Both the position numbers and the translations under genes were made by a program. 64,000 nt of DNA. It comes from Salidesulfovibrio onnuriiensis (GTDB lineage: Bacteria; Desulfobacterota; Desulfovibrionia; Desulfovibrionales; Desulfovibrionaceae). Under the pieces are notes generated by a model. That model was not told where the DNA came from and did no database searches. It was given only the letters and a program-made list of their open reading frames with translations. This document shows, in pieces, positions 1 through 64,000 of the stretch. Every line of letters starts with the position of its first letter. Positions within the stretch are counted from its first letter, which is position 1. Location: assembly GCF_008001235.1 (NCBI RefSeq), contig NZ_CP040751.1, positions 1,471,001-1,535,000 on the forward strand. Reading direction: 5' to 3'.

Positions 1-2
1 TG

Positions 3-668
3 GCAGCTGATAATTTTGAGATACTGGAAAGCAAGGGGAGGAGCATTGGCGAACTTCGTCGTTTGTCTACTGATGATTTGCTTTCGCGGTTCTGGGATGT
101 CCGTATTTTTGGCACTTCGTTGCTGGAGAAGGAAAAGGGGGAGACCGAGAAGGACGGCGAAACCTATCAGCAGCACATTCATACAGGAGCCCTACAGTTC
201 GGGACTGGACTTAGCCTTGATCCGGTGAAAATCATTCGGAATACGACGACTATCAAACGTGGCGTACAGGAAGGCAAGGATCGGGGTATGGCTCCTTTGG
301 CCTATAGGGTTGTGGAGTATGGTCTTTATGCAATGCCGTTTTTTTTGAACCCCACGGTTGCAGGGCGGACCTTGTGCACTGACGAGGACATTCAACTCCT
401 GCTTGACGTTATCCCTTACGCATACTCACACACGGCCTCTTATATCCGTCCGCATGTGAACATTCGTCATGCATGGGTTGCCGAGCACAAAAATCCGTTG
501 GGAAGCTGCCCCGATTGGAAGATTCTCGAAGCCCTGACTCCTAAGCGGACTAACCCCAAGGATGCGAATCTGCCGGCAGAGTCCATTGAAGAGTATACTG
601 TTCCTAGCGGGCTCCCGGAGGAGATTGCTTCGAAATTGGCCGGAATCCGAGATATCGTCAACGAGTAG
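3..668 (+). CDS. cas7: CRISPR-associated protein Cas7 (Csd2/Csh2-like), 5'-truncated
   Basis: The reading frame is open to the left edge, so the N-terminus is missing and about 221 codons remain. The visible part has the Cas7 backbone signature of the Csd2/Csh2 group: a WDVRIFG motif, then a region with LQFGTGLSLDPV and IKRGV, a YRVVEYGLYAM segment matching the family's conserved 'YGLY' stretch, and a C-terminal half that ends in a charged tail. Cas7 forms the crRNA-binding backbone of Cascade. It sits two bases upstream of cas3, so the two are probably co-transcribed. Family membership is read from motifs; the exact subtype cannot be fixed without the missing upstream genes. Confidence 0.8.
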   Translation, partial: AADNFEILESKGRSIGELRRLSTDDLLSRFWDVRIFGTSLLEKEKGETEKDGETYQQHIHTGALQFGTGLSLDPVKIIRNTTTIKRGVQEGKDRGMAPLAYRVVEYGLYAMPFFLNPTVAGRTLCTDEDIQLLLDVIPYAYSHTASYIRPHVNIRHAWVAEHKNPLGSCPDWKILEALTPKRTNPKDANLPAESIEEYTVPSGLPEEIASKLAGIRDIVNE

Positions 669-670
669 CG

Positions 671-2869
671 ATGACGTACTACGCACATAGCGGCCGGACG
701 GCTCAAAAGGGTCGTCCGGCAGTTTCGCCCCACCCTTATGCGGACCACGTCAGGGCTGTAATCAAGCAGGCTGTGCGCTCTGCCACGGAGATGGTGCAAT
801 ATCTCAATGACGACGAACAACGCGTCTCTTTGGTAAATGCGGTTGAGCAGGCGGCTCGGTTTCACGATCTTGGAAAGCTGGGCAAGCAGAACAACGATAT
901 GTTGTCTCGGACGTATGGCGAGGACCAGCCCTCACGATTGCCTGTGAACCATGTGGATGCAGGTGTCGCGCATTTGTTGGCCGAAGAGGCCTATGATTCG
1001 GCGTTGTTGACTTGGTCGCATCATAGAGGACTTCCCGACCGTATAGCCGAGACTTGTCGCCATTTCCCGTTTCGTGATGCTGTTATCCGTGAAGAAGTTG
1101 ATAGCGAGTTGACGATTTTGCTGGATCGGCATTTCAAGTGTGTCCCGAATGATGGAAGCCGTTCAGGTGGCACATTGCCATTTGCGGCAAAGGCGTCGCT
1201 GGATTGGAGGTTCGCACTTTCATGTTTGGTCGATGCCGATCATGGCGATACGGCAACACATTTTCATAGTGAACGGATACCTGAATTCCGGCCTACGCTT
1301 CGTGCGGAAGAACGCCTGGCGCGATTGGATCAGTTCATCGAGCGCTTGTCTGCCACAGCCGAACAATGTGAGAGAAATTCCGTTCGGGCCAGTATCTACC
1401 AAAGTGTTCGAAATGCTTCGGCTAACATGGGTGTCGTCGCCTGTGATAGTCCTGTGGGAACCGGAAAAACATTAAGTATTATGGGGCATCTTCTCAAAGT
1501 CGCGGCGGTCAACGGTCTTCGTCGTATATTTGTGGTTTTGCCCTTTACAAACATTATCGATCAGGCGGTGGCGGTGTATCGGGAAGCTCTTGTTCTGGAG
1601 GGCGAAGACCCCGAGCAGGTGGTGAGTGCTCACCATCACCGGGCTGAGTTTGAATCCCCCGAGTCGCGTTCCTTGGCATACTTGTGGCGAGCTCCTATTG
1701 TCGTGGTCACTGCCGTACAGTTTTTCGAAACTATGGCAGCGGCATCCACAGGGGCGCTTCGCAAGTTGCACGAGTTTCCGGGGGCAGCTGTTTTTGTGGA
1801 CGAAGCACATGCGGCCATGCCTGCGGATTTGTGGCTTCCTGCCTGGGGATGGGTCCGGGCCAGTTGTGAGCGGTGGAATTGTCATTGGGTGTTGGCCTCC
1901 GGCTCCCTTACGCGTTTTTGGGAATTGCAGCCTTTTCGGAGTGTCGAGGATTTGCTCGGCATAAGCCACGTTGAGGTTCCTGAGCTTGTGTCGTCCGACG
2001 TTCGTTCAAAAGCAGTCTCTGTCGAAAAGGGGAGGGTTAGGTATGAATCCCTCCCCCAGTCGCTCGGACTTGATGATTTGGCGAATCTGGTCATGGATAC
2101 TCCTGGGCCGCGTGTCGTGGTTATGAATACCGTTCGTGGTGCTGCGAAACTGGCCTTGCGCTTGTCATCCATTCTGGGGAGGGAGGCTGTTGAGCATCTT
2201 TCCACAGCACTTTGCCCAAGGGATCGGGCCTCGACTCTTGGCAGGGTGCGAGAGCGACTTGATGCCGGTGATGAGAATTGGACATTGGTCGCAACGTCGT
2301 GCGTGGAGGCTGGTGTGGATATTTCATTCCGTAACGGCTTTCGGGAACGATTCGGTCTTTGCAACCTTCTCCAGCTCGGAGGTCGAGTTTGTCGTGAAGC
2401 CAGGGCGGTAGGTATCGTTTATGACTTTGTCCTTAAGGCAGAGGAAGTCTTTCCTCATCCTGGTGCCCAGAAACCAGCCTTGGCTCTGAAGACTCTTGTT
2501 GCGCAAGGAAAGGTCGGCCCAGCGTATTGTAAAGAGGCTCTCGACATGGAGATCAAACTTAGTGGTGAAAGGGAGGAATGCTCACGAGGTTACGCAATTG
2601 CTGGATTGGATTTCAACGGTGAGTTCAAGGAAGTGCAGCGGCGGTTTCGTATCATTGATTCGGATACCAGGATGGTGGTGATCGATCGTCCCACGGTCGA
2701 GTCATTGCAGCAGGGCCGTCATGTTTCAAAGTCCACGCTTCAGGATGTCTCGGTTCAGATTTGGTCGAATCAAATTGAAAAGCTCCCTGTTCAGGACGTT
2801 GATGGGTATCCGGATCTGTATGTTTGGAACGGAGCTTACGATGAATTCCTTGGCTACCTTGCCGAGTGA
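671..2869 (+). CDS. cas3: CRISPR-associated helicase/nuclease Cas3
   Basis: A 732-residue Cas3 with an N-terminal HD nuclease domain and an SF2 helicase. HD residues visible are His21, the HD pair at 65-66 (FHDLGK), a His pair near 117 (SHHRG) and Asp residues near 188-190 (VDADHGD). The helicase has Walker A at about 259-267 (CDSPVGTGKT), the DEAH box at 377-380, a motif V-like ATSCVEAGVDISF and an arginine-finger motif QLGGRVCREA. Cas3 is recruited by Cascade to unwind and degrade the target strand. It is the last cas gene before the leader; no cas4, cas1 or cas2 lies between it and the array, which is unusual for the subtypes this repeat resembles. Confidence 0.93.
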   Translation: MTYYAHSGRTAQKGRPAVSPHPYADHVRAVIKQAVRSATEMVQYLNDDEQRVSLVNAVEQAARFHDLGKLGKQNNDMLSRTYGEDQPSRLPVNHVDAGVAHLLAEEAYDSALLTWSHHRGLPDRIAETCRHFPFRDAVIREEVDSELTILLDRHFKCVPNDGSRSGGTLPFAAKASLDWRFALSCLVDADHGDTATHFHSERIPEFRPTLRAEERLARLDQFIERLSATAEQCERNSVRASIYQSVRNASANMGVVACDSPVGTGKTLSIMGHLLKVAAVNGLRRIFVVLPFTNIIDQAVAVYREALVLEGEDPEQVVSAHHHRAEFESPESRSLAYLWRAPIVVVTAVQFFETMAAASTGALRKLHEFPGAAVFVDEAHAAMPADLWLPAWGWVRASCERWNCHWVLASGSLTRFWELQPFRSVEDLLGISHVEVPELVSSDVRSKAVSVEKGRVRYESLPQSLGLDDLANLVMDTPGPRVVVMNTVRGAAKLALRLSSILGREAVEHLSTALCPRDRASTLGRVRERLDAGDENWTLVATSCVEAGVDISFRNGFRERFGLCNLLQLGGRVCREARAVGIVYDFVLKAEEVFPHPGAQKPALALKTLVAQGKVGPAYCKEALDMEIKLSGEREECSRGYAIAGLDFNGEFKEVQRRFRIIDSDTRMVVIDRPTVESLQQGRHVSKSTLQDVSVQIWSNQIEKLPVQDVDGYPDLYVWNGAYDEFLGYLAE

Positions 2870-3047
2870 TGCGCGAACCTAGAGTGGGCATGGAATCGTC
2901 GGGTGGTTCGCGACAGAAAAAAGTTCATTGAAAATAGAAGAGTGGTGAGTTTGTAAGATATATGACCGCGTTGAATAGCTGGCAGAATAAGAGGTTCGCG
3001 GATGTATGTCGTTGCATCCTTGTCAACCGGGCTATCTTAAAGTGGCA
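2870..3047 (+). promoter_or_regulatory. CRISPR leader
   Basis: This AT-richer 178-base stretch between cas3 and the first repeat is the probable leader: the opposite end of the array carries the degenerate repeat. It contains the octamer GGTTCGCG twice in direct orientation (2905-2912 and 2993-3000) and the heptamer GCGAACC inverted at 2873-2879. The inverted copy could pair with the first direct copy as a 7-bp stem. Such motifs could serve Cas1-Cas2 or host-factor recognition. No convincing -35/-10 pair was identified by eye. Confidence 0.65.
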
Positions 3048-4999
3048 GTCGCGCTCCCTGCGGGCGCGTGGTTTGAAACATTCGTGATCCTGAGGCAGAT
3101 GGAGAGGTAGGTGTCGCGCTCCCTGCGGGCGCGTGGTTTGAAACCAGGTCCGGTCAAGTGGTAATCTCGGACTGCATTGTCGCGCTCCCTGCGGGCGCGT
3201 GGTTTGAAACAAGGCCAACCCCGGCAGCGCGCCAACCCCGCTTTGTCGCGCTCCCTGCGGGCGCGTGGTTTGAAACACCTGATTTTGAGACATCAGAAAA
3301 TCTTGGAAAGGTCGCGCTCCCTGCGGGCGCGTGGTTTGAAACACGAGGTCATCGACCGCAAGGGCTGTTTTGAAAAGGTCGCGCTCCCTGCGGGCGCGTG
3401 GTTTGAAACTTGGTGGTCTACGCCTCCACACCGAACGAAGCCGCGTCGCGCTCCCTGCGGGCGCGTGGTTTGAAACACGATGATGTAATACGCGGCTCCG
3501 CGCTGGCCTATGTCGCGCTCCCTGCGGGCGCGTGGTTTGAAACCCGCTACTTAATGAGGAGACGCCCTTCACGCCCAGGTCGCGCTCCCTGCGGGCGCGT
3601 GGTTTGAAACGTGAACCCGGAAACCGGCACCCGCTATACATGGGGTCGCGCTCCCTGCGGGCGCGTGGTTTGAAACCGGTTGGCTTTTGCGAGTTGTGCG
3701 ACACTCCTCTGTCGCGCTCCCTGCGGGCGCGTGGTTTGAAACTCAGCTTAAGGGAGTCCTCTATGCAATTGGTAAGGTCGCGCTCCCTGCGGGCGCGTGG
3801 TTTGAAACCTTCGGTGAGGACGTTGGCGGGCAGCTTATCACGCGTCGCGCTCCCTGCGGGCGCGTGGTTTGAAACCGTATCGATCCTCCAGCATCGTCCG
3901 GTACTGCTGTCGCGCTCCCTGCGGGCGCGTGGTTTGAAACGAGCAAGCTGCCAATGCTTGGTCTGGGCTTTGGTGTCGCGCTCCCTGCGGGCGCGTGGTT
4001 TGAAACCAAGTAACTACAGTTCACACAAAGCAGAGTGAGGGGTCGCGCTCCCTGCGGGCGCGTGGTTTGAAACCTCTCCGCGACACGCCGCCAGGCGGAC
4101 GTCTTCGTCGCGCTCCCTGCGGGCGCGTGGTTTGAAACCATACAGGGAGATGAAGGGCAAGACGGTATCAACGTCGCGCTCCCTGCGGGCGCGTGGTTTG
4201 AAACTGGGTGCGCTGTCCTTCCTGCGGCACCTATCATGGTCGCGCTCCCTGCGGGCGCGTGGTTTGAAACTTGCGCTTCTTGGTGGAGCCGCCGCCGGTT
4301 GTACGTCGCGCTCCCTGCGGGCGCGTGGTTTGAAACCTTACCCAGTTTGCGCTGTTGTCGTCCTATCCGCAGGTCGCGCTCCCTGCGGGCGCGTGGTTTG
4401 AAACAAGGTCTACTTTAAGCAGGAATACGAGCTTGAAAGTCGCGCTCCCTGCGGGCGCGTGGTTTGAAACGCGTAAAGCCATGAGAAAGGTCTTTTGCTG
4501 GTCTCGTCGCGCTCCCTGCGGGCGCGTGGTTTGAAACTGGACAAAGCGGGCATGCGCACTCTTGGAGAGATGTCGCGCTCCCTGCGGGCGCGTGGTTTGA
4601 AACAGCCGCGACAGGATGGGAGAATGAGTCTTTCGGCAGTCGCGCTCCCTGCGGGCGCGTGGTTTGAAACTGGCGGCTCCTTAGAGCGGAGGCCAGCTAA
4701 GCCCAAGTCGCGCTCCCTGCGGGCGCGTGGTTTGAAACCAAGAATGAAGCCATCAAACTCCTGACAGAGGATGTCGCGCTCCCTGCGGGCGCGTGGTTTG
4801 AAACAAGCCCCAGATGGACGATCGGGGTAATGAAAAGGTCGCGCTCCCTGCGGGCGCGTGGTTTGAAACGTGACACCCAAGGCCGTTGCAGACGCAAAAG
4901 GTCGCGCTCCCTGCGGGCGCGTGGTTTGAAACATTCGAGGTCAAAGAACGCGCTGGACGTGTTGGGCGTCGCGCTCCTTGCGAGCGCGTGGTTTGAAAC
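3048..4999 (+). CRISPR. CRISPR array, 30 repeats of 32 bases, 29 spacers
   Basis: Repeats begin GTCGCGCTCC and end GTGGTTTGAAAC; 29 copies are identical. Repeat starts are 3048, 3113, 3179, 3245, 3311, 3378, 3445, 3512, 3579, 3645, 3711, 3777, 3844, 3909, 3975, 4042, 4107, 4173, 4239, 4305, 4373, 4439, 4506, 4572, 4639, 4707, 4773, 4838, 4901 and 4968. Spacers are 31-36 bases. The last repeat differs at positions 11 (C to T) and 16 (G to A), which marks the old, leader-distal end and fixes transcription on the + strand. The repeat folds into a 7-bp stem (bases 3-9 with 15-21), and the 3' TTTGAAAC handle with 32-base length resembles type I-C repeats. No two spacers looked identical. Confidence 0.98.
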
Positions 5000-5023
5000 C
5001 AATACAGTATGGAAGTGTTGATT

Positions 5024-5056
5024 GATCCCTCTTCTTGTTATGCGAGAAGAGGGATC
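5024..5056. repeat. Perfect 12-bp inverted repeat just after the array
   Basis: GATCCCTCTTCT at 5024-5035 pairs exactly with AGAAGAGGGATC at 5045-5056 around a nine-base loop. No T-run follows on either strand, so it is not a standard intrinsic terminator. It lies 24 bases beyond the last repeat and could end or protect the pre-crRNA, or be a remnant of an unrelated element. Confidence 0.7.
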
Positions 5057-5105
5057 ACCTTCCCGTTGAGTGTTTTATTGTCTGGTGAGGTGAAGCGAAC
5101 GATTT

Positions 5106-5134
5106 GGGCGGCAGTTCTGCCGCCCTTTTATTTT
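5106..5134 (+). terminator. Rho-independent terminator downstream of CRISPR array
   Basis: GGGCGGCA (5106-5113) pairs with TGCCGCCC (5118-5125) over a GTTC loop and is followed by TTTTATTTT. It is oriented to stop + strand transcription from the array. The converging integrase reads through its complement, which lacks a T-run in that direction. Confidence 0.8.
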
Positions 5135-6825
5135 GTGTACTTGGATTTTTTCAAGTGACTCAGGTCGATGTCGAAATTCACCTTCAGCATCAGTTCTTCG
5201 TACCGGATGCGTTCGCTGTACTCGTTGGCGTAGTAGTCTCCTGACATCGACTGTTGCCTCATTCCCAATGCGCTGGCGTGTCCGACCGTTTCCTCAATCA
5301 TGGAGATTTCCACCCGGGCCTGTTTGGCGGCATCAATGAAGGTGTTTCTGAAGCTGTGGAAGTCTTTTTTGAATCCGGACCTCGGAGGTTGCAAATCGAG
5401 GTTTTTTTTGAATCTGTCGTTGAACCACTGAGAGACTACCTTTCCATACTTTCCCTGCCGTGGCTTGATCTCCGGGAAGACGCGGTCATTCCCTGCCCTG
5501 CGGACCCGCCTTACGAAGGCGTGAAAATTGAGTTGCTCGGTCAGAACCGGATGGAGGGGAATGGTACGAATAGCGTTGACCGTCTTCACACTTGATGATT
5601 CGTCGTCGTCATCGGGCATGACGCGGATTGCCCATATTCCTTCTTCGGGCTGGTAAACGTCCTTACAGCGTAGTTGGGCCAACTCGGATTGTCTGGCACC
5701 TGTGTAGAGGGCAAGAGGAACCATCCAGAATTGATACGGCGAGCGAAATGAATCCTTCACGTATTGCAGGGCATTGAACATCTTCCGGAGATCGTCAATG
5801 GTGTACGGCTCATGCGTGGAATGCTGCGGCTTGCCTTTTGGGAGTCTCTTGCCGTCAGCGTAATTGATCTCCATGTATCCTTGGTTGATGGCCCACTTGA
5901 AGAATCTTCCCATGATACCGATTTTGTCGTTGACGGTTCTTGCTGTCACCGTCTTCTCGTGACTCATTTGGGCGACTTCAAGAACGGGCGTTTCTGCATA
6001 TAGTTTCGCGTAGTTCGGCGGCAGAGATTTCAGCACCTCGATGTAGTCTCGCAAGACTGGATGGTTGATTTCGGCAATGTTTCGGATCGAGGTGATCGCA
6101 AGAAATTCCCTGATCGTGGTGTTGTACTTGTCCCTGGTCTCGGGAGTCGTGTCGGTTGCGCCAGTAAAGGCTTCGATCAACCCCTCAATCAACACATCCT
6201 TGGACTCGGATGCCTGTTGCCGCCCTGTCGACGTGGGGGCAGCGGCATGAGTCTGTCCATCGGAGACCGCGTCCGGGAACAGCTTGTCGAGATAATCCTG
6301 TTCAGCGATGACGTCTCCTTCGGCCCGGAGTTTGCCTACGTGGGCAAATTGGACGAGAATTTTGTGCATCTGCCGAGCCAGCAGATTGTACTCCAGGGAA
6401 TTCTCAGAAAGGGAGGCATGCCCGGTCATGGAGAGGAATTCGTCAACGAAATGCTTGATGCTCGCATTGTCGGATTTCCTCAATCCTTGCTGGATGGTGT
6501 CAAAGAAGAGTTCTGCATGGCTTTCGTCATTCTCGATCTCGACAGGAACCGCACGTAGGACATCATCCATATCGAGCAAATATTTTAAGTAGGTGCGAAG
6601 ACTTCGCTGTAATTGCTGCATGTCCATGAATTCGCTCTCCTTTGCCTTCAGAATGATTTTTCGGGCAGCAGAGGCTAACTGCCCTGCCTTGCGTTTGGCA
6701 AGGCGTTTGCGGCCCGTTCTGAGGCTCATTTTGACAACCTTCTGGCCGATGACAGGTTGTAGTGCCTCTGGGACGAAAAAACGGAAGTGATAGGTGGTTC
6801 CATGCAGGGTCAGATAGCTGGGCAT
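5128..6825 (-). CDS. Tyrosine recombinase (phage-type integrase) with DUF6538-like N-terminus
   Basis: The chosen ATG at 6825 gives 565 residues starting MPSYLTLHGTTYHFRF, which resembles the DUF6538 arm-binding region of island integrases; the frame stays open 36 codons further upstream to an ATG at 6933. The catalytic half shows the conserved Arg in YTGARQSELAQL, an HSFR box (His-x-x-Arg), the later VGHAS motif and a Tyr pair in GDYYANEYS. Such enzymes catalyse site-specific integration and excision. The gene reads away from tRNA-Sec with its 5' end nearest the tRNA 3' end, the usual layout for tRNA-targeting islands. It probably mobilises the region to the left, including the CRISPR locus. 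Confidence 0.9.
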   Translation of the reverse strand: MPSYLTLHGTTYHFRFFVPEALQPVIGQKVVKMSLRTGRKRLAKRKAGQLASAARKIILKAKESEFMDMQQLQRSLRTYLKYLLDMDDVLRAVPVEIENDESHAELFFDTIQQGLRKSDNASIKHFVDEFLSMTGHASLSENSLEYNLLARQMHKILVQFAHVGKLRAEGDVIAEQDYLDKLFPDAVSDGQTHAAAPTSTGRQQASESKDVLIEGLIEAFTGATDTTPETRDKYNTTIREFLAITSIRNIAEINHPVLRDYIEVLKSLPPNYAKLYAETPVLEVAQMSHEKTVTARTVNDKIGIMGRFFKWAINQGYMEINYADGKRLPKGKPQHSTHEPYTIDDLRKMFNALQYVKDSFRSPYQFWMVPLALYTGARQSELAQLRCKDVYQPEEGIWAIRVMPDDDDESSSVKTVNAIRTIPLHPVLTEQLNFHAFVRRVRRAGNDRVFPEIKPRQGKYGKVVSQWFNDRFKKNLDLQPPRSGFKKDFHSFRNTFIDAAKQARVEISMIEETVGHASALGMRQQSMSGDYYANEYSERIRYEELMLKVNFDIDLSHLKKSKYTK

Positions 6826-6837
6826 GACGTCTCGCTT

Positions 6838-6879
6838 TTTTTGGACGATTTCGGATCGGATCGTCCAAAAATCGTCCAA
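6838..6879. promoter_or_regulatory. Inverted and direct repeats upstream of integrase (candidate arm sites or operator)
   Basis: TTTTTGGACGAT (6838-6849) is the exact inverted complement of ATCGTCCAAAAA (6860-6871), ten bases apart, and a further direct copy ATCGTCCAA follows at 6871-6879. Three copies of one 9-base core within 42 bases, 13 bases above the integrase start, suggest integrase arm-binding sites or an autorepressor operator. Confidence 0.5.
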
Positions 6880-6918
6880 GTTTCTGTTGCGAGAACAGGA
6901 TGTTATGGGCTCGGAAGT

Positions 6919-6944
6919 AAAAAAGGCCTGCATAACAGGCCTTT
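6919..6944 (-). terminator. Rho-independent terminator after tRNA-Sec
   Basis: On the minus strand AAAGGCCTG and CAGGCCTTT form a 9-bp stem over a five-base loop and run into a T-tract (complement of 6919-6924). It lies 10 bases past the encoded CCA of tRNA-Sec, so it probably ends the selC transcript. Confidence 0.8.
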
Positions 6945-6953
6945 GTGGTCGAG

Positions 6954-7047
6954 TGGCGGAAGCGTATAGGAGTCGAACCTACCGGCGAGGGTTAGCCCGC
7001 CCACTGGGTTTGAAGCCCAGGCGCCACACCGGTGACGATACGCTTCC
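6954..7047 (-). tRNA. selC: tRNA-Sec (anticodon TCA)
   Basis: The minus strand starts GGAAGCGT and ends ACGCTTCC-G-CCA, giving the 8-bp acceptor stem typical of bacterial tRNA-Sec. It has the long variable arm and an anticodon loop CTTCAAA with TCA. CCA is encoded and the length is 94 bases. It reads UGA as selenocysteine, so the organism should encode selAB and selenoproteins elsewhere. selC is a well-known integration site for genomic islands, and an integrase gene lies directly beside its 3' end. Confidence 0.95.
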
Positions 7048-7253
7048 GAATGAGAAGTACACAGCTATCAACTTTTTTTGCTGTATACAAGGGCATTTGT
7101 ATTGTTTTCGTCTATAGGAAGCGGACGGCGTAGCCGTGCCGGAAACTCCTCTTGCCGGTCTGCGGCGCTCCGGCTAGGATAGGGCGCAACCGGCTTGCTC
7201 CATTCGAAAAGACAAGGACGGACCGGTTCCGTCAATGCCAAGGAGAAGATATC

Positions 7254-7529
7254 ATGAAACAGTGTCTGATGGCCATGCTTGTGGCCTGCGTCCTGGTGCT
7301 CGGCTTTGCCGTGGTTGCCGTCAACGCCCAATCCGGCGGCGACGTGTCCGCGGCCTGTTCCTCCTGCCATAATCTCAAGCGGGTCTGCCTCATGGTCGGC
7401 TCCAAGGACAAGGCCGGCTGGGAAAAGACCATCAACCGCATGGTGGCGAACGGCGCTTCGGTCGGAAACCCCGGAGCCATGGCCGGATATCTGGCGGGGC
7501 TCGCCCCCGGCACCGGTCCCTGCCAATAA
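7254..7529 (+). CDS. Small periplasmic monoheme cytochrome c-like protein
   Basis: A 91-residue protein with a clear signal peptide (MKQCLMAMLVACVLVLGFAV, cleavage near VNA-QS) and one heme-binding CSSCH motif near residues 35-39. A conserved GWEKTINRMVANGA segment resembles the short c-type cytochromes seen downstream of signal peptides in sulfate reducers, where a C-terminal Met could be the sixth ligand. The start was set at ATG 7254 because AGGAGA lies just upstream and a signal peptide follows; an upstream in-frame ATG at 7152 has no such support. It is probably a periplasmic electron carrier; partners are not evident. Confidence 0.8.
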   Translation: MKQCLMAMLVACVLVLGFAVVAVNAQSGGDVSAACSSCHNLKRVCLMVGSKDKAGWEKTINRMVANGASVGNPGAMAGYLAGLAPGTGPCQ

Positions 7530-7537
7530 AAAAAAAG

Positions 7538-7568
7538 AGGCCTCCGTTTCGGAGGCCTTTTCCTTTTT
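7538..7568. terminator. Bidirectional terminator between convergent genes
   Basis: AGGCCTCCG (7538-7546) pairs with CGGAGGCCT (7550-7558), with an A-run before it and T-runs after it. It can serve both the cytochrome gene on the + strand and the methyltransferase gene on the - strand. Confidence 0.85.
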
Positions 7569-8406
7569 ATTTTATCGCTGTCAGCAGCCGGAAGTGCTCG
7601 CCGGCCTTGGGCCAGTCCTCGCGGAATCGCATGTCCCTGAACCCGGCGGCCGAGAGCAGGGCTTCCAGCTCGTCGTCGCTCCAGGCCTTGGTGGTGCTGC
7701 GCATGGTGGCGGCTGAACCGTTGGCCGCGTCCAGCACGTGGAAGTACTGCACGGCAACCGCGTGTTCCCCGTTCCAGTGGTTTTCCTGCAGACAGATGTA
7801 GGGCCGGGGCGAGAACAGGCCGGAGTCGGCCTTGTGCCAGGATGCGGGCGCGGTCCCGGCCGCTTTGACCGCATCCACCGTATGCAGTTCCAGGGCCAGT
7901 GTCCCGCCGGTATTCAGGGCGGCATGCGCACGGGCCAGGATATCCCTGCACTGGTCCGGCGAGAACACGTTCAGCTCGCCGTAAATCATCATGGCCAGGT
8001 CGTATCCCTCCCCGAAATCCGTGGTCGTAACGTCTCCCTCGGAGAATTCGCACAGGGCCGGGAAGCCGGTTTGCTTTCGCGCATGGGCAATGGAGGCGGG
8101 GGAGAAATCGATGCCCCGGTAGATGTGCCTGTCCCGGGCAAAATGGTCGGCATACAGGCCCGGGCCGCAGCCCAGGTCCAGGATGCGTGAGACCTCGTCC
8201 CGCAGGGCGTTGTCCTTGAGCCATTTGGCCTGCTTTTTTATGGTCTCCAGCTTGCGGCTGGCCAGGTCGGTTTCCTGCGAAAGGTGAATCTCCAGCATGC
8301 GGGCGCTGAACCCCGGTTCGTTCCAGGGAATTTTGTACGCGCCGTCCCAGAAATTGTCCTGCGGGGGCGTTATGTCGAATATGGTTTGCAGTGATTGTCT
8401 GCTCAT
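7567..8406 (-). CDS. Class I SAM-dependent methyltransferase
   Basis: A 279-residue protein with the SAM-binding glycine loop ILDLGCGPGLYADHF at about residue 72, an acidic IDFSPASIAHAR motif after strand beta-2 and a YDLAMMIYGELNVFS segment in the motif II position. The substrate is not predictable from sequence. An AAGGAG ribosome-binding site precedes ATG 8406. It lies 77 bases downstream of an AraC regulator on the same strand, so the two may be linked functionally. Confidence 0.85.
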   Translation of the reverse strand: MSRQSLQTIFDITPPQDNFWDGAYKIPWNEPGFSARMLEIHLSQETDLASRKLETIKKQAKWLKDNALRDEVSRILDLGCGPGLYADHFARDRHIYRGIDFSPASIAHARKQTGFPALCEFSEGDVTTTDFGEGYDLAMMIYGELNVFSPDQCRDILARAHAALNTGGTLALELHTVDAVKAAGTAPASWHKADSGLFSPRPYICLQENHWNGEHAVAVQYFHVLDAANGSAATMRSTTKAWSDDELEALLSAAGFRDMRFREDWPKAGEHFRLLTAIK

Positions 8407-8483
8407 GGGGAACTCCTTTTTCGGGAGCTTCTATACTGCCAGCATGGGATCGAATTGTAAAAACGCGACGTTTGCCGCGAAAA

Positions 8484-9281
8484 TCAGAACTGGAACAGGG
8501 GGCGGTCCGGAGCAGGCACCGCCACGTCGGTGACATGGGCGGCCATGCGCGTTCCCGCAAGATACTGGCCCGGCGTCTTGCCGGTCATGGATTTGAAGTC
8601 GCGGATGAAGTGGGGCTGGTCCATGTAGCCGAGGTCCTGGGCCAGGGACGCAAGGTTGGCGAACCCGCCGTGGTGCAGCCGCTCGAAACAGTGTTGCAGC
8701 CGCACGGAGCGGGCCAGTCCCTTGGGCGTCAGGCCAGTGAACAGCCGCACCTGGCGCTCCATCTGGCGGGGGCTGATGCCCAGCTCCCGGGCCACGTTCG
8801 CGACCGGAATACCTCCCCCCGTGGTCTCGATGATCCGTCCGGCGAGCTGGCCGTGCGCGAGACCTGCGGAACCGGGACGCTGATTCTGCAGCGTCGAAAA
8901 CAGGAGATCGGCCTGTCTGCGCGGGGTGGCCGCCTCCAGCAACATCTGGCCGAGGCTGTCCGAGGGGATTCCGAAGAGCCGGTCCAGGCTGGTGGTGGCG
9001 TCGGTCCGCCGGGTCTCCCAGGTGCCGAACAGGTCCGCACCCATGCCCGGGCGCAGGCGCAGGGCGAAATAGGCCTTGCCTGCCGAGGCCGTCACCGTGC
9101 CCCGGGTGGTGGCTGCGCTGCAATGAAAGATTTCGCAGGTGCGTTCGTCCAGGATGATGAGCACGTCCGAGGTGGGCACCGGGTAATACTCGAACGTGGC
9201 CCGCGTTTCGAGCGGCCCGTTGGTGACCCACAGGGTGTCCACGTGGGAGGCGAGATGTTTTTGGGGTTTGAACGCAAGCAC
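8484..9281 (-). CDS. AraC family transcriptional regulator
   Basis: The C-terminal third holds the two helix-turn-helix units of AraC proteins: IPVANVARELGISPRQMERQ and the signature FANLASLAQDLGYMDQPHFIRDF followed by TGKTPGQY. The N-terminal half resembles the DUF6597-type ligand-binding region of short AraC regulators. I chose GTG 9281 (AAGGG upstream), because the frame further upstream runs through a terminator and the preceding gene; this gives 265 residues. The target may be the methyltransferase gene immediately downstream. Confidence 0.85.
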   Translation of the reverse strand: MLAFKPQKHLASHVDTLWVTNGPLETRATFEYYPVPTSDVLIILDERTCEIFHCSAATTRGTVTASAGKAYFALRLRPGMGADLFGTWETRRTDATTSLDRLFGIPSDSLGQMLLEAATPRRQADLLFSTLQNQRPGSAGLAHGQLAGRIIETTGGGIPVANVARELGISPRQMERQVRLFTGLTPKGLARSVRLQHCFERLHHGGFANLASLAQDLGYMDQPHFIRDFKSMTGKTPGQYLAGTRMAAHVTDVAVPAPDRPLFQF

Positions 9282-9321
9282 GGGGGCACCCTTGCAGAAC
9301 CCGGGGCGGTTGGCAAGCGGC

Positions 9322-9351
9322 AAAAGGCCCCCGGATTGCTCCGGAGGCCTT
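9322..9351 (-). terminator. Terminator downstream of the CydA-like/octaheme gene
   Basis: On the minus strand AAGGCCTCCGG and CCGGGGGCCTT form an 11-bp stem with one mismatch over a six-base loop, ending in TTTT. It separates the cytochrome operon from the AraC gene. Confidence 0.75.
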
Positions 9352-9373
9352 GGTGCCGGTCGGAATGTTGTTG

Positions 9374-12016
9374 CTAGTTTTGGGCTGTCTTCACGTGGTG
9401 GGCGTTGCCCGTCACTTCCTTGAGGTGGCAAACGCCGCAGTTGTTGTCCGCGCCCACGGACCGGGTGTTGCCCTGGTACTGGAGCGGGGCGATGTTGTCG
9501 CGGTTCGCGCCGTACTTGTTCAGGGCCGGGTAGTTGGCGTGCGGGCTGTTGTGGCAGGCGATGCACATCATGTTTCCGTTGGCGTCCAGGCTGTTGCGGT
9601 ATAGGGCGTGGCCGTCGTGGGTCCAGGTGTTGAAGGCGTTGGCCGTTTTTTTGTCCGGCCTGGTTCCCGGATCGGTGTGGCAGGTGCGGCAGTCCGGCTC
9701 GTTCATCCACGGCAGGCGCGGCATGACCTGGTCCGCGCTTTCCACGGTCCTGGCCTTGAGATGCGCCATGAGCCGCTTGGCTCCCTGCTTGCCCTTGCCG
9801 TCCTCATGCTTGAGCAGGGAAAGGGCATGGTCTTCCAGATAGCCGTGGCAGCGTACGCAGCCGATGTCGGCCTGGGCGTGCAGCCCGCGCAGGCACTTGG
9901 TGGGGCCGTCCGGACGGTTGGGGTGGCAGAAGGCGCAGGCCTCCGAACCCCTGTCAGTGAGGAAGTTGGCGTGGAAGCCGTGGATGGCCGCGGGCAGGTT
10001 GAGTAGCTCGGGGTTGCCCTCTGCGCCCAGCACCGGGTCCGGGTGGCAGGACTGGCAGAGCCTGGGATTGCCGGACTGGGCCGAGGCGACCAGTTCGGTG
10101 TTGCTCAGCCGGTCGTGGGACTTGAGCACGTCCCGGCCGGTGGCCTGGGAGATTCCCGCCAGGTTGTCCACCAGCCACGGGCCGCCGTGGCAGTTCTTGC
10201 AGCCCATTTCCGTGGAGGTGGGCGCGACCGTCTTTGTCTCGGCCAGCAGCTCGCCGGTTTCCGCGTCCTCTGCCCGCACCGTGAATACGGGGTAGGGATT
10301 GAATCCGCCGCTGGCCGGGTAGGGCTTCACGGGGATGAGGGCGGCTTCGAAACAGTTGAGCTCCTCGTGGGGCTTGAGCTTGCCGGTCAGGCCGTTGCCG
10401 CACAGGCCAACGTTTTCCTGGGGCCGGGCCCCGAACAGGCTCTGGGCGTGATCCCAGAACGAGCACAGCGCGGCCGGATTCTCGAATCCGGGCTCCACGG
10501 AATAGGTCAGGGTGACGCCCTTGGTGATAACCTGCGGCTTGTCGCCGCGCTTCACCAGCTGGGCGTAGATGTCGTTGGCCGGGGGCAGCAGCACCCATTC
10601 GGAATAGCTGTCCGAGATGCAGTGCATGCCCAGGTTGTTCCAGGCCAGGAGCACGTACTGGTCCTTGTTCTTGTCAAAGGGCGGGATCTCCAGGGGCAGA
10701 TCCTTGCCCGCAAAGGCGATGTTGCCGGGCCTGCCGCCGTGCAGGGTGTTCACGATGTATCGGGCCAGGGCCATGCGTTCCTGACCGGTGCCCGCGAACA
10801 GGGGCATCATGGGTGAAATCGTGCCCATGCCCGAAAGCTTGGCGTCCATGCCCGTCACCGGATATTTTTCGGTCAGGGGCAGGATGTCGTTCATGGGGCC
10901 GCCCACGGAATGACAGGAGGCGCATTGCAGCTGGAACAGTTCGCCGCCGAGGCGTTCCATGTCGTCCTCGGTAAGCTCCTTGCCGCTGACCCACTTGGAC
11001 GAGCCCAGCATGCCCGCCTCGGTGTACTGTTGCATGTCCATGGGCCGGATCTGGTTGGAATACATGTATCCGTGGATGAGATAGGGCTTGCGGGCCGCCT
11101 CGCGCAGGAATTCGAAGGATCCCAGGAAGCCGAACCCCAGGAGCAGGAGCGCCACGGAAACGGAGATGCGCAGGTTTCTGGGCAGCCGCACCAGCATGAC
11201 CGCGCCGAGGACGAACACGGCGGCGGCGAAGAGCGGCACCAGGCTGTAGAACCGGGTGATGCGCGAGGCGCGCAGGGCCAGCCGGTGCAGGGCCTCGGGC
11301 GGGATCACGCTGGTGTACCACCAGCCGCAGGCCAGGGCCAGGAGGAGCGGGATCGTGGTCCACCAGGCGCAGGTGCGGTAGATGGTTTCCCGCGCCTCGG
11401 CGTCCTGGACCCTGTGGGCGGTGACAAAGCCGAACAGCCCGGCGATGGTTGCCGCCGCAAAGGTGCGGAAGAACAGGGACGGCCAGAAGGACGGGTTGAA
11501 GAATCCGTCCCAGAAGCTGCCCGTTTCAAGCCATTGTCCGGGGGTGAGCATGAAGCCGATGATGCCGTTGATGAGGAAGAGCGAGAGCCAGGCGAAGATG
11601 AAGTAGAGCCAGCCCACGATGAGGTGGTTGCGGGGGCTCATTTGCTCGAACCGGTAGTGGTAGATGAGCAGGGCCACGATTTCGGCCAGGAAACAGACCC
11701 ATTCCGCGGCCCAGCCGAACACGAAGGTGTGGATGAGCGTGGAGGTGGCCTGCGGGGCCAGCACCGAGATGGTGAACCAGATGCCCACCCCGGTCATGCC
11801 GCCCAGCACCATGGTCACCAGCAGGAAGAACTTGGTGTGGCTGCGCACGTAGGCCAGCAGGGGCGCGGAGCCGCGCTTGCGGGCCATGCCCTCGAACAGG
11901 GGCAGGAACAGGCCGCCGCCCACCGCGAAGTGGGCCAGGAACACATGGATGACCGCTATGAGGGCGATGAAGAATCCGCCGCCGAAGGTTGTCAGTTCCC
12001 AAAATGGATATTGCAT
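9374..12016 (-). CDS. CydA-like membrane domain fused to octaheme cytochrome c
   Basis: This 880-residue protein has two parts. Residues 1-310 form a multi-helix membrane domain resembling CydA of the cytochrome bd superfamily: His24 and His29 in VIHVFLAHFAVGGG, acidic residues in AEWVCFLAEIV (Glu105, Glu112) and the following loop with FLINGIIGFMLTPGQW. From residue 330 the protein carries eight CxxCH motifs at about 365, 606, 654, 694, 720, 776, 818 and 860. Between the first and second lies the NNLGMHC-type domain common in multiheme proteins. It probably passes electrons between the quinone pool and periplasmic hemes; direction and acceptor are unknown. It follows a membrane partner gene by 3 bases. 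Confidence 0.8.
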   Translation of the reverse strand: MQYPFWELTTFGGGFFIALIAVIHVFLAHFAVGGGLFLPLFEGMARKRGSAPLLAYVRSHTKFFLLVTMVLGGMTGVGIWFTISVLAPQATSTLIHTFVFGWAAEWVCFLAEIVALLIYHYRFEQMSPRNHLIVGWLYFIFAWLSLFLINGIIGFMLTPGQWLETGSFWDGFFNPSFWPSLFFRTFAAATIAGLFGFVTAHRVQDAEARETIYRTCAWWTTIPLLLALACGWWYTSVIPPEALHRLALRASRITRFYSLVPLFAAAVFVLGAVMLVRLPRNLRISVSVALLLLGFGFLGSFEFLREAARKPYLIHGYMYSNQIRPMDMQQYTEAGMLGSSKWVSGKELTEDDMERLGGELFQLQCASCHSVGGPMNDILPLTEKYPVTGMDAKLSGMGTISPMMPLFAGTGQERMALARYIVNTLHGGRPGNIAFAGKDLPLEIPPFDKNKDQYVLLAWNNLGMHCISDSYSEWVLLPPANDIYAQLVKRGDKPQVITKGVTLTYSVEPGFENPAALCSFWDHAQSLFGARPQENVGLCGNGLTGKLKPHEELNCFEAALIPVKPYPASGGFNPYPVFTVRAEDAETGELLAETKTVAPTSTEMGCKNCHGGPWLVDNLAGISQATGRDVLKSHDRLSNTELVASAQSGNPRLCQSCHPDPVLGAEGNPELLNLPAAIHGFHANFLTDRGSEACAFCHPNRPDGPTKCLRGLHAQADIGCVRCHGYLEDHALSLLKHEDGKGKQGAKRLMAHLKARTVESADQVMPRLPWMNEPDCRTCHTDPGTRPDKKTANAFNTWTHDGHALYRNSLDANGNMMCIACHNSPHANYPALNKYGANRDNIAPLQYQGNTRSVGADNNCGVCHLKEVTGNAHHVKTAQN

Positions 12017-12019
12017 GGA

Positions 12020-13078
12020 TCAACCCTCCTTGGACGCGAAGAACGCCAGCCGCAGCATGTAGGCCAGGGCCGCCAGGCCGATGACCAATGTGACCAGGAA
12101 GAAGACGAAGGGCGAGATTTCGCCGGTGACCTGGAGTTGGCCGGGCGAGAACCACGGCTCCAGGGTGGCGTTGCGCACCACGGCCCGCACGCCGGACATG
12201 GACAGGATCGTGAGACCGGTCCAGATCGCCGCGCTCACGGGCTTGCGCGTTGCCCCGGCCATGAGGGCCAGGACGGCCAGGGCCACGGAAACCAGGAGCA
12301 GGGCAGTGCCCGGGACGCTGTCGCCCATGAACTGGAGCAGCACGGGCCGGTCCAGGGCCACCAGCCACCACAGGCCCGAGGCGATCTGGAGCACCGAGGC
12401 CGTGACGAACAGGCGCAGCCCCGAGTGTTGTACGATTTCGGAGGAGGTTGTTCCACGCTCCTTGCCGAACCGCGCCAGCAGGGCCGCCGCCAGGCCGCCC
12501 ACGGCCAGGGAGGCAAACAGGAAATGCAGGAAGCGCGGGGCAAAGGTCGCGTCCATGAAATTGAACAGGGTGCCGGAGCTGCCGCCCACGCCCGAAACCC
12601 AGAGGTCGGGCCGCAGCATCAGGGTCAGCACGTTGACCATGACCAGGCCGACACACAGGATCACGGCCAGGGCCGCGAGCAGGTAGCCGCCCCTGTTTGC
12701 GGGGTCGGCCGCGCTCTTGTGCTGGTGGATGTACAGGGCGTAGTAGCCCGCGATGAGCAGCAGGATCACGCCCAGCCACCACGCGGCGGAAAGTACGGAC
12801 CCCGAATAGAAGAAGTGGCCGTAGACCACCTGGAGAAACAGGAGCGGCGCCACCCCGAAGTTGACCACCAGGGCAAAGACCGTGGGCAGCTTGCGGGTGA
12901 TGGGGGCCGCCAGGTCGGCGCGTTTGTTCAGGGTTAGGTACAGGGCGAAGAAGCCGCCCCCCACGAGGACGTTCACCAGGATCATGTGCAGGGTGAACGT
13001 GAGGATGTTCAGGCCTTCGAACCAGCCCCAGGCCATGGGGATGGCGTCGGGAACGGGAATCAGAGCGGTCGGATCCAT
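12020..13078 (-). CDS. Multi-pass membrane protein, partner of the CydA-like octaheme protein
   Basis: A 352-residue, roughly nine-helix membrane protein without CxxCH. Its start, GLNILTFTLHMILVNVLVGG, parallels the His-containing first helix of the neighbouring CydA-like protein (VIHVFLAHFAVGGG), so the two may be distant paralogues, as subunits of bd-type enzymes are. His31, His88 and His194-region residues could be heme ligands, but this is a guess. It is the first gene of a two-gene operon ending 3 bases before the octaheme subunit. I infer a heterodimeric quinone-reactive membrane module; no ordinary cydB is present. Confidence 0.65.
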   Translation of the reverse strand: MDPTALIPVPDAIPMAWGWFEGLNILTFTLHMILVNVLVGGGFFALYLTLNKRADLAAPITRKLPTVFALVVNFGVAPLLFLQVVYGHFFYSGSVLSAAWWLGVILLLIAGYYALYIHQHKSAADPANRGGYLLAALAVILCVGLVMVNVLTLMLRPDLWVSGVGGSSGTLFNFMDATFAPRFLHFLFASLAVGGLAAALLARFGKERGTTSSEIVQHSGLRLFVTASVLQIASGLWWLVALDRPVLLQFMGDSVPGTALLLVSVALAVLALMAGATRKPVSAAIWTGLTILSMSGVRAVVRNATLEPWFSPGQLQVTGEISPFVFFLVTLVIGLAALAYMLRLAFFASKEG

Positions 13079-13159
13079 AAGGCACCTCCATCCTGCGTCT
13101 ATATCGCATGGTGGCGCTGGATCGTATTATAAATAGAGGAATTCTGTTGTGTTGCAATG

Positions 13160-13188
13160 AAAAAGGCCCGGAAAACGTTTCCGGGCCC
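13160..13188 (-). terminator. Terminator downstream of glucokinase gene
   Basis: On the minus strand GGCCCGGAAA pairs with TTTCCGGGCC around a three-base loop and is followed by TTTTT. It ends the sugar operon. Confidence 0.85.
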
Positions 13189-13217
13189 TGGGGTGTCGCG
13201 TGAAAATGAGGTTCGGC

Positions 13218-14204
13218 TCAAAGTCCGAGGGCATGGCAGGCCGCGCCCATGAGGGCCGTGTCCCTGTGGGTCACCAGATGGATGGGCATGTCCGCCACCA
13301 TGGGGCTGAGCCGCCCCTTGGCCCGGAATGCCTCCAGGAACCGGGGGCTTCTGATGTATTCGGGCATGCGCGGGGGGATGCCGCCGCCGATGTACATGCC
13401 GCCGTAGCAGGAGACCTTGAGGGCCAGGTTGCCCGCTTCCGCGCCCAGGATTTCCGTGAACAGCTCCAGCACGGCCACGCAGATGGGATTTTCCTCGGGG
13501 CGTTCGAGCCCGGCCCGGACGATGACCGGGGTCTGGTCCTCAGCCTCGGCCAGGTCCCGTGCCAGGGCCTCGGGTTCGGGATGTTTGCCGGTGTCGCGCA
13601 GGAAGGCGTAGAGATTGGGAATGCCCACCCCGGCGCAGACGCGTTCGTAGCTGACATGGTCGTATTTTTCCAGCAGGTAGGCCAGCAGCTCCATCTGCAG
13701 TTCGGTGCGCGGGCCGAATTCCGTGTGCCCGCCCTCGGAGCTGTTGGGCCGGTATCGGCCGTGCCCGTCCCAGGTCAGGAACACTTCGCCCAGCCCCGTG
13801 CCGGGGGCCACCAGCGCCTTGGTGCATTCCGGCACCGGAACGCCCTGGTTGATGGTCACCAGCATGGATTCGTCCAGGTGCGGCACGGCGTGGGCCATGG
13901 CTTCCAGGTCGTTGAGCAGGGCGACCCGGCCGATGCCGGTTTCCCGCTGCAGCCGGTCCCCGTCGATGATCCAGGGCAGATTGGTGATCTGCGCTCGGTT
14001 CTGCTTGATGGGTCCGGCCACGCCGAAGCTGGCGCGCTCCGCCGAGAGTCCGTGCTTCTTCAGGAAGGCGCGCACGATGTCTTCGAGCCCGGCGAATTCC
14101 TGGCTGGGGTAGGTCTGGCGCACGACGGGATCGTCCGGACCTCGGTCCGCGGAGAAGATTCCCAGGCGGGTCTTGGTTCCGCCGATGTCTCCTGCAAGTA
14201 TCAT
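13218..14204 (-). CDS. glk: Glucokinase (Glk family)
   Basis: A 328-residue kinase with the N-terminal phosphate-binding DIGGTKTRLGIF motif, a conserved LPWIIDGDRL / LLNDLEAMAHAVP region with the catalytic Asp (NDLEA), LVAPGTGLGE and EGGHTEFGP (family sugar-binding Glu/His). Glk phosphorylates glucose with ATP in the cytoplasm. It is the last gene of an operon encoding a sugar ABC importer, which makes glucose, rather than a pentose, the likely imported sugar. An 80-base gap separates it from the binding-protein gene upstream. Confidence 0.92.
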   Translation of the reverse strand: MILAGDIGGTKTRLGIFSADRGPDDPVVRQTYPSQEFAGLEDIVRAFLKKHGLSAERASFGVAGPIKQNRAQITNLPWIIDGDRLQRETGIGRVALLNDLEAMAHAVPHLDESMLVTINQGVPVPECTKALVAPGTGLGEVFLTWDGHGRYRPNSSEGGHTEFGPRTELQMELLAYLLEKYDHVSYERVCAGVGIPNLYAFLRDTGKHPEPEALARDLAEAEDQTPVIVRAGLERPEENPICVAVLELFTEILGAEAGNLALKVSCYGGMYIGGGIPPRMPEYIRSPRFLEAFRAKGRLSPMVADMPIHLVTHRDTALMGAACHALGL

Positions 14205-14283
14205 TGTCCGTTCCGTCCCGTTGTCTGTTGGCGCTTCGCGTTCATTATGTAGTTATTGTTTGTGAAACCAAATACATCCATTA

Positions 14284-15342
14284 TTATTTTCCGTAAACCT
14301 CTTCATGGGTGAAGTGCCCGTCCGCAATAACCGTGGCGTCGAGGTTTTCCCTGTCCACGCCCACCACAGGAGTGATGATGGTGGGGATCTCGGCAAACCC
14401 GTTGTCCACGGCGCGGGCGTCCGGGGCCAGCTCCTTCACCGTCTTTTCAGGCTGTTCGGCCATGGCCACGGCAATGTCCGCGGCGCGGTAGGCCAACGGC
14501 TTGATCTTTTTCCAGACCTCGAAGGCCTGTCTGCCCTGGGCCACCATGCGGATGTTGCGCAGGTCCGCGTCCGAACCGGCCACGAAGACCTTGTCCACGG
14601 AGTCCAGGTCCTGCTCGTGCAGGGCGCCCATGACACCGGAGGCCAGGCCGCTGTTGTTGCAGATGAAGGCGTCGATCCTGTCGCGGTGTTTCAGCAGCAG
14701 GGTCTCGGCCGTTTCCCGGGCCAGGTCCGGGGACCAGTCCATGTGGGACTTGCGGGCCACGAGATTGATGTCCGGGTGCTTTGCGGCAAAGTCGAGCATT
14801 CCCTGGCTCATGGCCTCGGCGTTGGCGTCGCCGGGCCGCCCCATGATCAGGGCCACGTTGCCCTTGACCGCGCCCCTGTGCTTCAGGAGCCATTTTTTCA
14901 GGGCCTTGGCCTGGAGTTCGCCCACGGCCCAGCTGTCCTGCATGACCATGACGTCCAGCGGTCCGTTCTGGAGCATGGAGTCGTAGCCCACCACGCGCAC
15001 GCCGCGCTCATGGGCCAGCTTGACCAGGCTGCCCGCCGTACCCGTTTCCACGGGCTGGAGAACCAGGACCTGGATGCCCTGGTCGAGCATCTTTTCCACC
15101 TGGCGCAGCTGCACCAGTTCGTCGTTGCGGCTGGAGTCGAAGAGCACGGTTGCTCCCTTGCCCTCGGCGCGGGCCATGAACAAGGCCTTGTCCGTGCGGT
15201 AGCGTTCCTCCTGCATGGTTTTCAGGAGAAAACCGATGCGCAGTTCCTTGGCCTGGGCCGTTGTTGCCAGGCCTGCGGCCAGGATCACGGCGCAGAGCGC
15301 CACGGTCATGGTCCTCACGGCTTGGGGGAATGTATGAAGCAT
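14284..15342 (-). CDS. Sugar ABC transporter substrate-binding protein (XylF-like, second copy)
   Basis: A 352-residue periplasmic binding protein with a signal peptide (MTVALCAVILAAGLATTAQA) and the XylF-type start IGFLLKTMQEERYRTDKALF. Shared landmarks with the copy at 18172-19200 include VLQPVETGTAGSLVK, QDSWAVGELQAKAL, NVALIMGRPGDANAEAM and FICNNSGLASGVM, so it is a paralogue. The start at 15342 is favoured by GGAGG upstream and an intact signal sequence. It sits after the permease gene, an atypical second site in the operon, and may widen specificity or affinity of the importer. Confidence 0.9.
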   Translation of the reverse strand: MLHTFPQAVRTMTVALCAVILAAGLATTAQAKELRIGFLLKTMQEERYRTDKALFMARAEGKGATVLFDSSRNDELVQLRQVEKMLDQGIQVLVLQPVETGTAGSLVKLAHERGVRVVGYDSMLQNGPLDVMVMQDSWAVGELQAKALKKWLLKHRGAVKGNVALIMGRPGDANAEAMSQGMLDFAAKHPDINLVARKSHMDWSPDLARETAETLLLKHRDRIDAFICNNSGLASGVMGALHEQDLDSVDKVFVAGSDADLRNIRMVAQGRQAFEVWKKIKPLAYRAADIAVAMAEQPEKTVKELAPDARAVDNGFAEIPTIITPVVGVDRENLDATVIADGHFTHEEVYGK

Positions 15343-15377
15343 GCTTTGCGAACCTCCGCTGGTGTTGATCCCGGGCC

Positions 15378-16529
<1,152 letters not shown>

Positions 16530-16532
16530 TGC

Positions 16533-18098
<1,566 letters not shown>

Positions 18099-18105
18099 TT
18101 TACTC

Positions 18106-18135
18106 CGGGAGGGCCGTCCCCAAACGGCCCTCCCG
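18106..18135 (-). promoter_or_regulatory. Intercistronic hairpin abutting the ATPase ribosome-binding site
   Basis: CGGGAGGGCCGT and ACGGCCCTCCCG form a perfect 12-bp stem over six bases, with no T-run after it. It lies between the binding-protein gene and the ATPase gene. The GGAG Shine-Dalgarno of ATG 18098 starts inside the stem base. It probably stabilises the upstream message or damps ATPase translation, as found in other binding-protein operons. Confidence 0.65.
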
Positions 18136-18171
18136 TATCATTAACGGTCCTTGTCAGCGGGAGAGACGATT

Positions 18172-19200
<1,029 letters not shown>

Positions 19201-19610
19201 CGTAGAACCTCCGGAAACATGTTTTGGTTTAGCGATTGAAAAATATCTCGCCAGAATAACTCCCATTCTTGAAGGAGTCAGCACACCCGTAATATTTATT
19301 CTTGTTATAAAAACAGGTTAAGAGAAAGGACTCTTTCAAGATTGGGCCTAGTATTCTCCTGCTGCAATTTTTTTGTCAACATTTAATTTAATATTTAAAC
19401 AAATTGATTGAGCGATCAAGCCGAAAGCAGCCTCTTTTCTTGGCGTTTCAGTGGCGATTCCGTGAATTTCTCCTGTTTCGGGCAGGCTTGCCTCGGTTAT
19501 TTGTTTATGTCATAAATTAATTTACCGGGCAGATATGCTAGCCTATGTAACTACGGGGGACCCGCAAGGGTTGCCATTATTTATTTGCCGCCAGAGAGGG
19601 ATTTTTCAGA
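19201..19610. promoter_or_regulatory. Divergent control region of sugar operon and ROK regulator
   Basis: This 410-base gap has no gene. For the minus-strand operon I see TTGACA (19379-19374) and AATACT (19355-19350) spaced 18 bases. Just upstream is an AT-rich tract at 19381-19400 with TTTAATTTAA. Nearer the ROK gene lies a perfect 12-base palindrome TAAATTAATTTA at 19513-19524. ROK regulators of the NagC/XylR type bind AT-rich palindromes, so both are candidate operators. A long 5' leader of about 140 bases for the sugar operon is implied. Confidence 0.55.
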
Positions 19611-20849
19611 ATGGCTATACGACCGGAACCGCTCAAGACCCTGAACCAGTATCAGATACTGAACACCATCCGCATCGCGGGGAGCATCTCGCGCATCGAG
19701 ATCGCCCAGATCGTGGGCCACAGCAGGGCCACGGTGACCAACATCACGGCCAAGATGATCGCCAGCGGGCTCATCTATGAAAAGGAAGTGGAGGGCACCG
19801 CAGCGCGGGGGCGCAACCGCATCCTGCTGGCCATCAATCCGGACGCGGCCTATGTGGTGGGCGTGAAGGTCTCGGCGTTCCGCATCGGCTGCGTGGTCAC
19901 GGACATTCTGGCCAACGTCAAGAGCTCGGTGGTTATGCCCGTGCGCACCAGCGAGCGACCGGCCGAGTTTGTGGCCGACCTCATCGAGGAGGCCATCCGC
20001 CATTGCGTGCTCGAGGCCGGGCTTTCCCTCAAGCAGGTCTCGGGCATCGGCATCGGCGTCCCGGGGCTGGTGGACAGCCGCGAGGGCGTCAGCTACTGGA
20101 GCCCGCTGTACCGCCGGGGCGACATCACCCTGCGCGATCTCATCCAGGACCGCTTTGGAATTTCCACCTACGTGGACAACGACTCCAACACCGTGGCCCT
20201 TTCCCAGCTCTGGCGCGGCCAGGGCATGGGCATCAACAATTTCGCCGTGGTCACGGTGGAGGACGGTTTGGGCATGGGCGTGGTCATCGACGGCGAGCTG
20301 TATCGGGGATCCAACGGGTTTGCCGGGGAGCTGGGCCATTTCGTGGCCGTGCCGGGCGGCGAGCCCTGCCGCTGCGGCAAGAAGGGCTGCTACGAGGCCT
20401 ATGTCAGCAACTTCGGCATCCTCAACGCGGCCAAGCGCCTGTGTCGCGAGGGAACCTGGCAATGCGCGGACATGGAGGCCCTGGCCTACGAGGAGGTGCT
20501 CGAGGCGGCCCGGGCCGGGAACCAGGACCTGGTGGAGGTCTTCAACCGCGCCGGGAGCTATCTCGGCCATGCCCTGGCCGGGCTCATTCAGATTTTCAAC
20601 CCCTCCAGGATCATCGTCACAGGCAACGGCATCCGGGCCGGAGAGCTCATGTTCGGGCCCATGCGCGCCATGCTGGAGGAGAGCGTGTGGCCCGAGATGC
20701 ATTCCAAGACCGAGGTGGTGGTGCACGAATGGCAGGACATGGACTGGTCCCTGGGCGCGGCCTGTCTGGTGCTCCAGGAACTGTACAAGTCGCCCCTGGA
20801 CCGCTGCGTTGCCGCGGAAAAGATGCAGGAAGCCATCAAGTCGGATTGA
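19611..20849 (+). CDS. ROK family transcriptional regulator (XylR/NagC-like)
   Basis: A 412-residue protein with an N-terminal winged helix (LNTIRIAGSISRIEIAQIVGH, then SRATVTNITAKMI) and a ROK sugar-kinase-like domain. The ROK part shows GIGVPGLVDS near residue 148, VDNDSNTVALSQLWRGQG, a GELGHFVAVPGGEPCRCGKKGCYEA zinc motif and IVTGNGIRAGE. It lacks a clear kinase Asp-rich context and has the DNA-binding part, so it is a regulator rather than a kinase. Divergent placement from the sugar ABC operon implies it represses or activates that operon in response to sugar. Confidence 0.92.
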   Translation: MAIRPEPLKTLNQYQILNTIRIAGSISRIEIAQIVGHSRATVTNITAKMIASGLIYEKEVEGTAARGRNRILLAINPDAAYVVGVKVSAFRIGCVVTDILANVKSSVVMPVRTSERPAEFVADLIEEAIRHCVLEAGLSLKQVSGIGIGVPGLVDSREGVSYWSPLYRRGDITLRDLIQDRFGISTYVDNDSNTVALSQLWRGQGMGINNFAVVTVEDGLGMGVVIDGELYRGSNGFAGELGHFVAVPGGEPCRCGKKGCYEAYVSNFGILNAAKRLCREGTWQCADMEALAYEEVLEAARAGNQDLVEVFNRAGSYLGHALAGLIQIFNPSRIIVTGNGIRAGELMFGPMRAMLEESVWPEMHSKTEVVVHEWQDMDWSLGAACLVLQELYKSPLDRCVAAEKMQEAIKSD

Positions 20850-20879
20850 TCGCCGTTTTCCTGCGCAGGAAAAAAGAGC

Positions 20880-20908
20880 AAGGCCTCCGCGAAAGCGGAG
20901 GCCTTTTT
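20880..20908 (+). terminator. Terminator of ROK regulator gene
   Basis: AAGGCCTCCGC and GCGGAGGCCTT form an 11-bp stem with a GAAA loop, followed by a T-run. Confidence 0.9.
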
Positions 20909-21082
20909 CGTGCCCAGGGCGCGTGGGCTTATGAAGGGGTCTGTTTCCGCCCGTTGTCCGGCGACTGCTCTTTATAGCCAGGAGGGCAGTCTGGGGCCGG
21001 AACCTCAGGGTCGGACCAGTACCCGCCGAACCCTCGGCTGGAAGAATCCCGCCGTGAGCCGGAAGGTGGGCGTGAGGGTTTT
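20909..21082. other. Intergenic stretch without gene, GC-rich, possibly structured
   Basis: No supported coding frame is seen between the ROK terminator and the convergent alcohol dehydrogenase. Several short self-complementary segments occur, for example GACTGC (20972-20977) with GCAGTC (20996-21001 region) and CGGCT with AGCCG further right. I could not match it to a known riboswitch or ncRNA family by eye. Confidence 0.3.
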
Positions 21083-22264
21083 TTAGAGCGCTGCTTCATA
21101 GATCGCCACCACGTCCGCGTCGGTGGGGCAACGCGGGTTTGTCAGGCCGCAGGCGTCCTTCTGGGCGTTGGCCGTCATGGTCGGGATGTCGGCGGCCTTG
21201 ACGTCCTTGCCGTACCGCTTGCCCAGTTCGATGAGCCCGGAGGGGATGCCCACGTCGCAGGAGAGTTCCTGAATCGCGTCGAGGCATTTTTCGGCGGCCG
21301 CGCGCGGCGAAAGCCCATTGATGTTTTCACCCATCAGTGTGGCCATCTTGGCGAAGCGGTCCACCTTGGCCGGGAGGTTGAAGCGTTCCACATGGGGCAG
21401 GAGAATGGCGTTGCATTCGCCGTGGGGGAGGTCGTAGAAGCCGCCCAGCTGGTGGGCCATGGCGTGCACATGCCCCAGTGAAGCGTTGTTGAAGGCCATC
21501 CCCGCCAGGTACTGGGCAAAGCACATGGCTTCGCGCGCTTCCACATCCTGGCCGTTGGCCACGGCCGGACGCAGGGACTTGAAGACGATCTCGATGGCCT
21601 TTTCCGCGCAGGAATCGGTCATGGGGGTGGCGATGGTGGAAACGTACGCCTCCACCGCGTGGGTCAGGGCGTCCATGCCCGTTGCGGCGGTCAGTGCCGG
21701 GGGCATGCCCATCATGAGCATGGGGTCGTCTATGGCGATGCCCGGGGTGACCCGCCAGTCCACGATGGCCATCTTCACCTTGCGGGAAAGGTCGGTGATG
21801 ATGCAGAAGCGGGTCATTTCCGAGGCGGTGCCCGCGGTGGTGTTCACGGCCACATACGGCGGCAGGGGCTTCTCGGATTTGTCGATGCCTTCGAAGTCGT
21901 GAATCTTGCCCCCGTTGGAAACCACCAGGCCCACGCCCTTGCCGCAGTCGTGGGAGCTGCCGCCGCCCAGGGTGATGAGGCTGTCGCACTTTTCCTTCTT
22001 GTATACCTCAACTCCCTCATGGACGTTGGCGTCCGTGGGGTTGGGGATGGTCTTGTCGTAGACGGCGTACTTCATCTTGCTTGCGTCGAGAAGGTCGGTG
22101 ACCTGGGCCAGGATCCCCGCGCCGACAATGCCCGGGTCGGTGACGATAAGAGGCTTCTTGCCTCCCAGGGCGCGGATCTTGTTCGGGATTTCCTTGGCGG
22201 AGCCGATGCCGATGAGGGTCACGCTGGGGATAAAGAATCCGAAAACTTCTTCGCGTACTGCCAT
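21083..22264 (-). CDS. Iron-containing alcohol dehydrogenase
   Basis: A 393-residue group III alcohol dehydrogenase. It has the NAD-binding glycine motif ITLGGGSSHDCGKG near residue 97 and VNTTAGTASEMTRFCI. The metal-site region includes DALTHAVEAY (Asp/His) and HAMAHQLGGFYDLPHGECNA (two His). Such enzymes interconvert primary alcohols, often ethanol, and aldehydes with NAD+, consistent with alcohol oxidation by Desulfovibrio. It has its own sigma-54-type promoter and AAGGAG site. A related paralogue is encoded at 25090-26232, next to the kinase gene that probably controls this one. Confidence 0.94.
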   Translation of the reverse strand: MAVREEVFGFFIPSVTLIGIGSAKEIPNKIRALGGKKPLIVTDPGIVGAGILAQVTDLLDASKMKYAVYDKTIPNPTDANVHEGVEVYKKEKCDSLITLGGGSSHDCGKGVGLVVSNGGKIHDFEGIDKSEKPLPPYVAVNTTAGTASEMTRFCIITDLSRKVKMAIVDWRVTPGIAIDDPMLMMGMPPALTAATGMDALTHAVEAYVSTIATPMTDSCAEKAIEIVFKSLRPAVANGQDVEAREAMCFAQYLAGMAFNNASLGHVHAMAHQLGGFYDLPHGECNAILLPHVERFNLPAKVDRFAKMATLMGENINGLSPRAAAEKCLDAIQELSCDVGIPSGLIELGKRYGKDVKAADIPTMTANAQKDACGLTNPRCPTDADVVAIYEAAL

Positions 22265-22315
22265 GACAATCTCCTTTTGGGGTTAGAAGGGGCTTCCACT
22301 CGCTCGCTTCTTAAG

Positions 22316-22331
22316 AGCAAAGCCCGGGCCA
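22316..22331 (-). promoter_or_regulatory. Sigma-54 (-24/-12) promoter of alcohol dehydrogenase gene
   Basis: The minus strand reads TGGCCCGGGCTTTGCT, a match to TGGCACG-N4-TTGCW with the required GG-N10-GC spacing. The expected start of transcription is near 22305, about 40 bases above the dehydrogenase start codon. The NtrC-type activator gene and two palindromic enhancer sites lie directly upstream. Confidence 0.8.
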
Positions 22332-22392
22332 TTTGGAAATCGTCAATAATAACAGCGTGTAAAAAATATGAGGCTTTTAGATTTCGTTGTCT

Positions 22393-22409
22393 TGGGTCAA
22401 AGCGACCCA
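22393..22409. promoter_or_regulatory. Enhancer-binding palindrome 1
   Basis: TGGGTC and GACCCA arms around AAAGC, centred about 72 bases upstream of the -12/-24 element. The core GGGTC-AAAGY-GACCC recurs at 22485-22503. The pair is the expected layout for an NtrC-family activator. Confidence 0.75.
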
Positions 22410-22484
22410 TGAAAGGAAGGCGGCGGATGGCGCCAGGGCGAGCCAGGGCGTGAAAAAGGCCTTGTATTGTGGGGGATATCAAAC

Positions 22485-22503
22485 GCGGGTCAAAGTGACC
22501 CGC
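22485..22503. promoter_or_regulatory. Enhancer-binding palindrome 2
   Basis: GCGGGTC and GACCCGC arms around AAAGT, a longer version of palindrome 1. Its centre is 93 bases from that of palindrome 1, close to nine helical turns, so both sites face the same side of the DNA. It lies 18 bases beyond the end of the activator gene. Confidence 0.75.
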
Positions 22504-22521
22504 CCGATTCGGCCCACGGGG

Positions 22522-23895
22522 TCATTCCGACTCGCGCTGGTCATGGGCGGGCAGCAGGGCGTATTTCTGGATCTTGCGGTAGAGGGTTTTCCTGCCGATT
22601 CCCAGGGCGCGCGCGGCTTTCTGCCTGCTGCCGCCGTGGAGATTCAGGATTCGGCGGATGTGGTTCTGCTCCATGGTTTCCAGGGTCATATCCTCGGCGG
22701 ACGGGTCTTCGCCGTGCATTTCAAGGCCCGCCATTTCGCGCGGCAGGAGCTGGTTGGAGATGGCCCCGTTCTCCGAAAGGATGATGGAGCGCTCGATGAC
22801 GTTTCTCAGCTCGCGCACGTTGCCGGGCCAGTCGTAGTCCACCATCTGCGTCAGGGCCGAGGCCGAGATGGTGCAGTGGTCGTGCCCGACGCAAAGCCGG
22901 GCCAGGAAATGCTCCACCAGCAGGGGGATGTCTTCCTTGCGTTCCTTGAGGGGCGGGATGTGGATGTTGAAGACGTTGATGCGGTGGAACAGGGCCTCGT
23001 TGAACCTGCCGTTGGCCACTTCCTCGGCCAGGTTGCGGTTGGTGGCGAAAAGAAAGCGGATGTCCGCCTGGCGTTCCTCGTTATCCCCGACCCGGCGGTA
23101 GCGCTTGCTTTCCAGCACGCGAAGCAGGGAGGCCTGCACGTCTTCGGGAAGGTCGCCGATTTCGTCCAGGAACAGGGTGCCCTTCTGGGCCAGGCTCATG
23201 AGGCCGTCCTTTGCCTCGGCCGCTCCGGTGAAGGCCCCCCGCTTGTGGCCGAACAGCTCGCTGCGCACCAGCTCGCGCTGGAGCATGGCGCAGTTCTTGA
23301 TGATCAACTGCCTGTCCGCCCGGTTGCTTTGGGCGTGGAGATTGCGGGCCACCACGTCCTTGCCGACGCCGGACTCCCCGGTGATGAGCACCGGGACGTT
23401 GGTGGGGGCCACCTTGGAGAGCAGGTAATGCACATGGGTGATGGCCCCGGACCTGCCGATGAGGGGCAGGGCGGGACGCTCGTTTTCCTGGGAGTGGCGC
23501 AGCCGCTTGTTTTCGCGCTGCAGGAAAACCCGTTGGTAGGCCCGGTCCAGCATCAGCTCCAGCCGGTCCAGGGCAAAGGGCTTGGTGATGTAGTCGTAGG
23601 CCCCCATGCGCATGGCCTCCACCGCGTGGTCGATGCTGCCGTGCCCGGTGATGAGGATGACCTCGGCGTCGGGCAGTGCGGCCTTGAATTCCGTGAACAG
23701 CTCCAGGCCGTCCGCGTCCGGCAGGCGGATGTCCAGCACGATGATGTCGTACTGGTTGCTTCGCAGCTCCTGGCGCGCGCTTTTGGCGTCCACGGCCGTA
23801 TGGACCATGCGCCTGTCGTTGACCAGCTCCCTGACCAGGAGCCTGCGGATGGGTTCTTCGTCGTCCACGACCAGGACGGAGTAGGGATCATGCAT
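22522..23895 (-). CDS. Sigma-54-dependent response regulator (NtrC family)
   Basis: A 457-residue activator with three domains. The receiver holds VLVVDDEEP, phosphoacceptor Asp in IIVLDIRLPDADG near residue 55, and the YITKPF lysine. The AAA+ domain has Walker A TGESGVGKD, the sigma-54-contact GAFTGA loop, and LFLDEIGDLP Walker B. A Fis-type helix-turn-helix follows (GSRQKAARALGIGRKTLYRKI). It overlaps the end of the kinase gene by 8 bases, so the two are a co-translated pair. Its likely sites are the palindromes at 22393-22409 and 22485-22503, driving the dehydrogenase gene downstream. Confidence 0.95.
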   Translation of the reverse strand: MHDPYSVLVVDDEEPIRRLLVRELVNDRRMVHTAVDAKSARQELRSNQYDIIVLDIRLPDADGLELFTEFKAALPDAEVILITGHGSIDHAVEAMRMGAYDYITKPFALDRLELMLDRAYQRVFLQRENKRLRHSQENERPALPLIGRSGAITHVHYLLSKVAPTNVPVLITGESGVGKDVVARNLHAQSNRADRQLIIKNCAMLQRELVRSELFGHKRGAFTGAAEAKDGLMSLAQKGTLFLDEIGDLPEDVQASLLRVLESKRYRRVGDNEERQADIRFLFATNRNLAEEVANGRFNEALFHRINVFNIHIPPLKERKEDIPLLVEHFLARLCVGHDHCTISASALTQMVDYDWPGNVRELRNVIERSIILSENGAISNQLLPREMAGLEMHGEDPSAEDMTLETMEQNHIRRILNLHGGSRQKAARALGIGRKTLYRKIQKYALLPAHDQRESE

Positions 23896-25090
23896 GATTC
23901 GGCTCCTGGATGGAGGGCAGGCGCACCGTGAAGGTGGAGCCGCGCTCCGGGCGGCTGGCCACGGTGATGTGGCCCTTGTGTTCGCTGACGATGCTGTAGC
24001 AGGTGGACAGGCCGATGCCGATGCCGCTTCCCACCCCCTTGGTGGTGAAGAAGGGGTCGAACAGCTTGCCCAGGTGTTTTTCGGGAATGCCGCAGCCCGT
24101 GTCCTGCACCTGGAGGCAGATGTATCCGTCCTCGTCGCGGAAGGTGCGCACCGTGATGACGCCCGGCTCCTCGCCGATGGCGTCCGTGGCGTTGGTCAGC
24201 AGGTTGAGCAGGACCTGCTTGATCTGGGGCGCTTCCGCGTTGATGTCCGGCAGGGACGCGTCCAGCAGTTCCTCCACCCGCAGGGGCGGGTGCTTCTTGA
24301 GGTGGTAGTGCAGCAGCTGGAGCGACTCCGAAACCACGTTGTTCAGGTTCACTGGCGTGAACACGGCGGAACTCGGGTGCCCGAAATTCAGCAGGCTGCG
24401 CACGATGTCGCGGCATCGGTTGCATTCGTCGAGGATGGTCCGGATGTATTCGCGGAAGTCCTCGGCGGTCTCGGACGCCATGGTGGCCTCGAAGGCGTCC
24501 AGCCTGCGGCGCAGCCCTTCGGCATAGCCCGAGATGGCCATGAGCGGGTTGTTGAGCTCATGGGCCACTCCCGTGGCCAGCCTGCCGATGGTGGCCATTT
24601 TCTCGGCCTGGTAATACTTGGCTTGGTATTCCCGTTCCTTGGTCACGTCGCGTTTGAAGATGAGCACCAGGGGCTCGGCCTGGTTCGGGCTGGACAGGGG
24701 GGAGGCCACCATCTCGAACTGGAGCTTGCGGCCGCGGATGCGAAAGAAGGCGTTTTCCCTGGAGACCTCCCCGGTTTCCAGAGACTTGAACGCCGGGCAT
24801 TCCGGGCAGGGCGTGTCCTGGTTCCGGAACAGCTCGTAGCAGAAGCGGCCTTCCGGCGAAACCCCTTCAAAGAGCTCGGTGAAGACGCGGTTCACGGAGA
24901 TGATGCGCAGGTCCGCGGAAAGGACCATCATGACGTCGGTGATGCCGTCCAGGATGGCGGCGATCTCCCGCCGGTTCTCCTCGGATTCGATGTTGGCCGC
25001 GTGGAGCTCCTCAATCTTGCGCTGCAGCTCCTGGAAGTAGCCGAGCTTGGAATGCTCTATGCCGATGAGGTCGTTGAGGCCCGTGGACAT
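23888..25090 (-). CDS. PAS-domain sensor histidine kinase
   Basis: A 400-residue cytoplasmic-looking kinase with no clear membrane segment. A coiled coil (ELQRKIEELHAANIESEENR) leads into a PAS domain at about 38-150 that contains a Cys-rich stretch CYELFRNQDTPCPECPAF. The dimerisation H-box is VAHELNNPLMAISGY, followed by N-box NLLTNATDAIGE and G-boxes DTGCGIPEKHLGKLFDPFFTTK and GIGLS. It should phosphorylate the overlapping NtrC-type regulator. The start codon at 25090 shares a base with the stop of the alcohol dehydrogenase upstream, so it is translationally coupled. The cysteine cluster could bind a metal or sense redox state, but this is inference. Confidence 0.93.
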   Translation of the reverse strand: MSTGLNDLIGIEHSKLGYFQELQRKIEELHAANIESEENRREIAAILDGITDVMMVLSADLRIISVNRVFTELFEGVSPEGRFCYELFRNQDTPCPECPAFKSLETGEVSRENAFFRIRGRKLQFEMVASPLSSPNQAEPLVLIFKRDVTKEREYQAKYYQAEKMATIGRLATGVAHELNNPLMAISGYAEGLRRRLDAFEATMASETAEDFREYIRTILDECNRCRDIVRSLLNFGHPSSAVFTPVNLNNVVSESLQLLHYHLKKHPPLRVEELLDASLPDINAEAPQIKQVLLNLLTNATDAIGEEPGVITVRTFRDEDGYICLQVQDTGCGIPEKHLGKLFDPFFTTKGVGSGIGIGLSTCYSIVSEHKGHITVASRPERGSTFTVRLPSIQEPNHA

Positions 25091-26232
25091 TACCAGGCCT
25101 CCCGGCAGATGCTCATGAGGTCGGTCCAGTCGGCCTCGCGGGGGTTGCTGACGTAGCAGGCGTCCTTGACCGCCATCTTGCAGATGGCCTCCAGCTTGGA
25201 GTCGTCCGGGATCAGTTCGCGCAGCCGGGTGGTCACTCCCAGCTCCTCGAAGAGGCTTTCCAGGGTGGCGATGCCCTCCAGGGCCGCATCCCTGTCGGAG
25301 GCCTTCCCGGAGCCGGCGATCATTCTGCCTATGGCCCCCATGGCCTCCGGGCATGCGCTCATGTTGTAGCGCATGACCGGGGTCAGCAGCACCGGGTGCA
25401 CCAGCCCGTGCAGCACGTCGTAAATGCCGCCCAGGGAATGGGCCAGGGCGTGCAGGATGCCGAGGCTGGCGTTGCTGAAGGCCATGCCCGCCGAGGTGCT
25501 GGCGATGGAAAGTTGCTCCAGGGCGTGCGGGTCCCGGTCCGTGGCCGCCGGCTTGATGTATTTGATGAACAGTTCCACGGCCTTTTGGGAATGCATGCGG
25601 GTGAAGGGCGAAGCCAGGCGGGATACGTAGGATTCCACTGCGTGGGCCAGGGCGTCGACGGCCGAGGCCACGATCAGGCTTTCGCTTTTCGTGGAGAGCA
25701 GCATGGGGTCGATGATGGAGATGTTGGGCACCAGGGAACGGCTGATGATGGACATCTTCACCTCGCGCCGCACATCGGTGATGATGCAGAACTGGGAAAT
25801 GTCCGAGCCGCTCCCGGCCGTGCTGGGAATGAGGATCATGGGCGGCAGGGGGCGCATGATCCGGTTGGCGCCCTCGTAGTCGGCGATCTTGCCGCCGTTG
25901 CCCGCCAGGATGCCGATGCCCTTGGTGGCGTCCATGGGGCTGCCGCCCCCCAGGCTGACCAGCACGTCGCACCCCTCCCGGCGATAGATTTCGGCCCCCT
26001 CGTGGATCTGGTGGTCCCTGGGGTTGGAGTTCACGTTGTTGAAATAGACGCACTCCAGGCCGTCCTCGTCCAGGATTTCCCGGACCTTGTTCACCCACAC
26101 GGTTTCGTGCAGTCCCTTGTCGCTGACCAGCAGAACCCGGCTGGCGCCCACCCTGCGCGCGCACTGGGCCAGGTGCCTGATGCTGCCGTTGCCGAAGATG
26201 ATGTCCGGGACGGCGAATTTGGTGATGAGCAT
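25090..26232 (-). CDS. Iron-containing alcohol dehydrogenase (second copy)
   Basis: A 380-residue paralogue of the enzyme at 21083-22264, with SLGGGSPMDATKGIG for NAD binding, SAVDALAHAVESYVS and HALAHSLGGIYDVLHGLVHPVLL for the metal site. It is the first gene of an operon with the kinase and response regulator. Product divergence suggests a different alcohol or aldehyde, or a sensory role; for example it could produce or remove the signal seen by the kinase. A sigma-70-type promoter is visible upstream, so basal expression should not need sigma-54. Confidence 0.92.
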   Translation of the reverse strand: MLITKFAVPDIIFGNGSIRHLAQCARRVGASRVLLVSDKGLHETVWVNKVREILDEDGLECVYFNNVNSNPRDHQIHEGAEIYRREGCDVLVSLGGGSPMDATKGIGILAGNGGKIADYEGANRIMRPLPPMILIPSTAGSGSDISQFCIITDVRREVKMSIISRSLVPNISIIDPMLLSTKSESLIVASAVDALAHAVESYVSRLASPFTRMHSQKAVELFIKYIKPAATDRDPHALEQLSIASTSAGMAFSNASLGILHALAHSLGGIYDVLHGLVHPVLLTPVMRYNMSACPEAMGAIGRMIAGSGKASDRDAALEGIATLESLFEELGVTTRLRELIPDDSKLEAICKMAVKDACYVSNPREADWTDLMSICREAW

Positions 26233-26270
26233 GTGTTTTGCGACTCCTCTCTCATTGGCGGGTTGCCGCG

Positions 26271-26300
26271 AGTATAGAATCGAAAACGAACAAATGACAA
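26271..26300 (-). promoter_or_regulatory. Sigma-70-type promoter for dehydrogenase-kinase-regulator operon
   Basis: On the minus strand TTGTCA (26300-26295) and TATACT (26276-26271) are 18 bases apart, 39 bases above the dehydrogenase start. Both hexamers match five or nearly five of six consensus positions. Confidence 0.65.
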
Positions 26301-26421
26301 GATACTTGGTCTCTTATGTGTCCTGCCCGCACGGGCGGCGCACGGAATTCACGGGACCGAATGCGTGCGGCGGCGTCTGCACCGCCGCACGCAGGGGGGC
26401 GGATTAGCGGCTCTTTGGACG

Positions 26422-26455
26422 CAAAAACGCGCACGGGGAATCTCCTCGTGCGCGT
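26422..26455 (-). terminator. Terminator of methylglyoxal synthase gene
   Basis: ACGCGCACG and CGTGCGCGT form a 9-bp stem over an 11-base loop, followed on the minus strand by TTTTT. A second strong hairpin without T-run lies at 26363-26392 (11-bp stem); its role is unclear. Confidence 0.75.
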
Positions 26456-26514
26456 CTGTTTTTCGGGCCGGGGAGCAGCGCCCCTTTCCGTGGCAGCCAA
26501 AAAAAACTTTGCGG

Positions 26515-26979
26515 CTATTCGGAAAGGTCGCGGTCCGCGTAATCGAAATATCCGCAGTCCTTGATCTCGAATTCCGAGTCGAAGAACGGGGACGATATGA
26601 GAAACTCCGCAGAGGACCGGTTGCTGGCCGTGGGGATGTTGTAGAGCACGGCCAGCCGGAGCAGGGCCTTGACGTCCACGTCGTGGGGCTGGGGCTGCAT
26701 GGGGTCCCAGAAGAAGATGAGCACGTCCACCTTGCCCTCGGTGATGAGCGCGCCGAGCTGCTGGTCGCCGCCCAGGGGGCCGGAGCGCAGCCGGTTGACC
26801 GCGATCCCGCTACCCTCGCCCGCGTGCTCCCTGAGCATGTTTTCCACCAGCCGTCCGGTGGTGCCGGTGGCCACCAGGTGGTGCCGGGCAAAGGCCTGGC
26901 GGTTGCAGCTTATGAAATCCAGCAGTTCGTTCTTGCAGTTGTCGTGCGCCACCACGGCTATGTTCTTGATCGCCTTCAT
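26515..26979 (-). CDS. mgsA: Methylglyoxal synthase
   Basis: A 154-residue protein with the family landmarks VAHDNCKNELLDF, TGTTGRL, SGPLGGDQQLGA (catalytic Asp region) and FFWDPMQPQPHDVDVKALLRLA. It converts dihydroxyacetone phosphate to methylglyoxal, a bypass of lower glycolysis. The length is normal for the family. It follows the ARMT1-like gene by 24 bases, suggesting co-transcription; both deal with sugar-phosphate overflow or damage. Confidence 0.95.
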   Translation of the reverse strand: MKAIKNIAVVAHDNCKNELLDFISCNRQAFARHHLVATGTTGRLVENMLREHAGEGSGIAVNRLRSGPLGGDQQLGALITEGKVDVLIFFWDPMQPQPHDVDVKALLRLAVLYNIPTASNRSSAEFLISSPFFDSEFEIKDCGYFDYADRDLSE

Positions 26980-27003
26980 GCCCGTCCTCCTCGGTAGTCG
27001 GTG

Positions 27004-27861
27004 TTATTCCTGATGCAGGAACATGGAGCTGCCCAGGTCGCAGCCCAGCAGGTTGCAGACCACGTCGCACTTGGCCTTGAACGCGAAGTATATGGGACGT
27101 CCCGCGCGGTCGTAAAGGGATTCGAAGTTGCCTTGGCCCTTGCTGAGGACCGCGTCGGCGCTGCGGTAGGTCTCCAGGAACTCGGGTGAGCCCTGCTCCA
27201 GGAGGGTGCCGCAGGTCTTGCAGCCGGAGGGGATCACGGTGCAGAGCCTGTCCATGCCCACGAACCGGGCGTCGTCCACCAGTGCGTCGTTGAGTATGGG
27301 CGCGCTGCGCACGGCATAGGTGACGTTCACCTCACGTTCGCGCAACAATTCCACGAGGATGGTGTCCAGGCCGATCTCCCCGGCATTGTCGCCGAGGATG
27401 AGCAGGTGCGCTCCCGGACGCAGGGTCCGGAGGAATCCCTCGAAGACCTGTCCCAGAAAAGCCATGTCGGTCTCGTCGGTCAGGGCGTTCTCCCAGTCGA
27501 AGGGGCGCTTGATCCCCAGGTCGATGTAGTTGCCGATGATGGAAACGTTGAGGGCCGCGTGCAGGGGATCCGCATGGTTCCGCACCCGCTCGCGCAGCGC
27601 GGGCAGCATGTCCAGGACCCGTTCGTTGGCTTCCCGCTTGGCTTCGGTATAGGGGTCCGCGATGCCGAGGATCTCCGCACCCAGGGGGTAGAGATGCCCG
27701 GCCCAGTGCGGTACGGTTTGCTTCATGTCCAAGGTGGCCAGTTCGGCGCTCCAGGCCCGGAGCAGTTCCTCGTGTTTGTCGGGATCGTCCGGGCGGGCGC
27801 GGCGGGCGCAGCGCAGACCCTGGTCCAGCAGGCAGATAAGGCATTCCAGTTGAGGGCGCAT
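27004..27861 (-). CDS. ARMT1-like (DUF89) metal-dependent phosphatase
   Basis: A 285-residue protein of the damage-control phosphatase type. It has an N-terminal CLICLL Cys pair and the hallmark LILGDNAGEIGLDTILVELL (Asp-Asn and Glu for metal binding) near residue 170. YAVRSAPILNDALVDDA, VIPSG and a SKGQGNFESL motif follow, the last conserved in bacterial DUF89 proteins. Such enzymes dephosphorylate harmful sugar phosphates, for example fructose 1-phosphate. ATG 27861 has GAGGAG upstream. Linkage to mgsA suggests handling of carbon overflow. Confidence 0.85.
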   Translation of the reverse strand: MRPQLECLICLLDQGLRCARRARPDDPDKHEELLRAWSAELATLDMKQTVPHWAGHLYPLGAEILGIADPYTEAKREANERVLDMLPALRERVRNHADPLHAALNVSIIGNYIDLGIKRPFDWENALTDETDMAFLGQVFEGFLRTLRPGAHLLILGDNAGEIGLDTILVELLREREVNVTYAVRSAPILNDALVDDARFVGMDRLCTVIPSGCKTCGTLLEQGSPEFLETYRSADAVLSKGQGNFESLYDRAGRPIYFAFKAKCDVVCNLLGCDLGSSMFLHQE

Positions 27862-27931
27862 GTGTTTCTCCTCGTGCGGCTTTCGGCCATAACGAAAAAG
27901 GCCTCCGCTTGCGCGAAGGCCTTGCATATTC

Positions 27932-28009
27932 TGGCGTCCCCAAGGGGATTTGAACCCCTGTTAACGGCGTGAAAGGCCGTCGTCCTGGACCGGGCTAGAC
28001 GATGGGGAC
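27932..28009 (-). tRNA. tRNA-Glu (anticodon TTC)
   Basis: Minus strand GTCCCCA acceptor, anticodon loop CTTTCAC with TTC, T-loop TTCAAAT and an encoded CCA. It is a near duplicate of the adjacent Glu tRNA but with CAGGGG/CCCCTT in the T-stem and acceptor. Confidence 0.95.
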
Positions 28010-28064
28010 TCGTCTGAGGCAAGCCGACCGGCAGGTGGTCGTAGTGGCCTGCTTGAAAAAGATT

Positions 28065-28142
28065 TGGCGTCCCCAGGGGGATTTGAACCCCCGTTAACGG
28101 CGTGAAAGGCCGTCGTCCTGGACCGGGCTAGACGATGGGGAC
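28065..28142 (-). tRNA. tRNA-Glu (anticodon TTC)
   Basis: Same fold and anticodon as the neighbouring Glu tRNA, with a CGGGGG/CCCCCT T-stem and encoded CCA. The two copies and tRNA-Gln lie head to tail, probably one transcript. Confidence 0.95.
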
Positions 28143-28162
28143 GCAATCTTTAAATGTCAAAT

Positions 28163-28237
28163 TGGCTGGGCTGCAAGGACTCGAACCTTGATTAACGGAG
28201 CCAGAACCCGTCGTCCTGCCAATTGAACGACAGCCCA
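28163..28237 (-). tRNA. tRNA-Gln (anticodon CTG)
   Basis: Minus strand TGGGCTG acceptor, anticodon loop TTCTGGC with CTG, T-loop TTCGAGT and encoded CCA. It is the first of three tRNAs in the cluster. Confidence 0.95.
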
Positions 28238-28252
28238 GCAGCGAGAGGTTGA

Positions 28253-28279
28253 TTTATAGGTTCCCGGTGGGGTTGTCAA
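28253..28279 (-). promoter_or_regulatory. Promoter of Gln-Glu-Glu tRNA cluster
   Basis: On the minus strand TTGACA (28279-28274) precedes TATAAA (28258-28253) with 15 bases between; an overlapping TAAATC would give 17. It lies about 20 bases upstream of tRNA-Gln. Confidence 0.6.
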
Positions 28280-28298
28280 CCTCTTTTCTTAATGTTTT

Positions 28299-28652
28299 TT
28301 AGACCGCGCGTGCGAGACGGCGGGTGCGCTTCTTCAGCTTGTTGATCTTGCGACGGATGCGGTCGCGCTGAGCGCGTTCGGAGACTTCGTCCTTCTTCAC
28401 GCGAAGTTCGCGGATGGTCTTCTTGATGCCGAAGATCTGGTCCTTGTACGGGGACGCGGCGCCTTCTTCGTCGGACATGCCGAAGACTTCCTTGATCTTG
28501 CCGATCAGCTCTTCCTTGGACTGGGAGGAGGCACCGGTGATCATGGGCAGCTTGGCCACGCACAGTTCGCGCAGTTCTTTTGCGGTCATCTTTTCCAGGG
28601 GCTTGGTCAGGCCAAGCTCGTCAAAGGAAATCTCTTTCACTTCTTCGCTCAT
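28299..28652 (-). CDS. Small basic protein with Rho-N/SAP-like motif, unknown function
   Basis: A 117-residue protein. Residues 20-60 (KMTAKELRELCVAKLPMITG followed by QSKEELIGKIKEVFG) resemble the Rho N-terminal/SAP-like fold used for nucleic acid binding. The C-terminal third is very basic (RRKINKLKKRTRRLARAV) and probably binds RNA or DNA. I do not recognise a named family. It follows the DUF721 gene by 34 bases and shares its transcript. Confidence 0.7.
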   Translation of the reverse strand: MSEEVKEISFDELGLTKPLEKMTAKELRELCVAKLPMITGASSQSKEELIGKIKEVFGMSDEEGAASPYKDQIFGIKKTIRELRVKKDEVSERAQRDRIRRKINKLKKRTRRLARAV

Positions 28653-28686
28653 GTTTTTTCTCCTGAGGCCCCGTGGGGCTCAAAAT

Positions 28687-29172
28687 TCATTCTTCTTCAA
28701 AAATTTTCTGGTATGCCCGGTAGCATCTGCCAATGGCCGAATCCGGGTCCAGCGTGTCATTCAGCGCACCTAACGCACTGGGTTTCTTATATTTCAAAGG
28801 CGGCTCGCGCCGAGCGGTGGCTCTTTGCCTGCCCAATGGAACCCTGCCGTTTAGCAGCTCGAAGAGCACTTTGTCAAAGACTTCTTCGCCAAAGAAGTTG
28901 TTGACCGTCTCCAGGATAAGCGGGGCCAAGTACGAGGCCTCCTGTACCACGATGGGATCCTCGGCCGCCAGGATCAGCTTCCTGCCCCTGTGCCCGAGCG
29001 GCCGGGCCATGTCGGCCATATCGCCCATGAGCCCGTCCCAGGCGCGCCACAAGCGAACCAGCTTGAGGTTGTTGTCCGTGTCCAGCTTCTCCAGCATCCC
29101 GGGGAGCACTCGTCCCAGGCGGCTGAGTCTGTTGGCGCGGCCCTTCTTGTTGTAGTGGCGGCGATATCCCAT
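28687..29172 (-). CDS. DUF721 (DciA-like) protein
   Basis: A 161-residue basic protein containing the DUF721 pattern: VRLWRAWDGLMGDMADMARPL, then RKLILAAEDPIVVQEASYLAPLILETVN. DciA-type proteins load the replicative helicase, though DUF721 is broad. A promoter is visible directly upstream at 29193-29220. The downstream small basic protein is probably co-transcribed. Confidence 0.8.
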   Translation of the reverse strand: MGYRRHYNKKGRANRLSRLGRVLPGMLEKLDTDNNLKLVRLWRAWDGLMGDMADMARPLGHRGRKLILAAEDPIVVQEASYLAPLILETVNNFFGEEVFDKVLFELLNGRVPLGRQRATARREPPLKYKKPSALGALNDTLDPDSAIGRCYRAYQKIFEEE

Positions 29173-29192
29173 AACGACTCCGTGCGCTGCTC

Positions 29193-29220
29193 AGTATATT
29201 ATATGTATATGTTCTTGCAA
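29193..29220 (-). promoter_or_regulatory. Promoter of DUF721 operon
   Basis: On the minus strand TTGCAA (29220-29215) and TATACT (29198-29193) lie 16 bases apart in an AT-rich island, 21 bases above the start codon. Confidence 0.6.
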
Positions 29221-29225
29221 GGCGA

Positions 29226-29251
29226 AAAGAAAAGGCCGCCCGAAGGCGGCC
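29226..29251 (-). terminator. Terminator of universal stress protein gene
   Basis: GGCCGCC pairs with GGCGGCC over a four-base loop and is followed on the minus strand by TTTTCTTTT. Confidence 0.9.
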
Positions 29252-29275
29252 CGAGGATGTCGATGTCCTTGGGGC

Positions 29276-30169
29276 CTATGTGCAGGCCTTGGCCCGGTAG
29301 TTGATGATCAGGGTGGGGCAGCCCGGGGAAAGGGCCACCTGCACCACGGTGGAGCCGATGAGCGCCTGGTGGGAATCCTTGATGGAGGAGTGCCGCGCCA
29401 TGACCAGCAGGTCCGCCTCCTTCCAGCGCGCGAACTTGAGGACTTCGCTGTAGGGCACGCCTTCCCAGGCCTCGAATTCGTGGTCCACTCCCTTGAGGAT
29501 GTGGCCGTACTTGCGTTCCATCTTGATCTTGGCGGCCTGGATGTAGTTTTCCATGTCCTGCTGGTAGAGCTTGGGGTTGGGGTAGGCCAGCCCGATGTCC
29601 AGCACGTGGAAGATGCTCAGCTTGGCCCCGAAGGCCTTGCACTGGGCCACGGCCTGGCACAGGGCGCTTTCCGAGGGGGTGGAAAAGTCCGTGGCCATGA
29701 CGATGCGCTGCGGGTCGCGTTCCAACATGGCCGAAGGCCGGGTGACCACCAGCACTGGGGCCGTGGCCTGGGTGCTGACCTTGTCCACGTTGGTGTCCAC
29801 CATGCCCCACATGCGGTTGCCCGCGCATTGCGCGCCCTGGCAGTGGGGGCCCATGACGATCAGATCCGCCTTTTCCCTGATGGCCAGGTTGGCGAGCTCA
29901 TCTGCAGTGCCGCGGCAGACCACGTACATCCGGTACAGGAGCCCCTCGAGCTTGTCCTTGAAATAGTTTTGGATGTTGTTCTCGGCCGAACGCACCAGCT
30001 CCTCGCAGGAGATCAGGTTCTCGGCACCGCCCCAGTCTCCCTCGGGCAGTTCGCAGGCATGATAGATGATGATTTCGGCCTTGTGTCGCCGGGCGAGGGC
30101 AAAGGCCATGTCCGCAGCATGCTGTGTGGTCGTCTTGGGTGTGGCGGCCAGGATGATCTTCTTGAACAT
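29276..30169 (-). CDS. Universal stress protein, two Usp domains
   Basis: A 297-residue tandem Usp protein. Domain 1 ends LIVMGPHCQGAQCAGNRMWGMVDTNVDKVSTQA, a G-2x-G-9x-G(S/T)-like ATP loop; domain 2 starts RIVMATDFSTPSESALCQAV and ends LLVMARHSSIKDSHQALIGSTVVQVAL. Such proteins respond to starvation or redox stress in the cytoplasm. It is a single gene with its own terminator. Confidence 0.9.
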   Translation of the reverse strand: MFKKIILAATPKTTTQHAADMAFALARRHKAEIIIYHACELPEGDWGGAENLISCEELVRSAENNIQNYFKDKLEGLLYRMYVVCRGTADELANLAIREKADLIVMGPHCQGAQCAGNRMWGMVDTNVDKVSTQATAPVLVVTRPSAMLERDPQRIVMATDFSTPSESALCQAVAQCKAFGAKLSIFHVLDIGLAYPNPKLYQQDMENYIQAAKIKMERKYGHILKGVDHEFEAWEGVPYSEVLKFARWKEADLLVMARHSSIKDSHQALIGSTVVQVALSPGCPTLIINYRAKACT

Positions 30170-30352
30170 GCGGCACCCTCCTCATTGGAATTGTCGTAAA
30201 TCGCCAACCATTTCAGCCGGGTCACCTCTAGTATTCCAGAAAGGGGCGCTTTGTGTCCACAGGAACCGGGAAAAATATCATGTCTTCGGGGCGCGGGCGG
30301 GCGGATCATGGCTTGACCGGGCATGCGCATTGCTGTAGAACTGCCCTGAATG

Positions 30353-30374
30353 AATATCAAGATATATTGATATT
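30353..30374. promoter_or_regulatory. Candidate SahR operator
   Basis: AATATCAA (30353-30360) and TTGATATT (30367-30374) form a perfect 8-bp inverted repeat around six bases, ending 12 bases before the ArsR/methyltransferase start. SahR regulators of the SAM cycle are known to use palindromes of this AT-rich type. The site would occlude the promoter and ribosome-binding region (autorepression of the sahR-ahcY unit). Confidence 0.75.
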
Positions 30375-30386
30375 GTTTGGAGGCGT

Positions 30387-31298
30387 ATGGAAATTCTCAA
30401 GTTTTGCAAGGCGGTTGGCGATGAGACCCGGGCTCGGCTGATGAATGTCCTGCTGCGTTACGAACTCAACGTGGGCGAGATCGTGCAGCTCATGGACATG
30501 GGGCAGTCCCGTATTTCGCGTCACCTGAAAATTTTGGCCGAATCCGATCTGGTGGACTGTCGCCGCGACGGGTTGTGGGCCTTTTACCGGGCCAGCGATT
30601 CCGGCATGGGCCGCCGTTTTCTGGACGGTGTGGCGCCGCTTCTTGACGGCGAACCCATGTTTGAGAAGGACTTGGCCAGGGCGGAACGCGTCATTCGCGA
30701 GCGTACGGCCCAGACCCGCCAGTTCTTTGATTCCATTGCCGACGAATGGGACCGCCTCAACAGCGAGGTCTTCGGCGACCTGGACCTGCGCGGCGAGGTG
30801 ATCGGCCGCATGCCCCAGTGTAAGATCGCGGCCGACCTCGGCTGCGGCTCGGGTGAGCTCCTGGCGCTCATGGCCTCCAAGGCCGGGACCGTCATCGGCG
30901 TGGACAACGCGCCCAAAATGCTGGAGCTGGCCGAGGAACGCTTCCTGGGCGACGCCCGCATGAGCCTGCGCATCGGCGAGCTTTCCCATCTGCCCCTGCG
31001 CGACGGGGAGACCGACTGTGCCGTGGTCAGCCTGGTGCTGCACCACCTGGCCCGCCCCCAAGAGGCGCTGGTGGAGGCCGAGCGGATTCTGCGGCCCGGC
31101 GGCAGGCTGCTGGTGGCCGAGTTCGACAAGCACACCAACGAGATCATGCGCACCGACTACGGCGACCGTCAGCTCGGCATCGGCAAGGACCAGATGCTCG
31201 GCTGGCTGGAAGGGGCCGGGTTCACGGTGAGCGAGGTCACGGAATATAACGTCAACATGGGTCTTACTGTCATCCTTTACGAAGCGGTGAAAGAGTAA
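30387..31298 (+). CDS. sahR: ArsR-type regulator fused to SAM methyltransferase domain (SahR-like)
   Basis: A 303-residue protein. Residues 1-90 form an ArsR winged helix (DETRARLMNVLLRYELNVGEIVQLM, then QSRISRHLKILAESDLV). Residues 140-300 form a class I methyltransferase fold (AADLGCGSGELLALMA, GVDNAPKMLELAEE, VVSLVLHHLARPQEAL). SahR proteins of this architecture sense S-adenosylhomocysteine and control the SAM recycling genes. Position directly before ahcY, 47 bases away, and the palindrome just upstream support that role. No catalytic methyl transfer is expected. Confidence 0.85.
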   Translation: MEILKFCKAVGDETRARLMNVLLRYELNVGEIVQLMDMGQSRISRHLKILAESDLVDCRRDGLWAFYRASDSGMGRRFLDGVAPLLDGEPMFEKDLARAERVIRERTAQTRQFFDSIADEWDRLNSEVFGDLDLRGEVIGRMPQCKIAADLGCGSGELLALMASKAGTVIGVDNAPKMLELAEERFLGDARMSLRIGELSHLPLRDGETDCAVVSLVLHHLARPQEALVEAERILRPGGRLLVAEFDKHTNEIMRTDYGDRQLGIGKDQMLGWLEGAGFTVSEVTEYNVNMGLTVILYEAVKE

Positions 31299-31345
31299 GG
31301 CGGATTTAAATTTAATTTGATTACAACCCCTTAATGGAGGAAACA

Positions 31346-32773
31346 ATGAGCAATGTACTGCCTGTGGATCCGAAGCTGGATCATAAGGTCGCGGATTTGA
31401 GCCTGGCCGACTGGGGCCGCAAGGAACTGCAGCTTTCCGAGCGCGAAATGCCCGGTCTCATGCAGCTGCGCAAGAAATACGGCAAGGAAAAGCCCCTCAA
31501 GGGCCTCAAGATCATGGGCTCCCTGCACATGACCATCCAGACCGCCATGCTCATCGAGACCCTGTATGAGCTGGGCGCCGACCTGCGCTGGGCCTCTTGC
31601 AACATTTTCTCCACCCAGGACCACGCCGCCGCCGCCATTGCCAAGGCCGGTACCGCCAAGGTCTTTGCCTGGAAGGGCGAATCCCTGGAGGAATACTGGT
31701 GGTGCACCGAGCAGGCCCTGACCTGGCCCGACGGCTCCGGACCGGACCTCATCGTGGACGACGGCGGCGACGCCACCCTGCTCATCCACCAGGGTGTCAA
31801 GGTCGAGAAGGATCCGTCCCTGGCCGACAAGAAATACGACAATCACGAGTTCCAGCTCGTCATGGAGCGCCTGGGCGCCAGCGTGAAGGCCAACCCCACC
31901 AAGTGGCAGAAGATCGCCGAGAAAATGCGCGGCGTTTCCGAGGAAACCACCACCGGCGTGCATCGTCTCTATGAAATGCAGCGCAAGGGCGAGCTCCTCT
32001 TCCCGGCCATCAACGTCAACGACTCCGTGACCAAGTCCAAGTTCGACAACCTCTACGGCTGCCGCGAATCCCTGGCCGACGGCATCAAGCGCGCAACCGA
32101 CGTCATGGTGGCGGGCAAGGTTGTGGTCGTGGTGGGCTACGGCGACGTGGGCAAGGGCTGCGCCCAGTCCATGCGCGGCTTCGGCGCACGCGTGCTGGTC
32201 ACCGAGGTCGATCCCATCTGCGCCCTGCAGGCCGCCATGGAAGGCTATGAAGTGACCACCATGGAACGCGCCCTGGAAGAAGGCGACATCTACGTTACCT
32301 GCACCGGCAACTACAAGGTCGTCACCGGCGCGCACATGGAAAAGATGAAGGACGAGGCCATCGTCTGCAATATCGGTCACTTCGACAACGAGATCGACAT
32401 GGCCTACCTGGAAAGCAATTCCAAGTGCACCAAGGACGAGATCAAGCCGCAGGTGGACAAGTGGACCCTGGAGTCCGGCCGTTCCATCATCGTGCTGGCC
32501 GAAGGCCGTCTGGTGAACCTGGGCTGCGCCACCGGCCATCCCAGCTTCGTCATGTCCAACTCCTTCACCAACCAGGTTCTGGCCCAGCTCGACCTGGCCA
32601 AGAACGACTACGAGCCCAAGGTCATGATCCTGTCCAAGAAGCTGGACGAGGAAGTGGCCCGCCTGCACCTGGAGCGTCTGGGCGTGCGCCTGGAAACCCT
32701 TTCCCAGGAACAGGCCGACTACATCGGCGTGCCCGTGGACGGTCCCTACAAGGCCGATCACTACCGCTACTAG
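31346..32773 (+). CDS. ahcY: Adenosylhomocysteinase (SAH hydrolase)
   Basis: A 475-residue NAD-dependent enzyme that splits S-adenosylhomocysteine into adenosine and homocysteine. Landmarks are [29 protein letters not shown], the NAD loop [24 protein letters not shown] and the C-terminal [13 protein letters not shown]. The ATG at 31346 (MSNVLPVD) has GGAGG ideally placed; an ATG four codons earlier would overlap that site. It is downstream of sahR and presumably repressed when SAH is low. Confidence 0.97.
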
Positions 32774-32811
32774 ATCAGACTGTCCCTAACGCACGATTGC
32801 TGCGTTACTGC

Positions 32812-32843
32812 AAAAAAAAGGGGAGCCAACCGGCTCCCCTTTC
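32812..32843. terminator. Terminator after ahcY
   Basis: AGGGGAGCC (32819-32827) pairs with GGCTCCCCT (32832-32840) over AACC, with an A-run before and short T-run after. It overlaps the space before the next + strand gene. Confidence 0.8.
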
Positions 32844-32857
32844 TGTATAACCTCCCC

Positions 32858-33745
32858 ATGAAACGCCTTCTGCTCTCTTTTTTCCTTCTGGCCGCATTGC
32901 TGAACACGCCCGCGCAGGGCATGGAGGTCAAGGTTTCGGTCTCCCACTTCCGCCCCAATCTGCTGGGCGAATACGTGGCCGGGAACCTCATGGACAACAA
33001 CGCCACCACGGTATGGGCCTCCAGCGCGCTGAACAACGGCGTGGGCTCCTGGTTCGAAGTCGAATTCCCCGAGGTCATCACCCTGCGGGATGTGACCATA
33101 TACAACGGCCATCACGGCGGCGAATTCCAGGATTTCGCCCGTATCAAGGCCGGGCGTTTTGTCTTTTCCGACGGCAGCGAACAGCATTTCGAGCTGGAGG
33201 ACGGGGCCGCAGCCCGGGTGGTGCCGCTCTGGCAGGTACCCACCAAAAGCCTTCGCGTGGAAGTGGACGCCATCTATCCGGAGCAGCCTGGAAAATCCAT
33301 GAGCCTGGCCGTTTCCGAGGTCAAGTTCACTGCGGTCAAGGGCGACGGCGTTCCCAGGGCCATGCCCGAGGGGGGGGTGCTGGGCGAACTCTCGCGCATC
33401 ATCAGGGATTTCTACGCCAGGCAGACCACAATGGATGAGGGATTTCTCCAGTATTTCCCCAAGGCCAAGCAGGAGGAGGAAGCCTTCGGATTCGAGGTCT
33501 TCAAGCAGATGCAGATGCAGATCGGCACCTACGACGACCTCAAGCGGGCCGTGGTGGATACCGGGGACATGAAGTTCCGGCTCATGAAATTCGAGAACGG
33601 CGCCGCCGAGGTGCACAGCTTCGGGCACTACTCCCTGGCCGTGGGCGACAAGATGATCGGAATCCCGGACGACAGCGTCTTCACCCTGAGGAAGGAAGAC
33701 GGAGAATGGAAGATCTTCGATATCCGAGATTACGCCGCTTTCTAA
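32858..33745 (+). CDS. Exported protein with discoidin-like domain, unknown function
   Basis: A 295-residue protein with a signal peptide (MKRLLLSFFLLAALLNTPAQG). Residues 25-160 have the pattern of an F5/8-type C (discoidin) domain: NLMDNNATTVWASSALNNGVGSWFEVEFP and ITLRDVTIYNGHHG. A second half (LSRIIRDFYARQTTMDEGFLQYF onwards) resembles a small NTF2/SnoaL-type fold with GEWKIFDI at the end. The discoidin part may bind carbohydrate or envelope material. No partner gene suggests a more precise job. Confidence 0.65.
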   Translation: MKRLLLSFFLLAALLNTPAQGMEVKVSVSHFRPNLLGEYVAGNLMDNNATTVWASSALNNGVGSWFEVEFPEVITLRDVTIYNGHHGGEFQDFARIKAGRFVFSDGSEQHFELEDGAAARVVPLWQVPTKSLRVEVDAIYPEQPGKSMSLAVSEVKFTAVKGDGVPRAMPEGGVLGELSRIIRDFYARQTTMDEGFLQYFPKAKQEEEAFGFEVFKQMQMQIGTYDDLKRAVVDTGDMKFRLMKFENGAAEVHSFGHYSLAVGDKMIGIPDDSVFTLRKEDGEWKIFDIRDYAAF

Positions 33746-33769
33746 TCGATTCCTAGTTATTCAAACTGA

Positions 33770-35011
33770 TTATACGATCCATATTTCAATGGCCGCGTCT
33801 GCGTAGAGTCCTTCGGACTCTGCGGGGATGATGGCTAGGCCGTCGGCGTTGACCATGGTCCGCAGCAGCCCGGACTTGCCCAGGACAGGGTGGGCCAACG
33901 GCGGTTGGCCGGGGCGTTCCTCCAGGCGGACGCGCACATAGTCCTCGCGTCCCTGCTTGGAGGCCACGTTGCGGGCCAGCACGGCCTGCCTGCGCGGGCG
34001 TTGCGACTTGTCAAAGGCCCTTGCATCCCCCTGAAGATGCCGGATGAGCGGCAGCGCCAGCACCAGCATGACCACCTGGGCCGAGGCCACCTGTCCGGGC
34101 AGCCCCATGATCGGGGTCTGTCCCACCGTGCCGAGGATGGTGGGTTTTCCCGGGCTCACGGCCACCCCGTGGGCCAGGATCGCGGAATCGGGCTGGGCCT
34201 CGATGGCCTGCACCGTGAGATCGCGCACGCCGATGGAGCTGCCGCCGGAGAGCAGGACCAGGTCGTTTTCGGCCATGGCGTTCGCCAGTGCCGTTGTCAG
34301 GGATTTCAGGTTGTCCCTGATGATGCCGTACCGGGTGACAATAGCCCCTGCGGCCTCGGCCGTGACGGACAGGGTGTGGGAGTTCACGTCGCGGACCTGC
34401 CCGGGCCGGGGTGTCTCGTTCACCGGGATGAGCTCGTCGCCCGTGGACAGGATGCCCATGCGCGGTTTTTTCACCACCTCCAGCTCGTCGAATCCCAGGG
34501 CCGCAGCCAGGCCTATTTCCTTGAAATTCATGGAAACGCCCGCCTTCAGGATGGGCTGGCCCGTTTGGGCGTCCTCTCCCTGGTGCATGACGTTGAGCCC
34601 GGGTGCGGCCGATTTCTGGATCTCCACGGTGCCGCCGTCCATTTCCACGGTATGTTCCACCATGACCACGGCGTCCGCGTTCTGCGGCAGGCTTCCGCCC
34701 GTGGCGATGCGCGCGCATTCCCCGGGATTCAGAGCCAGGTCCGGCTGTTCGTCCACGCGGAGCGTGCCCACGCACTCCAGATAGACCGGGTTGGATTCCC
34801 CGGCCCCGAAGACGTCGCGTGCGTCCACTGCAAATCCGTCCATGCACGAGCGGCTGGTGAGCGGCCAGTCGTGCGGGGCGATGAGGTCCCGGGCCAGGAC
34901 GCGGCCGGAGGCCTCGGCCAGGGAAACGGTTTCCGGGGCAAGGGCGGGAAAGGAACGCAGCAGTTCCTCGAACTCGGCGCGGCTGATGATCTGAAAGAAT
35001 CCGTGGCTCAT
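33770..35011 (-). CDS. moeA: Molybdopterin molybdotransferase MoeA
   Basis: A 413-residue MoeA with SLAEASGRVLARDLIAPHDWPLTSRSCMDGFAVDA at the N-terminus, GSLPQNADAVVMVEHT, the phosphate-binding LLSGGSSIGVRDLT and PGKPTILGTVGQTPIMGLPGQVASA. It inserts molybdate (or tungstate) into adenylylated molybdopterin to make the cofactor of formate dehydrogenases and related enzymes. It is followed convergently by the exported protein gene with only 24 bases between. Confidence 0.95.
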   Translation of the reverse strand: MSHGFFQIISRAEFEELLRSFPALAPETVSLAEASGRVLARDLIAPHDWPLTSRSCMDGFAVDARDVFGAGESNPVYLECVGTLRVDEQPDLALNPGECARIATGGSLPQNADAVVMVEHTVEMDGGTVEIQKSAAPGLNVMHQGEDAQTGQPILKAGVSMNFKEIGLAAALGFDELEVVKKPRMGILSTGDELIPVNETPRPGQVRDVNSHTLSVTAEAAGAIVTRYGIIRDNLKSLTTALANAMAENDLVLLSGGSSIGVRDLTVQAIEAQPDSAILAHGVAVSPGKPTILGTVGQTPIMGLPGQVASAQVVMLVLALPLIRHLQGDARAFDKSQRPRRQAVLARNVASKQGREDYVRVRLEERPGQPPLAHPVLGKSGLLRTMVNADGLAIIPAESEGLYADAAIEIWIV

Positions 35012-35034
35012 GCGCGGAGTATGGTGCAGGCATG

Positions 35035-35064
35035 AAAAAAGGGCAAGCCGACTATGGCTTGCCC
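35035..35064 (-). terminator. Terminator of hypothetical gene
   Basis: GGGCAAGCC and GGCTTGCCC form a 9-bp stem over six bases; on the minus strand it runs into TTTTTT just above the moeA start. Confidence 0.85.
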
Positions 35065-35091
35065 TCGATTTTTCAGTGGAAAGTCGCCGCC

Positions 35092-35529
35092 CTAGTGGGT
35101 GGGCATGTTCTGGTCGGTCTCGAAACCGCGCTGCATGAGCATGGCCACCTTGTCCTTGAAGTCGTAGAGGGCCTTTTTCTGGATGGCCTTGAACACCTGC
35201 TCCTCGGTTTCCACCTTGTCCAGGTCCACTGGCAGGGTGCAGACCAGGAAGATGCCCACGGCCCGACCGTTCACCTCTACGGCCGTGAGGATGTTGGAGA
35301 CGCCCAGCTTTTTCTTGAGCGCCATGGGCATGTTGGTGCCCTTGAGGAATTTCCTGTTGTAGAACATGTAGCGCAGGGTGGCGTTCTGCATGGAAAGCGG
35401 AGTGGTTTCAAAGCCTTCGGAAAGGTCCACGCCGTTTTCGCGCGCCTCGCTGATCATGTTGAAGAAGTCGTTGGCAATGGACTCCTCGTAGCTCTTCTGG
35501 GCGAGATTCTTTTCCATATCGTCGGACAT
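35092..35529 (-). CDS. Hypothetical protein
   Basis: A 145-residue soluble acidic protein starting MSDDMEKNLAQKSYEESIAN. I do not recognise a family. It has a predicted alpha/beta pattern with FLVCTLPVDLDKVETEEQVFKAIQKKAL near the C-terminus and no signal peptide or metal motif. The start at 35529 is set by AAGGAGA upstream. It lies between the RHH protein gene and moeA and has its own terminator. Confidence 0.75.
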   Translation of the reverse strand: MSDDMEKNLAQKSYEESIANDFFNMISEARENGVDLSEGFETTPLSMQNATLRYMFYNRKFLKGTNMPMALKKKLGVSNILTAVEVNGRAVGIFLVCTLPVDLDKVETEEQVFKAIQKKALYDFKDKVAMLMQRGFETDQNMPTH

Positions 35530-35604
35530 GCGGGTCTCCTTTGCGTTCGGGAATGGGGATACATGCCCTGTGATGTGGCGGGGCGTCAAGGCCGGGGCTG
35601 CGGT

Positions 35605-35871
35605 TCAGGCGGAACGGTGGTGCAGGTACGTGGTGCAGGCGACCCGAAGGAGCGAGGCGAAGTTGCCGATGTCGCCGTGGGTGCGGGTGGCCTCGTCGTG
35701 CAGGGTGGAGAGGAATCTGCCGAGCGTGGTCCCTTCGCTTTCGGCCAGTTCCTCCAGGATGTTCCAGAAACGCTGCTCCAGCCGCACGCTGGAAACCGCG
35801 CCGTTCAGGCGCACGGATCGGGTCTGGGTCTCGTACTCCGTGGGCGGGGTGGATGAATAGAGTTCGCACAT
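35605..35871 (-). CDS. Ribbon-helix-helix domain protein
   Basis: An 88-residue protein resembling the RHH_4 family: a beta strand RSVRLNGAVSSVRLEQRFW followed by helices NILEELAESEGTTLGRFLSTLHDEATRTH and ASLLRVACTTYLHHR. Such short proteins often are DNA-binding regulators. GGAGGAG lies upstream of ATG 35871. It could regulate the hypothetical gene directly downstream, 75 bases away. Confidence 0.8.
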   Translation of the reverse strand: MCELYSSTPPTEYETQTRSVRLNGAVSSVRLEQRFWNILEELAESEGTTLGRFLSTLHDEATRTHGDIGNFASLLRVACTTYLHHRSA

Positions 35872-35951
35872 GGTCTTTTCTCCTCCGGCCGAATGTGGAC
35901 CCTGCGAGGGTAGCGCAATCCCCCGGACTTCGCCAGTGGCGGGCATGGCAG

Positions 35952-35985
35952 GAAAAAGCCCGCCCCACACGGGCGTGGAGCGGGC
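35952..35985 (-). terminator. Terminator of DJ-1/PfpI family gene
   Basis: GCCCGCTCCAC pairs with GTGGGGCGGGC (one wobble) on the minus strand and is followed by TTTTT. Confidence 0.8.
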
Positions 35986-36008
35986 GGTGTTTCCGGAGCT
36001 CGTGACCG

Positions 36009-36575
36009 CTATTTTTCCAGCAGGGCCGCGAACTGCTTCAGCCAGGCCGGGTGCGCGGGCCAGGCCGGTGCCGTGACCAGGTTGCCGTCGGTGAGGGCGA
36101 CGTCCAGGGGGATGTCGGCGTATTCGCCCTTGGCAAGGCGCACTTCGGGAGCGCAGGCCGGGTAGGCCGAGACCTTGCGGCCTTCAAGCACCCCGGCCGG
36201 TGCCAGGAGCTGCGCGCCGTGGCAGATGGCGGCAATGGGCTTGCCCGCCGCGTGGAAGTCGCGCACCAGGGAGAGCACGTCCTCGTTCAGCCGCAGGTAT
36301 TCGGGGGCGCGGCCGCCGGGGATGAGCAGGCCCGCGTAGTCCTCGGCGCGTGCCGTGGCGAAGTCGGCGTTCAGGGTGAAGTTGTGGCCGGGTTTCTCCG
36401 TATAGGTCTGGTGGCCCTCGAAGTCGTGGATGGCCGTGGCCAGTACGTCGCCCGCCTTCTTGTCCGGGCAGACCGCGTCCACTTCATAGCCCATGGCCTG
36501 GAGGGCCTGGAACGGGACCATCAGTTCGTAGTCTTCGGCGAAGTCGCCGCTGACGATGAGGATTTTCTTGCTCAT
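36009..36575 (-). CDS. DJ-1/PfpI family protein
   Basis: A 188-residue member of the class I glutamine amidotransferase-like superfamily. The nucleophilic elbow is [14 protein letters not shown] (Cys-His near residue 116), the Glu position is in SGDFAEDYE, and [13 protein letters not shown] is present. Members act as deglycases/chaperones or proteases under stress; the exact activity is not predictable. It is a single gene with AAGGAGA at its start and its own terminator. Confidence 0.9.
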
Positions 36576-36706
36576 GGATTTCTCCTTTGGCTTGTATGGA
36601 TGGCAGGGGAAGGGGGATCCTTCGCATAGCTTGTGATATTTGGGAAAGGTACACAGGAATCACGGCGGGGTGGTAGCAGCGGACTACTACGCTTCGGGGA
36701 ATGCCG

Positions 36707-36744
36707 GAAAAACGGCCCGGTGCGCCTTGGCAGCGCGCCGGGCC
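36707..36744 (-). terminator. Terminator of polA
   Basis: GGCCCGG...GCGC and GCGC...CCGGGCC form a long imperfect hairpin; on the minus strand it is followed by TTTTT. Confidence 0.7.
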
Positions 36745-36775
36745 TGTGATTCGTGCGGGGAATGCCTGCGGTCCG

Positions 36776-39433
36776 TTAATGCGCGTCCGCCCAGGTGCGT
36801 CCCGTTCCCAGGTCGACCTTGAGGGGCACGTCCAGGGTGACGACATCCTGCATGAGGCTCTTGAGCCTGCGGGCCGCGGCCTCCACCTTCTGCACCGGTG
36901 CCTCGATGAGCAGTTCGTCGTGCACCTGGAGGATGAGCCGGGAGCCCAGGCTGCGGAGTTCCGCATCGTCGTGCACCCGGATCATGGCCATTTTGATGAT
37001 GTCCGCAGCCGAGCCCTGGATGACCGTGTTGATGGCCTGCCTGCGGGCCTGGGAAATCACCTGGTTGTTGCGCGAATGCAGGTCGGGCAGCAGGCGGCGG
37101 CGTCCGGCCAGGGTGGTCACGTAGCCCTGTCGGGTGGCGTCCTCCACCACGGTGTCGTAGAAGGCCTTGAGCGTGCCCAGCTTTTCGAAGTAGCGCTCGA
37201 TGAATTCCTTGGCCTGATTCATGGTGATCTTGAGCTCGCGGGCCAGTTTCTGGGGACCCATGCCGTAGATGAGGCCGAAGTTGATGGTCTTGGCGTCGCG
37301 GCGTTCGTCCGGGGTGATGTCCGCCGGGTCCTTGTCGTTCAGGAGCGCTGCCGTGCGCGAGTGGATGTCCTCGTTGTTGCGGAACGCGGCCAGCAGTTCC
37401 GGGTCCCTGGAGCAGTGGGCCAGCACGCGCAGTTCGATCTGCGAATAGTCGGCCGCGGCCAGGAGCATGTTGGGCCCCGATGTGAAGCAGGCGCGCATGC
37501 GCTTGCCCTGCGGCCCCCGGATGGGGATGTTTTGCAGGTTGGGCTGCGAGCTGGAAAGGCGGCCCGTGGCCGTTGCCAGCTGGTTGAAATGGGTGTGGAT
37601 GCGCCCGTTGGGACCGGCCAGCTTGGGCAGCGGCTCCAGGTAGGTGGAGCGCAGCTTTTCCAGCATGCGGTATTCCAGGATCTGTTCCACGATCTCGTGC
37701 TGATCCCGGATTTTCTCCAGCACCTGGTTGGCCGTGGAAAGCTGGCCGCCCGCGGTCTTGCCGCCCGGCTTGAGGTCCAGCTTGTCGAACAGGATATGGG
37801 CCATCTGCTGGCTGGAGCGGATGTTGAAGGGCTCGCCCGCCAGCTGGACAATGGAGCGGGTCAGGCCGTGCAGCTGTTCGCTGACCTCGCCCAGGAACTT
37901 GGTGAAGGCCACGTCGTTGATCTGGATGCCCGCCTCCTCCATGCCCACGAGCACCGGGATGAGCGGCTGTTCCAGGTCGCGCATGAGGGTGGTCAGGTGC
38001 GCGCCCTCAACCTGGGTGGTGACGCCCTCCATGTAGGCCAGGGCGGCCAGGCCCTGGGCCTGGGGATGCAGCCCCTCCGAGACCTGTGCGAAATGCGGCT
38101 TGCCGTCCTGGTAGAGGGACTGGCGCAGGCGTTCCCACTGGTAGTTGCGCTCCTCCGGGTCCAGCAGGTAGGCGGCCAGGCTGAGGTCGAACCAGCGGGA
38201 GGTCTTGACGTTGAGCCAGGCCACGTTGTCGCGCAGCAGGTCCTGCACGCTGGGCGTGGCCACGGTGGCCGCCTTGGCCAGTGCCAGGGAAAGCTCGTCG
38301 GCGCTTCCGGTGAAGCGGTATTCCCTGTCGTCAAGGCCGAGCATGAAGCCGCCCTGCACCTGCACCAGGCCGATGGTTTTGCCGGAGAGCGCGGGCAGGT
38401 CAGGGATTTCGGAAACCATGGTCACGTCCAGGGGCTCCGAGGCGGCCGGGGCCACCACGCCCATGTCGAAAAGCGTGCCCTGCATGGGGCCGCCCGCCTT
38501 GGATTTTTCCGGAGCGGCCGGGGCGGCGGGAGCCTGGGGCCTGGGCGCATAGCCCTCGGGTCGGGGCAGGATGCGGGCCAGGCCGCGCAGCTCGTAGGTC
38601 TGCAGGAAGTCGTGCAGCCCGGAGTGGTCTATCGCCTGCAACTCGAAATCGGAGATGGGCTGGTCGCAGCAGTCCAGTTTCATGCGCGTGAGCTCGCGGT
38701 AGAGGAAGATGTTCTCCAGCTCGGGCTCCACCTTGGCGCGCAGCTTTTCCGGCAGCTTGTCGCAGTTGTCGCGGATGTCCTCCAGGGTGGGGTAGTCGGC
38801 CATGATCTTCTTGGCCGTGACCGGGCCCACCTTGGGAATGCCGGGGATGTTGTCGGCCGAGTCGCCGATGACCGCCTGGAAGTCGGGCCAGTACGTCGGG
38901 GGCATGCCTTCCTCTTCCATGAAGCTTTCCAGGGAAATGAGTTTTTCCTGGCGGCCCGCCTGGTTGAGCATGTAGACGTTCTCGTCCAGGCACTGCTTGA
39001 GGTCCTTGTCCGAGGCCAGGATGACCACGGGCCGTTCGCTCTTGTACTTGTGGGCCAGGGAGGCGATGCAGTCGTCGGCCTCCACGCCGTTGGAAACCAC
39101 CAGCTTCATGCCCAGGAGCTGTACGGCTTCGCGCACGGGCTCGATCTGCTGGGCCAGGGGCTCGGGCATGGCCGGGCGGTGCGCCTTGTAGGCCTCGAAC
39201 ATCTTGTGCCGGAAGGTCGGCGGCCTGCCGTCCATGAAAAAGCCCACGTACTGCGGGTTCTCATCCTTGATCAGCTTGAGCAGCGACCGGATGGTGGTGT
39301 TGATGGCGTTGGTCGGGAACCCGTCCGAGCGTTTCAGGTCGGCGCGAGCATAGAAGGCGCGGTAAAAGAGCGCCGTGCCGTCGATAAGGAAAATGGGGGC
39401 CTTGTCGAGATGGAGATGATCCTTGAGAGCCAT
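36776..39433 (-). CDS. polA: DNA polymerase I
   Basis: An 885-residue family A polymerase. Residues 1-300 form the 5'-3' exonuclease (FLIDGTALFYRAF, EADDCIASLAH, GDSADNIPGIPKVG). The C-terminal polymerase has motif A (ADYSQIELRVLAH), motif B (RDAKTINFGLIYGMG) and motif C (LQVHDELLIEAP). In the middle domain the expected Asp-x-Glu of the 3'-5' exonuclease is not seen: the strand reads TIGLVQVQGG. Proofreading is therefore probably absent, as in Taq-type enzymes. It fills gaps in repair and Okazaki fragment maturation. Confidence 0.96.
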   Translation of the reverse strand: MALKDHLHLDKAPIFLIDGTALFYRAFYARADLKRSDGFPTNAINTTIRSLLKLIKDENPQYVGFFMDGRPPTFRHKMFEAYKAHRPAMPEPLAQQIEPVREAVQLLGMKLVVSNGVEADDCIASLAHKYKSERPVVILASDKDLKQCLDENVYMLNQAGRQEKLISLESFMEEEGMPPTYWPDFQAVIGDSADNIPGIPKVGPVTAKKIMADYPTLEDIRDNCDKLPEKLRAKVEPELENIFLYRELTRMKLDCCDQPISDFELQAIDHSGLHDFLQTYELRGLARILPRPEGYAPRPQAPAAPAAPEKSKAGGPMQGTLFDMGVVAPAASEPLDVTMVSEIPDLPALSGKTIGLVQVQGGFMLGLDDREYRFTGSADELSLALAKAATVATPSVQDLLRDNVAWLNVKTSRWFDLSLAAYLLDPEERNYQWERLRQSLYQDGKPHFAQVSEGLHPQAQGLAALAYMEGVTTQVEGAHLTTLMRDLEQPLIPVLVGMEEAGIQINDVAFTKFLGEVSEQLHGLTRSIVQLAGEPFNIRSSQQMAHILFDKLDLKPGGKTAGGQLSTANQVLEKIRDQHEIVEQILEYRMLEKLRSTYLEPLPKLAGPNGRIHTHFNQLATATGRLSSSQPNLQNIPIRGPQGKRMRACFTSGPNMLLAAADYSQIELRVLAHCSRDPELLAAFRNNEDIHSRTAALLNDKDPADITPDERRDAKTINFGLIYGMGPQKLARELKITMNQAKEFIERYFEKLGTLKAFYDTVVEDATRQGYVTTLAGRRRLLPDLHSRNNQVISQARRQAINTVIQGSAADIIKMAMIRVHDDAELRSLGSRLILQVHDELLIEAPVQKVEAAARRLKSLMQDVVTLDVPLKVDLGTGRTWADAH

Positions 39434-39468
39434 GTGAATTGGGTGGCTGTAGCCGGATCAGGACCGGG

Positions 39469-40464
39469 TCAGATGCGTTTGATCTTGCCCTTTTGGCCCT
39501 TGCCCAGCTTTTTGAGCATGAAGATCTCCGGATCCTCCTCACCCAGGGCCGCGAGCTCCACCTCGGCCCGGGCAGCGCCCTTGTGGCCGCCCGCGGAACC
39601 GAGATCGCCCAGCAGCGACGCGGCATACTTGCCCATGTCGCGGCGCAGGCCGTCGCCCCGGAAGATGACGACGAGCTTGTCGTCGCACACGCCGGAGACC
39701 ACCAGCCAGGGCACCCCGTGAACGCGGGTGAAGAAGTCGGCCACGATGACCAGGATGTCCGGGTTCTCCACGTTGCCCGCATGGGCGTAGAGTCCTTGTC
39801 CGATACGGCGCAGATTGTAGAAGGCCCGCGAGAAGTAGCGCATCCAGTCCAGGTGGAATTCGCTGTTGCTGATGCGGTTCATGAGCTTCACGTCCGCGAA
39901 CTTGTTCAGCCACTTGAAGCCGGTCACGTCCGGGTCGATGAACTTGCGCTCGAAGCTGCGGGTGTCGCTCTTGATGCCGTAGAGCAGAGCGGTGGCCAGC
40001 AGCTTGGCGGGCCGTATTTTCAGGTTGTAGAGATATTCGGTGAGCATGGTGCAGGTGGAGCCGTACTTGGGACGGATGTCCGTATAGGGGGCTTCGACCG
40101 GCTTGCCCTCCACCAGCGGGTGGTGGTCGATGATCACGTCGAATTCGAAGTCCTCGAACTCGGGATTGTGGTGCGGCTGGGAATCCACCAGCGCGAACTT
40201 GTCGTACTGGGCCACCAGGTTGGGGATGATCTTTTGGGTGGGGATGCGCAGGTAGCGGATCATGGCCAGGTTGTCCGGCCGTTTGATCTCGTTGATCTGC
40301 CCGATGCCCACGCTCGCCACGCGGCGGCTCATGATGCGCCTCAGCGCCAGGGCCGAACCGAGCGCGTCGGGGTCGGCGTTGATGACGATGAGCCAGTTTT
40401 CGTCTTTGTCGAACCGTTCGAGCAGTGCATCCATCTGCTCGTCGAGTTGTTTGAAGATAGCCAT
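39469..40464 (-). CDS. DHH family phosphoesterase
   Basis: A 331-residue protein with NADPDALGSALALRR (metal Asp residues) and the DHHP signature in DVIIDHHPLVEG, followed by TDIRPKYGSTCTMLTEYL. The C-terminal DHHA1-like part includes GDGLRRDMGKYAASLLGDLGSAGGHKGAA. It resembles NrnA-type oligoribonuclease/pAp phosphatases that hydrolyse nanoRNA or cyclic dinucleotide intermediates. It starts 1-2 bases from cobU and ends 36 bases before polA on the same strand. Confidence 0.88.
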   Translation of the reverse strand: MAIFKQLDEQMDALLERFDKDENWLIVINADPDALGSALALRRIMSRRVASVGIGQINEIKRPDNLAMIRYLRIPTQKIIPNLVAQYDKFALVDSQPHHNPEFEDFEFDVIIDHHPLVEGKPVEAPYTDIRPKYGSTCTMLTEYLYNLKIRPAKLLATALLYGIKSDTRSFERKFIDPDVTGFKWLNKFADVKLMNRISNSEFHLDWMRYFSRAFYNLRRIGQGLYAHAGNVENPDILVIVADFFTRVHGVPWLVVSGVCDDKLVVIFRGDGLRRDMGKYAASLLGDLGSAGGHKGAARAEVELAALGEEDPEIFMLKKLGKGQKGKIKRI

Positions 40465-40465
40465 G

Positions 40466-40972
40466 CTATGCCTTCAGTTGTAGCGGCAGCCCCGCAGCCA
40501 CCAGGTAAGCCCTGTCCGCGATTCGCGCACAGGCCTGGTTCAGCGCGCCAAGCCCGCGTATGAAAGCCCGCACCTCGCCCGAAAGGGGCAGGGGCCCGAG
40601 CCCGGTCTCACAGGAGACCAATATGAGGTTCGTTGCTCCCCAACGATCCAGCACTTCTTTAAACTCAAGGATACGTTCCTTTTCGCACCCGGCCTCACGC
40701 ACGGCGAACAGCCAGTAGTCCAGGCTGTCCACCAGCACGCAGGAAAAATCAGCTTTAGCCTTTCTGAGCGTTTGAGGCAAGTCCGTAGAAACTTCCATGA
40801 CCTCTATTCCCGGGCCCCGGGAAATGCGGTGTTCGTGTATCTGGCGGCGGAATTCAAGGTCCCTGGCCTTGCCCGTGGCAATAAACAGGGCCGGTTTCTC
40901 GCTTTTTCGCAGCAAATCGAGGGCAAAGTCGGATTTGCCGGATTTGTTTCCACCAAGCACCAATGTGATCAT
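40466..40972 (-). CDS. cobU: Adenosylcobinamide kinase/guanylyltransferase CobU
   Basis: A 168-residue protein with LVLGGNKSGKSDFAL (P-loop), ATGKARDLEFRRQIHEHRISRG (with the conserved guanylate-binding His), VLVDSLDYWL and VSCETGLGPLP. It phosphorylates adenosylcobinamide and attaches GMP in cobamide nucleotide loop assembly. The ATG overlaps the stop of cbiR as ATGA, so the two are translationally coupled. An alternative in-frame ATG at 40987 lies inside cbiR. Confidence 0.92.
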   Translation of the reverse strand: MITLVLGGNKSGKSDFALDLLRKSEKPALFIATGKARDLEFRRQIHEHRISRGPGIEVMEVSTDLPQTLRKAKADFSCVLVDSLDYWLFAVREAGCEKERILEFKEVLDRWGATNLILVSCETGLGPLPLSGEVRAFIRGLGALNQACARIADRAYLVAAGLPLQLKA

Positions 40973-41769
40973 GTGGATTCCTTCCATTCCTCAAGCCAGT
41001 CGGCCAGGAGCCCGGCCGATTCAAACAGTCCGTCGGCCCGGAACACCTCGATGGTTACCGTGGCGTCGGGCCGCAGCCGCTCGAGCCAGTCCCGCAGCAG
41101 CTTTTGCCCTGCCCCGGAAAGGGCGCGCAGGGATTGGTGCCGCGCGTTTTTGTCCGGGCCGTAGATGTGCAGCATGCCCACCTTCTCCCACAGCCGGTCC
41201 AAGGTCAAGACATGTTCCTGGCTGTATGCCAGCAGGTGGCCGATATCCAGGCACGCCCCGTATCCGGCCTCCAGGGCCCGGGGCCAGACGGCCGCCAGGT
41301 CGCTTTCCTCCACGTTTTCCAGGAGCACCCGGGACGTGTCCACGCCCGCCCGGCCAAAGGCCTCGGCCAGGGGCAGAAGCAGGTCGGCATCCCGCGGGGG
41401 ATGCAGGACATAGGACTTCGGGCGTAAATAGTCAACTTTGGCCACCAGCCCCGCGATCCTGTCGCCGACTTTTTCCACACCCTGTCGCCAGGGCAGGTCC
41501 AGGGGCAGGTGCACGTGCCAGGAGAGTGGCAGTTCAGCCAGGTCCGGAGCCAGGTCCCGCTCCGTGTATGCCAGGCAGGATTCGGTTTCGAAGAGCACCA
41601 TGCCGATCTCGGAGAAATGCGGGGCCAGGAAACGGGCGTTTTCGGTCACCGTGCCCGGAACGGCAAAGGAGGGGGCGGCCACGGAAAAGGGTGCCGAGCG
41701 CAGCCGGGAAAGCGCATTTTTCGTACGCGCGTCAGGCTCCTGACAGGCATGATTTTCCGTGCTTCTCAT
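40969..41769 (-). CDS. cbiR: Cobamide remodelling phosphodiesterase CbiR (TIM barrel)
   Basis: A 266-residue AP-endonuclease-type TIM barrel. Features are an N-terminal PSFAVPGTVTENARFLAPHF segment, FETESCLAYTERDL, WHVHLPLDLPW, VLLENVEESDL, ACLDIGHLLAYSQEH and LHIYGPDKNARHQSL, which supply acidic and His metal ligands. CbiR removes the lower nucleotide of cobamides so they can be rebuilt. Overlap with cobU, which acts on the product, strongly supports remodelling of salvaged corrinoids. Family recall is from memory. Confidence 0.85.
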   Translation of the reverse strand: MRSTENHACQEPDARTKNALSRLRSAPFSVAAPSFAVPGTVTENARFLAPHFSEIGMVLFETESCLAYTERDLAPDLAELPLSWHVHLPLDLPWRQGVEKVGDRIAGLVAKVDYLRPKSYVLHPPRDADLLLPLAEAFGRAGVDTSRVLLENVEESDLAAVWPRALEAGYGACLDIGHLLAYSQEHVLTLDRLWEKVGMLHIYGPDKNARHQSLRALSGAGQKLLRDWLERLRPDATVTIEVFRADGLFESAGLLADWLEEWKEST

Positions 41770-41870
41770 GGTTTTCTTCCCGAATGGTATGTTTTGCTTG
41801 GATTTCCCTTGCAGGGCATGGTTTATGCAAATTTTCGGGTCATACAGGACTTTTAGACGGAGATTTGACC

Positions 41871-42014
41871 ATGAAGGCGTTCAAGAACCTTGCCCAGCAC
41901 ATCCTCAATCCGCTGCATGTCTTCTGCAGGCTGCGCCAGATGGGGATGAGCGTTCGCGTCGCCCGCCGAATGTGTCGCCTCTACGAGTATTGCGTTTACC
42001 GCATGGTCCTCTGA
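41871..42014 (+). CDS. 47-residue basic small protein, unknown function
   Basis: A short frame with GGAG 8 bases upstream, starting MKAFKNLAQHILNPLHVFCR and ending CRLYEYCVYRMVL. The Arg-rich middle (RVARRMCRLYEYC) and three cysteines are distinctive, and the pattern NPLH-x-x-CRLR looks like a conserved short family of Desulfovibrio. It lies in the 375-base gap between two divergent minus/minus gene units and fills an otherwise empty region. No function can be assigned. Confidence 0.6.
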   Translation: MKAFKNLAQHILNPLHVFCRLRQMGMSVRVARRMCRLYEYCVYRMVL

Positions 42015-42144
42015 TACAGCATCCCGGGACCAATCGAAACGCATACCGGCAGGGCGCGGGAGGTCATCAAGGCCGAGGCGTATGCAATACGCGGGGATTT
42101 GATGAGTTCCCGGCAGCATGACCGGCGAAATGGTTGCAGCGGTC

Positions 42145-45100
42145 CTAATCCAGCAGGCTCATCTGCTTGGCCTTGGTCACCTTGGTGGCCGAGAGCGTCG
42201 AGCGGGTGAGCATGGCCTCGGGAATCTCCCTCAGATATCTGGACTCCGGCAGTTGCAGGGTTTTGCCGTAGAGCTGCCTTTTCTGGGCATGGCTCATGAA
42301 CAGCATCTTGCGGGCCCGGGTCATGCCCACGTACATGAGACGGCGCTCCTCGCCGAAGCGCTGGCCCCGTCCAGGGGTGAGCGTCACCTTGGCCGTGAGC
42401 AGGTCCATGCCTGCAAAGGGCATGATGCCCTCCTCCAGGGCGGGCATGAACACCGCGTCGAATTCCAATCCCTTGGCCGCGTGCAGGGTCATGATCTGCA
42501 CCTTTTCCGCCGAGCGGCTGACCAGCTCCAGCTCGTTCTGCAGGCTGACCCAGTTGAGCAGCCCGGACCAGCCGCCGCGTTCGTCAAAGGCCTTCTTGAG
42601 CTCGCGGAAGGCCCGGCTTTCCCAGAAGAAGGTGTCGAAGGGCGGTATGTTGTTCAGGTAGGCGGACAGGCCTATGGGACCCTTGGCCAGGATGTGTTCC
42701 GGCACCTCCAGCACTTCCTCGCTGCCCACCATGGTCATGCCCAGGAAACTGCCCGCCGCGTTGAGGATCAGATCGCAGCGCGGGTCGTTCCAGAAGGCCT
42801 GGGTTTCGGGGGCGGAAACCGGCACCCCGAATTTGGAAAGCTGTTTCTCGATGGGGCCGATGAGGGCCTTGAAGCGCACCAGCACGGCTATGTCGCCGGG
42901 AGTCATGCTGCCGTGGCCCATGGCGTCGGCCAGACTGTGGCTGGTTGCCCCGAGGAGCCCCTTGATGCGGTCGGCCATCCAGGTGCTCTCCCGGATGGCG
43001 TCCGGGGCCTCGAAAAGATGCAGCACGGCGTCGGTGTCCTTGCGCGCCACCAGGCGCGGGGAGTCCGGGAACAGGCCGTGGGAGGCGTCCAGGATGCGCT
43101 GGCCCGAGCGGTAGTTGTCCTCCAGGGTGATGGTCTCCAGCTTGGGCCAGAATTCCTTGAGCCGCTCGTCCACATCCTCGGTGGCCCCCCGGAAGCCGTA
43201 GATGGCCTGCTTGGGGTCGCCGATGCAGAACACGCCGTACCCCTTTTCCGGTGCCATGCCCTTGATGACCGCCAGCTGCAGCGGGGTCAGGTCCTGCACC
43301 TCGTCCACCAGGATGTTGGTGTAGGGCAGGCGGAAGGTGGGCGCGCCGGTCTGTTCGAGCATGAACTCCAGCAGGTCGGTGTAGTCCAGCAGGTTCCAGT
43401 GGTTCTTCTGGTTGCCGTAATTGATGTGCGCGTCAAAGAGGTCGTCGGGGATGTCCTCCAGCCGTTCGCGCATGAGATTGTATTTGTTCCAGTAGTGGGT
43501 GACGTGCTTTGCGGGCAGGTCCGGGTTGGTCTCGGCAAAGAGCTTCTTGGCCGATTCCTCGGAGATCACCACCGGGGTTTCGCTGTAGGCGTGCTTCCAG
43601 TAGTCGAAGCACAGGGAGTGCAGGGTGCCCGCCTGGGGCAGCTGCGATTCGTCGCCGCGCAGGGCCTTGAGCCGCTCGCGCAGTTCCCCGGCGGCCCGGC
43701 GGGTGAAGGTCAGGCAGAGAATTCGGCGCGGGTGCTCGCCCGCGTCCAGCAGCCGGGTGACCCTTCCCATGAGCGTCTGCGTCTTGCCCGTGCCCGGCCC
43801 GGCCAGCACCAGCACCGGTTCGGGACCGGCGTCGATGGCCGTCTGCTGGGCGGGGTTGAAGGAAACGGGTTTGCCCAGTTCGGGGTCGGCCTTTTTCAGG
43901 GGCGGGCAGGTCAGGGGGCCCGGATCCTTGTCGGCCTGCGGTTTGGCCGGGATGTTGATCAGGGTGCCGCCGTTCTTGATCTCGGCCCGTTCCTGCTCGG
44001 TGAAGACCGAGATGACCCCGTATTCGCCGTCATAGCCCGCCTGGCGGATGACCCTGCCTTCGCGCATGCGCACGAGACCTTCGGCCAAGTGGCAGTTGTG
44101 GCGCTTGAGGTCCTCGGGCGGCACGTGGCGCAGCACGTTCAGCTCGGACCCGAAGTCCTGGAGAAGCTTGAGGTAGAATTCGTGCACCTTCTTGGAACCA
44201 GGCCCCACGCCCAGCACCTCGGAGACGACCTCCTTGAGCGGGATCAGGGACACGAAGCCGGGAGCGCCCGTGGGCTGCTGCGGCTGGTCCCGGTCGGCCA
44301 GGTCCAGGATGCGGGCGTAGACCCCGCGGGTGACGGGTTTGCCGCAGACCGGGCAGATCCCGCCGCGGGCCAGGGTCTCCTGCGGGTCCATGGAAACGCC
44401 GCACTTGCGGTGTCCGTCCATGTGGTACTTGCCCTCTTCGGGGAAGAACTCCACGGTGCCCAGAAATTCGTTGCCCAGGCCCTCGCCCTTGAGCGCCCGG
44501 TAGATGCCCTGGTAGGACATTTCGCCCCGGAAGAAGTTGGCCTCGCGCCCGAGTTTTTCCCCGGAGTGGGCGTCCGAGTTGGAGATGAGCTTGATGCGGT
44601 CCAGCTCGCTCCAGGTCCAGTTCATTTCCGGGTCCGAGGACAGGCCGGTTTCCATGGCGAAGATTTCGCCGCTCAGGTCGCCGAAGCATTCCTTGATGGA
44701 ATCGAAGCCCGACTTGGAGCCGAACAGGGAGAACCACGGGGTCCAGATGTGGGCGGGAATGAGGAATCCCTCGGGGTGGGTGTCCAGCACGATTTCCAGC
44801 AGGTCCCGGCTGTCCAGGCCCAGGATGGGCCTGCCGTCGGAATGCAGGTTGCCGATCCTGTCCAGCTTGGCGTTGAAACGCACCACGGTTTCCAGGTCCG
44901 GCAGGAAAACCAGGTTGTGCACCTTCCGGGTCTTGCCGCCCCGTTTATATATGGAACTGATCTCGGACTGGAGCATGAAACGCACCTTGCCGGAGGGTGT
45001 CTCCTCCATGCCGGGGATCTCGGCCTGCAGCCCGGAATCGTTCTTGAGCATGTACAGGCCGCTGTCTTCGTCCAGCATGAGCTCGTCCTCGATTTCCTCC

Positions 45101-45249
45101 ACCCAGGCGGGGTGGGTGAAATCGCCGGTGCCGAGCACGTTGAGCCCCTTGACGCGGGCCCAGGCTGCGATGTTGCGGATGGTCAGGTTCTTGCTGGTGG
45201 CCCTGGAGAAACGTGAGTGGATGTGCAGATCGGCGGTATAGCGTTCCAT
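42145..45249 (-). CDS. EndoQ-like PHP nuclease fused to UvrD/Rep helicase
   Basis: A 1034-residue fusion. Residues 1-420 resemble PHP-family endonuclease Q: ADLHIHSRFSR, LGTGDFTHP, metal motif SNSDAHSGEK (223-232) and a zinc-finger-like cluster with Cys283 and CPVC at 299-302. Residues 460-1034 form an SF1 helicase: GPGTGKTQTL (Walker A, 484-493), ILVDEVQDLTPLQ (Walker B), EDNYRSGQRIL, MTLHAAKGLEFDAV and LMYVGMTRARK. The C-terminus ends QMSLLD, like a beta-clamp-binding peptide. EndoQ cleaves beside deaminated bases, so this may couple damage nicking to strand unwinding. It is a single gene. Confidence 0.85.
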   Translation of the reverse strand: MERYTADLHIHSRFSRATSKNLTIRNIAAWARVKGLNVLGTGDFTHPAWVEEIEDELMLDEDSGLYMLKNDSGLQAEIPGMEETPSGKVRFMLQSEISSIYKRGGKTRKVHNLVFLPDLETVVRFNAKLDRIGNLHSDGRPILGLDSRDLLEIVLDTHPEGFLIPAHIWTPWFSLFGSKSGFDSIKECFGDLSGEIFAMETGLSSDPEMNWTWSELDRIKLISNSDAHSGEKLGREANFFRGEMSYQGIYRALKGEGLGNEFLGTVEFFPEEGKYHMDGHRKCGVSMDPQETLARGGICPVCGKPVTRGVYARILDLADRDQPQQPTGAPGFVSLIPLKEVVSEVLGVGPGSKKVHEFYLKLLQDFGSELNVLRHVPPEDLKRHNCHLAEGLVRMREGRVIRQAGYDGEYGVISVFTEQERAEIKNGGTLINIPAKPQADKDPGPLTCPPLKKADPELGKPVSFNPAQQTAIDAGPEPVLVLAGPGTGKTQTLMGRVTRLLDAGEHPRRILCLTFTRRAAGELRERLKALRGDESQLPQAGTLHSLCFDYWKHAYSETPVVISEESAKKLFAETNPDLPAKHVTHYWNKYNLMRERLEDIPDDLFDAHINYGNQKNHWNLLDYTDLLEFMLEQTGAPTFRLPYTNILVDEVQDLTPLQLAVIKGMAPEKGYGVFCIGDPKQAIYGFRGATEDVDERLKEFWPKLETITLEDNYRSGQRILDASHGLFPDSPRLVARKDTDAVLHLFEAPDAIRESTWMADRIKGLLGATSHSLADAMGHGSMTPGDIAVLVRFKALIGPIEKQLSKFGVPVSAPETQAFWNDPRCDLILNAAGSFLGMTMVGSEEVLEVPEHILAKGPIGLSAYLNNIPPFDTFFWESRAFRELKKAFDERGGWSGLLNWVSLQNELELVSRSAEKVQIMTLHAAKGLEFDAVFMPALEEGIMPFAGMDLLTAKVTLTPGRGQRFGEERRLMYVGMTRARKMLFMSHAQKRQLYGKTLQLPESRYLREIPEAMLTRSTLSATKVTKAKQMSLLD

Positions 45250-45309
45250 GGCGGAACACTATGACGATCAGGCTCATATTGCAAGGCCGGGAAGTGAAAT
45301 GAAAGGCCG

Positions 45310-45330
45310 AAAAAGGCCCGTGTCCGGGCT
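45310..45330 (-). terminator. Terminator at the end of the GNAT gene
   Basis: GCCCG and CGGGC form a short stem over four bases with TTTTT on the minus strand. The hairpin overlaps the stop codon. Confidence 0.5.
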
Positions 45331-45817
45331 ACAGCGCGAGGGCCATTTCCCACCACTGGAACCCGCCGTGGGTGGAGGCGGACAGGCCGATTTTTTCATA
45401 GCCCAGTTTTTCGTAGAAGCCGATGTGGTAGTCCTTGCACAGAAGCAGGATCCGCTCCTTGCCCATGGCGCGCGAGTCCGCGATGAAACGCTCCATGAGC
45501 GCCCTTGCCGCGCCCTTGCCCTGGGCTTCGGGCAGCACGGAAAGGGAAAAGACGACCATGTTGCTTCCGTCCGGATCGTGGCCGATGAGCTGCTTGAATT
45601 CCTCGTCCGTGATGTCTTCCTTGCCGGTGCAGCCGGAATTGATCTGGCCCACCACCTTGCCGTCCAGTTCGGCCACAAGGAAACCCTGCGGAAAGGTATC
45701 GATGCGGATGCCGATCCCCGCTTCGGACGCGGCTTCCGAGGGCTCGAAACAGACGGATTCAACGTGTGCGCAGGCGGTCAGGTCGGCCGGGGCGACCCGG
45801 CGAATGGTCAGGGGCAT
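45329..45817 (-). CDS. GNAT family N-acetyltransferase
   Basis: A 162-residue acetyltransferase with VVGQINSGCTG (beta-4), VVFSLSVLPEAQGKGAARALMERFIADSR (acetyl-CoA loop, Gln/Gly-x-Gly) and a C-terminal DYHIGFYEKLGYEKIG motif. The substrate is unknown. It is divergent from the MarR regulator gene. Confidence 0.9.
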   Translation of the reverse strand: MPLTIRRVAPADLTACAHVESVCFEPSEAASEAGIGIRIDTFPQGFLVAELDGKVVGQINSGCTGKEDITDEEFKQLIGHDPDGSNMVVFSLSVLPEAQGKGAARALMERFIADSRAMGKERILLLCKDYHIGFYEKLGYEKIGLSASTHGGFQWWEMALAL

Positions 45818-45905
45818 GCTTCCTTCCTTGTTACATACGGTTCTTGGTGGCGCCGGGCATAGGTTTTACCCATGGCGCGCGGAATGTAAAGGTTTGTAAA
45901 AGCGG

Positions 45906-45934
45906 TTGACCACCAAGTTTGTTGCGCCTACAAC
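45906..45934 (+). promoter_or_regulatory. Promoter and operator-like repeat of marR gene
   Basis: TTGACC (45906-45911) and TACAAC (45929-45934) lie 17 bases apart. The -10 is inside GTTG-CGCCTA-CAAC, an inverted half-site pair at 45921-45934. The predicted start of transcription falls on or next to the ATG at 45941. Confidence 0.5.
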
Positions 45935-45940
45935 CGTTGC

Positions 45941-46426
45941 ATGTTCATCGAAAGGTTGAAACCGAAGGAATCCATAGGGTTCCTGCTCTACAAGGCGGCG
46001 CGCATCAGCGTGAACGCCCTGTCCGCACGGCTGGAAGAGGCCGGGGTGGATATTTCCGTGGAGCAGTGGCGGCTGCTCATTCCCCTTTCCCGCTACCAGG
46101 GCATCAGCCAGGGCGAGCTCGCGGTCATGGCCTCCCAGGAGAAGACCGGTGTGAGCCGTCTGGTGGCCGGGCTGGAGAGCAAGGGGTATCTCCGGCGCGA
46201 GGACGACGAGAACGACCGGCGCATCAAGCGCCTTTTCGTGACCGACGTCGGGCTGGACCTGCTGGCGCGCACCGTGGAGGTGGCCCAGAAGAGCAACCGG
46301 GACGTGGTCCAGGGGATAGATCCCGGGGAAATGCATATCTGCAAGCGGGTGCTGCGGCAGCTCATCCTCAACCATCTCGACGACAGCGACTGCGCCTCCC
46401 TGCTGCGGGAGGAGTTCGGGCGATAG
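45941..46426 (+). CDS. MarR family transcriptional regulator
   Basis: A 161-residue regulator with the MarR winged helix: VDISVEQWRLLIPLSRYQGISQGELAVMASQEKTGVSRLVAGLESKGYLRRED with the wing at DENDRRIKRLFVTDVG. No ribosome-binding site precedes ATG 45941, where the promoter places the mRNA start, so the message may be leaderless. It is the natural repressor of the RND efflux genes that follow. Confidence 0.93.
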   Translation: MFIERLKPKESIGFLLYKAARISVNALSARLEEAGVDISVEQWRLLIPLSRYQGISQGELAVMASQEKTGVSRLVAGLESKGYLRREDDENDRRIKRLFVTDVGLDLLARTVEVAQKSNRDVVQGIDPGEMHICKRVLRQLILNHLDDSDCASLLREEFGR

Positions 46427-46567
46427 TCCCTTTGCGGTCTCGAATTTTCCGATTGGGAAGCCATTAATCAATGGTGGATATTTTTCCTGTGGGTTGGTAC
46501 GGTGCCCGCCACCCTCACGACACGGCGACCGTATTCCAGCCTTTGCCATGAAGCGCTTTTCAGGATG

Positions 46568-46581
46568 AGCGTTGCAACGCT
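46568..46581. promoter_or_regulatory. Perfect 14-base palindrome upstream of efflux genes
   Basis: AGCGTTGCAACGCT is its own reverse complement and lies 84 bases upstream of the adaptor gene start, in the gap after the MarR gene. It is a candidate MarR operator; the CGTTGCA core also occurs next to the marR promoter at 45934-45941. Confidence 0.55.
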
Positions 46582-46664
46582 TCGTGGGTGGGGTCCGGAA
46601 TGATAGATATTGTCAGGCCATCGCGGGCCGAGGTCCGTATACGCCTGTAAACCAAGGGGGGAAG

Positions 46665-47747
46665 ATGTTTTCCAGATTCGTACTCATATCATTCATAATC
46701 ATGTTGCTTTCCGTCCCTGCCTTTGCGCAGGACGAGAAAAAGGAGGAGGGCAAGCAGGGCGGCCCGCCCCCGGCCATGGTCGTCACGGCCAAGGTCGGTT
46801 CCGGCGAAGTTGCCCCCGAGGTCTCCTATATCGGCACGGTCATGTTCCACGAGCTTTCCGATGTCGCCGCCGAAGTGGCGGGCAAGGTGGTCAGCCTGGA
46901 AGTGGACCACGGCCAGAAGGTTTCCCAGGGCGATCCCCTGGTGGTGCTTTCCTCGGACCTGCTGGACAAGACCATTGCCAACGCCCGCTCGCTCATGGAG
47001 CAGGCCAAGGCCGACTACGAGCTGGCGCACCTGGACGACGAGCGCATGACCAAGCTGTTCAAGACCCGTTCGGTCTCCGAGGGCGAGTTCGACAAGACCC
47101 GCCTGGGGGCCGCCGCGTCCGAACGCAAGTATCACGCCCTGCGGGCCACCCTGGACCGCCTCCAGCTGGAGCGGGCCAAGAAGACCATCCGCGCGCCCTA
47201 TGACGGGGTGGTGCTGGAGCGCAAGGTCCACCGCGGCGAATGGGTCAGTCAGGGGGCCACGGTCATCACCATGGCCGGTTCCGGGGAAGTGGACGTGGAG
47301 GTCAATGTGCCCGCCGGTCCCGCCCAGGTGGTCAAGCCCGGCCTCAAGGTGGAGGTCCGCGTCGGTGCGGAAGTCATGAACGGCGAAGTCTATGCCGTGA
47401 TTCCCAAGGGCGACGTGTCCACCCGCACCTTCCCGGTCAAGATCCGGGTGCTCGACCCGGTCAATCTGGCCGAAGGCATGGAGGCGCGCGTTTCCCTGCC
47501 CTCGGACGTGGCCAACAAGACTCTGGTCGTGCCCCGCGACGCGGTCATTTCCGCACGCGGCCAGACCGTTGTCTGGGCCGTGCTGGACGGCAAGGCCCTG
47601 CCCATGCCCGTGCAGGTGGTGGGCTATCGCGGCCTGGACGCCGGGGTGCTCTCCGACAAGCTGCAGGAAGGCATGGACATCGTCATCAAGGGCAACGAAC
47701 GCCTGCGTCCCAACCAGGCCGTGGCACCCATGGCCGCCGAGAAGTAG
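46665..47747 (+). CDS. RND efflux periplasmic adaptor (membrane fusion protein)
   Basis: A 360-residue adaptor with a signal peptide (MFSRFVLISFIIMLLSVPAFA), a lipoyl-like half (VAAEVAGKVVSLEVDHGQKVSQGDPLVVL), an alpha-helical hairpin (SLMEQAKADYELAHLDDERM) and RAPYDGVVLERKVHRGEWVSQG, then a beta-barrel domain. It links the inner-membrane pump to an outer-membrane channel, not encoded nearby. The start at 46665 is preceded by AAGGGGGGAAG. The pump gene follows after 9 bases. Confidence 0.94.
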   Translation: MFSRFVLISFIIMLLSVPAFAQDEKKEEGKQGGPPPAMVVTAKVGSGEVAPEVSYIGTVMFHELSDVAAEVAGKVVSLEVDHGQKVSQGDPLVVLSSDLLDKTIANARSLMEQAKADYELAHLDDERMTKLFKTRSVSEGEFDKTRLGAAASERKYHALRATLDRLQLERAKKTIRAPYDGVVLERKVHRGEWVSQGATVITMAGSGEVDVEVNVPAGPAQVVKPGLKVEVRVGAEVMNGEVYAVIPKGDVSTRTFPVKIRVLDPVNLAEGMEARVSLPSDVANKTLVVPRDAVISARGQTVVWAVLDGKALPMPVQVVGYRGLDAGVLSDKLQEGMDIVIKGNERLRPNQAVAPMAAEK

Positions 47748-47756
47748 GGGGAGCGC

Positions 47757-50700
47757 ATGGACATCATAAGAACCGCAATAGAAAAGCCCGTCGCAGTGCT
47801 GGTGGGGGTCATCCTCGTGGTGCTCTTCGGGCTCATAGCCCTGTTCGGGCTGCCGTATCAGCTCACGCCCAACGTGACCCAGCCCGAGATCACGGTCTCC
47901 ACCTCCTGGACCGGCGCCTCTCCCTACGAGATCGAGCGCGACGTGGTCGAGGAGCAGGAGGACGTGCTCAAGGGCATCCCGGGCCTCGTGGAGATGGAGA
48001 GCTCCTGCTACAACGGGTTCTCGGAAATCTCCCTGACCTTCAAGGTCGGGACCGATCTCGACGGCGCGTTGCTGCGCGTCTCCAACAAGCTGGACGAGGT
48101 CTCGGACTATCCCGACGATGTGGACAAGCCCGTGGTCGAGGCCGCAGGCGCGTCCACCTCGCCCATCATCTGGATGATTCTCAAGGCCAGGGAAGGCACG
48201 GACATCGACGCCCAGACCTACCGGACCTATTTCGAGAACGAGGTCAAGCAGCACCTGGAGCGCGTTGAAGGCGTTTCAGGCCTGTTCATCGGCGGCGGTG
48301 TGGAAAACGAGATGCACATCGTGGTGGATCCCCGCAAGCTGGCCGCCTACAACCTGACCATTCCCAAGCTCATCGACGTTCTTCAGAACGAGAACATCTC
48401 CATTTCCGCGGGCACCCTCGGCGTGGGGCGGCGCGATTACCGTATCCGCACCCCTGCCGACCTGGACACCCCGGAAAAGATCGAGAACGTGGTCATCTCC
48501 TCCTCGGGCCAGTTCCGCGTCCGCCTCAAGGACGTGGGCGAGGTCCGGATGGGGCACGAGAAGTTCGACGTGGCCATGCTGCACAACAACGAGCCCGGCA
48601 TTGCCGTGGGCGTGAAGCCCGAGCCGGGCGCCAACGTGCTCGACGTCACGGACGCCGTGTTCGAGGCGGTCCAGCGCGTCAACCGCGACGTGCTCGCCGA
48701 GAACGGCGTCTTCCTGGACTGGGTCCATGACCAGCGTTCGTACATCAACGGCGCCATCGACCTGGTGCAGAAGAACATCATCATCGGCGGCCTGCTGGCC
48801 ATCGTGGTGCTCTTCGTGTTCCTGCAGAGCATGAGCGCCACGGTCATCGTGGCCCTGGCCATCCCCATTTCCATCATCGGCTCTTTCGTTATCTTCGGGG
48901 CTGCCGGCCGGACGCTGAACGTCGTGTCCATGGCCGGGATCTCCTTTGCCGTGGGCATGCTGGTGGACAACGCCATCGTGGTGCTGGAGAACATCGACCG
49001 GCACCGGAGCATGGGCAAGCGTTCCTTCCAGGCGGCCTACGAAGGCACCAAGGAAGTCTGGGGCGCGGTGCTGGCCTCCACCCTGACCACCGTGGCCGTG
49101 TTCCTGCCCGTGGTCTTCATGGAGCAGGAGGCCGGGCAGCTGTTCAAGGACATCGCCATCGCGGTCACCTGCGCCATTGTCCTGTCCCTGTTCGTGTCCG
49201 TGCTGGTCATTCCCATGTTCGCGCGCTACCTGTACCGCTTCGCGGAAAAGCGCCACGGCGTTCCCCAGTTGGGCGAAGGCCCGCGCGAGCCCGTGGGCAA
49301 GAAGGTGGCGGGCAAGGTGCTGGAGCCCCTGACCCGGATCGGGGCCAAGTCCTCGGACTGGCTCATGGGCATGCTGCGCCTGTCCCTGCGCGACTGGAAA
49401 ACCCAGGTCATCACCGTGGCGGGGCTCACCGTGGCCTCCATCCTCATGGTGCTGGTCTTCTTCCCCAAGATGGAATACCTGCCCCAGGGCAACCAGAACT
49501 TCCTGATCAACATCCTCATTCCGCCGCCGGGCCTGTCCTATGAAGAACGCTTCGACATCGGCAAGCACGTCTTCGAGGAAGTGGCTCCGTTCATGGGCAA
49601 GGAGGAGGTCAACGGCATACCGGGCGTGGAAAACATGTTCTACGTGTCCGCACCCACCATCAATCTCTTCGGCGCCAGCTCCACCCAGGAACAGCGCGCC
49701 GGTGAGCTGACCCCGGTGTTCAACCGCATCCTGAACACCATTCCGGGCATGTTCGGCGTTTCCATCCAGGCCTCCATCTTCGAGCAGGGCCTGGGCGAGG
49801 GACGCAACATCTCCGTGGACATCAGCGGCGCCAACCTGGAGCAGATCGTTGCCGCGGCCGGAACCATGTTCGGCATGGCCATGCAGCAGATTCCGGGTGC
49901 GCAGGTTCGCCCCGTGCCCTCGCTGGAGCTGCTGTATCCCGAGGTGCGCTTCGAACCCAAGCGCGACCGCGTGCGCGCGGCCGGGCTTTCGGCCCGCGAC
50001 CTGGGCCAGTCCGTGGACGTGATCCTGGGCGGCCGGAAGATCGGGGACTACAAGGCCGAGGGCAAGAAGAAGATCGACATGGTGCTCAAGGCCTCGGATG
50101 AGGATATCACCACGCCCGAGGCCCTGTACTCGTCCCTGGTGGCCACCCCGCAGGGCTGGGCCGTACCGCTTTCCTCCCTGGTGGACATGGAGAGGACCTA
50201 CGGCCTGAACCAGATCCGCCACCTGGAGCGCCGGCGCACCATCACCCTGCAGATCACGCCTCCCACGGACATGCCGCTGCAGCAGGCCATGGAGACCGTG
50301 GAGCAGAACATGATCCCGGCCGTGAAGCAGATGGGTCTGCTGGAGGGCCTGCAGGTGCGTATGTCCGGCGCGGCCGACAAGCTCACCGTGACCCGCGAGG
50401 CCCTGCAGTGGAACTTCCTGCTGGCCGTGATCATCACCTATCTGCTCATGGCCGCCCTGTTCGAGAACTTCCTGTACCCGCTGATCATCCTGTTCACCGT
50501 GCCCCTGGCCGGTGCGGGCGGGTTCCTGGGGCTGAAGCTGGAAAACTGGTTCATCGCCTACCAGCCCATGGACATCCTGACCATGCTCGGGTTCGTCATT
50601 CTCATCGGGGTCGTGGTCAACAACGCCATCCTCATCGTGCACCAGTCCCTGAACAACGTGCGTGAGGGCAGCATGGACTATCGCGAGGCCATCCTGGAGG

Positions 50701-50930
50701 CGACCCGCACCAGGCTGCGTCCCATCTACATGTCGGCCACCACGTCCGTCTTCGGCATGCTGCCGCTGGCCGTGGCACCCGGCCCCGGTTCCGAGCTGTA
50801 TCGCGGCCTGGGCGCGGTGGTGCTCGGCGGGCTGGCCCTGTCCACGGTGTTCACCGTGTTCGTGATCCCGTCCCTGCTGATGTTCTTCATCAAGATGGAA
50901 ACCATCGGCGGCAAGCAGAAAGAGGCGTAA
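47757..50930 (+). CDS. RND efflux pump, inner-membrane transporter
   Basis: A 1057-residue AcrB/HAE1-family pump with twelve expected membrane helices in two repeats, a first helix with IRTAIEKPVAVLVGVILVVL, the periplasmic porter loops and SMAGISFAVGMLVDNAIVVLENI in the proton-relay region (Asp/Asn in helix IV). Length is typical. It exports hydrophobic or toxic compounds by proton-motive force with the adaptor encoded just upstream, under probable MarR control. A long terminator follows. Confidence 0.96.
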   Translation: MDIIRTAIEKPVAVLVGVILVVLFGLIALFGLPYQLTPNVTQPEITVSTSWTGASPYEIERDVVEEQEDVLKGIPGLVEMESSCYNGFSEISLTFKVGTDLDGALLRVSNKLDEVSDYPDDVDKPVVEAAGASTSPIIWMILKAREGTDIDAQTYRTYFENEVKQHLERVEGVSGLFIGGGVENEMHIVVDPRKLAAYNLTIPKLIDVLQNENISISAGTLGVGRRDYRIRTPADLDTPEKIENVVISSSGQFRVRLKDVGEVRMGHEKFDVAMLHNNEPGIAVGVKPEPGANVLDVTDAVFEAVQRVNRDVLAENGVFLDWVHDQRSYINGAIDLVQKNIIIGGLLAIVVLFVFLQSMSATVIVALAIPISIIGSFVIFGAAGRTLNVVSMAGISFAVGMLVDNAIVVLENIDRHRSMGKRSFQAAYEGTKEVWGAVLASTLTTVAVFLPVVFMEQEAGQLFKDIAIAVTCAIVLSLFVSVLVIPMFARYLYRFAEKRHGVPQLGEGPREPVGKKVAGKVLEPLTRIGAKSSDWLMGMLRLSLRDWKTQVITVAGLTVASILMVLVFFPKMEYLPQGNQNFLINILIPPPGLSYEERFDIGKHVFEEVAPFMGKEEVNGIPGVENMFYVSAPTINLFGASSTQEQRAGELTPVFNRILNTIPGMFGVSIQASIFEQGLGEGRNISVDISGANLEQIVAAAGTMFGMAMQQIPGAQVRPVPSLELLYPEVRFEPKRDRVRAAGLSARDLGQSVDVILGGRKIGDYKAEGKKKIDMVLKASDEDITTPEALYSSLVATPQGWAVPLSSLVDMERTYGLNQIRHLERRRTITLQITPPTDMPLQQAMETVEQNMIPAVKQMGLLEGLQVRMSGAADKLTVTREALQWNFLLAVIITYLLMAALFENFLYPLIILFTVPLAGAGGFLGLKLENWFIAYQPMDILTMLGFVILIGVVVNNAILIVHQSLNNVREGSMDYREAILEATRTRLRPIYMSATTSVFGMLPLAVAPGPGSELYRGLGAVVLGGLALSTVFTVFVIPSLLMFFIKMETIGGKQKEA

Positions 50931-50943
50931 ATAAACCAACAGG

Positions 50944-50979
50944 AAAAGCCCCCGTACCTCATCAGGTGCGGGGGCTTTT
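50944..50979 (+). terminator. Terminator of efflux operon
   Basis: A 16-bp stem (AAAAGCCCCCGTACCT with AGGTGCGGGGGCTTTT, one G-T pair) over CATC. It resembles the terminator at 51624-51661 on the other side of an AT-rich gene. Confidence 0.9.
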
Positions 50980-50999
50980 GTTGAAAGGGGCTTAGTAGT

Positions 51000-51605
51000 A
51001 TGGAAAGTAGCGATTGGATTAGTGTGATTGCTATTGTTGTTTCACTATTATCATTTGGCTTTGCTTGGTGGAAGTTTGCCAAAAATGCTCAAAGCGAAAA
51101 GGAAAGAGAATTGCTAAACTGTGCAATAGATGCCTTGGAGAAAGCCTATTTTGCACTTACGGGAGGAAGTTCAGAAAAACCTCCAAAGCCAGATCGATTG
51201 AACTGGCTTACAGCTGCTAGAAGAATTGAATTTTATAAAGAGATTAAGAAAAATATTAAATCAGAAACGTTTAAAACAATTTGTGAAGCTGAAGAAGAAC
51301 ATTGGCGTCATAAATTTAGTTTAATATTGGACAGTTTTAGTAATGAAGATAGGTCATATTATGAAGAAAAAAAACACGAAAAAGGGTCCATTGGGCTCTC
51401 GTTTAAGCATGCTGCTATTGATTCAACTTCAGCGATAGTTGTTCATCATTTTGAAAGTTGGCCAAAGGATAAAGAGTGCATATTGAAATCTGTTGATGTG
51501 GATAATTTGCTAAAAGAAACTAATTATTTTTCGGGCCGTATCGGACTGACAGAATATCTAAAAACAGTTCCACGCTTAAAAAAAGTTGTAGACAAATTTT
51601 TTTAG
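51000..51605 (+). CDS. AT-rich orphan gene, membrane-anchored protein of unknown function
   Basis: A 201-residue protein whose codons are visibly A/T-rich, in sharp contrast to the GC-rich neighbours on both sides. It starts with a hydrophobic helix (ISVIAIVVSLLSFGFAW), then is soluble and charged, mostly helical (ERELLNCAIDALEKAYFALTG, RRIEFYKEIKKNIKSETFK, VDNLLKETNYFSGRIGLTEYL). I do not recognise a family. It lies alone between two similar terminators and so is likely to have arrived by horizontal transfer. A phage-defence or stress role is possible but nothing in the sequence proves it. Confidence 0.8.
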   Translation: MESSDWISVIAIVVSLLSFGFAWWKFAKNAQSEKERELLNCAIDALEKAYFALTGGSSEKPPKPDRLNWLTAARRIEFYKEIKKNIKSETFKTICEAEEEHWRHKFSLILDSFSNEDRSYYEEKKHEKGSIGLSFKHAAIDSTSAIVVHHFESWPKDKECILKSVDVDNLLKETNYFSGRIGLTEYLKTVPRLKKVVDKFF

Positions 51606-51623
51606 TAAGTGAGAGTGAAATCG

Positions 51624-51661
51624 AAAGCCCCCGCAACCGGAAGGTTGCGGGGGTTTTTTTT
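51624..51661 (+). terminator. Terminator of the AT-rich gene
   Basis: CCCCCGCAACC pairs with GGTTGCGGGGG over GGAA and is followed by a long T-run. Its AAAGCCCCCG start is the same as that of the terminator at 50944. Confidence 0.9.
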
Positions 51662-51670
51662 GTTTTCCAT

Positions 51671-51970
51671 TTAATCCCTTTCCGCCCTCGTGGGATTGTC
51701 CAGGACCCTCCCCACCGCCTCTCTGATGGCCCCGCGTATCTCGAACTCCGAGGGTTCCTTCAGCAGCACGATGGTGCCGGGCTGGGTGTACCGGGCCGGA
51801 AGCAGGTTCAGGGACAGGGCATAGATGTCCTCCACGTCCAGCGGGTCGAAGATATAGTCGCCATAATCGTGCTCCAGCACCTCGCGGATGTTTTGCGCCA
51901 CGCGCTCCTCGTTGCGGTTGTGGATCTTTGAAAGATCAACCCCGCAGCTTTCCAGCACCCGTGTCTTCAT
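51671..51970 (-). CDS. ComFB-like protein
   Basis: A 99-residue protein with the pattern of late competence ComFB: NEERVAQNIREVLEHDYGDYIFDPLDVEDIYALSLNLLPARYTQPGTIV. ComFB-type proteins are short cytoplasmic proteins; in cyanobacteria relatives bind cyclic dinucleotides, but the role here is unknown. GGAGGAGG lies upstream of ATG 51970. The gene is convergent with the AT-rich gene's terminator. Confidence 0.8.
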   Translation of the reverse strand: MKTRVLESCGVDLSKIHNRNEERVAQNIREVLEHDYGDYIFDPLDVEDIYALSLNLLPARYTQPGTIVLLKEPSEFEIRGAIREAVGRVLDNPTRAERD

Positions 51971-52140
51971 GCGGACCTCCTCCCTTGGCAAACGGTATTG
52001 TTGCCGCTTTCTAACAGGCAACCCGCCTTTTCCGCAATGGATCGGCCTCCCTTTTGTCGTCATGGAACATTAGATGCAAGACGCGCAGACAGGAAAAAAG
52101 TGCCCGTCGGCTTCACATATTTTTCGGAGGATTGCGTGCA

Positions 52141-52776
52141 ATGACCTACATCAACAGCGCCTATGCCAACAGCGCCTACTACGGCACCTCGCTCAAGACC
52201 ATGGGCGGGGAAGAGTCCTCGACGGATACCACGACCAAGGAAACCGACAAGACGTCGGAAAAGACGTCCGAGGAGAGTTCCTCCTCCAGCTCCGTCAAGC
52301 TCACCAGCGACATCCTGAAGTTGTTGCAAACCATTCCGGCCGCCCAGCAGGGCTATCTGTCCGCTTCCGACCTTCAGAAGCAGGCGGACAAGCTGGAGGA
52401 TGAATTCGACGACCAGGTCTTGGCCGAGCTCAAGGAATTGGGCGTGGACACGGATACCAAGTTCCAGCTTGTGTACGATTCCGCCAAGGACGCGGTGGTC
52501 TGCTCCAACGGGCACCCGGACAAGGACAAGATCGAGGCCTATTTCAAGGCCAATCCCGAGCGCAAGGAACAGTTCAAGAGCCTGCTCTGCATGCGCAACC
52601 TGACCCAGACCGCTACGGCCAGCATGTCGCCGGACCTGTTCAAGCAGCAGATGACCTTGGCCAGCATGTCCGTCTGGTTCGGGGAAAACATGGAATCCAG
52701 CGAGTTCCTGGGAGCCCAGGGCATCATCTACGGCGCCCAGAGTTCCTACTACAAGTCCATAAACATGACCGTGTAG
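52141..52776 (+). CDS. Hypothetical Ser/Thr-rich protein
   Basis: A 211-residue protein starting MTYINSAYANSAYYGTSLKTM with a low-complexity Ser/Thr/Glu stretch (residues 27-52) and a helical C-terminus (LLCMRNLTQTATASMSPDLFKQQMTLASMSVWFG). No signal peptide is seen. The N-terminal NSAYxNSAYYG repeat resembles short proteins that follow flagellar or export themes, but I cannot assign a family. GGAGG precedes ATG 52141. It ends one base from the convergent binding-protein gene. Confidence 0.7.
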   Translation: MTYINSAYANSAYYGTSLKTMGGEESSTDTTTKETDKTSEKTSEESSSSSSVKLTSDILKLLQTIPAAQQGYLSASDLQKQADKLEDEFDDQVLAELKELGVDTDTKFQLVYDSAKDAVVCSNGHPDKDKIEAYFKANPERKEQFKSLLCMRNLTQTATASMSPDLFKQQMTLASMSVWFGENMESSEFLGAQGIIYGAQSSYYKSINMTV

Positions 52777-52777
52777 A

Positions 52778-53905
52778 TCAGGGCTCGAGCACCATGAAAT
52801 ACTGGGGGGCTCCGCCGGTATAGGTGATGACCATGGCCGACTTCTGGGGGTCGCCCTGGGCGTCGAAGGAAATGTTGCCCGTGGCCCCCTGGAAGGAAAC
52901 CCGTTTCAGGGCCTGCATCACCTTTTTCCTGTCAAGGCTGCCCGCGGCCTGCACCGCATGGGTGTAGGCCAGCAGGGCGTCGTGGGCCAGCGCCGCCGAA
53001 TCCTGTTCGATGGTGCCGTAGCGCGCTTCAAAGCCCTTCAGGAAGCGCCGGGCGATGTCGTTGCCCGTGCTGCGGGAAAAGTGGCGGATTTCGTAGCAGT
53101 TTCTCAGGTTTCCGGTGTCCTTGGTGAACTCCGCCATTCTTTTGGACCAGCCGTCTCCACCGATGATGGGGCCGCCATAGCCCATGGCGCGGACCTGGTC
53201 GATGATCCGGGCCGCCTCCTTGGGGTAGCCGGGGATCATGAGCACGTCCATTCCGTGTTTTATGGCTTGCTTCAGCAGGGCGGTGAAATCCTTTTGTCCG
53301 GCCGAGTACTCGCCCGTGAAGACAACCTTTCCCTGATAGCCCTCCAACGATGTTTCGAAGGCGTCGGCCAGGCTCTGGCTGTAAAGTTCGTTTTTCTGGA
53401 TCAGCACGGCTGCCTCGCGGGCGTGGAGCTGCCTGCCCGCGAAGTGCGCCAGGGCATGTCCCTGGAACGCGTCGGTGAAGCAGATGCGGAAGATGTAGTC
53501 GCCCACCCTGGTCACGCCGGGGGCCGTGGCAATGGGAGCGATCATGGGGATGCCCGCCTCCTGGAGTTCCCTGGCCAGGATTATGGCTTTGGAGCTGAGC
53601 AGGGGGCCTATGACGCAATCCACGTTTTGGGCTATGGCCTGCCTGACGGCCTGGGAGCTGCCTTCCGGCGTGCTCTGATTGTCTATTTCCACAAGCCGGA
53701 CTTTTTGCCCGAGCAGCCCGCCGTCTTGGTTCAGGGCATCCACGGAGTAGCGCAGGGATTGGAAAAAGTTGGTTCCGAGGTAGGCCGTACGGCCGGTCAG
53801 GGGGCCGATGGCGGCAATAGTCGGCTGGCCCGCCAGGGCGGCGGAAAAGGAGAGGAGCAGGAAAAAAAGGGCCAGGCTTGTTTTTGAAAACACGCTTTTC
53901 TCCAT
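52778..53905 (-). CDS. ABC transporter substrate-binding protein (Leu/Ile/Val type), copy 1
   Basis: A 375-residue periplasmic protein with signal peptide (MEKSVFSKTSLALFFLLLSF) and the receptor-ligand fold of LivJ/LivK: IGPLTGRTAYLGTNFFQSLRYSVDALNQDGGLLGQ, CVIGPLLSSKAIILARELQE, VGDYIFRICFTDAFQGHALAHF, and GPIIGGDGWSKRMAEF. A closely related copy follows at 53968-55080. No permease or ATPase is nearby, so it may work with a transporter elsewhere or feed a sensor. Confidence 0.9.
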   Translation of the reverse strand: MEKSVFSKTSLALFFLLLSFSAALAGQPTIAAIGPLTGRTAYLGTNFFQSLRYSVDALNQDGGLLGQKVRLVEIDNQSTPEGSSQAVRQAIAQNVDCVIGPLLSSKAIILARELQEAGIPMIAPIATAPGVTRVGDYIFRICFTDAFQGHALAHFAGRQLHAREAAVLIQKNELYSQSLADAFETSLEGYQGKVVFTGEYSAGQKDFTALLKQAIKHGMDVLMIPGYPKEAARIIDQVRAMGYGGPIIGGDGWSKRMAEFTKDTGNLRNCYEIRHFSRSTGNDIARRFLKGFEARYGTIEQDSAALAHDALLAYTHAVQAAGSLDRKKVMQALKRVSFQGATGNISFDAQGDPQKSAMVITYTGGAPQYFMVLEP

Positions 53906-53967
53906 GATTGAGGGTCCAACATTGCAGACTGTAACGCGTTTTTCTGCTTGCCGCGATGATAATCGCC

Positions 53968-55080
53968 TCAGGGTTCCATGACCATGAAGTAGACCGGTTG
54001 TCCGTCGCGGTAGGTGACGACCACGGCTGGTTTTTCCGGGTCGCCGGTTTTGTTGAACCGGATGTTTCCGGTCACGCCTTTGACGGAGACCTCGAACAGG
54101 GCGTTCTTGACCTTGGCCCGGTCAAAGCTCTCGGCCTTGCGCACTGCGGCCGCGTACAGCAGCACGGCGTCATAGGCGATGGCCCCCACATCGTGCTGCA
54201 TGGGGCCATATCTTTCCTCGAACCGTGCCAGGAAGATGCGGGCCTTGTCCGAGGCGATGTTTCTCGCGAAATGCCGTATTTCGTAGCATTGATCCAGGAA
54301 GAGGGGGTCGCTGACCAGTCTGGGCACATTGGTGGACCATGCGTCCCCACCCAGGACGGGGATGCCCATACCCATGGTGCGGGCCTGGTTGATGATCAGC
54401 GCCGCCTCCCTGTCGTAGCCGGGAAGTATCAGTGCATCGGCCCTGGTCTGTCGGATTTTTTCGAGATCATCCCGGAAATCGTTTTGCCCGGCGGCGTAAT
54501 ATCCTTGGTAGACCACCGCGCCGTCCAGTTTCACAAAGGTTTCGGCAAAGGATGCCGCCAGGCTGGTGCTGTAGACCTCGTCCTTCTGGATCAGGACGGC
54601 GGCCTTTTTCGCCTTGATCTGGAGGGCCGCGAAGTGGGCCATGATGCGCCCCTGGAAGGCATTGGTGAAGTTGCTGCGGAAGATGTAGTCGCCCACCCGG
54701 GTGACTTCCTCGGCCGAGGCCCCGGGCGAGATCATGGGAATTCCCGCCTTCTGGAATATCCTGGCCGCCGCCAGGGCCCGCGAGCTGACCACCGGCCCGA
54801 TGACGGCGTCGAACCGCTCTTGGGCGATCTGTTCTGCAGCCCGGACGTTTTCCCGGAGGTCGCTCTTGTTGTCGAATTCCACAAGGGTGATGCTCTGGCC
54901 GAGCAGTCCTCCGTTGCGGTTGATCTCGTCCACGGCCAGGTGCGCGGCATGGAAGATGTCCAGGCCGAGATAGGCGAGCGGGCCCGATTTGGGGGCGATG
55001 ACCGCCAGCCGGTGCGGTGCGGCCACCGCAACGGTTGCGAACAGGAGAAAAAAAAGGGCTGTCAGGATTCGAATCGGCAT
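53968..55080 (-). CDS. ABC transporter substrate-binding protein (Leu/Ile/Val type), copy 2
   Basis: A 370-residue paralogue of the neighbouring protein, with signal peptide (MPIRILTALFFLLFATVAVAA) and IAPKSGPLAYLGLDIFHAAHLAVDEINRNGGLLGQ, AVIGPVVSSRALAAA, VGDYIFRSNFTNAFQGRIMAHF. Both copies keep the pocket-forming Ser/Ala region. The start is ATG 55080. The motif GATTATCATCGC (minus strand) occurs upstream of this gene (55153-55142) and of copy 1 (53964-53953). Confidence 0.9.
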   Translation of the reverse strand: MPIRILTALFFLLFATVAVAAPHRLAVIAPKSGPLAYLGLDIFHAAHLAVDEINRNGGLLGQSITLVEFDNKSDLRENVRAAEQIAQERFDAVIGPVVSSRALAAARIFQKAGIPMISPGASAEEVTRVGDYIFRSNFTNAFQGRIMAHFAALQIKAKKAAVLIQKDEVYSTSLAASFAETFVKLDGAVVYQGYYAAGQNDFRDDLEKIRQTRADALILPGYDREAALIINQARTMGMGIPVLGGDAWSTNVPRLVSDPLFLDQCYEIRHFARNIASDKARIFLARFEERYGPMQHDVGAIAYDAVLLYAAAVRKAESFDRAKVKNALFEVSVKGVTGNIRFNKTGDPEKPAVVVTYRDGQPVYFMVMEP

Positions 55081-55208
55081 GTCCGTCTCTTGTGCTTGTG
55101 ATTCTTGTCTGCATCAATGCTAGCTCCATCCATATTCGGGAGCGATGATAATCATGCCGCGCAGCCAAAGCACTTGCGGGCCGCCGGGGCCTGTGGTAGC
55201 CGCTTGGC

Positions 55209-55883
55209 ATGTTCAATTTCGATTTCGACATCGCCCACAAGATGCAGGAAATAAGCATCATTGCGGTTCCGTTGCTCCTGTCCCTGGTCTGCCACGAGGT
55301 GGCCCACGGGCTGGTGGCCCTGAAGCTTGGCGACCCCACGGCCAAGATGCAGGGACGGTTGACCCTCAATCCGATCAAGCACCTGGATCCCATCGGCACC
55401 ATCGCCTTTTTCTTCGTGCACATCGGCTGGGCCAGACCCGTGCCCGTGGATTCCCGCTATTTCAAGGACTCGCGCAAGGGCATGTTCCTGGTGGCCCTGG
55501 CGGGCCCCGCCGCCAACTTCCTGTTGGCCGTGCTGTTCGCCGCGGGCTTTCATCTCATCCAGGGTTCCGAGATCAGCGACCCGGACGGGCTGGCCATGAA
55601 GATTCTTCTGCCCCTGCTGCTCATCTGCCAGGCCGGGGTGTTCGTGAATCTCATTCTCGGGGTTTTCAACCTCATCCCCCTTCCGCCGCTGGACGGCAGC
55701 AGCATTCTGGCGTATTTCCTTCCGCCGAGGCTGGCGTACAGTTACATGCGCCTGAGGCAGTACGGATTCTTCATCCTCATCGGCCTCGTCCTGCTCGGCA
55801 ATCTCACGGGCTTCAGCATTCTCGGTGCTGTCCTGTTCCCGCCGGTCAGGTTCCTCGGCGGTCTGTTGAACGTGCCCATCTAA
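55209..55883 (+). CDS. Site-2 protease family protein (M50)
   Basis: A 224-residue integral membrane metalloprotease with HEVAHG (zinc-binding HExxH at about residue 28-32) and the second conserved motif NLIPLPPLDGSSIL (NPDG-type, supplying the third ligand). About six membrane segments are expected. Such enzymes cleave within the bilayer or act as housekeeping peptidases; the substrate is unknown. It precedes trpS by 25 bases, probably co-transcribed. Confidence 0.92.
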   Translation: MFNFDFDIAHKMQEISIIAVPLLLSLVCHEVAHGLVALKLGDPTAKMQGRLTLNPIKHLDPIGTIAFFFVHIGWARPVPVDSRYFKDSRKGMFLVALAGPAANFLLAVLFAAGFHLIQGSEISDPDGLAMKILLPLLLICQAGVFVNLILGVFNLIPLPPLDGSSILAYFLPPRLAYSYMRLRQYGFFILIGLVLLGNLTGFSILGAVLFPPVRFLGGLLNVPI

Positions 55884-55908
55884 AACCAATAACCCGGAAA
55901 ACCAGAAA

Positions 55909-56898
55909 ATGAGCGAGAAAAAACGCATCCTTTCAGGCATGAGGCCCACCGGTCCCCTTCACCTTGGCCATTATTTCGGCGTCATCGCCAACTGGCTCAA
56001 GCTGCAGGACGAATACAACTGTTTCTTTTTCGTGGCCGACTGGCACGCCCTGACCAGCGAATATGCCGATCCCTGGAAGATCAAGGGCTTTGTGCCCGGA
56101 CTGGTGCGTGACTGGGTTTCCTCGGGCATCGATCCCGAAAAGTGTGTCATCTTCCAGCAGTCGGTCATCAAGGAACACGCCGAGCTCAACCTGCTGCTGT
56201 CCATGGTGACCCCGCTTGGCTGGCTGGAGCGCAACCCCACCTACAAGGAACAGCGCGAGCAGCTGGCCGCCAAGGATATCAACACGATCGGCTTCCTGGG
56301 CTACCCCGTGCTGCAGGCCGCGGACATCCTCATGTACCTGCCCGAGGCCGTGCCCGTGGGCAAGGACCAGCTGCCGCATCTGGAGCTCAACCGCGAGATC
56401 GCGCGGCGCTTCAACCACCTGTACAACACGGACCTGCTGCCCGAACCCAAGGACCTGCTCACCGAGGACGCCAAGCTGCCCGGTCTGGACGGCCGCAAGA
56501 TGTCCAAGAGCTACGGCAACTCCATCGGCCTGTCCGAGTCCCTGGAGGACATCATGCCCAAGGTTCGCGGCATGCTTACCGACCAGAACCGGCTGCGCAA
56601 GTCCGATCCGGGCGACCCCAAGGTCTGCAACCTGTTCCCGTACCACAAGCTCATGACCGATCCGGCAAAACTGCCCGAGATCGAGGCAGGCTGCCGCGAC
56701 GCTTCCTGGGGCTGCGTGGACTGCAAGAAGGTGCTCATGGAATCCCTGGAACGGTTCCTGACCCCCATGCAGGAAAGGCGCGCCAAGCTGGACGACGATA
56801 CGGTCCGCGACATTCTCGACGCGGGCAACAGGAAGGCCCGTGAATTCGCCCAGCGCACCATGGCGCAGGTTCGCGAAGTCATCGGCTTCGATTTCTAG
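55909..56898 (+). CDS. trpS: Tryptophanyl-tRNA synthetase
   Basis: A 329-residue class I synthetase with PTGPLHLGHYFG (HIGH motif), FVADWHALTS, SSGIDPEKCVIFQQS, and KMSKSYGN (KMSKS) near residue 198. Length is typical for bacteria. It charges tRNA-Trp in the cytoplasm and lies in one transcript with the M50 protease gene. Confidence 0.97.
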   Translation: MSEKKRILSGMRPTGPLHLGHYFGVIANWLKLQDEYNCFFFVADWHALTSEYADPWKIKGFVPGLVRDWVSSGIDPEKCVIFQQSVIKEHAELNLLLSMVTPLGWLERNPTYKEQREQLAAKDINTIGFLGYPVLQAADILMYLPEAVPVGKDQLPHLELNREIARRFNHLYNTDLLPEPKDLLTEDAKLPGLDGRKMSKSYGNSIGLSESLEDIMPKVRGMLTDQNRLRKSDPGDPKVCNLFPYHKLMTDPAKLPEIEAGCRDASWGCVDCKKVLMESLERFLTPMQERRAKLDDDTVRDILDAGNRKAREFAQRTMAQVREVIGFDF

Positions 56899-56989
56899 CG
56901 TCCGGTTTTCACAAGAAGCGATTGGATAATATCGCGGGATTCGTGTAGGGTCCGGCGTATTGTAAAACATAAAGACCCAAGGAGAGCAC

Positions 56990-57421
56990 ATGGCTCCTGC
57001 GAACAAAGGCGACAAGGTTAGGGTTCACTACACCGGAACGTTCAAGGACAACGGCGAGGTCTTCGACTCCTCCCAGGGGGGCGATCCCCTGGAGTTCGTA
57101 CTGGGCGAGGGCATGGTCATCGCCGGTTTCGAGCGCGCCGTGATCGGCCTGAATCCCGGCGACTCCAAGACCGTTGAAGTTTCGCCCGAGGAAGGCTACG
57201 GCAGCTACAACCCGGAGCTGGCCTTCAAGGTTCGCAAGGAACAGCTTCCCCCCAACGTGGAGCCCGAGCTGGACATGATGCTCGAGGTGCGCACCGAGGA
57301 CGGGGGCGCGGCCTATGTGACCATCACCGAGATCTCGGACGAAGAGGTGACCCTGGACGGCAACCACCCGCTGGCGGACAAGACCCTCATGTTCGACGTG
57401 ACCCTGGTGGAAGTCTGCTAG
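56990..57421 (+). CDS. FKBP-type peptidyl-prolyl isomerase (SlyD-like)
   Basis: A 143-residue protein with KGDKVRVHYTGTFKDNGEVFDSSQGGDPLEFVLGEG and VIAGFERAVIGLNPGDSKTV, the SlyD pattern with an inserted chaperone flap (residues 75-120) and no His-rich metal tail. It speeds prolyl isomerisation and helps folding in the cytoplasm. AAGGAG precedes the ATG. It stands alone with its own terminator. Confidence 0.95.
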   Translation: MAPANKGDKVRVHYTGTFKDNGEVFDSSQGGDPLEFVLGEGMVIAGFERAVIGLNPGDSKTVEVSPEEGYGSYNPELAFKVRKEQLPPNVEPELDMMLEVRTEDGGAAYVTITEISDEEVTLDGNHPLADKTLMFDVTLVEVC

Positions 57422-57440
57422 CCGGAAATGGAAACGACGA

Positions 57441-57486
57441 CAGGCCCCGCTTTGGTCCGTAACGGACGAGGCGGGGCCTTTTTTGT
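57441..57486 (+). terminator. Long terminator hairpin
   Basis: AGGCCCCGC and GCGGGGCCT pair over a 20-base loop that itself contains GTCCG-CGGAC, followed by TTTTTT. Confidence 0.85.
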
Positions 57487-57510
57487 AGGCGATCAGCCGA
57501 TGGAGAGAGA

Positions 57511-58680
57511 ATGAGCATTGCCAAACGGTGCGAGGAGATGACCTCGTTTCTGGTCATGGATGTCCTGGAGGAGGCCCAGCGCATGGAGCGCAAGGGCAGG
57601 CACGTCATTCACCTGGAAGTGGGCGAGCCCGACTTCGACACCCCCGAGTGCATCCGCCGGGCCTGCTGCGACGCCCTGGATGCGGGACATACCCATTACA
57701 CCCACAGCCTGGGCCTGCGCGAACTGCGCGAGGCGGTCTGCCAGGATTACCGGCAACGCTACGGCGTGGAGATCGATCCGGGCCGCGTGGTCGTCACCCA
57801 GGGCACGTCCCCGGCCATGTTCATGCTTTTTTCCGTCATTCTCGAGGCGGGCGACAAGGTCATCACCTCCGATCCCTGCTATGCCTGCTACCACAACTTC
57901 ATCCGGTTCCCCGGCGGGGTGCCCGTGCCGGTCCGCGTCACCGAGGAGGACGGCTTCCAGTACCGGCTCGCCGCCATCCGCGAGGCCATGGACGAGAAGG
58001 TCCGGGCCATCCTGATCAATTCGCCGGCCAACCCCACGGGTACGCTGCTTTCGGACGGGCGCATGGAGGGGATCGCCCGGCTGGCCGAGGAAACCGGCGC
58101 CTGGGTGGTCTCGGACGAGATCTACCACGGGCTGGTTTACGAAGGAAAGGAACGCTCCATCCTGGAATTCACGGACCGGGCCTTCGTGTTCAACGGGTTT
58201 TCCAAGCTCTACGCCATGACCGGCTGGCGGCTGGGATACCTGATCGCCCCGCCCGAGTTCATTCGCCCCCTGCAGAAGCTTTGCCAGAATTTCTTCATCT
58301 CTCCCAATTCCATGTCCCAGTGGGCCGGGGTTGCCGCCCTGAAACAGGCCGGGCCGGACGTGGCGCGCATGAAGCAGACCTATGACGAGCGGCGCAGGTA
58401 CATGCTGGCGCGGCTCAAGGGCATGAGCTTCGACATCAGGCACGAACCCACGGGCGCGTTCTACGTCATCGTCAACATGCGCTCCCTGGCCGAGCGGTTC
58501 GGCGGCAGTTCCCTGAAACTGGCCTATGACATCCTGGAAAAGGCCGGGGTGGGGGTGACCCCGGGCATCGACTTCGGCCCCGGCGCGGAAGGCTATATCC
58601 GTTTTTCCTATGCCAACTCCCTGGAAAACATCCGAGAGGCCATGGACCGCCTGGAGCGCTATGTGAAGGAAAACGGCTGA
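57511..58680 (+). CDS. Pyridoxal-phosphate aminotransferase (class I)
   Basis: A 389-residue enzyme with HLEVGEPDFDTPECIRRA, YTHSLGLRELREAV, LINSPANPTGTLLS, FVFNGFSKLYAMTGWRLGYL (PLP Lys in SK) and FRxSFAN-like IRFSYANSLENIREAM. It interconverts amino and keto acids. It resembles the aspartate/aromatic aminotransferase AspC-like group; the exact substrate is open. It starts 25 bases after a terminator. Confidence 0.92.
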   Translation: MSIAKRCEEMTSFLVMDVLEEAQRMERKGRHVIHLEVGEPDFDTPECIRRACCDALDAGHTHYTHSLGLRELREAVCQDYRQRYGVEIDPGRVVVTQGTSPAMFMLFSVILEAGDKVITSDPCYACYHNFIRFPGGVPVPVRVTEEDGFQYRLAAIREAMDEKVRAILINSPANPTGTLLSDGRMEGIARLAEETGAWVVSDEIYHGLVYEGKERSILEFTDRAFVFNGFSKLYAMTGWRLGYLIAPPEFIRPLQKLCQNFFISPNSMSQWAGVAALKQAGPDVARMKQTYDERRRYMLARLKGMSFDIRHEPTGAFYVIVNMRSLAERFGGSSLKLAYDILEKAGVGVTPGIDFGPGAEGYIRFSYANSLENIREAMDRLERYVKENG

Positions 58681-58692
58681 TCCCCGGAAACG

Positions 58693-58734
58693 AGAAAACG
58701 GAACATCACCCATTATTAGGGACGTTCCGTTTTC
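58693..58734. terminator. Terminator between convergent genes
   Basis: GAAAACGGAAC and GTTCCGTTTTC form an 11-bp stem over a long loop that can pair further. A- and T-rich arms allow function in both directions. Confidence 0.75.
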
Positions 58735-58758
58735 CGGATGAGGAGTGTGACGTGCTGT

Positions 58759-59136
58759 CTATGCTGTCGCGGCAGCCTTGTTCAAGGCCATGCGTACCTT
58801 GTCCTTGAGTTCGGTCAGGTCCACGGACTTGACCACGTAATAGTCCGCTGCAATGGATTTCAGGTCGTGCTGGAACGAGTCGTAGGCCGTGGACAGGATG
58901 ACCGGGATGACCGGGTCCTTGGCGCGGATTTCCTGGAGCAGGTCGAGCCCGGAACGATTCACGCCGAGCTTGATGTCCAGGATGATGATGGTCGGGTTTT
59001 CCCGGGCGATGACTTCCAGGATGTCTTCTTCCCCGTCGGAGGTGGCCAGATCGTACCCGTCGGCCTCCAGCTCTTCCCGGTACAGCATGCGGATGTGCTT
59101 TTCATCATCGACGATCAGTATTTTCTGTTGACTCAT
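58759..59136 (-). CDS. Single-domain response regulator
   Basis: A 125-residue CheY-like receiver with ILIVDDEKH, phosphoacceptor Asp in IIILDIKLGVNRSGLDLL and the LSTA/VVKS switch positions. No output domain is present. The cognate kinase is not in the window. It could carry a phosphoryl signal to another protein. Confidence 0.95.
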   Translation of the reverse strand: MSQQKILIVDDEKHIRMLYREELEADGYDLATSDGEEDILEVIARENPTIIILDIKLGVNRSGLDLLQEIRAKDPVIPVILSTAYDSFQHDLKSIAADYYVVKSVDLTELKDKVRMALNKAAATA

Positions 59137-59374
59137 AAGTCTCTCCTTGCGCGAGTTCAGGCTTAATACCCACACTACAGGATTTTTTCGATTTGGGTCA
59201 ACACCAGTCTGTCCTTTTTGTACGATTCTAACTCGTTTTCGATCCGGGCCGGAATTCTTGGAAAAATTATGCGGTTTATCGGAGGGCGCGTCGGCTTGAA
59301 TAATGGCGCTCACCGGTATACATTGCGCCCTCGCCCGCCGGGAGCCGAATAATCCTGCGGGAAAAGGAGAATTT

Positions 59375-59572
59375 ATGATCAAAGTGAGACTCGAACCGGA
59401 CGGCGTGGACCTGGAGTTCCACGGCCTGAAAACCGTTCTCGGGCTGCTGAACAAGCTCGGCCTGCGCCCCACCATGGCCCTGGTCATTCGCGAAGACCGC
59501 CTGCTGACCGCAGACATCCGCATCAAGCGCGGCGATGAAATCCTTGTGCGCAAGGTCACCAGCGCCGGGTAA
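59375..59572 (+). CDS. MoaD/ThiS-like small sulfur carrier protein
   Basis: A 65-residue beta-grasp protein (MIKVRLEPDGVDLEFHGLKT, LGLLNKLGL, VIREDRLLTADIRIKRGDEI, VRKVTSAG). It ends ...SAG instead of the usual Gly-Gly tail. It lies 12 bases upstream of a TtuA-like tRNA thiolase gene, an arrangement like TtuB-TtuA of thermophiles, so it may carry sulfur as a C-terminal thiocarboxylate. AAGGAGA precedes ATG 59375. The shortened tail is odd; maturation by removal of residues is possible. Confidence 0.8.
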   Translation: MIKVRLEPDGVDLEFHGLKTVLGLLNKLGLRPTMALVIREDRLLTADIRIKRGDEILVRKVTSAG

Positions 59573-59584
59573 AAGGAGAGTCCC

Positions 59585-60505
59585 ATGAAATGTAAACGCT
59601 GCAAGCAGCCCGCGGTGGTGGCGCTTCCCAGCCACCATACGGCCTTTTGCGAAGAGTGCTTCTGCCTGTTCTTCACCCGGCAGGTGGAAACAGCCATCCG
59701 CCGCCAGAAGATGTTCACCTTTGACGAGCGTATCCTGGTGGCCCTTTCCGGGGGCAAGGACTCCCTGACGCTCATGCTCGTGCTGCACGAGCTGGGTTAC
59801 GACGTCACGGGCCTGCATATCGATCTAGGCATCCACGAATCCTCGGTGCGCGCCCGGGCCAAGGTGGAGGGCTTCTGCAAGAAGCACGGCCTCAGGCTCC
59901 AGGTGCTGGAAATGGCGGCCGAGGGGTTGGCCATGCCCGAGGTCAAGGAGCACATCAACCGGCCCATCTGTTCGGTGTGCGGAAAGGTGAAACGGCATTA
60001 TTTCAACAAGGTGGCGCGCGATGGCGGATTCGACGCCATGGCCACGGGCCACAACCTGGACGACGAGGTGGCCCGCCTGTTCGCCAATACCCTGCGCTGG
60101 GACTCGGGCTATCTTTCGGACCAGGGGCCGATTCTGCCCGCTGCCGAGGGCTTTGTCCGCAAGGTCAAGCCCCTGTACCGGCTGAGCGAGTTCGAGACCG
60201 CCAACTACGCCTTCCTGCGCGGCATCGAGATCCATTCCGATCCCTGCCCCTTTGCCTCGGGCGCCAGCTTCACCTCGCACAAGGAGCTCATGGGCGAGCT
60301 GGAATACCGCAGCCCGGGCAGCAAGCTCCAGTTCTACGACGGCTTCCTCAAGCGCGGGCGCGAGGCTTTCAAGATGCTGGAGCGGGAAGTGGGCGAGGAA
60401 CTGCGCCCCTGCGTGGACTGCGGCTCCCCGACCTCGGTTGAGGTCTGCGGCGTTTGCAGGGTAAGAAGGGCGGTCATGGAGAAGAAAACAGCAGCCGCAA
60501 AATAG
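59585..60505 (+). CDS. TtuA-like tRNA 2-thiolation protein (PP-loop ATPase)
   Basis: A 306-residue protein with two zinc ribbons (CKRC and CEEC at the start; CVDC and CGVC at the end), an adenylating PP-loop VALSGGKDSLT and a cysteine pair CSVCG with a later DPCPFA that could hold a 4Fe-4S cluster, as described for TtuA. Such enzymes thiolate U54 or similar uridines in tRNA. It is preceded by the sulfur carrier gene and followed by a glycosyltransferase gene with only 2 bases between, which suggests one operon. Confidence 0.9.
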   Translation: MKCKRCKQPAVVALPSHHTAFCEECFCLFFTRQVETAIRRQKMFTFDERILVALSGGKDSLTLMLVLHELGYDVTGLHIDLGIHESSVRARAKVEGFCKKHGLRLQVLEMAAEGLAMPEVKEHINRPICSVCGKVKRHYFNKVARDGGFDAMATGHNLDDEVARLFANTLRWDSGYLSDQGPILPAAEGFVRKVKPLYRLSEFETANYAFLRGIEIHSDPCPFASGASFTSHKELMGELEYRSPGSKLQFYDGFLKRGREAFKMLEREVGEELRPCVDCGSPTSVEVCGVCRVRRAVMEKKTAAAK

Positions 60506-60507
60506 CC

Positions 60508-61527
60508 ATGTCCAATCCGAAGATCAGTGTGACCATGCCGTGCTACAACTGTGAGGACACGGTGGGCCGCGCCCTGGATTCCCTGCTGGACCAGACTGTG
60601 GAGGATTTCGAGGTGGTGGCCGTGGACGACGGGTCCACCGACGGAACCGCCGGGGTCCTGCGGGACTATGCCCGGAGGGACGACCGCATCCGGCCAGTCC
60701 TTGCCGATCACGGCGGGGTGGTGGCCGCGGCCAATACGGCCATGGAGGCGGCAACCGGGGAGTACGTGGTGCGCATGGACGCGGACGACGAATCCCTGCC
60801 CGAACGCCTGGAGCATCAGGCCGCACTGATGGATGATGACTCCGCCTTGGGGCTGGTGGGCTGCCGGGTCCGCTTTGGCGGGTGCCGCAAGCGCTGCGCC
60901 GGATACGCCCATTACGTGGACTGGACCAACACCCTGCTGGACCACGAGGCCATCAGCCTGAACCGGTTCGTGGAATTTCCCGTGCCCAACCCGTCCATCA
61001 TGTTCCGCCGCAGCATGCTGGAGGAACATGGCGGCTACCGCGACGGCGACTTCCCCGAGGACTACGAGCTGCTGCTGCGCTGGCTGGAGCGCGGGGTGCG
61101 CATGGCCAAGGCCGATGCCGAGCTGCTGGTCTGGAACGATCCTCCCACGCGGCTTTCCCGCAACCACCCCAAGTACGACGTGGACGCCTTCTACCGCATC
61201 AAGACCCGGTACCTGGCACGCTGGCTGGAGCGCAACAATCCGCATCACCCCGTGGTGCATATCCTGGGGGCCGGGCGCACCAGCCGCAAGCGCGCCGACC
61301 TGCTCAAGGGGTACGGCGTGGAGTTCGCGGCCTATTACGACCTGGACCCGCGCAAGATAGGCCACCGGGTGCACGGCATTCCGGTCCTGAGCCGGGACGA
61401 GGTCCCGGGGCCGGGCAGGGGATTCTGCCTTTCCTATGTGGCCACCCGGGGCGCGCGCCGAGACATTGCCGATTTTCTGGATGGGCGCGGGTGCGCCTTG
61501 GGCCGCGACTACCTGCCCGTGGCCTGA
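60508..61527 (+). CDS. Glycosyltransferase family 2
   Basis: A 339-residue protein with the GT-A start ISVTMPCYNCEDTVGRALDSLLDQTVEDFEVVAVDDGSTDGTA, a DxD-like VVRMDADDESLPERL, a PEDYELLLRWLERG motif and a C-terminal domain VVHILGAGRTSRKRADLLKGYGVEFAAYYDLDPRKIG that looks like a Rossmann-type extension. The donor and acceptor are unknown. ATG 60508 is 2 bases after the thiolase stop. Confidence 0.88.
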   Translation: MSNPKISVTMPCYNCEDTVGRALDSLLDQTVEDFEVVAVDDGSTDGTAGVLRDYARRDDRIRPVLADHGGVVAAANTAMEAATGEYVVRMDADDESLPERLEHQAALMDDDSALGLVGCRVRFGGCRKRCAGYAHYVDWTNTLLDHEAISLNRFVEFPVPNPSIMFRRSMLEEHGGYRDGDFPEDYELLLRWLERGVRMAKADAELLVWNDPPTRLSRNHPKYDVDAFYRIKTRYLARWLERNNPHHPVVHILGAGRTSRKRADLLKGYGVEFAAYYDLDPRKIGHRVHGIPVLSRDEVPGPGRGFCLSYVATRGARRDIADFLDGRGCALGRDYLPVA

Positions 61528-61596
61528 TTTTCCGCTGGCCTTGCCGGGCATCCTGTGTCAGGTAAGGCGAATTCGAAACCCTGAACCGGACTGCCC

Positions 61597-62265
61597 ATGC
61601 GTATTGCCGATCTTATCGTTTGCATCGCCGCAGGAGTGCTGATCGTCCTGCCGGTGCTGTTCCCGGAGCTGCTGCCCGGCTTCAAGGCCTGGACCACGGC
61701 TTGCCCGTTCCTGTCCGGATTCGTGAAGTTCGCGCTGTTGGCCACCTTCGGCGAATCTCTGGCTCTGCGCATTGCCACCGGAGCATATTTGCGCCCCGGT
61801 TTTGGAGTGCTGCCCCGCGCCCTGGCCTGGGGCGTGCTGGGCATGTCCGTGTCCCTGGCCTTCACCATTTTCGCGGCGGGCGCGCCTGCGCTGCTGGCCA
61901 GAATGGGATTCGCCCATCCGCAGCCCGTGCTGGTGGCTTTCACCGTGAGCCTGACCATGAACTGCATCTACGCGCCCGTGCTCATGCTGGCCCACAAGCT
62001 GAGCGACGCCCATGTGGAGCGCACCGGCGGGTCGCTTCCGGCCTATCTGACGACCATGCCCGACATTGCCGCGTATTTTGCGGCCATCGACTGGTCTATC
62101 ATGTGGGGATTCGTGTTCCGCAAGACCATCCCCCTGTTCTGGGTCCCGGCCCATGTCGTCACCTTTCTGCTGCCGCCGTACCTGCGCGTCGGGTTCGCGG
62201 CCCTGCTCAGCGTGACCCTCGGGGTCATTCTGGCCCTGGCGGCCCACAAGGCGCGCAGCAGATAA
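61597..62265 (+). CDS. Multi-pass membrane protein (Mpv17-like?)
   Basis: A 222-residue protein with about five hydrophobic segments and the pattern FKAWTTACPFLSGFVKFALLATFGESLALRIATG, then ALAWGVLGMSVSLAFTIFAAG, and DWSIMWGFVFRKTIPLFWVPAHVVTFLLPPYLR. The C-terminal motif resembles the Mpv17/PMP22 family of peroxisomal/mitochondrial membrane proteins, which has bacterial relatives. Function is not known. Confidence 0.7.
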   Translation: MRIADLIVCIAAGVLIVLPVLFPELLPGFKAWTTACPFLSGFVKFALLATFGESLALRIATGAYLRPGFGVLPRALAWGVLGMSVSLAFTIFAAGAPALLARMGFAHPQPVLVAFTVSLTMNCIYAPVLMLAHKLSDAHVERTGGSLPAYLTTMPDIAAYFAAIDWSIMWGFVFRKTIPLFWVPAHVVTFLLPPYLRVGFAALLSVTLGVILALAAHKARSR

Positions 62266-62267
62266 TT

Positions 62268-62288
62268 CCCCCTTGTTCCGGGGGTTTT
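62268..62288 (+). terminator. Short terminator of the membrane protein gene
   Basis: CCCCC pairs with GGGGG over seven bases followed by TTTT, directly after the stop codon. Confidence 0.55.
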
Positions 62289-62350
62289 GACACCATCTAT
62301 CCGCTGCACTATAAGTGCGGCTCATAATCAATCTCTTTGGAGGGTCTTTC

Positions 62351-62764
62351 GTGTTTGTTACCAATATGGAATCCGTGCCCGGTATGAAAATCGTCAAGCA
62401 CCATGGCATGGTCACGGGCAGCACCGTACGCGCCCGGAATATTTTCGTGGACATCTGGCAAATGATAAAGGGGCTTTTCGGCGGCGAGCTGAAGGGCTAT
62501 TCCGCGCTGCTTTCCGACGTGCGCGAACAGTCCGTGGAGCGCATGGTCCTGCAGGCCGAGGAGGCCGGAGCCAATGCGGTCATCAACGTGCGTTTCGCCA
62601 CCTCCACCATTTCCCTGGGCGCGGCCGAGATATACGCCTACGGCACGGCCGTGGAAGTGGCTGAGGAGAGCAAGTCCACCGGCACGGACAAGGCCCGGGA
62701 GATCATCGAGCAATCCGCCGCCAAGAGCGCTTCTCTCACCAAGGACGAGTTCTGGGAGGCCTAG
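62351..62764 (+). CDS. YbjQ family heavy-metal-binding domain protein
   Basis: A 137-residue protein starting with GTG 62351 (GGAGGG upstream). It has MESVPGMKIVKHHGMVTGSTVRARN, then a GYSALLSDVREQSVERMVLQAEEAGANAVINVRFATS, typical of the YbjQ/UPF0145 fold (pentameric in structures). Its biochemical role is unknown. It overlaps the next gene in frame order and is the first of three genes ending in an M48 protease. Confidence 0.88.
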   Translation: MFVTNMESVPGMKIVKHHGMVTGSTVRARNIFVDIWQMIKGLFGGELKGYSALLSDVREQSVERMVLQAEEAGANAVINVRFATSTISLGAAEIYAYGTAVEVAEESKSTGTDKAREIIEQSAAKSASLTKDEFWEA

Positions 62765-63247
62765 ATGGAGAACGGCGAATTCGGGCTCTTCTCTTTTTTC
62801 CTGGAAAACATCAATCTGCTCTTTCTCCTGCTGTTCCTGGTCTGCGGCCAGATCGGCGAGCGGCGGCATTACAGGTCCATCCTGCGCCGCGAGCGGGAGC
62901 TGGCGGACCTGCCCACCTCGACCCTGAAGACCGTGGAGTTTCCGGAAGGCAGGGTGCTTGAGACGCGCATGGTCTGCGGCCATGCGGTCCTGTGCGCGGA
63001 CGGCTTCCGCAGGCTGCTGGCCTTTTTCCGCTGCCTGTTCGGCGGGCCGGTGCGTTCCTTCGAGGCCTTGCTGGACCGCGCCCGGCGCGAAGCCATGCTG
63101 CGCATGAAGGAACAGGCCAAAGGCGCGTCCATGGTTCTGGCGGTCCGTGTGGAAACCCCGTCCATCACCGGCATCGACAACACCTATCGCTGGTGGGGCG
63201 GCATCGAGGTGGTGGTCTACGGCACCGCCGTGACCCTCAGGGACTGA
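62765..63247 (+). CDS. Membrane-anchored YbjQ-like protein
   Basis: A 160-residue protein with an N-terminal membrane helix (INLLFLLLFLVCGQIG) and a second YbjQ-like domain (VEFPEGRVLETRMVCG, FEALLDRARREAMLRMKEQAKGASMVLAVRVET, VVVYGTAVTLRD). It starts at the base after the preceding stop, so the two are translationally linked. The domain copies are diverged. It places one copy at the membrane and one free in the cytoplasm. Confidence 0.8.
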   Translation: MENGEFGLFSFFLENINLLFLLLFLVCGQIGERRHYRSILRRERELADLPTSTLKTVEFPEGRVLETRMVCGHAVLCADGFRRLLAFFRCLFGGPVRSFEALLDRARREAMLRMKEQAKGASMVLAVRVETPSITGIDNTYRWWGGIEVVVYGTAVTLRD

Positions 63248-63248
63248 C

Positions 63249-64000
63249 ATGGGACTGCGCAACAGAGGATACAGCAACAATGTGAACATCTCCCCGGGAT
63301 CGCCCATTCTCGATTTCATCAAGCTGGGCATCGGGGTGGTGGTCATTCTCGGCGGTTTGTACTTTCTGTTCGGGCTGGGCATCGATTTCATTGTTCCCCG
63401 CCTGGACACGGAAACCGAAGTGTGGCTTTCCGAGCGGCTGAAGACCGACGCCTTCGAACACGGCAAGCGGCTTCCCGAGGCCGAACGGGAGCTGCAGCGC
63501 ATGGTCGACCGCATGTGCGAAGCCTGCGTGGACCTGCCCTATGACGTGCGGGTCCATGTGGTGGACAATGACATGGTCAATGCGTTCGCGTTCCCGGGCG
63601 GCAGGATCGTGGTCTTTTCCGGGCTGCTCAAGCAGATGAAATCCGAGAACGAGGTCGCCTTCGTGCTCGGGCATGAACTGGGCCACATGGCCCACCGCGA
63701 CCATTTGCGGCGTTTCGGACGGCTCCTGTTCGTGGCCGGCCTGCAGACCATCCTGTCCGATCTCCTGAGCGTGGATATGGTCACCGAGGCCATGACCCTG
63801 ACCGACAGGGCCTTTTCCCGGCAGCAGGAGCTTGCCGCCGACCGCGCGGGCATGGATATCCTGGCCTGCACCTACGGCCACGTGGGCGGCGCAGGGGCCT
63901 TTTTCGAAAGCATGGAGGAGGGCCGCCGCCTGCCTGCCTGGAAAAAGTACTACCTGACCCATCCCGAGGGCTACAGGCGCGTGGAGGCACTGGGAGCGTA
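63249..64000 (+). CDS. M48 family metallopeptidase, 3'-truncated
   Basis: About 250 codons before the window ends; the C-terminus is missing. It starts with one membrane segment (FIKLGIGVVVILGGLYFLFGLGI) and has the zinc motif HELGHMAHRDH followed by ELAADRAGMDIL (third ligand). This pattern matches M48-type BepA/LoiP-like proteases that check envelope proteins. The previous stop is 1 base before the ATG, so it is coupled to the YbjQ-like genes, a link worth testing. Confidence 0.88.
   Translation, partial: MGLRNRGYSNNVNISPGSPILDFIKLGIGVVVILGGLYFLFGLGIDFIVPRLDTETEVWLSERLKTDAFEHGKRLPEAERELQRMVDRMCEACVDLPYDVRVHVVDNDMVNAFAFPGGRIVVFSGLLKQMKSENEVAFVLGHELGHMAHRDHLRRFGRLLFVAGLQTILSDLLSVDMVTEAMTLTDRAFSRQQELAADRAGMDILACTYGHVGGAGAFFESMEEGRRLPAWKKYYLTHPEGYRRVEALGA

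What the first reader, a model, noticed from the sequence alone, without database searches (positions are those of the whole stretch)
42145..45249. EndoQ-UvrD fusion with terminal clamp-like motif
A deaminated-base endonuclease-like domain, a zinc cluster and a superfamily 1 helicase lie in one chain, ending QMSLLD, which resembles sliding-clamp peptides. It suggests a one-protein nick-and-unwind repair system tied to the replication clamp. EndoQ is best studied in archaea and a few bacteria; the fused form is little described.
Basis: partly seen in the sequence, partly recalled or inferred. Interest (0 to 1): 0.65.

Follow-up and report, generated by a model that had tools for sequence, protein, structure and literature searches.

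The report
Damaged-base cutter fused to helicase
A bacterial gene joins an enzyme that probably nicks DNA beside chemically damaged bases to a strand-unwinding motor, with a tail that probably docks on the replication clamp; it may stand in for the usual uracil-repair enzymes in this group of bacteria.

Summary
The reading holds. window:42145-45249(-) is one 1034-aa ORF: an EndoQ homologue (residues 6-426, matched to solved PfuEndoQ), a disordered linker, a UvrD-type helicase (463-1022) and the tail QMSLLD. Catalytic residues of both domains are nearly invariant. The tail is not chance: a clamp-type motif ends 33/33 congeneric proteins, 22/59 others in the order, 24/29 fused proteins elsewhere in the phylum, and 0/21 ordinary UvrDs. 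The fusion occurs in all six sampled families of the order, often near DNA polymerase I. Elsewhere in the phylum EndoQ and a related helicase are separate genes or neighbours; in five two-gene pairs both proteins carry a clamp-type tail. That helicase forms a clade apart from UvrD, found here only in EndoQ-bearing genomes. Uracil-DNA glycosylase is undetected in 51/60 class genomes, EndoV in 60/60. Best reading: a clamp-tethered nick-and-unwind enzyme for deaminated bases. Partly in print: clamp-like motifs in bacterial EndoQ (2016) and a helicase step (2015); I found no description of the fusion. Activity and clamp binding are not shown.

The parts
42145..45249 (-). EndoQ-UvrD fusion ORF, 1034 aa, stop codon included
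   Evidence: 92 order-level (own locus included) and 29 other fused ORFs cross the junction without a stop (two of them, L045 and L075, lack their first residues)
43972..45249 (-). EndoQ region, residues 1-426 (PHP nuclease, zinc part, C-terminal part)
   Evidence: phmmer to 5zb8 E 4e-56 and 7k30 E 2e-55; VIA Z 46.4 over 393 residues
44962..44964 (-). Glu96, equivalent of Pfu catalytic Glu76
   Evidence: alignment; role of E76 from PMC8307549 passage
44917..44919 (-). His111, equivalent of Pfu His84
44749..44751 (-). His167, equivalent of Pfu His139
44344..44412 (-). zinc cluster H280-C283-C299-C302
   Evidence: H 146 and each C 147 of 147 rows; the first ligand is Cys in PfuEndoQ
43882..43968 (-). 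interdomain linker, residues 428-456, predicted disordered
   Evidence: pLDDT < 50
42184..43863 (-). UvrD-like SF1 helicase, residues 463-1022
   Evidence: Pfam; VIA Z 41.7 to D. radiodurans UvrD, 41.1 to E. coli UvrD; clade apart from UvrD
43780..43800 (-). Walker A GPGTGKT, residues 484-490
   Evidence: K489/T490 in 121 of 121 fused
43291..43305 (-). Walker B DEVQD, residues 649-653
   Evidence: D649/E650 in 121 of 121 fused
42148..42165 (-). C-terminal QMSLLD, clamp-binding-type motif in a disordered tail
   Evidence: residues 1024-1034 pLDDT < 50
40969..41769 (-). CbiR, cobamide remodelling phosphodiesterase; conserved neighbour
   Evidence: NF041277 184.7 bits over cut-off 105; synteny
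40466..40987 (-). CobU-like kinase/guanylyltransferase; conserved neighbour
   Evidence: PF02283; synteny
39469..40464 (-). DHH-family phosphoesterase; conserved neighbour
   Evidence: PF01368; found in 34 of 38 order-level loci
36776..39433 (-). DNA polymerase I with 5'-3' exonuclease domain; conserved neighbour, candidate gap filler
   Evidence: PF00476, PF02739, PF01367; TIGR00593 over cut-off; found in 24 of 38 order-level loci, several cut short

Best explanation
A one-chain excision-repair enzyme for deaminated bases. The EndoQ part flips out uracil, hypoxanthine, xanthine or an abasic site and nicks the strand on its 5' side, leaving a 3'-OH (inferred from homology and invariant catalytic residues). 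The tethered UvrD-type motor, by family rule moving 3'-to-5' (recalled), loads at that nick, most usefully on the undamaged strand, and peels off the damaged strand as a 5' flap (inferred). The disordered C-terminal tail docks the enzyme on the beta sliding clamp DnaN, which keeps it at replicated DNA and hands the 3'-OH to a polymerase (inferred); DNA polymerase I, encoded nearby in much of the order, fills the gap and trims the flap, then ligase seals (inferred). Shown here: the fusion, intact motifs in both domains, the conserved tail, a partner helicase tied to EndoQ as fusion, neighbouring gene or separate gene, and no detectable UDG (PF03167) or EndoV (PF04493) in this genome.
For: Homology and fold. 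Catalytic residues invariant or nearly so. Matches in 60 of 60 genomes and 120 of 120 class genomes (own genome in both); 121 fused ORFs in 24 family codes plus one named record. EndoQ/helicase neighbours as two genes in five genomes, both partners with clamp-type tails in these five. Lone helicases of EndoQ-bearing genomes end in Qxx[LFM][FL] in 21 of 23, of EndoQ-less genomes in 0 of 10 (Fisher p 7e-7; picked from top hits, not at random); ordinary UvrD 0 of 21. Fused helicases plus 21 of 23 such lone ones form one clade (SH-aLRT 97) with no EndoQ-less genome in it. UDG undetected in 51 of 60 and EndoV in 60 of 60 class genomes, found in 13 and 6 of 14 controls. polA nearby in 24 of 38 order loci. 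Archaeal EndoQ binds and is stimulated by PCNA through a C-terminal box (PMC4858679 passages).
Against: No activity, helicase polarity or DnaN binding was or could be tested. TIGR00375 scores below its cut-off. The window's motif has Leu where the consensus has Phe, and in the order outside the genus only 22 of 59 match strictly (19 of 59 with Qxx[LFM][FL]): many have K/R/H/E for Gln, some have no motif. Two class genomes (G111, G136) keep EndoQ with no helicase in the fetched 9 kb. Half of the lone EndoQs (13 of 26) lack the tail. Two further loci (L108, L176) have EndoQ and helicase frames parted by a stop, and there the EndoQ frame has no motif in either and the helicase frame in one only. 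At least 118 of 125 matching phylum genomes outside the class also have UDG, so replacement of UDG concerns this class only, perhaps one event. Cobalamin genes sit between the fusion and polA.
Confidence: 0.75

Rival explanations
1. The EndoQ part works alone and the helicase serves another role, such as clearing R-loops or restarting forks; fusion merely co-expresses two clamp clients.
For: EndoQ is kept with no helicase nearby in G111 and G136 and as a lone gene in many genomes of the phylum; each partner has its own clamp-type tail in the five two-gene pairs.
Against: The helicase subfamily was seen only in EndoQ-bearing genomes, and fused and separate states alternate (7 changes on the EndoQ tree), as expected of a functional pair.
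Confidence: 0.13
2. An anti-phage defence protein that attacks phage DNA with uracil or other modified bases, like nuclease plus UvrD in Gabija.
For: The helicase matches a GajB profile at 213 bits, close to PcrA at 222 bits; a review passage says bacterial EndoQ may take part in antiviral defence (PMC8307549).
Against: A match in 120 of 120 class genomes and conserved housekeeping neighbours across the order; no plasmid hit at E<=1e-30, helicase part alone in the 30 phage rows listed of 63, no viral contig relative. GajB matches can reflect shared UvrD descent.
Confidence: 0.05
3. The nuclease acts on another lesion or structure in place of deaminated bases (for example oxidised bases) while using the same nick, unwind and clamp logic.
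For: In the passages read only archaeal and Bacillus EndoQs had been assayed; the zinc cluster differs by one ligand.
Against: Pfu G169 and S171, which gate the base pocket (passage), are conserved in 147 and 146 of 147 rows, and UDG and EndoV are undetected in most or all class genomes.
Confidence: 0.07

Closest known systems
Endonuclease Q (PfuEndoQ, TkoEndoQ, B. pumilus EndoQ)
   Same: Whole EndoQ length, catalytic Glu/His set, pocket Gly/Ser, zinc part; clamp-type motif at the C-terminus
   Different: Followed by a helicase; zinc cluster HCCC where PfuEndoQ has CCCC; the clamp motif sits at the end of the helicase and is of the bacterial kind
UvrD / PcrA / Rep helicases
   Same: SF1 motifs and fold, Z about 41 to UvrD-DNA structures
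   Different: Far below the curated UvrD, PcrA and Rep cut-offs; separate clade from UvrDs of the same order; stretch between the two matched helicase parts shorter than in E. coli UvrD; clamp-type tail that 21 of 21 ordinary UvrDs lack
Gabija GajA-GajB
   Same: A nuclease paired with a UvrD-like helicase
   Different: Nuclease is PHP/EndoQ, not OLD/TOPRIM (recalled); present in every class genome sampled, not patchy
EndoQ repair models of Shiraishi 2015 (PMC4357722, passages)
   Same: Nick 5' of the lesion; one route ends with removal by a helicase
   Different: That route needs EndoV, undetected in 60 of 60 class genomes; no helicase is named in the passages read

Membership tests
Endonuclease Q | Sequence and fold similarity over the full EndoQ length | tested here: met
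   E 4e-56 over 6-426; Z 46.4, 393 of 398 residues
Endonuclease Q | Catalytic metal residues (Pfu E76, H84, H139) | tested here: met
   E96, H111, H167; 146, 146 and 147 of 147 rows
Endonuclease Q | Four-cysteine zinc cluster (as in the 2015 description) | tested here: inconclusive
   Three Cys plus His280 in the first place; His can bind zinc, but metal binding is not testable here
Endonuclease Q | TIGR00375 curated score | tested here: not met
   179.3 against 326.6 bits; among 14 controls the model rings in 3 and passes its cut-off in 2. I therefore call it an EndoQ homologue, not a TIGR00375 member
Endonuclease Q | Nicks 5' of U, I, X, AP | not testable with these tools
   needs an assay
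UvrD/PcrA/Rep equivalogs | NCBIfam equivalog score | tested here: not met
   pcrA 222.5 of 911.2; uvrD 209.2 of 1144.45; rep 192.5 of 951.45 bits
SF1 UvrD-like helicase superfamily | Pfam UvrD-helicase and UvrD_C with intact motifs | tested here: met
Bacterial sliding-clamp client | QL[S/D]LF or QxxLF motif in an exposed tail | tested here: inconclusive
   Window has QMSLL-D: position 5 is L, not F (consensus from PMC12309361 passage). In 59 aligned fused proteins Q 47; L 55 or F 4 at position 4; F 36 or L 16 at position 5; tail predicted disordered
Bacterial sliding-clamp client | Binds DnaN | not testable with these tools
   needs a binding assay
Gabija | GajA nuclease (OLD/TOPRIM, recalled) beside GajB | tested here: not met
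   ten neighbouring ORFs scanned with Pfam: PolA, DHH, CobU, GNAT, ComFB, five without a match, one of these CbiR by NCBIfam

The most novel reading that the evidence does not exclude
In Desulfovibrio-type bacteria a single clamp-tethered EndoQ-helicase protein has taken over deaminated-base repair from uracil-DNA glycosylase and EndoV, and its helicase belongs to a dedicated subfamily that, fused or free, only serves EndoQ; this would be the missing helicase of the EndoQ pathway.
Probability: 0.4. Interest if true: 0.75.

Novelty: new variant of a known kind. Interest (0 to 1): 0.6.

Why it matters
EndoQ's downstream steps are not settled: the published models that I saw invoke an unnamed helicase and, in one route, EndoV. 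Here gene fusion, neighbouring genes and shared clamp tails point to a particular helicase subfamily and to the sliding clamp, in bacteria of which some can be grown in the laboratory (recalled). Most of the class also shows no detectable uracil-DNA glycosylase, so it offers a natural test of glycosylase-free repair of deaminated bases.

Tried and rejected
Chance tail: rejected by shuffles (0.09 expected against 33 of 33 in the genus; 0.11 against 24 of 29 outside the order) and by 0 of 21 ordinary UvrDs. The 33 congeners, own locus among them, are not independent; by family label, 20 of 25 (24 codes and one named record, probably of a family already counted) have at least one strict match in the last 14 residues.

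Rows dropped before counting: proteins with identical last 60 residues were counted once; fragments and frames without a stop in the held DNA were left out, among them L166 (cut off inside its motif region), L073 and L074 (fragments ending QMSLLD and QLGLLD), and the helicase frame of L176 (too short, no motif). L108, a stop-interrupted locus, is counted both among the 26 lone EndoQs (no motif) and the 13 lone helicases (motif); L173 and L176 are among the lone EndoQs.

Artefact of a single assembly: rejected by 121 fused ORFs. The open_frame column of the genome search is not proof of fusion: in G309 and G270 it spans a stop between two frames, so I rely on my own translations.

Mobile or viral origin: no plasmid hit at E<=1e-30; phage hits start at query residue 424 or later in the 30 rows listed of 63; viral contigs none. 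The one genome-contig scan used short patterns from the single protein and gave 12 loci, so spread outside the phylum is not mapped; one lone EndoQ from a Patescibacteria record turned up.

'EndoQ-less' means no match at 1e-30 (9 of the 10 genomes; G211 had one match at 5e-31 whose row was not listed, probably its helicase); some of these genomes are incomplete. EndoV as partner: not supported in the class, 0 of 60. Polymerase I proximity: supporting only. Other uracil or hypoxanthine repair enzymes (AlkA, ExoIII-type, Nfo-type) were not searched.

Papers: nine searches; no listed title concerns an EndoQ-helicase fusion, and no passage that I read describes one. Only passages were read, of PMC8307549, PMC11354406, PMC4858679, PMC4357722, PMC3820547, PMC8438529, PMC12309361 and PMC6202378.
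Full report
What is there. The minus strand at 42145-45249 is a single 1034-aa ORF. Residues 6-426 match solved PfuEndoQ at E 4e-56 and residues 463-1022 are a UvrD-type helicase. It aligns to PfuEndoQ with Z 46.4 (393 residues, 2.9 A) and to UvrD-DNA structures with Z about 41. The nearest named relatives are metagenome-assembled Desulfovibrio and Pseudodesulfovibrio.

Are both parts intact? In an alignment of 147 rows (121 fused, own locus L001 among them, and 26 lone EndoQ) the Pfu E76, H84 and H139 equivalents are present in 146, 146 and 147 (a gap row at the first two); the pocket residues G169 and S171 in 147 and 146; the zinc ligands are H280 (146), C283, C299 and C302 (147 each), so the first Cys of PfuEndoQ is His in this group. 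Walker A and B residues are present in 121 of 121 fused proteins and motif VI Arg978 in 120, the other being a gap; a few other motif positions have one or two exceptions (the roles of the Pfu residues come from a passage of PMC8307549).

Is the tail real? Motif Q[LMIV]x[LMIF][FLMI] in the last ten residues: 33 of 33 in the genus (own included), 22 of 59 elsewhere in the order, 24 of 29 fused proteins from other families of the phylum, 9 of 13 lone helicases, 7 of 26 lone EndoQs, 0 of 21 ordinary UvrDs, with shuffle means of 0.05 to 0.26 per group. Many order-level misses are close variants such as KISLLDM, RMTLFS or THLSLF; others have no motif. In the 59-sequence alignment Gln at 1029 occurs in 47 rows and Leu or Phe at 1032 in 59, while no letter exceeds 27 of 59 in any column from 1011 to 1028. 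The published consensus is QL[S/D]LF or QxxLF, with positions 1, 4 and 5 the most important (PMC12309361 passage); the window's QMSLL departs at position 5.

Partner logic. All 60 genomes and all 120 class genomes have a match (own genome in both). Across the phylum 132 of 198 genomes match at 1e-30, one of them (G211) probably through a helicase only. I translated 121 fused ORFs (92 from the order, 29 from elsewhere), 26 lone EndoQs and 13 lone helicases, then 10 more lone helicases from EndoQ-bearing and 10 from EndoQ-less genomes, the last being helicase hits at 1e-25 or better. Seven loci have EndoQ and helicase frames side by side. In five (L148, L153, L175, L204, L205) they are two genes and both members end in QxxL[FL]; in two (L108, L176) the frames are parted by a stop within what looks like a fusion, and the motif is missing from both EndoQ frames and from one helicase frame. 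With the looser pattern Qxx[LFM][FL], 21 of 23 lone helicases of EndoQ-bearing genomes have it and 0 of 10 of EndoQ-less ones (Fisher p 7e-7). Sampling took top hits, so these are not random draws.

Trees. On the EndoQ tree the fused/separate state needs 7 changes if the two stop-parted loci count as fused (121 rows, genus thinned to six plus the window). The helicases form a branch apart from UvrDs of the order (100). With EndoQ-less genomes added, 59 rows (38 fused, a sample of the 121, and 21 lone from EndoQ-bearing genomes) form one clade at SH-aLRT 97; all 10 EndoQ-less rows and the two tail-less rows of family f44 fall outside. These are quick trees without bootstrap.

Surroundings and genome. 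Downstream on the same strand come CbiR, CobU, a DHH phosphoesterase and DNA polymerase I. Of 38 order-level loci searched, 34 show the DHH gene and 24 polA beside the fusion, in five other family codes for DHH; several loci are cut short, some lack CbiR and CobU, and some are second copies of one genome. In 40 phylum-level loci (L140-L179) none of these genes was found; L091-L119 were not searched. The genome has a separate UvrD-type gene whose 789-aa frame ends without a clamp motif. UDG (PF03167) is undetected in the window's genome and in 51 of 60 class genomes (own included) but found in 173 of 198 phylum genomes and 13 of 14 controls; EndoV (PF04493) in 0 of 60 class genomes, 91 of 198 phylum genomes and 6 of 14 controls. 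The nine class genomes with UDG also have the EndoQ match. Outside the class at least 118 of 125 matching genomes have UDG as well (five UDG-negative genomes are not listed).

Mechanism. Shown: architecture, conservation, partner association, neighbours, undetected UDG and EndoV. From passages: EndoQ nicks 5' of Hx, U, Xan and AP; Thermococcus EndoQ needs its C-terminal box for PCNA binding and stimulation. Recalled: UvrD-type motors move 3'-to-5'. Inferred: nick, unwinding of the lesion strand, clamp hand-over, fill-in by DNA polymerase I.

What is known. [quoted passage not shown] the 2015 paper lists Desulfovibrio as having a homologue and draws a helicase removal step after EndoQ plus EndoV; a 2021 review passage also invokes a helicase (PMC8438529). 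A 2013 study found the Pyrococcus protein with PCNA (PMC3820547). None of the passages read describes the helicase fusion, the gene pairs, the helicase subfamily or its own clamp tail. The supplementary figure behind the 2016 remark could not be read, so its authors may have seen the long form.

Verdict. It is a new variant of a known enzyme kind with a testable pathway role, not a new category.

Noticed in passing
42118-45216 (+): A 1032-aa ORF lies open on the opposite strand of the fusion gene; taken as a shadow ORF, since the minus-strand protein has homologues throughout.
   Followed up: no
36776-41769 (-): CbiR, CobU, DHH phosphoesterase and DNA polymerase I follow the fusion and recur in other families of the order; why cobamide genes sit there is unclear.
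   Followed up: partly
L172 (G111) and L173 (G136): Two genomes of one genus keep EndoQ but show no helicase part and none of the usual neighbours within the fetched 9 kb, and the G111 EndoQ match holds a stop.
   Followed up: partly
L108 (G334) and L176 (G270): Otherwise fusion-like proteins with a stop codon between the EndoQ and helicase frames; could be fission, decay or assembly error.
   Followed up: partly
L073 (G015): Fusion gene broken between residues 731 and 733 into two frames in a single-contig genome.
   Followed up: no
44344-44412 (-): The first zinc ligand of EndoQ is His in 146 of 147 rows aligned here but Cys in PfuEndoQ.
   Followed up: partly
47757-50930 (+): RND-type efflux permease gene near the fusion; unrelated.
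   Followed up: no
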